The position numbers were made by a program, and so were the translations under genes. The notes under the pieces are model-generated. The model had not been told where the DNA came from. It was given only the letters and a program-made list of their open reading frames with translations, and did no database searches. A stretch of DNA of 22,975 nt from a virus. Within the stretch, counting starts at the first letter, position 1, and each line of letters begins with the position of its first letter. Of this stretch, positions 1-22,975 are shown one piece after another. The DNA is taken from the IMG/VR virus record IMGVR_UViG_3300026321_000022, positions 1-22,975 of that record. The stretch is one strand, 5' to 3'.

Positions 1-1
1 T

Positions 2-160
2 ATCGCTGAGCATTTTGGGGTAAATCCTAACAGTGTTTCAGGTCACTTACTGGCACTGAAGCGAAAAGGCTACATAGAGTATTGCCCCAAAATGGCTAGC
101 TATCGCCGCACCAACGTTTTCAAAAGCTTTATGGCTATTCGCGAAAGGAATGCAGCATGA
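2..160 (+). CDS. Winged-helix-like DNA-binding protein, C-terminal part (cut by window start)
   Basis: An open frame enters from the left edge and stops at TGA 158-160, giving 52 visible residues. The first half (AEHFGVNPNSVSGHLLALKR) reads like a helix-turn-helix recognition region followed by a KGYIEY wing, as in small winged-helix replication or repressor proteins. The stop overlaps the ATG of the next gene by two bases (ATGA), so the two are translationally coupled in one operon. The N-terminus is missing, so neither length nor exact family can be given. A DNA-binding role is inferred from the helix-turn-helix look alone. Confidence 0.55.
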   Translation: MAEHFGVNPNSVSGHLLALKRKGYIEYCPKMASYRRTNVFKSFMAIRERNAA

Positions 161-441
161 ACAACATAGAAAAAGCAATCGCTTTCAGTAATGGCGAGTG
201 GCGAACCACTAAAGAACTAGCTGAACACCTTGGCGATAGCAGACCAAGTAACACATTGAAGAGTTTGCAGAACAAGAACGGTGTTACCTATGAAGCTGAC
301 CACAATGAGCACGGCAAAACCATTCGTTACCGCGCCAGTTTCATTCGCGACTACACACCGGTAGATATTGCGAAGTCGCGCAAGGCCAGAGGTTTACCGT
401 TTGGTTTGGAGTCAATCAGTATTTTAGGTGGTGCAGCATGA
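157..441 (+). CDS. Small helix-turn-helix-like protein, unknown function
   Basis: 94 residues. Residues 1-45 (EWRTTKELAEHLGDSRPSNTL) look like a winged-helix segment similar in style to the gene just upstream, so the pair may be distant duplicates. The rest is basic and polar with no recognised motif. The ATG overlaps the upstream stop (ATGA) and its own stop overlaps the start of the methyltransferase gene at 438, so it is certainly part of the early operon. A role in replication or regulation is inference from position and fold only. Confidence 0.6.
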   Translation: MNNIEKAIAFSNGEWRTTKELAEHLGDSRPSNTLKSLQNKNGVTYEADHNEHGKTIRYRASFIRDYTPVDIAKSRKARGLPFGLESISILGGAA

Positions 442-1022
442 ATTACAAAGTTTTGTATTCTGACCCGCCTTGGTCATTCAACAGCAAGAAAACAGGCGGC
501 TCTATGAAATCGGGCGCAGCGCAAAAGTATGACGTAATGGACGTAGAAAGCATGAAGCAGTGGGATATTCCAGCAATATGCCAAGACGATTGCTTGCTAG
601 TCATGTGGTACGTGGGTGCTATGCCAAAAGAAGCCATTGAACTTGCAGAGGCTTGGGGTTTCCGCGTTGTTAACATGAACGGCTTTGTTTGGGATAAAGA
701 AACCAAGCACGGCAAAGACTTTTTTGGCATGGGCAGTATCACTCGCGCTTCAACTGAATCGGCACTAGTCGCGGTACGCGGCAAAACTGGCAACATCATC
801 AAAGACCGTTCAGTTCGTTCACGCATCCGCGCCAAAGTTGGTGAACATTCAGAAAAACCGCAGGCATTTAGAGAAGCCATTGAAAAGCTATGTGGTGACG
901 TTCCTCGCCTAGAAATGTTTGCAAGAAAGCAAACGCCCGGATGGGATGTGTTTGGTAATCAAGTTGAAAACTCTATCTCAATTCCATTTAAGCGCCAATT
1001 AGAGTTAGGAGTAGTGGCATGA
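438..1022 (+). CDS. MT-A70 family DNA N6-adenine methyltransferase
   Basis: 194 residues. The catalytic DPPW motif of MT-A70/beta-class amino-methyltransferases is at residues 9-12 (YSDPPWSF), very close to the N-terminus, as usual for this short phage form. Later segments are also typical: LLVMWYVGAMPKEAIELAEAWGF, the TESALVAVRGK strand, and the HSEKPQAFREAIE motif. It should transfer a methyl group from S-adenosylmethionine to N6 of adenine in phage DNA. No restriction endonuclease gene lies beside it, so self-protection against host restriction, or a regulatory role, is more likely than a restriction-modification pair. It overlaps both neighbouring genes by four bases. Confidence 0.9.
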   Translation: MNYKVLYSDPPWSFNSKKTGGSMKSGAAQKYDVMDVESMKQWDIPAICQDDCLLVMWYVGAMPKEAIELAEAWGFRVVNMNGFVWDKETKHGKDFFGMGSITRASTESALVAVRGKTGNIIKDRSVRSRIRAKVGEHSEKPQAFREAIEKLCGDVPRLEMFARKQTPGWDVFGNQVENSISIPFKRQLELGVVA

Positions 1023-1195
1023 CCCCCATTCAAAAAGAACACCGCGAAAGCACCCTGGCAAGAGAAACCGCTCACCCTAAAGTAAAGCGCAGAGGCGATA
1101 CTCTTCGTGCCATTGAAAAGAAAAAGGACTTTAGCGCTTTAGCATTGAATGACCAGGACCACTTTAACCAGATTTGGAAGGAGTTAGAGGCGTGA
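1019..1195 (+). CDS. Short unknown protein between two methyltransferase genes
   Basis: An ATG at 1019 overlaps the methyltransferase stop (ATGA), and the frame runs 58 codons to TGA 1193-1195, which in turn overlaps the GTG start of the next gene. The product is very charged (HRESTLARETAHPKVKRR, AIEKKKDF) with no cysteine, signal or membrane segment. The four-base overlap at its 5' end and the fused stop/start at its 3' end support it as a real gene. I do not recognise it. Confidence 0.6.
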   Translation: MTPIQKEHRESTLARETAHPKVKRRGDTLRAIEKKKDFSALALNDQDHFNQIWKELEA

Positions 1196-1776
1196 AAGTT
1201 TTAGTTGCTTGTGAATACAGTGGAGTTGTAAGAGATGCTTTCATTGCTAAAGGTCATGAGGCTATAAGTTGCGACCTGCTTCCTACTGAAGCGCCTGGGC
1301 CGCATTATGAAGGTAGCGTTTTCGATATTATCGATTACCCATTCGATTTGATGGTGGCGCACCCACCTTGCACTCATCTTAGTGTCAGCGGGTCTAGGCA
1401 TTTTGCCGCAAAAAAGATGGATGGTAGGCAATACGCAGGCGCAAGTTTTTTTATGAAGCTGGTTAGGCGCTCTAAGCACATTCCAATGACCGCGATAGAA
1501 AACCCCGTTTGTATTATGTCAACGCTTTACAGAAAGCCAGACCAGATTATTCAACCTTGGCAGTTTGGGCATGGTGAAACTAAAGCTACATGTTTATGGC
1601 TAAAAGGCTTGCCGCTTTTAGAGTCCACAGAAATTGTTGAAGGTCGCGAAAACAGAATTCATAAGATGCCACCAAGCAAAGACAGGGGGAAGCTAAGAAG
1701 CGCAACATATCAAGGTATTGCTGATGCAATGGGCGACCAATGGGGTCGGGCTTATAAAAGATGCGAGGTGGCATAG
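1192..1776 (+). CDS. C5-cytosine methyltransferase-like protein (short phage form)
   Basis: 194 residues from a GTG start. Visible motifs are an SAM-binding motif I-like VACEYSG (5-11), a HPPC loop at residues 57-60 in the place of the catalytic PC loop, and ENP (103-105) in the place of the ENV motif. The large target-recognition domain of full-length C5 methyltransferases (usually over 300 residues) is absent. This family is common in phages and usually annotated as DNA cytosine methyltransferase; activity is not certain. I chose GTG 1192 over the in-frame TTG at 1174 because AAGGAG at 1178-1183 lies 8 bases before it and because the family starts with MKVLVACEYSG. Confidence 0.75.
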   Translation: MKVLVACEYSGVVRDAFIAKGHEAISCDLLPTEAPGPHYEGSVFDIIDYPFDLMVAHPPCTHLSVSGSRHFAAKKMDGRQYAGASFFMKLVRRSKHIPMTAIENPVCIMSTLYRKPDQIIQPWQFGHGETKATCLWLKGLPLLESTEIVEGRENRIHKMPPSKDRGKLRSATYQGIADAMGDQWGRAYKRCEVA

Positions 1777-2207
1777 TGAAAGGTCAATTCCGCGTTATCA
1801 ATAGTCAACAGTCACTAGATGCAGCCATACAAGAATTGCGTGAGAAGTGGCATCAAAACAAATGGCTAATGATGCAGACCACAACAGAGAAGCAAAGAAG
1901 CCAGTTACAGAATAATGCACTTCATGTGTGGCTAACTCAGGTGTCTCACGCGCTCAATGACAAGGGTATGGACGTAAGGCAAGTGCTTCAGTTGAGCAAG
2001 CGCCAAGAAATACCGTGGACCATGGAAGCGGTTAAGCAGCATTTATGGAAACCGGTTCAAGAAGCGTACATGGGTGAGAAGTCAACCACACGCGCAAGTA
2101 GCACTGACTATCCAGCTATCTACGACATTTTAAATAAAACATTGGTTGAAAAACTTGGCGTCTTTGTGCCGTGGCCTTGTAAAGAGAATATGGGAGCAAA
2201 GCAGTGA
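1776..2207 (+). CDS. ninB: NinB-like recombination protein
   Basis: 143 residues from GTG 1776, which overlaps the previous stop (TAGTG) and has GAGG upstream at 1765-1768. The segment RSQLQNNALHVWLTQVSHAL matches the style of the NinB signature (RSLDQNRKLWACLGDVS in lambda), followed by the usual mixed helical middle and a conserved-looking SSTDYPAIYDIL near the C-terminus. NinB (lambda Orf) binds single-stranded DNA and helps load recombinases in phage recombination. Its place two genes before NinG fits the lambda nin order. Similarity is to a short motif only, so I hold the name as likely, not certain. Confidence 0.7.
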   Translation: MKGQFRVINSQQSLDAAIQELREKWHQNKWLMMQTTTEKQRSQLQNNALHVWLTQVSHALNDKGMDVRQVLQLSKRQEIPWTMEAVKQHLWKPVQEAYMGEKSTTRASSTDYPAIYDILNKTLVEKLGVFVPWPCKENMGAKQ

Positions 2208-2578
2208 TTACACCAACAAGAACGGTTTGTTATGTACGCATGCTAGATGGGAGCTTGAAGAAGGTTTCAGAGGCAAGGTCGCTTGCGCATTTATGGGGGT
2301 GGGATTTCACTAACGTAAAACGTGTAGTGGTGAGAGAAGAGCCAGTGGAGCAGTATCACCCTTGGATGGTTCACACTGGCGTTTTTTCCGACTTAAAAAT
2401 TGAGCCAGGTGAGATTAGGCGTTATCCAACGTGCAATAAGAATTTTAACCCTGCAAACCCTTGTGATTGTGGCAACTGTTGCTCTTTTCTTGGCTCTTTT
2501 TCCTACCTGCGTCCAATACCAATGCCGAGAGATTGGTATCAGAAAATGTATCAAAGGGAATGGGTTAATGAAGAATAG
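2204..2578 (+). CDS. Unknown cysteine-cluster protein in nin-like region
   Basis: 124 residues from a GTG that overlaps the NinB-like stop (GTGA). The N-terminal half is a mixed strand/helix region (LDGSLKKVSEARSLAHLWGW). Near the C-terminus a cysteine cluster (NPCDCGNCC, about residues 85-93) could bind metal or form disulphides. There is no recognised family. It overlaps the next gene by 11 bases. Function unknown; the nin regions of lambdoid phages carry several such small accessory genes. Confidence 0.6.
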   Translation: MITPTRTVCYVRMLDGSLKKVSEARSLAHLWGWDFTNVKRVVVREEPVEQYHPWMVHTGVFSDLKIEPGEIRRYPTCNKNFNPANPCDCGNCCSFLGSFSYLRPIPMPRDWYQKMYQREWVNEE

Positions 2579-3137
2579 ACGTTGCTCGCACTGCAAAAAG
2601 AAGGGCCTGCAGAGTGATATGCTACTAAGGCAGCTAAAAGCCTTCTGTGACCAGAACTGTTTTGCAGAGTGGGCGGCAGCTAACGTTTCTAAACTAGCTA
2701 AAAAGGGTAAGCAAATTGAATCGAAACGACTTAAGGCAAAAAAAGAAAGACTCAAAACTAAAGGTGCTCATTTGCGGGAGGCGCAAGCATCGTTCAACGC
2801 CTACATTCGTGAAAGGGATGCGCAAGAGCCGTGTATCAGTTGCGGTAGGTATCACACTGGCAAGTACGATGCGGGGCACTACCGAAGCGTAGGAAGTGCG
2901 CCCGAACTGAGATTTGATGAAGATAATTGCCATCGTCAGTGCGTTCCCTGCAATCAGCACCTTTCAGGAAACCTAATTAGCTACCGAATAAACCTGGTCA
3001 AGAGAATAGGGCAGGAGCGAGTAGATAAGCTAGAAGGTCCACACGAGCCTAAAAACTACACCATAGAACAAATACAAGACATTAAGGCGCATTATCGCAA
3101 GCGTGTACGCGAAATGCAGAAACAAAAAGCGGCATGA
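2568..3137 (+). CDS. ninG: NinG (Rap) recombination protein, Holliday-junction/D-loop endonuclease
   Basis: 189 residues, close to lambda NinG (about 200). An N-terminal zinc-finger-like set (C6, C9, C27, C31) is followed by a lysine-rich helix (42-66) and then the diagnostic block ASFNAYIRERDAQEPCISCG, YDAGHYRS, LRFDEDN, CVPCNQHLSGN, with C89, C92, H104, C125, C128 and H131 forming an HNH-like metal site. It is very close to lambda NinG (VNAFIRERDRDLPCISCG, WDAGHYRT, CVVCNQHKSGN). Rap cleaves branched recombination intermediates. The frame is open upstream to 2400, but family alignment and overlap with the upstream gene place the start at ATG 2568. Confidence 0.95.
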   Translation: MKNRRCSHCKKKGLQSDMLLRQLKAFCDQNCFAEWAAANVSKLAKKGKQIESKRLKAKKERLKTKGAHLREAQASFNAYIRERDAQEPCISCGRYHTGKYDAGHYRSVGSAPELRFDEDNCHRQCVPCNQHLSGNLISYRINLVKRIGQERVDKLEGPHEPKNYTIEQIQDIKAHYRKRVREMQKQKAA

Positions 3138-3682
3138 GCCGTGCGCTAAAGGTAAATACAACAATGGCACACCCAATCAGAGAACTAGCAAGAATGACTA
3201 CAAAGTCAAAACAGATTGACGGAATGGGCTTCGGTGGTACCGCGCCTGATGTAAACGAAGTGGCTGGCGCACTGGCAATGCGAAACCCTGAAACGCAACT
3301 AAAGCTAGATACACATGCTTACTACTTGGCTAGATTGCTCTACGCCGATGACAGCAGCGCAAGAGTGCGCGTTAAAGCTGGGTTATTGAACGTTATGCTA
3401 AAAGCTGAGCTAGAGGTTAGTAACACTTGCTTGTTACGCATGATTAACTGCGCCATCATCGAAATAAAATCACCAATTATGCGACTAAACCGCAAGACCG
3501 GCGAGCAAGAGATTAAACCAACAAGCAAAGTTCAGCTTTGTAAGCGGCTAGGCATTAAGGGAAACAAGCTTCCTGTGAAAATATCTGAGGCTTACAGCCA
3601 AGTGCTAGAGCAACTTTACTTGTGGAATAGCGAGGCGATAAGCCACGTTAGAGCAACTATGAGAGAGGATGAAGCGGCATGA
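3134..3682 (+). CDS. Unknown protein in the antiterminator (Q) slot
   Basis: 182 residues, ATG overlapping the NinG stop (ATGA). No family is recognised. The C-terminal part (KVQLCKRLGIKGNKLPVKIS, about 131-150, then SEAYSQVLEQLY) could form a helix-turn-helix, and the middle is rich in helix. In lambdoid phages the gene after the nin region is the late antiterminator Q, of which several unrelated families exist (lambda, 21 and 82 types). A promoter plus terminator of the late-gene type lies downstream at 4603-4690, so an antiterminator is expected nearby. Q function is an inference from position and size. Confidence 0.6.
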   Translation: MSRALKVNTTMAHPIRELARMTTKSKQIDGMGFGGTAPDVNEVAGALAMRNPETQLKLDTHAYYLARLLYADDSSARVRVKAGLLNVMLKAELEVSNTCLLRMINCAIIEIKSPIMRLNRKTGEQEIKPTSKVQLCKRLGIKGNKLPVKISEAYSQVLEQLYLWNSEAISHVRATMREDEAA

Positions 3683-3867
3683 GTGAGCAGAAACTAAAAC
3701 CTTGCCCGTTCTGCGGCAGTGATGCAAGTATGGAAACGGGCATTGTTCAAGGCCTGCAAAGAAGCATGATTAGCTGTACTAGATGCCCTGTATTAATGTC
3801 ACCGCATAGAGATAAAGAGCAACTTGTTAAGGCTTGGAATGAGAGAGCAGGTGAGCAGGATGAATGA
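3679..3867 (+). CDS. lar: Lar-like restriction alleviation zinc-ribbon protein
   Basis: 62 residues. Pattern LKPCPFCGS (C9, C12) followed by ISCTRCP (C33, C36) and a final AWNER (W53, N54, R56) is the signature of the Lar family. The Rac prophage Lar protein relieves type I restriction by modulating host restriction-modification; many phage relatives have no tested role. ATG 3679 overlaps the previous stop and its own stop lies inside the next gene. With two methyltransferase genes in the same operon, an anti-restriction role is plausible but not shown. Confidence 0.8.
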   Translation: MSEQKLKPCPFCGSDASMETGIVQGLQRSMISCTRCPVLMSPHRDKEQLVKAWNERAGEQDE

Positions 3868-3985
3868 GCAGGAACTTAAAGAGTTTGTAAGGGAGTCTCG
3901 CAAAACTGGGCGACTTCTTAATCTGGCAATTGTAATAAGCATTGCTTCGCTAGGACTTTCAATTTTTACATTGATTTGGAGTTAA
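3860..3985 (+). CDS. Small single-pass membrane protein
   Basis: ATG 3860 opens a 41-residue frame ending at TAA 3983-3985, overlapping the end of the Lar-like gene. The first 19 residues are charged (NEQELKEFVRESRKTGR) and the rest is one continuous hydrophobic stretch (LLNLAIVISIASLGLSIFTL, residues 19-38), a clear membrane segment at the C-terminus. The overlapping start and tight packing support it as real. Function unknown; small tail-anchored proteins in this part of phage genomes include lysis regulators and exclusion proteins. Confidence 0.5.
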   Translation: MNEQELKEFVRESRKTGRLLNLAIVISIASLGLSIFTLIWS

Positions 3986-3992
3986 ATTGTTT

Positions 3993-4220
3993 ATGAATAG
4001 CGAACTAGCAGGTAACGACATTCGCCAGGCTATTGATGAAGCGGTTAAGCGTTATTACAATAGTCCTATCAAGATGGGCGCGACTCACATCGATAAATTC
4101 GATAACTACTACAAATATGATAAACGGTGGTACGTATTATCGCCGTTTGACAATTTGTGGCGTGTCAGTGTAGTGATAGATAATGAAGTATTTGATGTGT
4201 TGGGATTGAGGAAGTTATGA
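3993..4220 (+). CDS. Unknown small protein
   Basis: 75 residues from ATG 3993; an in-frame TTG at 3987 is an alternative start. GGAG at 3978-3981 could serve either. Aromatic-rich (RYYNSP, DNYYKYDKRWYVLSP, NLWRV), soluble, no cysteine, no known motif. Its stop overlaps the ATG of the next gene (ATGA). Function not recognised; the compact beta-rich look would fit a small accessory protein of the early operon. Confidence 0.55.
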   Translation: MNSELAGNDIRQAIDEAVKRYYNSPIKMGATHIDKFDNYYKYDKRWYVLSPFDNLWRVSVVIDNEVFDVLGLRKL

Positions 4221-4558
4221 GTAAGCGCAAGGTAATCACCCAAGGTAGAGCAATAAGGCAGAATAGCGCGTTAGGTGAGTTAGTATCAAAGCTCCCTGAA
4301 TACTTGTTTGAAGCGTACCGAAATGACGCGATATTCTACAGCCTAGTTAGGCGCTCAGCAGAGTCGTGCGACAATTACACACAGTTTCTTGAAAAAGCAG
4401 TAGAGTATTACGTAAGACTAAAGCAAGCGGAAACTGAAAAGGCGATAGATAAAGCAATGAATGCGCCTGCGCCACGGATGCTTCTTATGAGTCAAGAGGA
4501 ATTTAATAACTGTATTCTTTCGAGAATAACTAGAAATCAAGAACTGCAGAAGGCTTGA
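4217..4558 (+). CDS. Unknown protein, last gene before the late promoter
   Basis: 113 residues, ATG overlapping the previous stop. The N-terminus is basic (MSKRKVITQGRAIRQ); the rest is largely helical (EYLFEAYRND, FLEKAVEYYVRLKQAETEKAIDKAM). I do not recognise it. It is the last early gene, directly ahead of the promoter and terminator at 4603-4690, the position lambda uses for Q, so it is a second candidate for an antiterminator besides the 3134-3682 gene. No motif supports that beyond position. Confidence 0.6.
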   Translation: MSKRKVITQGRAIRQNSALGELVSKLPEYLFEAYRNDAIFYSLVRRSAESCDNYTQFLEKAVEYYVRLKQAETEKAIDKAMNAPAPRMLLMSQEEFNNCILSRITRNQELQKA

Positions 4559-4602
4559 TAATTGTCGCGGTAGTAGGGTTTCTATATGACTTCAAACAGT
4601 AG

Positions 4603-4631
4603 TTGACTCACTGACGAGCTTTGCTTAATAT
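4603..4631 (+). promoter_or_regulatory. Candidate late promoter (PR'-like)
   Basis: TTGACT (4603-4608) and TAATAT (4626-4631) are separated by exactly 17 bases. The -35 box matches the sigma-70 consensus at five of six positions; the -10 box keeps the three most conserved positions (first T, A, last T). It lies in the only sizeable non-coding gap between the early operon and the lysis genes, 29 bases before an intrinsic terminator. That is the arrangement of lambdoid late promoters controlled by a Q-type antiterminator. Confidence 0.6.
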
Positions 4632-4659
4632 ATCTCCATACTAGCACTATTTCACTTGA

Positions 4660-4690
4660 AGCCCTGACCTAACCAGTCGGGGCTTTTTTT
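4660..4690 (+). terminator. Intrinsic terminator (tR'-like) ahead of the endolysin gene
   Basis: AGCCCTGAC (4660-4668), loop CTAACCA, then GTCGGGGCT (4676-4684) form a nine-pair stem with one G-U, followed by seven T (4684-4690). This is a strong factor-independent terminator. It would end early-operon transcripts and also stop transcripts from the promoter at 4603 after roughly 50 bases unless antiterminated. Confidence 0.85.
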
Positions 4691-4703
4691 ATGGCTGAAA
4701 TTT

Positions 4704-5132
4704 ATGTTCCCCTACGGCAAAACTTCACAAGCGCGTCTTGATACGTGCCATGTTGATATTCAAACGATATTTGACGAAGTGAAGAAGTTCATTAATGCGT
4801 CTATCTTTTGCGGTCACCGTGGTAAAGAAGATCAGAACAAAGCATTTGCCGATGGCCTCAGCCAATTAAAGTGGCCTCACTCCAAACACAACAAAATCCC
4901 TTCACTCGCAGTTGACGCTGGCCCTTATTTCGTAGAGTTAAGCAACACAGACTGGAAAGACGAACTGGCTTTTGCTGTATTTGCAGGTCATGTCATGTGT
5001 ATTGCTCGCCAGTTATACAAAGAGGGCAAGATCACGCACCTACTTCGATGGGGTGGTGATTGGGATATGGACGGTAGAAGCCGTGATGAGCGTTTCCGCG
5101 ACCTGCCACACTTTGAATTGTACAAGCCATAG
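4704..5132 (+). CDS. Endolysin, M15 family L-alanyl-D-glutamate peptidase
   Basis: 142 residues, usual for this endolysin type (phage T5 Lys is similar in length). Zinc ligands are visible as SKH (H62), SLAVD (D71) and LPHFE (H136), with D133 as likely catalytic base; GHRGKEDQNKAF (37-48) is also typical. It cleaves the L-Ala-D-Glu bond of the peptidoglycan stem peptide. There is no signal peptide or membrane segment, so it needs a holin to cross the membrane, and holin-like genes follow directly. No clear Shine-Dalgarno lies before ATG 4704; the terminator T-run ends 13 bases upstream. Confidence 0.9.
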   Translation: MFPYGKTSQARLDTCHVDIQTIFDEVKKFINASIFCGHRGKEDQNKAFADGLSQLKWPHSKHNKIPSLAVDAGPYFVELSNTDWKDELAFAVFAGHVMCIARQLYKEGKITHLLRWGGDWDMDGRSRDERFRDLPHFELYKP

Positions 5133-5141
5133 GTTGAGATA

Positions 5142-5669
5142 ATGAATTGGTCAGACGTAGGAAGTTTTCTTAAAGAAAATAAAACAGGCGTTGCTGGTCT
5201 CGTTGGTTCGCTTTTAACGGGCAACGTAGTGGGCGCGGTCAGTGCAGGTGCTTCAATGGTTGCTCAGGCAACGGGAACGACAGACCCAGAACAAGCGTTA
5301 GTGACACTGAAAAGTAACCCCAATGCAATGGTGAGGCTTGAAGAAATAGCCGCGGCGCGAGAAGCTGAAGTGAATCGCCACCTTGAATCAGTAATGGCGC
5401 TAGAACTTCAAGATAAACAGCGTAGCCATTCAGAGACACAGCAAACTATTCGTAACGGTGATAATGCAGAAGGTGGCGTTAAATACGTAAGGCCTTTTCA
5501 CGCAACAGCCTCTTTGCTTGCTGGTATTTGTTATGCGTTTATCACTGACACGCCAGATCTTATGATATTGGGTGCATTCCTTACTTTACCCTTTACTTAT
5601 GCAGGGCTAAGGGAAATCGGTAAGCGTAATTTATTAGCATTTTCTGCGAAAAAGCAGACTAGCATCTAA
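5142..5669 (+). CDS. Holin of the three-TM type
   Basis: 175 residues with AGGTTGAG at 5131-5138 before ATG 5142. Hydrophobic segments lie near residues 17-42 (VAGLVGSLLTGNVVGAVSAG), 117-133 (HATASLLAGICYAFI) and 138-154 (LMILGAFLTLPFTYAGL), with a charged helix between (RLEEIAAAREAEVNRHLESV). The VRPFHA motif before the second segment is typical of the three-TM holin family found in gene transfer agents and phages. It would form membrane lesions that release the endolysin encoded nine bases upstream. Another holin-like gene follows, so one of the two may regulate the other. Confidence 0.75.
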   Translation: MNWSDVGSFLKENKTGVAGLVGSLLTGNVVGAVSAGASMVAQATGTTDPEQALVTLKSNPNAMVRLEEIAAAREAEVNRHLESVMALELQDKQRSHSETQQTIRNGDNAEGGVKYVRPFHATASLLAGICYAFITDTPDLMILGAFLTLPFTYAGLREIGKRNLLAFSAKKQTSI

Positions 5670-5729
5670 TACAAAATGGAACACCATTTGAATAACCATG
5701 TTGTTGAACCTGTATTGGAGAACAACAGC

Positions 5730-5981
5730 ATGAACACCCATTACCAACAAGAATTCAATCAAGACATGGCAGATAAAGCTTCGATAACAACTTATACCGC
5801 AAGCGCATTTACTGCGTTATGGGGCGCGTTAACGTTTGAGCATATCGTAGCATTGTTTGGTTTGATGATTGGATTTATTGGTTTAGCAGTAAATATCTAT
5901 TTTAAGCGTAGAGAAGATCAACGCGCTCACGAACGGCACATGAAGTATATGGCCGAAAGAGATCAACCAAACGAGACATGA
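5730..5981 (+). CDS. Second small holin-like membrane protein (HP1-type look)
   Basis: 83 residues from ATG 5730, chosen because GGAG at 5717-5720 sits nine bases upstream; the frame is open back to 5676. Residues about 22-60 (ASAFTALWGAL, EHIVALFGLMIGFIGLAVNIY) give one or two membrane segments, followed by a strongly charged tail (FKRREDQRAHERHMKYMAERD). That shape matches HP1-family phage holins (MADK start, hydrophobic middle, YFKRRE). It may be the main holin, an antiholin or a partner of the three-TM holin upstream. Confidence 0.65.
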   Translation: MNTHYQQEFNQDMADKASITTYTASAFTALWGALTFEHIVALFGLMIGFIGLAVNIYFKRREDQRAHERHMKYMAERDQPNET

Positions 5982-5984
5982 ACC

Positions 5985-6395
5985 ATGATTGTGATATTCG
6001 CCGCAAATCGCAGTTGGATGTCACGAACTATAAGGTTTATCACCGGCTCAAAATGGTCTCACGTTGCAATACTAGATAATGATGATTGCCATGTGATTGA
6101 AGCGCGTGGCGGTTATGGCGTTCAGCGTAATAACCTATTAGATTTCCTTGGGCGGTACGACATTACTGAATATCGATACTTGCCTGGTGATATAGAAAAA
6201 GCACGCAAGCTAATTGGAAAGCCATTCGATAACAAAGGAATAAAAGGGATATTGTTCAGGAGTTTTGAGCATTGCCCTAATAGCTGGTTTTGTTCTGAGC
6301 TGGTAGCCCACGCCGCGAACTATGTGCCTGACTTCTTTGCTCATAAGCATACGCCAGAATCCCTCTACAATTTAACAACGAGATTGCCTGAGTAG
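5985..6395 (+). CDS. Permuted NlpC/P60-type (YiiX-like) cysteine hydrolase
   Basis: 136 residues. The histidine motif SKWSHVAIL (H26) precedes the cysteine motif WFCSELVAH (C103), the reverse of ordinary NlpC/P60 order and typical of circularly permuted papain-fold enzymes such as YiiX. E39 in HVIEARGG is probably the usual conserved acidic residue. Such enzymes cut amide or ester bonds in peptidoglycan peptides or lipids. It lies between holin genes and a gpZ-like tail gene. The tail module downstream lacks the usual NlpC/P60 (lambda K) protein, so this may be either a lysis helper or a displaced tail hydrolase. No signal peptide. Confidence 0.75.
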   Translation: MIVIFAANRSWMSRTIRFITGSKWSHVAILDNDDCHVIEARGGYGVQRNNLLDFLGRYDITEYRYLPGDIEKARKLIGKPFDNKGIKGILFRSFEHCPNSWFCSELVAHAANYVPDFFAHKHTPESLYNLTTRLPE

Positions 6396-6402
6396 TTATC
6401 GC

Positions 6403-7050
6403 ATGCAAATCAGTTTCAAGAATGACATTGCGGCACTAACCAAAGACCTACAGGCTATCAAGCAATCAGCTGTACCAAAGGCAACGGTTCAAGCACTAAA
6501 CCGAACTGGCCGAGGCACTAAGACCGACGCGGTTCGTGAAGTCAGCAAGAAGACCGGCATTCAGCAGAAAGAAGTACGCGCTAAGATATCTGGTCCATCA
6601 GATAACTTTAAGTTCAAAGCTACACGTAACAAGCAGTTTGCTACCGTCGATTCGTCAGAAGGTAGAGCATCAAACCTTATCAGTTTTGTATCTCCAACAT
6701 TGCGTAAGCCTAACCACTTTAACCACCGCAAGACATTAAAGAGTGGTCGAAAAGGTAAGTATCGAGCCAAAGGTGTAAAGGCTAGAGCATGGGGTAAAAG
6801 CAAAACATACGATGGAACATTCATTGGTAAAGGTAGGGGCTCAGGTAAGTACCTGGTGTTCGCTCGCAAGGGCAGCAGTCAGACCCCACTTAAGTCAATC
6901 ACTGGCCCATCAATCAGAGTCGAATTCAAATTAAAACCAATGCAAGCCAAGCTTAAAAGCATGGCAGACGTTAGGTTTAAAAAGAACATGGCTGATGCCG
7001 TGCGCAACCAGATAAGACTGGCAACTAAAAACAAAGTGCAGCCGCGCTAA
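6403..7050 (+). CDS. Z: Minor tail protein Z-like (tail completion protein)
   Basis: 215 residues (lambda Z about 192). The start (LTKDLQAIKQSAVPKATVQALNR) and the pattern of basic patches ending in MADAVRNQIRLATKN follow the prophage minor tail protein Z family, compare lambda VENLSRISKTAVPGAAAMAINR. It is very basic with many KGRGSGK-like stretches. gpZ acts in tail completion and DNA positioning before head-tail joining. In lambda the gene sits between FII and U; here it sits just before cos, so on linear virion DNA it would be at the opposite end from the other tail genes. Confidence 0.75.
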   Translation: MQISFKNDIAALTKDLQAIKQSAVPKATVQALNRTGRGTKTDAVREVSKKTGIQQKEVRAKISGPSDNFKFKATRNKQFATVDSSEGRASNLISFVSPTLRKPNHFNHRKTLKSGRKGKYRAKGVKARAWGKSKTYDGTFIGKGRGSGKYLVFARKGSSQTPLKSITGPSIRVEFKLKPMQAKLKSMADVRFKKNMADAVRNQIRLATKNKVQPR

Positions 7051-7121
7051 TCCTTACACTACTTGTGTAATCGGCGAAAGCACGACAAAGACCGTGCCAA
7101 AAAAAATCGAGGACGATAGAA

Positions 7122-7199
7122 ATGTCAATAAAAAAAGGTACTTTCCAGCATCTTTTTTTGTTACGGGTACGCAGCAGCGCAAACTTTCGCTATTTATGA
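7122..7199 (+). CDS. Possible small ORF spanning cos
   Basis: ATG 7122 is preceded eight bases upstream by GAGGA (7109-7113). The frame gives 25 residues (MSIKKGTFQHLFLLRVRS and on) and ends at TGA 7197-7199. It crosses cosQ and cosN, so it would be intact only in circular, prophage or concatemeric DNA. It may be chance: the frame is short and the DNA is under constraint for packaging. Listed because the ribosome-binding site is good. Confidence 0.2.
   Translation: MSIKKGTFQHLFLLRVRSSANFRYL
7137..7199. other. cos: Lambda-like cos site (cosQ-cosN)
   Basis: GGTACTTTCC (7137-7146) matches the start of lambda cosQ (GGTCCTTTCC), TTACG (7161-7165) matches the bases before the lambda nick, and TTTCGCTATTTATGA (7185-7199) is identical to my memory of lambda just right of cosN. 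The spacings, 29 bases from GGT to the end of TTACG and 19 bases from there to TTTCGC, equal those of lambda. The predicted 12-base cohesive end is GGTACGCAGCAG (7166-7177), with CG pairs placed symmetrically around its centre. Terminase encoded just downstream would bind and nick here. Confidence 0.85.
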
Positions 7200-7211
7200 C
7201 TCATTTTCGCT
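7185..7211 (+). repeat. Two TTTCGCT copies, candidate terminase-binding (cosB) repeats
   Basis: TTTCGCT occurs at 7185-7191 and again at 7205-7211, start to start exactly 20 bases, about two helical turns. They lie between the cosN cut and the Nu1 start, where lambda has its gpNu1-binding R sites. The whole interval is only 82 bases, shorter than in lambda, and I see no clear IHF site. Role as Nu1-binding sites is inference. Confidence 0.35.
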
Positions 7212-7259
7212 CTAGGTTGTTTAGTTATCGCCTAAAGCGTCACTGAAAAAGCACAAACC

Positions 7260-7775
7260 ATGGACTCGCATTTACTCAACAAAAAGAACATGGCCGAGTC
7301 ATTAGGCATTTCTACTCAGGCCTTTGATAAATGGGGCGTGAAGCCTCACAAGAAAGTTGGCAGACAGACGTTTTTTAGGGTTCAGGATGTGGTTGAAAAT
7401 CGCATTGAAAACGAACTCAAGAAAAACAACAACCGAGTTAACCTTGGTGGCGAAACAATAGATCTCGAACTTGAGCGTGCAATGCTCACTCAACAGCAAC
7501 GAATCACCCAGCAGATCAAGAACGAAATTTTGGAAGGACGCGCAATTCCTGTAGAAGCTGCGCGAGATGTTCTAGCAAAAATATTAGCCCAAGTTGGCGC
7601 AACGCTAGATTCACTAGCACCAAATATCAAAAGACGACACCCAGAAATAGAGCAGAGGATTATCGACTTCATAAAGTCCGAAACCATCAAGCATCAAAAC
7701 GAGGCGTCGAATCTTGATGATTACTTGGACGATATAATCGATGACGTTATCACTCAGGCAGAGGCGAAAGTTTAA
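7260..7775 (+). CDS. Nu1: Terminase small subunit, Nu1-like
   Basis: 171 residues (lambda Nu1 is 181). The N-terminus (LLNKKNMAESLGISTQAFDKW) is a winged helix-turn-helix resembling lambda KKQLADIFGASIRTIQNW, and binds cos repeats. The middle helix (LTQQQRITQQIKNEILEGRAIPVE) and the block SLAPNIKRRHPEIEQRIIDFIKSE parallel lambda LPLSVQRRFPELENRHVDFLKRD. It recognises cos and stimulates the large subunit. It starts 82 bases right of the predicted cos cut and overlaps the large-subunit gene by 35 bases, as in lambda-type phages. An ATG at 7290 is a less likely alternative start. Confidence 0.93.
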   Translation: MDSHLLNKKNMAESLGISTQAFDKWGVKPHKKVGRQTFFRVQDVVENRIENELKKNNNRVNLGGETIDLELERAMLTQQQRITQQIKNEILEGRAIPVEAARDVLAKILAQVGATLDSLAPNIKRRHPEIEQRIIDFIKSETIKHQNEASNLDDYLDDIIDDVITQAEAKV

Positions 7776-9696
7776 GAAAGCGCTGCAAGAGGGTGCGAGA
7801 GTTCTTTACCGTTCGCCACCACTCACTGGTGTTGAATGGGCCGATAAACATTTTTATATGTCACCTGAATCCTCTTACATTGAGGGTCCATGGAAGACAG
7901 CACCGAGTCAGATAGCAATTCTGAACTCAATGTGCAACGACGATATTAAAGAGGTTAACTGGTTAAAGTCGGCGCGGGTTGGTTACACCAAACTGATTTG
8001 TGCGGCTATTGGTTACTTCATTGAGCACAAAAAAAGAAACATAGGTGTTTGGCAGCCAGACGATGGTGCCCGTGATGGGTTTAGTAAAAAGCACATCGAT
8101 CCTATGCTACGCGATGTTGGGCCATTGCGCGCAATATTTCCTTACTTAAACAAAAAGAGTAAGCAGAACACCATTGAGAATAAGGCGTTTACTAACCGCC
8201 GTGAATTGTTCTTGATGGGTGGTAAGGCGGCTAAAAACTATCGTGAGAAATCCCTAGATCTATCGATATATGATGAGCTTTCAAAATTCGATAGAGATAT
8301 TGAAGGCGAAGGTTCAGCTACTTTCCTTGGCGATAAACGCTTGGAAGGTTCAGCTTTCGGTAAATCAATAAGGGGTTCTACGCCCACGATAAAAGGCGAG
8401 TGCCAAATCACAGAGGCCGCCGAAGAGTCAGAACAATATTTCAAACGCTACATACCTTGCCCACACTGCGGTACCCATCAGACGTTAATCTTTGGTGGTA
8501 AAGACAGTAAGTACGGGCTGGAATGGAATAGCGAACTTGAAGGTTCAGAACGAGCTCGAACAGCAAAGTATCGCTGTATTGCCTGCAGTGAAACATTTTC
8601 ATATTCAGATTTTATTGAGGCTGATCACAAAGGCTATTGGCTCAGCAACGAAGGCTTAGCAACCTATGACAGCATTACGTTCTATCACGCTGAAGGTTTT
8701 CCAGAAACAAAGAGTATAGCGCCCACACCAGAATCAGTTACCTGGTATATAAATTCGCTTTACTCAAACTTTTCACCTTGGTCGAGAATTGTCACCGAAT
8801 GGTATAAGGCTCAAGGTAGTCAGATGAAGCTTAAGTCCTTCATCAATACAACGCTTGGCGAGGCTTTTGAAGAAGTAGAGCGCTCAAAAACAGAGCCTGA
8901 ACATTTGTTTGCTAGGCGGGAAGACTACCGCGCTGAAGTTCCTGATGACGTTGTATTCATCACGGTAGGTGGTGACATGCAAGACCACTGGGCAGAGTTC
9001 GTTGTCAAAGGTTGGACAGCCGGTGAAGAAAGCTTTGTTATAGATGCTTTTGAGGTTCACGGCGACCCATCCGTACCACTTTTCTGGGACCAACTAGAAA
9101 AGCCGCTACGCAAGCAATACAAAAAAGCTAATGGCCAAGTGATGAACTGGGCAATCGGTTGCTTTGACTCAGGCGGTCACTATACCGATGAGGTTTACAA
9201 GTTCACCAAACGCTTCGGTGTAATGCGCTTGTTCCCTTGCAAGGGTGCAAGCCAATATGGCAAGCCAATAGCGACGAAGCCTAAGAAGAAAAATTCTCAC
9301 GGTGTCTACTTGGTTATGGTAGGTACCGATAACGCCAAAGACATAATATCGGAAAGATTGGGAATTGTTCCCGCTGAACCCGGCTTAAGAAAGCCAGGGT
9401 GCATTCATTTCCCAATGAAAGAGTGGTGCAACCTTTCTTTCTTCAAGCAGTTACTGGCTGAGTACAAAAAGCCGTTTTTTGTTAACGGCCAGAAAAGTTA
9501 TAAGTGGCACTGCCCAGATGGTGTGAGAAACGAAAAGCTAGATTGTGAAGTTTATAATTTAGCCGCGCTACGGGTAGCACAGCAATATTTAGCCCTTGAT
9601 TTGGATTCCCTTGCAGCGATACCAGCTGAAGCCCAGCCAGAAGAATCAAGCTCCAGCAGCATGGCAGATTTAGGAAAACTACTTAATGGCAGCTAA
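7741..9696 (+). CDS. A: Terminase large subunit, GpA-like ATPase/nuclease
   Basis: 651 residues (lambda gpA 641) and clearly homologous along its length. The Walker A-type segment is KSARVGYTK (76-84); the Walker B region is SIYDEL (175-180), followed by KSIRGSTP. Cysteines in CPHCG (240-244) and CIAC (279-282) suggest a zinc ribbon. The nuclease acidic motif VGGDMQDHW has D412, where lambda has the catalytic GIDSQLD. The C-terminal FDSGG, KGASQYGKP and RNEKLDCEVYNLAALR blocks also match. It nicks cosN, separates the ends and drives DNA into the procapsid. The start overlaps Nu1 by 35 bases. Confidence 0.97.
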   Translation: MTLSLRQRRKFKKALQEGARVLYRSPPLTGVEWADKHFYMSPESSYIEGPWKTAPSQIAILNSMCNDDIKEVNWLKSARVGYTKLICAAIGYFIEHKKRNIGVWQPDDGARDGFSKKHIDPMLRDVGPLRAIFPYLNKKSKQNTIENKAFTNRRELFLMGGKAAKNYREKSLDLSIYDELSKFDRDIEGEGSATFLGDKRLEGSAFGKSIRGSTPTIKGECQITEAAEESEQYFKRYIPCPHCGTHQTLIFGGKDSKYGLEWNSELEGSERARTAKYRCIACSETFSYSDFIEADHKGYWLSNEGLATYDSITFYHAEGFPETKSIAPTPESVTWYINSLYSNFSPWSRIVTEWYKAQGSQMKLKSFINTTLGEAFEEVERSKTEPEHLFARREDYRAEVPDDVVFITVGGDMQDHWAEFVVKGWTAGEESFVIDAFEVHGDPSVPLFWDQLEKPLRKQYKKANGQVMNWAIGCFDSGGHYTDEVYKFTKRFGVMRLFPCKGASQYGKPIATKPKKKNSHGVYLVMVGTDNAKDIISERLGIVPAEPGLRKPGCIHFPMKEWCNLSFFKQLLAEYKKPFFVNGQKSYKWHCPDGVRNEKLDCEVYNLAALRVAQQYLALDLDSLAAIPAEAQPEESSSSSMADLGKLLNGS

Positions 9697-9898
9697 TGAA
9701 GTAAAACAGCTTGAAGAAGCGCAGTTGGCAAAGCATAAACTTGTAACGGGCGCGCGAGTTGTAAAAATTAACAAGGGCGGCATGTCAGTTGAGTATACCA
9801 GTGCCAACCTTTATGAGCTCAATGCTTATATAGCAGAGCTGGAATTAAAGGTTAACGGTAATCACCGCCGCCGCGCCCCAGTAGGTTTTAGATTCTAA
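9686..9898 (+). CDS. W: Head-tail connector W-like (gpW)
   Basis: 70 residues (lambda gpW 68). LVTGARVVKINKGGMSVEYT and YIAELELKV...RRRAPVGFRF parallel lambda [20 protein letters not shown] and YIAELEVQ...RRRGPAGFYV. gpW joins the portal after packaging and forms the platform for gpFII. ATG 9686 overlaps the large terminase gene by 11 bases, and its stop overlaps the portal start (TAATG). Confidence 0.95.
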   Translation: MAANEVKQLEEAQLAKHKLVTGARVVKINKGGMSVEYTSANLYELNAYIAELELKVNGNHRRRAPVGFRF

Positions 9899-11490
9899 TG
9901 AAAAATGTTCAAATATTAGATCACAAAGGTCAACCAATGACCGAATCTTACAAGGGCGCCGCTCATGGTTTTGGTGGTCAGTTAACAGACTGGAACCCCA
10001 CGCTTCAATCAGCCGATGCCGCTTTATTGCCCAACCTCCAAATGGGTAACGCGCGCGCCGATGATCTTGTTAAGAACCACGGCTTTGCAAATGGTGCTGT
10101 GCAAATGCACGTTGATAACGTGGTGGGTTCGCTATTTCGCTTAAGCTATAAGCCACAATGGAGAACACTTGGCATTCAGGAAGCAGACGCCCGCGCTTTA
10201 GCCGTAGATGTAGAAGCTGCATTTAAAGAGCATGCTGAAGATAACGTAGGTTGTTACTTGGATGCAGAGCGTAAGCGCACATTCACCATGATGGTTCGTG
10301 AAGTTGTTGCAACCCACGTTAATCTAGGCGAAGCGATGGCTGCAGCTGAATGGATCCGCCGCCCTGGTTCTTTGTTTAAAACTGCTATTAAGATGGTTTC
10401 ACCCAAACGTGTTTCAAACCCAAATGGTGTGGCAGATAACCAGTTTTTGCGTGGTGGTGTAGAACAAGACCGCCATAGCAGCGCAGTTGCTTACCATGTT
10501 CTTAACCCTCGTTATGGCATGGGTGCATCGTTAAACGGCTATGGTTATGGCGAATGGACCCGTGTTCCTAGAGAAACCCGCTGGGGTCGCCAGCAGTTTA
10601 TTCATGTATTTGAACCGCGTGAAGATGGGCAAACGCGAGGGGCAAACCAGTTCCTTTCTGTTATGGAACAGCTTTTCATGATTGATAAGCTGCAATTAAC
10701 AAAGCTTCAAAACGCCATCATTAACGCAATGTATGCCGCTGTAATTGAGTCGGACCTTGATTCAGAAACTGCGAATCAAATGATACTAGGCGCAGGGCAG
10801 GGTAATGATAACCCTGCAATAAAAGGGTTATCTGCCATGATGGCAATGACTGGCCAGTATCACCAAGGCGCTAACGTTAAAATGAATGGCGCTAAAATTC
10901 CGCACCTGTTCCCTGGCGAATCACTTAACTTAAAAACACCGGGTCATGCAGATAATGGTTTTGCAGACTTAGAAGCGTCAATACTTCGATATACCGCTGC
11001 AGGTATGGGCGTAAGTTATGAGCAATTAGCGCGAGATTACTCAAAAGTAAATTACTCAAGCGCCCGGGCATCGATGATGGAAAGCTGGCGCTATTTCATG
11101 GGTCGCAGAAAAGTAATCGCCTCTAGCTTCGCATCCCGCGTTTTTGCTTTATGGCTAGAAGAAGCAGTAAGCCGAAATATTATCACCTTGCCGCGAAAAG
11201 CTAAGTACAACTTCTATGAACGTAAAGCAGCATGGTGTAACGCTGAGTGGATTGGTTCTGGCCGACTAGCAATAGATGGTCTGAAAGAAGTTAAAGAAGC
11301 GGTTCTAAGAATCGAATCTGGCCTTTCTACTTACGAAAAAGAGTTGGCAACAATGGGTGAGGATTACCAAGAGATATTCAGCCAACAAATTCGTGAAACC
11401 GAAGAGCGAAAAGCGGCGGGTTTACCCCCGCCTAGCTGGGTTCAAGTTAACCAGTTCGCCAGCAATGAATCAGAAGGAGAGGCCGCGTAA
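9898..11490 (+). CDS. B: Portal protein, B-like
   Basis: 530 residues (lambda gpB 533), strongly similar throughout: ADAALLPNLQMGNARADDLV, ERKRTFTMMVREVVA, VSPKRVSNPN, FIHVFEPREDGQTRGAN, AMYAAVIESDLD, AAGMGVSYEQLARDYS, SWRYFMGRRKVIASS and IGSGRLAIDGLKEVKEAV all have close lambda counterparts. Twelve copies form the ring through which DNA enters. The stop codon TAA 11488-11490 sits inside the hairpin that precedes the protease gene. Confidence 0.97.
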   Translation: MKNVQILDHKGQPMTESYKGAAHGFGGQLTDWNPTLQSADAALLPNLQMGNARADDLVKNHGFANGAVQMHVDNVVGSLFRLSYKPQWRTLGIQEADARALAVDVEAAFKEHAEDNVGCYLDAERKRTFTMMVREVVATHVNLGEAMAAAEWIRRPGSLFKTAIKMVSPKRVSNPNGVADNQFLRGGVEQDRHSSAVAYHVLNPRYGMGASLNGYGYGEWTRVPRETRWGRQQFIHVFEPREDGQTRGANQFLSVMEQLFMIDKLQLTKLQNAIINAMYAAVIESDLDSETANQMILGAGQGNDNPAIKGLSAMMAMTGQYHQGANVKMNGAKIPHLFPGESLNLKTPGHADNGFADLEASILRYTAAGMGVSYEQLARDYSKVNYSSARASMMESWRYFMGRRKVIASSFASRVFALWLEEAVSRNIITLPRKAKYNFYERKAAWCNAEWIGSGRLAIDGLKEVKEAVLRIESGLSTYEKELATMGEDYQEIFSQQIRETEERKAAGLPPPSWVQVNQFASNESEGEAA

Positions 11491-11501
11491 GCGGTTTTTT
11501 T
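11474..11501 (+). promoter_or_regulatory. Hairpin between ribosome-binding site and start of gene C; terminator-like
   Basis: AAGGAGAG (11474-11481) is the only good ribosome-binding site for the gene at 11502 but is 22 bases from its ATG. Between them CCGC-GTAA-GCGG (11483-11494), a GNRA tetraloop hairpin extendable by a G-U pair, is followed by seven T (11495-11501). Folding would bring the site to about eight bases from ATG. The same structure looks like a short intrinsic terminator. Which role it has cannot be told from sequence. Confidence 0.55.
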
Positions 11502-12788
11502 ATGCCTATGTTAGAACAACTCGCCAATCAGTTTTTGGCTATGAATGCTAAGTCAGCTAGAAACCTTGTTGGCTCTCTGTCTCGCCTTCAGAAAGGTGGT
11601 TTTTCAATCACTGATGATCAAGGTGCTGTTGATGCTACCGAAAAGCCGCGCATAAGCACCGCGTCTTTGGGGTATGGTATGAGCGGCCGAAACTACGACT
11701 CAAAGCCTTTCCACTTTATTGATGGCATAGCCATTATCCCCGTGATGGGAACACTAGTTCATAAGCTTAGCTATTCAAGTTCATGGGCTACCGGCTACAA
11801 CGTTATTGTTGGCATGTTTGATGCCGCAAACGCCGACCCTGATGTAGAGGGCATATTGCTTGCCATTAATTCGCCGGGCGGAACAGTTGCAGGTTGCTTT
11901 GACGCTACTGACCACATTGCACAAAACAAAGGTGATAAACCTGTTTGGGCAATTTATGACGATATGGCTTGTAGTGGCGCTATGTGTATTGCCAGCGTTG
12001 CAGACAAACGTTTAACAACACAAACAGCCATTAGTGGTTCGGTTGGTGTTGTTCAGATACATGCCAGCTATGAAGAAATGCTTGCTGAATCAGGCTTAGC
12101 GGTCACGCTAATCTATTCCGGTTCTCACAAGGTTGATGGCAATCCTTATAAAAACCTGCCCGAATCCGTTTATGAAGATTTCAAAACCCAGTGCGATGAA
12201 TTGCGCCAACAGTTTGCCGAAAAGGTAGCAACGAACATTGGTTTACCTATTGAAACCGTTCTTGAAACAGAAGCGCAGACATATACCGGGCAAGCAGCTG
12301 TAGATGCAGGCCTAGCTGATGAGTTGGTTAACTCGCACAACATCATTTCACATTTTAAACAACATCTGTCCTCACCGGACAGTTCAACACTACGGAGCGT
12401 CACAATGAGTGAACAATCTACTTCGGTGGCAACTGAGTCGGTAACTGCCGGTGAAGAAGCCCAAGCTGCTACGCCAGCTACCGCTACAACTGAAAATACG
12501 GTAGACCATCAAGCACGTTGTAAAGCCATTATCACGGCTGAAGCTGCAGAAGGTCGAAAAGACTTAGCCCACCACTTGGCTTTTGACACTGATATGTCAG
12601 TAGAGCAAGCGCTGGGTGTTTTAGCTAAGGCCCCACAACAATCAGCTAGCGCTCAACAGGGTAATGCGCTTGATGTTGCGATGGCAAATACTGAGCAACC
12701 AAATATCGCGACTGTTGCTGAAGACTCTGAACCTTCAGAGGCAGAACAGTTCGTTCAATCTTACAAAACTGCTACCGGAGCAAAGTAA
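11502..12788 (+). CDS. C: Capsid assembly protease, S49 family (C-like), with scaffold domain
   Basis: 428 residues (lambda gpC 439). Residues about 70-280 form an S49/ClpP-type serine protease: INSPGGTV (122-129) for the oxyanion hole, ACSGA with S158 as nucleophile, SGSVGVV (178-184) and SGSHKVDGNPY with K210 as general base. The region after 300 is alanine/glutamate-rich and scaffold-like. It processes head proteins and degrades the scaffold during procapsid maturation. ATG 11502 and ATG 11508 are both possible starts. The ribosome-binding site is separated by a hairpin. Confidence 0.93.
   Translation: MPMLEQLANQFLAMNAKSARNLVGSLSRLQKGGFSITDDQGAVDATEKPRISTASLGYGMSGRNYDSKPFHFIDGIAIIPVMGTLVHKLSYSSSWATGYNVIVGMFDAANADPDVEGILLAINSPGGTVAGCFDATDHIAQNKGDKPVWAIYDDMACSGAMCIASVADKRLTTQTAISGSVGVVQIHASYEEMLAESGLAVTLIYSGSHKVDGNPYKNLPESVYEDFKTQCDELRQQFAEKVATNIGLPIETVLETEAQTYTGQAAVDAGLADELVNSHNIISHFKQHLSSPDSSTLRSVTMSEQSTSVATESVTAGEEAQAATPATATTENTVDHQARCKAIITAEAAEGRKDLAHHLAFDTDMSVEQALGVLAKAPQQSASAQQGNALDVAMANTEQPNIATVAEDSEPSEAEQFVQSYKTATGAK
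12405..12788 (+). CDS. nu3: Nested scaffolding protein, Nu3-like (internal start in C)
   Basis: An in-frame ATG at 12405 (residue 302 of the protease gene) has GGAG at 12394-12397 seven bases upstream, giving a separate 127-residue product. It is rich in A, E, T and Q (VATESVTAGEEAQAATPATA), with a helical segment near residues 35-75 and a charged C-terminus, as expected of a scaffold. In lambda the Nu3 scaffold starts inside C in the same way and shares its C-terminus. The domain boundary falls exactly at this start. Confidence 0.75.
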   Translation: MSEQSTSVATESVTAGEEAQAATPATATTENTVDHQARCKAIITAEAAEGRKDLAHHLAFDTDMSVEQALGVLAKAPQQSASAQQGNALDVAMANTEQPNIATVAEDSEPSEAEQFVQSYKTATGAK

Positions 12789-13148
12789 ATGACTACTGAA
12801 TCTTACAACTATGATCATCCTGTCTCTGGCAGTGATGAAATCGCTACTACTAGCGTAACTATCGCGTCTGGTCAGAACCTGCCAGCAAATACCCCGCTTG
12901 GTCAAGTTACCGCTACTGGTAAGTTCGTTGAATGTAACCCTTCAGCGACTAACGGTAGCCAAACAGCGGTTTACCTTACTGCACAAGCTGTTGATGCGTC
13001 AGCTGGTGACACACAATCGCAGGTAATTAAGTCGGGAACGTTCGACCCTGAGCAATTGAACTGGCATGCAAACTTTGATGCCACTAAAAAATTAACTGCT
13101 TTTGTAGGCACACCAATCAGCCTACAAAAACAATCAGCCGTTTTATAA
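12789..13148 (+). CDS. D: Head decoration protein, D-like
   Basis: 119 residues (lambda gpD 110). GGAG at 12777-12780 is eight bases before ATG. The block VIKSGTFDPEQLNW and the end DATKKLTAFVGTPISL parallel lambda FYKSGTFRYEDVLW and DETKKRTAFAGTAISI. Trimers of this protein clamp the expanded shell and stabilise it against DNA pressure. It lies between scaffold and shell genes, as in lambda. Confidence 0.95.
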   Translation: MTTESYNYDHPVSGSDEIATTSVTIASGQNLPANTPLGQVTATGKFVECNPSATNGSQTAVYLTAQAVDASAGDTQSQVIKSGTFDPEQLNWHANFDATKKLTAFVGTPISLQKQSAVL

Positions 13149-13160
13149 GGAGCGCGCACA

Positions 13161-14192
13161 ATGTTTACCCCTCTAGCAACTAGCACAATGCTTTCAATTG
13201 TTTCTACAATGGGCAAATTTGACCCGTTCTTTCTACGTCTGTTTTTCGGCAGCGTTGTAACTTCGCCAGATGAAAGCATCCACTTTGATAAAATCCATGA
13301 CGATGTAGTTATGGCGCCGTTCGTATCACCTATGATTGCTGGCAAGGTGCACAAAGAAAAAGGTGGAGAACTTAAAAAATTCACGCCTGCTTATGTTAAA
13401 CCAAAGCATGCAGTGAAACCTTCGAATAACCTGAAACGCCGCCCTGGCGAATCTTATTTGGGTGAACTAACGCCTGCGCAGCGAAGACAAGCAACCGTTG
13501 TAGAGTTGCTTGAACGCCAAGATAAAGCAATTACCGCTCGTGAAGAGTGGATGGCGGCACAAGCCGTGCTTACTGGTTCTGTTACCGTTGACGGTGAAGA
13601 CTACGAAAAGCAAGTAGTTGATTTTGGCCGGAATCCTGAAAACAGCATCACTCTAGCAGCGGGCGCTAAATGGGATGTAGTAGACCCTGAAACTTACGAT
13701 CCAACCGATGACATTACCAACTGGGCAGAAAATGCTACGGGCAACATTAATACCATCGTTATGGGCAAAACGGCTTGGGCTAAGTTCTACTCGTTCAAGT
13801 CTGTAAAAGACAACTTAGACACTCGCCGTGGCAGTTCTTCAGAAATGGAAACGGCAACTAAAGACCTTGGTATGGCAGTTAGCTTTAAAGGTTACTTTGG
13901 TGATGTGGCGATTTGGGTTTACACAGGCCAGTACATCGATGCTGAAACGGGCAACAAAGAATACTATATGCCAGTAGGTAAAATTCTTTTGGGTAACTCA
14001 TCTTATGAGGGTATTCGCTGCTATGGCGCAATCCAAGATGTTCGCGCTAACGACGAAGGCATTGTTTCAGCTTCTCGCTATCCGAAAAACTGGATGCAAG
14101 AAGATCCATCGGTAGAGTACATCATGACGCAATCAGCGCCCCTAATGGTTACGCCTGATCCAAACGCGTTTGTTGATGTAACAGTCCTTTAA
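13161..14192 (+). CDS. E: Major capsid protein, E-like
   Basis: 343 residues (lambda gpE 341), homologous over its length: FDPFFLRLFF, FTPAYVKPKHAVKP, YDPTDDI, SFKSVKDNLDTRRGSSSEME, ATKDLGMAVSFKGYFGDVAI, YSGQY-like YTGQY, and ASRYPKNWM with IMTQSAPLM near the end. It has the HK97 shell fold by family. AAGGAG at 13147-13152 lies eight bases before ATG, the strongest ribosome-binding site in the head module, as expected for the most abundant structural protein. Confidence 0.97.
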   Translation: MFTPLATSTMLSIVSTMGKFDPFFLRLFFGSVVTSPDESIHFDKIHDDVVMAPFVSPMIAGKVHKEKGGELKKFTPAYVKPKHAVKPSNNLKRRPGESYLGELTPAQRRQATVVELLERQDKAITAREEWMAAQAVLTGSVTVDGEDYEKQVVDFGRNPENSITLAAGAKWDVVDPETYDPTDDITNWAENATGNINTIVMGKTAWAKFYSFKSVKDNLDTRRGSSSEMETATKDLGMAVSFKGYFGDVAIWVYTGQYIDAETGNKEYYMPVGKILLGNSSYEGIRCYGAIQDVRANDEGIVSASRYPKNWMQEDPSVEYIMTQSAPLMVTPDPNAFVDVTVL

Positions 14193-14202
14193 TTTTCAAT
14201 GT

Positions 14203-14219
14203 GGCGGGTTTAACCCGCC
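14203..14219 (+). promoter_or_regulatory. Strong hairpin after the capsid gene, no T-run
   Basis: GGCGGGTTTAACCCGCC is a perfect inverted repeat (seven pairs with a three-base loop) placed eleven bases after the capsid stop and just before the FI-like ribosome-binding site. It lacks a T-run on either strand, so it is not a standard intrinsic terminator. It could stabilise or mark a processing point of the capsid mRNA, or damp translation of the next gene; both are inference. Confidence 0.5.
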
Positions 14220-14231
14220 TAAAGGTTATTT

Positions 14232-14485
14232 ATGACAGCTCAAACAGCAAAGCAAAAAGCGGCAAATGCAGCTTCATCTAAAGATACTGATAATGCAGAG
14301 TCGAAAGTTTCAAATGAAAATAAGGTTGAAGTTTACCTTTCTAAAACTGTTCAGTTTGTACCAGGTGCAGAACCTTCAAGCCCGGCTCACACTCTCTTAT
14401 TGAATCGGTAGCGAAAGGACTAATTGAAGACGGTTTGGCCGTTAGTAAAGAGTCTACGAACAGCGAAGAAGACGGCGAAGAGTAG
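14232..14485 (+). pseudogene. FI: FI-like DNA packaging protein, frameshifted
   Basis: ATG 14232 has AAAGG upstream (14221-14225) and encodes an Ala/Lys-rich start, then VYLSKTVQFVPGAEPSSP, but stops at TAG 14409 after 59 residues. The next frame carries the obvious continuation HSLIESVAKGLIEDGLAVSK, ending at TAG 14483. Restoring one C in the CCC run near 14379 would give a single reading frame of about 85 residues. Position between E and FII, and the PG...GLA C-terminus, fit the lambda FI slot (FVLPGTAFRV...MTERGLA). FI assists terminase-procapsid docking. The break may be a real one-base deletion or a sequence error; I saw no slippery heptamer. Confidence 0.65.
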
Positions 14486-14490
14486 TTTAG

Positions 14491-14775
14491 ATGTTTAATT
14501 TCAAAGAGGCTCTAGCTTCGCTAGGTGATGAGTGCCTTGAACACTTCGGTGAGCCAATTTTTATAAATGGCGTCGAAGTTAGGGCTATCTTTGATGATGA
14601 AACATTCGAAGAAGAAGCGGGTCTTTTTAGGAAGACTACGCTCTCTGTTAAAAAAGAAGATATGGTCCGCTTTAAAAAAGGTGATGCTATTGTGGTTCGT
14701 AACCGTAGTTACGTTGTCACTTATATACCGGATATTGATGAACCGTTAGTGGACTTGGAGTTAAAGAGTGCATAA
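14491..14775 (+). CDS. FII: Head-tail joining protein, FII-like
   Basis: 94 residues (lambda gpFII 117). The pattern GVEVRAIFDDETFEEEAG, a central KTTLSVKKEDM..FKKGD block and RNRSYVVTYIPDIDEPLVDLEL matches lambda IRGVFDDPENISYAG, LFVRTDEVRQLRRGD and ENFWVDRVSPDDGG. gpFII binds gpW at the portal and forms the surface to which the tail attaches. The upstream ribosome-binding site is weak. Its stop overlaps the GTG start of the U-like gene. Confidence 0.85.
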   Translation: MFNFKEALASLGDECLEHFGEPIFINGVEVRAIFDDETFEEEAGLFRKTTLSVKKEDMVRFKKGDAIVVRNRSYVVTYIPDIDEPLVDLELKSA

Positions 14776-15199
14776 AACTATTGTTATCCGTGATGCAATT
14801 ATCTCGTCACTTGAACCTCTGGTAGCAAATGACACTGTAAAAGAGATAACAAGGGGAGCTCGCCACTCTCATGATTACCCATCGATAAGCGTATTAATTG
14901 GCCCCGATGATGTGGCTAGTAAAAATAGTGCGTTTATCAATTGGGAATTAACTGTCTATACAGATATAACGATCAGTTCAACCGATGAAGATGTGGATGC
15001 GTTATCGCAAAATGTGAGAAAGGAAATTCACAAAGCGCTAATGGCAGATTATACGCTTGGTTTAGATTTCGTTACTGAAATCGACCCCATTGGTCAGCAG
15101 GAACCAAAGCGTTCCGATGACTCTGACTTATACAACAGTGTGACTAGTGTTGCATGGCTTGTTAAATACAGAACCAGTGTTGCAGACCCTAGTTTGTAA
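14768..15199 (+). CDS. U: Tail terminator protein, U-like
   Basis: 143 residues from GTG 14768, with GGAG at 14757-14760 seven bases upstream, and an 8-base overlap with FII. Features shared with lambda gpU (about 131 residues) are an N-terminal helix (IVIRDAIISSLEPL), a YPSISVLIG strand, WELTVYTDI, a helix of the type DVDALSQNVRKEIHKAL, and the final RSDDSDLYNSVTSVAWLVKY (lambda RRDDDAGLWSSADLTYVITY). gpU caps the tail tube and stops its growth. In lambda Z lies between FII and U; here nothing does. Confidence 0.88.
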   Translation: MHKTIVIRDAIISSLEPLVANDTVKEITRGARHSHDYPSISVLIGPDDVASKNSAFINWELTVYTDITISSTDEDVDALSQNVRKEIHKALMADYTLGLDFVTEIDPIGQQEPKRSDDSDLYNSVTSVAWLVKYRTSVADPSL

Positions 15200-15222
15200 C
15201 ATCTTAATTATTGGCGTATATT
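15194..15222 (+). promoter_or_regulatory. Candidate moron promoter
   Basis: TTGTAA (15194-15199), overlapping the U stop codon, and TATATT (15217-15222) are 17 bases apart. They match the sigma-70 consensus at four and five of six positions. Start of transcription would be near 15229, 25 bases before the lipoprotein ATG. It could express the lipoprotein from a silent prophage. Confidence 0.6.
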
Positions 15223-15253
15223 TAAACTCCACTTTATTCAGGGAAGAAGGTTA

Positions 15254-15604
15254 ATGAAATTTATATCAATACTATTATTGTCTATAGCATTGGCAGGCTG
15301 TTATTCAGTTGGAAAGCCAATAGATACGGCAAAAGCTAATCATTTTATAAAGGGCGAAACTACTGAGCGCGAGGTATTAGCTGCTCTTGGTAAGCCTATT
15401 ACTGTAACAAACAATTCTGAGGGCGAGCGCATGCTTGCTTACTCTTATGCTAACACCGATGTGAAAGCATCTACCTATATACCGGTTGTTGGTTTGTTTA
15501 CAGGTGGTGCTACTAGCACCGTTCAATATCTAATAGTGACCCTAGACGAAACTGGGGTTGTTAAGGATTGGCAAACGTCCGAGACTGTAGCCAGCACAAA
15601 TTAA
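15254..15604 (+). CDS. Prophage-encoded lipoprotein, BamE/SmpA-like (moron)
   Basis: 116 residues. A short signal sequence MKFISILLLSIALAGC ends in lipobox LAGC with C16 as the lipidated residue. The mature part (FIKGETTEREVLAALGKPI, then a strand-rich region with MLAYSYAN and VQYLIVTLDETGVVKDW) resembles the SmpA/OmlA (BamE) fold, a two-helix, three-strand outer-membrane lipoprotein domain. It has its own promoter upstream and two terminators downstream, so it is not a virion assembly gene. Phage-borne lipoproteins often block receptors against superinfection; that role is inference. GGGAAGAAGG (15241-15250) is the ribosome-binding region. Confidence 0.8.
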   Translation: MKFISILLLSIALAGCYSVGKPIDTAKANHFIKGETTEREVLAALGKPITVTNNSEGERMLAYSYANTDVKASTYIPVVGLFTGGATSTVQYLIVTLDETGVVKDWQTSETVASTN

Positions 15605-15609
15605 TATAG

Positions 15610-15630
15610 ACCCGCTTCGGCGGGTTTTTT
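15610..15630 (+). terminator. Intrinsic terminator with TTCG loop after the lipoprotein gene
   Basis: ACCCGC-TTCG-GCGGGT (15610-15625) followed by a T-run to 15630 is a textbook factor-independent terminator with a very stable UUCG tetraloop. It begins five bases after the lipoprotein stop codon. Confidence 0.93.
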
Positions 15631-15644
15631 ATTGCCCGTAATTC

Positions 15645-15668
15645 ACCCGCCACTGAGCGGGTTTTTTT
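15645..15668 (+). terminator. Second tandem intrinsic terminator
   Basis: ACCCGC-CACTGA-GCGGGT (15645-15662) with seven T (15662-15668). The stem arms are identical to those of the terminator 35 bases upstream, so the two are related or duplicated. Together they should isolate the lipoprotein unit from the tail genes unless late transcription is antiterminated. Confidence 0.9.
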
Positions 15669-15680
15669 GTAGGTGAAGAC

Positions 15681-15761
15681 ATGAAAAAGCGCGAATTCAG
15701 AACACGTAAAGGCGGTAGCACTAAGGCACCGGCTCCAAAGAAGCAAAGTAAAGAGGACTGA
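15681..15761 (+). CDS. Tiny basic ORF between the terminators and the tail tube gene
   Basis: ATG 15681 with AGGTG at 15671-15675 opens 26 codons ending at TGA 15759, two bases before the tail tube ATG. The product is strongly basic (MKKREFRTRKGGS, then APKKQSKED) with no hydrophobic core. It could be a small nucleic-acid-binding or leader peptide, or only a translational lead-in whose 3' end carries the ribosome-binding site of the tail tube gene. Not recognised. Confidence 0.4.
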   Translation: MKKREFRTRKGGSTKAPAPKKQSKED

Positions 15762-15763
15762 GC

Positions 15764-16681
15764 ATGCTTACTACTAAAGAGGCCATTGCCTTAAAAATTG
15801 AAACCACCCAAGGTGTTGAAGCCGCGCCAGATCCATCAGCTGATGCCATTTTGGTTTCAGAGTTAAGTTACGCAAATGAAGGTTTGCGAATGGTTGAGCG
15901 CCCCCTTATTAAGCCTACCATTTCAACTGAACAATCTATCTTTGCGGGGACGCTTAAAAAGCTAACTTTCACCGCAGAACTGAAGGGTTCTGGTACTGCT
16001 GGCGTTGCTCCTGAAATTGGTCAAGCATTACGCTGTTGTGGTTTGTCTGAGACTATCGGCGCGAGTGTTATCTATCAGCCAGTATCTGAAGGCCATGAGT
16101 CCTGCACCATTTACTACTACCAAGATGGCCGTTTAAATAAAATTATTGGCGCCAAAGGTACGGCAACAATTAACGCTGAAGCAGGCGGTTTAGGCACAAT
16201 CCAGTTTGAATTTACTGGAAAGGATGCAGGTCGTGTTGACCAAAACTTCCCATCGCTCGCATACAACGCAACCGTTCCACGCCCATTTATTGAAGTTCCT
16301 TTCTCTATCGGTGGCTATGACGCAATCATTAATTCTTTCTCTCTAGCATTCGGTAACACGATTTCTACACCTGGCAATGTCCGTGAAGCAGACGGTTATG
16401 CGCAAGTAGAAATATCAAAGCGTGACCCGAACGGCTCGATTGACCCAGAAGCACAAAAGATTTCCGTGATCGACTTCGAAACGAAGTTTAAAAACGGTGA
16501 GCTTATGGATATGACTACCGGCGATGTAGGCAAAGTTGCGGGTAACATTTGGAATGTTAGTGCGAAGGCGGGTATTCGAGATATTTCAGCGGGTGAGCGT
16601 GATCAGCGAAGAACTGATGACTTAACCTACGGCGCGCACGAAACGCTGGGTGATGACGAATTCACGATTGAGTTTAAGTAA
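15764..16681 (+). CDS. Major tail tube protein
   Basis: 305 residues, larger than lambda gpV (246) and not obviously of that type. It begins TTKEAIALKIETTQGVEAAP, a start typical of tail tube proteins from other siphophage groups, continues with strand-rich segments (LKKLTFTAELKGSG, GTIQFEFTGKDAG, INSFSLAFGNTIS) and ends in GDDEFTIEFK. Position directly before the tail chaperone genes and tape measure supports the call. It would form stacked hexameric rings. GAGG at 15753-15756 is the ribosome-binding site. Confidence 0.8.
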   Translation: MLTTKEAIALKIETTQGVEAAPDPSADAILVSELSYANEGLRMVERPLIKPTISTEQSIFAGTLKKLTFTAELKGSGTAGVAPEIGQALRCCGLSETIGASVIYQPVSEGHESCTIYYYQDGRLNKIIGAKGTATINAEAGGLGTIQFEFTGKDAGRVDQNFPSLAYNATVPRPFIEVPFSIGGYDAIINSFSLAFGNTISTPGNVREADGYAQVEISKRDPNGSIDPEAQKISVIDFETKFKNGELMDMTTGDVGKVAGNIWNVSAKAGIRDISAGERDQRRTDDLTYGAHETLGDDEFTIEFK

Positions 16682-16690
16682 GGATTTATC

Positions 16691-17035
16691 ATGCAAGCAC
16701 TAGCAGTTGAAACTCACTACCCACTGAGCGCTTATCAAAAGAGTGATGATGGTGAACTACTTAAAGGCGCTGACGACAAGCCTTTACTCAAAGACAACGC
16801 CAAAGGCTACCGCATTAAGCCACTTAATTCGCTTCAGTTTATGGAAGTGATGATGGATGGTTACGAGGTTAAAAATGGTATTAACAAAATGAATTCGGTA
16901 GGTGTGAAGTTACTTCTTACTTATGGTTTAGAAGATGCCTCGCAGATTTCAAAAATCCCAGCGTTAGACCTCGTTCAAGTAGCGCAAGCAATTTACAACA
17001 AATCAGCGCTGGCAGAGTTAGAAAGAAAAAACTAA
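16691..17035 (+). CDS. G: Tail assembly chaperone, G-like
   Basis: 114 residues (lambda gpG 140). Mostly helical after residue 45 (LQFMEVMMDGYEVKNG, VGVKLLLTYGL, LVQVAQAIYNKSALAELERK). It sits between tail tube and tape measure, the fixed position of siphophage tail chaperones, and its last codons form a -1 slippery site (A AAA AAC) just before TAA. G and its frameshift product coat the tape measure and recruit tube subunits, then leave the mature tail. Identification rests on position, size and the frameshift signal, not on sequence motifs. Confidence 0.8.
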   Translation: MQALAVETHYPLSAYQKSDDGELLKGADDKPLLKDNAKGYRIKPLNSLQFMEVMMDGYEVKNGINKMNSVGVKLLLTYGLEDASQISKIPALDLVQVAQAIYNKSALAELERKN

Positions 17036-17337
17036 TTATCGCAGTAGAAGTTGCAAAAAAACGTGATGCGTTTAATTGCGACAATTGCACATGGGGTAGG
17101 CACTGCGACGAAACTAACCCCGCACCCTTCGATAAATGGGATATAAAAATAGATGGCAAAATTGAATCAACCCGCATTTGCCCTCTAGGTCAAGTAACAC
17201 CGCAAAGTAATAACCTTTTAAATCTCTATGGCTTTTACAAGCAGGGGCAACTGTGCCTGTCTGGTGGCGTTCTCGAACAGCCGCACAAATACCTTGAAGC
17301 CATGCGAATAATTGATAATCAGGTGAATAGTGAGTAA
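16691..17337 (+). CDS. GT: Tail assembly chaperone G-T, made by -1 ribosomal frameshift
   Basis: Slipping back one base at 17026-17032 continues into an open frame from 17032 to TAA 17335-17337, adding 101 residues for a fusion of about 215 (lambda gpG-T 279). The T part starts LIIAVEVAKKRDAF and holds a cysteine cluster (NCDNCTWGRHC, then RICPLG and LCLSGG) that may bind zinc. It has no start codon of its own near the junction and ends eight bases inside the tape measure gene. In lambda the T domain links G to tube protein V. Confidence 0.88.
17026..17032 (+). promoter_or_regulatory. Programmed -1 frameshift slippery heptamer A AAA AAC
   Basis: In the G frame the codons are AGA AAA AAC TAA, so the heptamer A_AAA_AAC is in exact register for simultaneous P- and A-site slippage, with the stop immediately after it. 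The -1 frame is open for 101 codons. A small inverted repeat (AATTG-CGA-CAATT) lies about 40 bases downstream; no strong pseudoknot was evident by eye. Confidence 0.9.
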
Positions 17338-19243
17338 ATACGAATTTATTATCTCAGCGCAGGATAAAACCGCCCAGGCTTTCACCGCGATCAACTCCAA
17401 GCTAGGAACGGTAACCAAGCAGGCAGTTACTACTGCAGCTGCAGTAGCTGGTGTTACTGCTTCTTTTGCGGTAATGGCAAGCAGTGCAGTTAACTCAGCG
17501 AAAGAGTTGGATGCCCAAGCCAAGCTTGCTGGCGTTACTGTTGAAGAGTTTCAGGCGCTAAGTTACGCCTATGGCCAGTTTAATATCAGTCAAGAGAAGT
17601 TCGCTGATATTTCGAAAGATGTTCAAGACAAGCTGGGTGATTTCCTAGCTACAGGTGCAGGCCCGTTCAAGGACTTCTTCGAGCAAGTTGCACCCAAGGT
17701 CGGTTTGACCGCTGATGCATTGAAAAACCTTTCAAGCAGCGAAGTCCTTATTGCTGTTAAGAAGGCAATGGACGATGCGAACGTTTCAGCCAAAGAGCAA
17801 GTCTTCTACATGGAGTCGCTTGCCAATGATGCCACGCTACTTATTCCGGCACTTGAAGACAATGGAGCGGCAATTAATTCTCTCGCTTCTGAGTATCGAG
17901 ATTTAAACTTAGCTATATCAGAAACAGATGTAACGAAAGTAAAAGAACTTTCTGATGAAATGGCACGGTTGGAGGCAGCAGGCCAGAAGTTAAAGTTTAG
18001 CTTGGCATCCTCTTTTGTAGAGCCTCTAGCTGATATTGCTGAAGCAATTGATGATTTTTACCAGGGTTCAATTGTACGCTTTGAACGCGACTTTATTGAA
18101 ATAGATAAGTTCGTAACCGAGGCGAAACTATCGTTTATAGCTTTTAAGGACATAGTTGGTGCCGACATTGATACTGAAGAGTTGGATAGGCTAACTCAGC
18201 GTGCAGAATATCTTTCTAATCAGTACGATAAGCTAACCAGAAAAATTAAAGGCGAACCAATTGATTTTGAGTTTGGTTATGGTGAAACCGACAATATCTT
18301 CGCTGGCCTTGAAAATCCCTTCAAAATTGAAGGGGCTGTTACGAACATAGACACCAAACCTATAGAGCAAGCAGAAAGCTCATTTTTAAATAGCCTTTAT
18401 TACATAGATGAAATGAATGCTAATGCGTTCAATTTTGATAACCAGATGACAGATGATGATCTGCAATTCTGGGAAAAGTTTGAACAAAGGGGTTTTGCTG
18501 CTTACGATAATCTATTCGTTGAAAGTACGACATTTTGGGATAATTGGCTTCAGGCAGCTGAATCAAATTTAACAAACTTTGATGAGCTTTCTGCTAGCAC
18601 AATTGAGAATTTCTCTGGGCAAATGGGGAACGCGTTAGAGTCTGTAATATTTGACTCTCAGAGTTTGGGTGATGCTTTCCAAGGCGTCATGCAGGGAATG
18701 GCTAGAAGTGTGGTCAATGCTTTAGGCCAAATGGCTGCACAATGGTTAGCGTATCAACTTGTTCAGATGTTTGTTGGCAAAAGTGCCGCAGTAGCCGGTG
18801 CCGCCGGACTTGCTTTGAACGCTCAAGCGTCTTCATTGATGGCGGGTCTTAATGCCTTCCAAAGTACGGCCGCTATTCCTATTGTTGGACCAGCCATGGC
18901 TCCTGCTGCCATGGGTACTGCGCTATCTATTACACAACCTATCGCCGCATCAATTTCAGCCCTTACTGCCAGTGCCGCGCTAGCGTCATACGACGGCGGC
19001 GGCTTTACCGGCGCAGGTGCTCGTGTCGGTGGTATGGATGGAAAGGGTGGTAAGTTAGCCATGCTTCACCCGCGCGAAAAGGTTATCGACTTAACACGCG
19101 GGCAAGGTGAGGGAACCAGTATTAATGCGCCGATTACTATAAACGGTGGCAACTTATCGCCCGAAGAAATGTTGGCGAAAGTAAATAAACTGCCCAAAGC
19201 CTTTTTGAGAAAAATTCAATCCGAACTTTCAAGGCCGCGTTAA
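17330..19243 (+). CDS. H: Tail tape measure protein, H-like
   Basis: 637 residues from GTG 17330, overlapping the T frame by eight bases; AGGTG at 17321 precedes it. It starts KYEFIISAQDKTAQAFTAIN, typical of tape measures. Alanine-rich and helical regions follow; a long hydrophobic stretch near 470-560 (MAAQWLAYQLVQMF, AAVAGAAGLAL, IVGPAMAPAAMG) is the expected membrane-active part. The C-terminal YDGGGFTG...LAMLHPREKVIDL block is common to many phages. It sets tail length and helps DNA enter the cell. It is shorter than lambda gpH (853 residues), so a shorter tail is expected. Confidence 0.92.
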   Translation: MSKYEFIISAQDKTAQAFTAINSKLGTVTKQAVTTAAAVAGVTASFAVMASSAVNSAKELDAQAKLAGVTVEEFQALSYAYGQFNISQEKFADISKDVQDKLGDFLATGAGPFKDFFEQVAPKVGLTADALKNLSSSEVLIAVKKAMDDANVSAKEQVFYMESLANDATLLIPALEDNGAAINSLASEYRDLNLAISETDVTKVKELSDEMARLEAAGQKLKFSLASSFVEPLADIAEAIDDFYQGSIVRFERDFIEIDKFVTEAKLSFIAFKDIVGADIDTEELDRLTQRAEYLSNQYDKLTRKIKGEPIDFEFGYGETDNIFAGLENPFKIEGAVTNIDTKPIEQAESSFLNSLYYIDEMNANAFNFDNQMTDDDLQFWEKFEQRGFAAYDNLFVESTTFWDNWLQAAESNLTNFDELSASTIENFSGQMGNALESVIFDSQSLGDAFQGVMQGMARSVVNALGQMAAQWLAYQLVQMFVGKSAAVAGAAGLALNAQASSLMAGLNAFQSTAAIPIVGPAMAPAAMGTALSITQPIAASISALTASAALASYDGGGFTGAGARVGGMDGKGGKLAMLHPREKVIDLTRGQGEGTSINAPITINGGNLSPEEMLAKVNKLPKAFLRKIQSELSRPR

Positions 19244-19830
19244 TGTTTCCTACTAATGATTTCGAATCAATTCAGGCCGAGTTGATAAGTCACACTATTA
19301 TTCCAAAAGCTAGGTTAAGACGTTACCGCTCTAAAAGCGGTAAAGAGCCTTACTACCAGTTTAGCCTTCAATCGCAAATAAAGCCTTATCGAGAGTTCTC
19401 ACGCATCGATGCGATGCTTGATAGCTACCAAGGCGAATTTGAAGTTTTCGCACTACCTAATCCAATGATTTCACATAAAGCCCAAACAGGGCTTTATTTG
19501 TATCAGGCCGCGAATAAAGGTGCGGACACCATTGTTCTTGGTGGTGTTCCCTCAAGCGAAATTGATGCAGTAATTGCTGGTGATTTCTTGCAAATCAACG
19601 GTAGCAAAAAAGCCTATCGCGTACTTAGCGATGCGAACGCTGATGCAGCGGGGCGGGTTACGGTCAAATTAACCCAACCTCTCATTCAAAATTACATTTC
19701 ACCATCAACCATTAAATACGGTGATGCCGTCGAATTCCAGGTCTCAATGACTGATCGCGATAGCGATGCAACAACAGCAGATAAAGCACGCTGGGGTTCT
19801 CACTATGTAGAGCTAATCGAACAAATATGA
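19243..19830 (+). CDS. Distal/minor tail protein
   Basis: 195 residues, ATG at 19243 overlapping the tape measure stop (TAATG). Strand-rich, with the segment VIAGDFLQINGSKKAYRVLS and AGRVTVKLTQPL, a pattern often seen in small tail-tip proteins of siphophages that sit between tape measure and baseplate genes, then a C-terminal DAVEFQVSMTD strand. By position it takes the place of lambda M and probably forms the ring at the tube tip. No residue-level motif pins the family. Confidence 0.6.
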   Translation: MFPTNDFESIQAELISHTIIPKARLRRYRSKSGKEPYYQFSLQSQIKPYREFSRIDAMLDSYQGEFEVFALPNPMISHKAQTGLYLYQAANKGADTIVLGGVPSSEIDAVIAGDFLQINGSKKAYRVLSDANADAAGRVTVKLTQPLIQNYISPSTIKYGDAVEFQVSMTDRDSDATTADKARWGSHYVELIEQI

Positions 19831-20453
19831 AGCAACTAGATTCAATAACCCTGCAACGGTTGAAAGAAAACTACCGCGCGGGGAGGAAAACTATTTATCT
19901 GGTGAAAATGCAAATCAACGGTGAATGGGCCTATATCACTGATGCAGATACCGAGATTGATTTTGCTGGCGCTACCTATTACCCCGGCTACATCGATGAT
20001 GAAAGTATTGATGATATTGAATCAACTTCTGAGCCAAAGACAAACGATATAGGTGTTGAAATTGATGCGAACGAGAACAGCTTTGTTCCGCTTTTCTTGA
20101 ACGAAGGCTGGATGAATGGTTCAGCAACTATCTATGAACAACACTATGACCACTTAGGCCTTATTTTAACGAACAACATCTTCGAAGGCTTGCTGGATTC
20201 AAGAGAGCTTGACCCCGAAGAAAGAAAAATACTCGCTAACGTTTCATCAGTTTGGGCTGACTTCGATAAAGAAGCCGGCACAAGAACCAACACAAAGAGC
20301 CAGCAGCGCAACTATCCAACTGATACCGCATTCGACCATGTAGCAAAAGCTAAGCGCAAAATTTACTGGGGCCGCAAAGCGCCTTCATCTGCTTCATACG
20401 GTTACGACACAACAAGAACGCGTTCAAAATTTCCTGATCCGGAGTTGCCATAA
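19827..20453 (+). CDS. DUF2163/BR0599-like tail tip protein
   Basis: 208 residues, start overlapping the previous stop (ATGA). The organisation, ITLQRLKENYRAGRKTIYLVKMQING followed by a TDADTEIDFAGATYYPGYI strand block, a central YDHLGLILTNNIFEGLLDSREL and a C-terminal YPTDTAFDHVAKAKRKIYWG, matches the style of DUF2163 phage proteins, which carry a DTAFD-type end. Relatives in gene transfer agents are baseplate hub parts. The usual NlpC/P60 gene that follows this family is absent here. Confidence 0.7.
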   Translation: MKQLDSITLQRLKENYRAGRKTIYLVKMQINGEWAYITDADTEIDFAGATYYPGYIDDESIDDIESTSEPKTNDIGVEIDANENSFVPLFLNEGWMNGSATIYEQHYDHLGLILTNNIFEGLLDSRELDPEERKILANVSSVWADFDKEAGTRTNTKSQQRNYPTDTAFDHVAKAKRKIYWGRKAPSSASYGYDTTRTRSKFPDPELP

Positions 20454-22975
20454 ATGGGCTTTTTAGACGATGCAGTTTCGTTTCTTGGTGGAGCGATATT
20501 CGGCTGGCTGATGCCGGACCCACCAAAACAATTGGCACCAGGCGCTGAACTAACTAGCGCTGAAACTGATGCAAGTATTGCGAAAATATACGGGAAAGTA
20601 CAAAAGAAAGCTGGGCATATCGTATTTAAAGAAACGAACGATAACGACAATGATGATTACCCAAATGACTTGCTCCATATTATCGTGGTATGGAGTGAAG
20701 CGGTAGAAAGCATTGATGAAGTTTACATCGATGATATACCCAATTCTTCAAATGATGATGCTTTCTTTGCGGGTGATAAGCGTGCGGTATACGTTAGAAA
20801 TTTCACCAACGGGATGGGGAACTACTATGATCCTTTATTAGCAAAGGCTGGGTGGCGAGATGCCGATAAGTTAGAGGGTAAAGCATGTTCATACATTAGG
20901 CTTGAATATCACGATGATGAAACAGCTATAACTTCAGAGCCAAATCTTACTGCAGATTTAACCGGCACTACGTTCACTAACCCCGCAACTGCTTTATTGG
21001 ATTATTTAACTAACCCTATTTATGGAAAAGGGTTACCGTCCTCTTATATAAACTACAATTCTTTTGCCTATGCTGAAGCACTTTGTAATTCCGATGTTGA
21101 AGAACAAAAAGAAAGTGGCGAATTTCGTGATTTGTTCAGCTGCAACATAGCGCTTGATACAGGTTCGACCGTCCTTGAAAACGTTAATACGCTACTTAAG
21201 CCAATGCGCGGCTGGTTGCCTATTATCAACGGGCAGCTAAAGCTTTTAATTGAAGAAGACAGCACGCCAGTAGATTTACCTATTCTTGAAGAAGATATTC
21301 TACAGATGGGTAAAATCACAGAAGGTAACAAGAACAACCGATTTAACAGGGTGAGCGTCACTTACTACGATCCCGCCGCCGATGGCAGCAAACAAGAAGC
21401 GGTTTACCCTGAACCTGATAGTGATATTTTCGATCAGTTACTGGCAGAAGATAATGGCTTCATACGTGAAGAAAGTGTTGATTTAAAAACCTGTCGAAAT
21501 TACTACGAAGCATTAGAATTTGCTAAAACCTATCTTGAAGTATCGCGCCAACAATTAAGAACTAAGATCACTCTGCCCAAGTGGGCCACTATTTATGATG
21601 TAGGTGACATTGTTCCTGTTACTTACCTGAGCGGTCTACCGTTTTGGGATGGTAAATTATTCAGAATAGAGTCGAAGGAAGAAAACCGCGAAGAAGTTAC
21701 GCTTAGCGTTCGTGAACACCAACCTTATATTTACGACTTCTTTGGCGAAGGCAACAAGCCAGAACTGCCAGATACCGCCTACACAAGTAAAGAGCCTGAT
21801 GCGCCAACCGATCTTAATATCGAACACATTTACAGTAACTTTGTGCAGGTGCGTGTTCGCTGGGTATCAGAATCCCAGCGCTTTGATTATCGAGTGTTGA
21901 AAGGCGATGTGATTGTTCAAACAGAGCGTGTTGCTACGCATGAAGTTGAGCTTACTGGCTTTGATTTAGGTGAGTATCGCTTTCAGGTTCGCGCGTTAAG
22001 CGGCTTAGGTAAGCGTTCGGGCTGGGCTGAAATCCCTCTTGTTATGCAAGAACCAAGCATTCCGACTAACATTGAAGTGATTGCTGATGATTTAGATCTT
22101 GAAGTTATCCCTTATCTTGCTGGTTCTGATTCATCCACTGCGTTTTTATTCTCGATTAGCTATGACGTAACAGACGAAGAACCACCCCTTCCTCACCGTG
22201 GACCAGCGCATACTTACACGTTTACCGGGTTAGCACCGAATACAGAATACAAAATATGGGTGTGTTCACATAACCCGCTTGGCGATTCTGAATGGACGAG
22301 TGTACTTGCTACTACTACAAGCACATCAGCCAGATGGGAAGACATTGTTAAGTCTGTTCAGCTGCCAGGTTTACCCGCTAATTTGGGTGATACCATCAGC
22401 GGCGTAGTGGATGATATTTCAAACTGGTCAAAGCAAACGGGTGATTTGGCCGAAGAATACGAAACACTGGTTTACAACGTAACCCAAGTTGAGCAGGCCA
22501 ATCAAGTTAACTCACTAGAAATTATTGGCGTTAAACAAAAAGTAGGTGAGCAGACGGTTCAAGCGCAAATATCTGAGTTTAAAAACGCGCAAATAGGTTA
22601 TGAAGATGATAACGGTGACTGGGTTCCAGGTGCCGCGTTTGCCCAAGCATTTGAAGAAGTAAAAATAAATAATCTTGAAGGGCAAGAAGTCAGTGTTTTC
22701 TCTTATTTCCAAGCGCTAGAAACTGCGCTAGGCGAAGTGCAAGGGGAAATACAGTTTGCTATTGATGCTAACGGGCGAATGACAGGCGTATTTATTCGCG
22801 GTAGCCAAGACGTATCTGAAATCATATTCCTTGCAACAAATACCTACTGGGTAGACTCAGAAGGGTATGTTGTTTTAGGCGTTAACTCAGCCACCAATGA
22901 ATTAGAGTTTTTCGGTTCTGGTCGGTTCTGGGGCAAGCTGGTTTCACCTGAGTTTCAAATGATTGGCGCCAACTT
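20454..22975 (+). CDS. J: Tail tip / host-specificity protein, J-like (runs off the window)
   Basis: ATG 20454 follows the previous stop directly (TAAATG), and the frame stays open for 840 codons to the window end, so the C-terminus is missing. The region before residue 440 is the tip-attachment core: ATALLDYLTNPIYGKGLPSS, EFRDLFSCNIALDTGSTVLE and LKPMRGWLPIINGQLKL are typical of J-like proteins. Two fibronectin type III-like domains follow at about 447-535 (DAPTDLNIEH, YRFQVRALSGLG) and 536-625 (TYTFTGLAPNTEYKIWV). The part after 640 (FAIDANGRMTGVFIRG) resembles the C-terminal region of lambda-type J proteins. It contacts the host receptor. Confidence 0.88.
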   Translation, partial: MGFLDDAVSFLGGAIFGWLMPDPPKQLAPGAELTSAETDASIAKIYGKVQKKAGHIVFKETNDNDNDDYPNDLLHIIVVWSEAVESIDEVYIDDIPNSSNDDAFFAGDKRAVYVRNFTNGMGNYYDPLLAKAGWRDADKLEGKACSYIRLEYHDDETAITSEPNLTADLTGTTFTNPATALLDYLTNPIYGKGLPSSYINYNSFAYAEALCNSDVEEQKESGEFRDLFSCNIALDTGSTVLENVNTLLKPMRGWLPIINGQLKLLIEEDSTPVDLPILEEDILQMGKITEGNKNNRFNRVSVTYYDPAADGSKQEAVYPEPDSDIFDQLLAEDNGFIREESVDLKTCRNYYEALEFAKTYLEVSRQQLRTKITLPKWATIYDVGDIVPVTYLSGLPFWDGKLFRIESKEENREEVTLSVREHQPYIYDFFGEGNKPELPDTAYTSKEPDAPTDLNIEHIYSNFVQVRVRWVSESQRFDYRVLKGDVIVQTERVATHEVELTGFDLGEYRFQVRALSGLGKRSGWAEIPLVMQEPSIPTNIEVIADDLDLEVIPYLAGSDSSTAFLFSISYDVTDEEPPLPHRGPAHTYTFTGLAPNTEYKIWVCSHNPLGDSEWTSVLATTTSTSARWEDIVKSVQLPGLPANLGDTISGVVDDISNWSKQTGDLAEEYETLVYNVTQVEQANQVNSLEIIGVKQKVGEQTVQAQISEFKNAQIGYEDDNGDWVPGAAFAQAFEEVKINNLEGQEVSVFSYFQALETALGEVQGEIQFAIDANGRMTGVFIRGSQDVSEIIFLATNTYWVDSEGYVVLGVNSATNELEFFGSGRFWGKLVSPEFQMIGAN

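Follow-up and report, generated by a model that had tools for sequence, protein, structure and literature searches.

Production of tail assembly chaperones by -1 ribosomal slippage is well known in phages, and the locus described here, from a marine relative of Alteromonas phage P24, is ordinary in kind. It raises the question of whether a short gene, G, is extended at a slippery A_AAA_AAC heptamer into a second frame, T, as an earlier note on this DNA proposed, and what part is played by a stop codon placed directly behind the heptamer. The window (the whole stretch of DNA analysed, 22,975 nucleotides) aligns with P24 over 89% of positions 14000-19300 at 90.7% identity. Its tail genes lie in the order tail terminator, small lipoprotein-like gene, Phage_tube_2 tube protein, G and tape measure. 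The G/GT position is therefore flanked by the major tail (tube) protein (PF18906) on the 5' side and by the tape measure (PHROG 2854) on the 3' side. Positions 16691-17337 are very probably a G/GT tail assembly chaperone locus in which GT is made by -1 ribosomal slippage at A_AAA_AAC. The features of the locus are as follows.

15764-16681, plus strand: tail tube protein (Phage_tube_2), 5' neighbour of G, from a profile match
16691-17035, plus strand: G, putative zero-frame tail assembly chaperone, 114 aa, from the ORF call and predicted fold
17026-17032, plus strand: slippery heptamer A_AAA_AAC in the G register, from the sequence and kept in relatives
17033-17035, plus strand: G stop TAA, adjoining the heptamer with 0 nt between
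17032-17337, plus strand: T, the -1 extension, 101 codons and stop, from the sequence and purifying selection
17041-17088, plus strand: predicted stem-loop, candidate stimulator, from a folding z of -2.5 and a family-level structure signal
17077, 17086, 17104 and 17179 (17077-17181), plus strand: codons of four conserved T cysteines, residues 16, 19, 25 and 50, from relatives
17330-19243, plus strand: tape measure protein with a GTG start, from the ORF call and PHROG 2854

The slippery heptamer and the open -1 frame

The codons at the 3' end of G are GAA AGA AAA AAC TAA, and A_AAA_AAC fills the last two codons in the zero-frame register, with the TAA immediately after it. From 17032 the -1 frame reads LIIAVEVAKKRDAFNCDNC...VNSE, which amounts to 101 codons (17032-17334) with a stop at 17335-17337. 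This frame overlaps the end of G and, because the tape measure begins with the GTG at 17330, it also overlaps the start of that gene by 8 bases. T has no start codon of its own near its beginning: the earliest ATG, GTG or TTG is at 17302, about 10 residues before the end, and no ORF of at least 60 aa starting with one of these codons was found on the plus strand of 17036-17329. The deposited annotation of P24 likewise leaves the T interval empty. The heptamer in perfect register, the stop directly behind it, the 101-codon frame ending inside the tape measure start and the interval left blank by standard gene calling are thus all as the earlier note had described them. So is the lambda slip site, GGGAAAG, which on the lambda sequence lies 15 nt from the lambda G stop.

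The string AAAAAAC is no commoner in the window than chance predicts (9 observed against 10.8 expected, both strands). The copy in G is the sole in-register A_AAA_AAC in the 19 called ORFs of the window, and among the 15 in-register XXXYYYN motifs in these ORFs it is the only one that touches a stop. An open T frame alone would arise by chance with a probability of about 0.002; the two other frames across the T region contain 8 and 11 stops. A second A run (17055-17062, AAAAAAAC), with seven A, lies in the T frame 22 bases 3' of the end of the heptamer. As another slip site it is not conserved, being broken in the relatives L004, P24 and L026, and it is probably incidental.

Comparison with relatives was more informative. 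Nearby phages and one Thalassotalea bin have T sequences of 95-100% identity, and the differences fall mostly at third codon positions. More distant T sequences are 74% (L026), 41% (L036), 40% (L037) and ~27% (phage JP1) identical to that of the window, and the heptamer is kept in all four; the G proteins of L036 and L037 share only 32% and 24% identity with that of the window. The triplets 3' of the heptamer are TGA in L036 and TCA TAA in L037. DNA identity to L026 peaks at the heptamer, reaching 0.90 over 17021-17050 compared to 0.37-0.77 in 30-base strips of G. The dN/dS of the T frame is 0.00-0.11, which indicates strong purifying selection on a second coding frame. Since both T and the in-register AAAAAAC are conserved across relatives, the slip-site observation is real and goes beyond chance. 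This confirms that A_AAA_AAC and the T extension are a genuine conserved sequence feature.

Several other explanations of this arrangement were weighed. A pseudogene or an assembly error is very unlikely, because several records that were assembled separately show the arrangement and conservation extends to both frames. T might be translated independently from a non-standard start, such as the ATT at 17035 or the ATC at 17038, with the heptamer incidental, and the public records of several phages do annotate the second frame from internal starts. Against this, no usual start codon occurs before 17302, and the heptamer together with the residues right after it, L-I-I-A-V-E-V, lies at the G-T junction and is among the best conserved parts. 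An independent start of T is for these reasons extremely improbable. Slippage of RNA polymerase along the A run, with one base lost or two gained in the mRNA, would also yield GT, and the site is indeed a six-A run followed 22 bases on by the seven-A run. A run of six A is, however, short for a polymerase to slip on, the second run is broken in the three relatives named above, and in other relatives the corresponding slot holds GGGAAAC, which is in the same register and lacks such a run. The interchange of AAAAAAC and GGGAAAC favours ribosomal -1 slippage, and we consider polymerase slippage highly improbable.

Heptamer strength, the adjacent stop and downstream RNA

The earlier note had placed AAAAAAC in a more efficient class than the lambda heptamer. 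In a complete E. coli heptamer test the most efficient motifs were C_CC.A_AA.G, G_GG.A_AA.G and A_AA.A_AA.G (PMC4066793), whereas A_AA.A_AA.C and G_GG.A_AA.C had low efficiency, though insertion sequences use them (Sharma et al., PMC4066793). In eukaryotes, AAAAAAC ranks as a strong motif (PMC4066793). By the E. coli ranking, lambda GGGAAAG belongs to a stronger bacterial class than AAAAAAC, and, provided that Alteromonas follows E. coli in this respect, the order given in the note is the wrong way round for bacteria. The proposal of a G-T chaperone made by frameshifting at A_AAA_AAC is supported by gene order, selection on T, the conserved heptamer and the fold of G; the claim of a more efficient heptamer is not supported.

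Ribosomal -1 slippage at this site would proceed as follows. Most ribosomes would make G only, terminating at the TAA at 17033. A minority would undergo a tandem -1 slip on A_AAA_AAC, in which the tRNAs for Lys and Asn move from pairing with AAA-AAC to pairing with AAA-AAA, and would then read CTA ATT ATC and onwards to give a GT protein of 215 aa (114 G and 101 T residues). If the roles are as in lambda, the tape measure protein would be coated by G, and GT, the less abundant product, would recruit tail tube subunits through its T part. The weak bacterial heptamer and the next-codon stop would together keep GT scarce. According to earlier bacterial work that is summarised in PMC4373837, a stop immediately following the slippery site reduced -1 shifting and over-production of RF2 abolished it. 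A weak heptamer joined to a stop that lowers shifting would hold GT low, consistent with the lambda G:GT ratio of 30:1 (PMC5009743). Given the bacterial precedent (PMC4373837), it is plausible that the adjacent stop tunes the GT:G ratio, as the earlier note had suggested.

A stem-loop about 8 nt 3' of the heptamer may raise slippage. Its predicted pairings in the window are 17041-17045 with 17084-17088, 17050-17056 with 17076-17082 and 17059-17064 with 17068-17073; the stem begins 8 nt after the heptamer and has a z of -2.5, while its P24 counterpart is weak (z -1.4). Among 44 representatives, the RNA just 3' of the heptamer had a mean z of -1.74 compared to -0.63 to -0.03 for controls (p 2.8e-6), with the signal absent in several members, including lambda. 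Covariation values for the specific stem-loop within the window's clade were no better than those of shuffles. As covariation supports no particular structure, the stem-loop is a candidate stimulator only.

Recurrence of the heptamer and adjacent stop

A stop directly behind the slip site is the less usual part of the locus, yet in sequence comparisons it recurs in many related phages. Mean heptamer-stop distances of 26 and 36 nt have been reported (PMC10885494), and adjacency was reported earlier for Acinetobacter phage Loki (PMC5313236). In seven named phages whose tube proteins are related, AAAAAAC or GGGAAAC occurs together with an adjacent stop. A set of 299 genomes yielded 29 DUF1799 loci, all but one with an in-register heptamer (AAAAAAC in 21, GGGAAAC in 7), and the stop is adjacent in 24 of these 28 prophage and phage loci. 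All T sequences were then grouped at 45% identity and one member of each of the resulting 35 clusters was counted. The heptamer is AAAAAAC in 25 clusters and GGGAAAC in 6. The nucleotide T follows it in 31 of the 35, and in 24 of those 31 this T opens a stop codon, compared to 3/16 expected (p 2e-12). This null takes all codons beginning with T as equally likely and the clusters as independent; it is crude, because codons differ in likelihood and the clusters, which were found via similar neighbours, have common ancestry.

The recurrence bears on whether the adjacent stop is itself a working part, so that ribosomes slip while the stop codon occupies the A site, with release factors competing and the stop tuning the slippage. 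The bacterial data on stops and RF2 described above (PMC4373837) and the adjacent stop in 24 of all 35 T clusters speak for this. On the other hand, a sister group (L048, L050, L051, L055, L056, L060 and L061) has retained AAAAAAC with a stop that comes 90-105 nt later, which means that the site can persist without adjacency; the stop lies 3 nt after the heptamer in L037 and 27 nt after it in JP1, and coding economy would explain adjacency equally well. We regard a working role of this kind as unlikely, and it refines rather than replaces the explanation by -1 slippage. A more specific version is that the weak heptamer ending in AAAC and the adjacent stop form one conserved recoding module, in which slippage is mainly post-translocation with the stop in the A site and GT:G follows the supply of release factors. 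This we find doubtful; if true, the module would tie phage tail assembly to host termination capacity.

The locus is of wider interest solely because a weak heptamer and an adjacent stop occur together repeatedly, an arrangement in which release factor competition would be expected. It raises the testable question of why phages combine a next-codon stop with heptamers of low efficiency in E. coli. In Vibrio phage 1.289.A (L018, 2174-2183), which has a related tape measure, A_AAA_AAG followed by TAA is found at the equivalent gene end, a case of an adjacent stop with a strong heptamer.

The G and T proteins and comparison with known systems

Searches of G and T against Pfam, PHROGs and NCBIfam gave no match to any named family, and PDB sequence searches with G and T profiles gave no matches; the chaperone identity is consequently based on genomic position and a modest similarity of fold. 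The predicted model of G (pLDDT 90.7) was compared by structural alignment with the top-ranking PDB chains from Foldseek. Among the matches listed with Z of at least 2 are 3klu (YqbN, which we take to be a relative of XkdN-type tail genes; Z 6.0), 2ob9 (the tail assembly chaperone of HK97; Z 5.0) and 5ir0 (a protein from a PICI-like element of Vibrio; Z 4.8). These scores are modest, with Z below 8 and Foldseek E-values above 1. In a viral search with the G model, models named as tail assembly chaperones, including Mu FS-gp41, recur among weak matches. The best resemblance of the predicted G fold, a modest one, is to phage tail assembly chaperones.

The T model is moderate (AlphaFold pLDDT 71.5, with disagreement among the five models) and its best viral fold match has an E of 0.27, so no fold is claimed for T. 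The four cysteines of T are kept in L026, L036 and L037; the same layout is found in phages RcZahn, L338C and RcTiptonus, and a shifted version in JP1. That they form a metal site is a guess. The window's T resembles the DUF1799 (PF08809) T domains of proteobacterial prophages and phages in following an in-register AAAAAAC or GGGAAAC and in starting with Leu right after the heptamer. In contrast, homology between the two is unsupported, with no match at E 1 and a profile-profile probability of 0.05%. Judged by its sequence, T is a diverged four-cysteine domain outside the Pfam, PHROGs and NCBIfam families. In the other tube-protein group, the T sequences of L048, L050, L051, L060 and L061, with the stop at 90 nt, have conserved cysteines and a DUF1799-type profile probability of 94%.

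As in lambda gpG/gpGT (PMC5009743), two overlapping ORFs lie between the major tail protein and the tape measure, with T in the -1 frame and a heptamer near the end of G. The window differs from lambda in its heptamer, in the distance to the stop (0 nt compared to 15 nt) and in the four conserved T cysteines, of which lambda T has none; no sequence similarity was found between the window locus and lambda G/T. Acinetobacter phage vB_AbaS_Loki gp12/gp13 is closer in its slip site, with an AAAAAAC adjoining the G stop that its authors noted and a joined CDS (PMC5313236). Loki T, however, has neither a comparable cysteine layout nor a GG-LxQP segment. The nearest counterpart is P24 (MK241539.2), in which G is 95% and T 100% identical, with the same heptamer and adjacent stop, but T is unannotated in the deposit. 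Our reading fills this 101-codon part of a gene in P24 and relatives. It also suggests an annotation rule: beside Phage_tube_2, or with a DUF1799 T, AAAAAAC or GGGAAAC should be sought, often right at the stop.

Gene order differs in L023, L025 and L027 (2001-3001), where tape measure relatives of 57-59% identity come soon after a large Mu-type-head-like ORF and the G-T pair is absent between the two. In the window itself, the small lipoprotein-like gene between the tail terminator and tube genes (15254-15604; PHROG 3135, weak BamE match) is possibly a moron-type gene.
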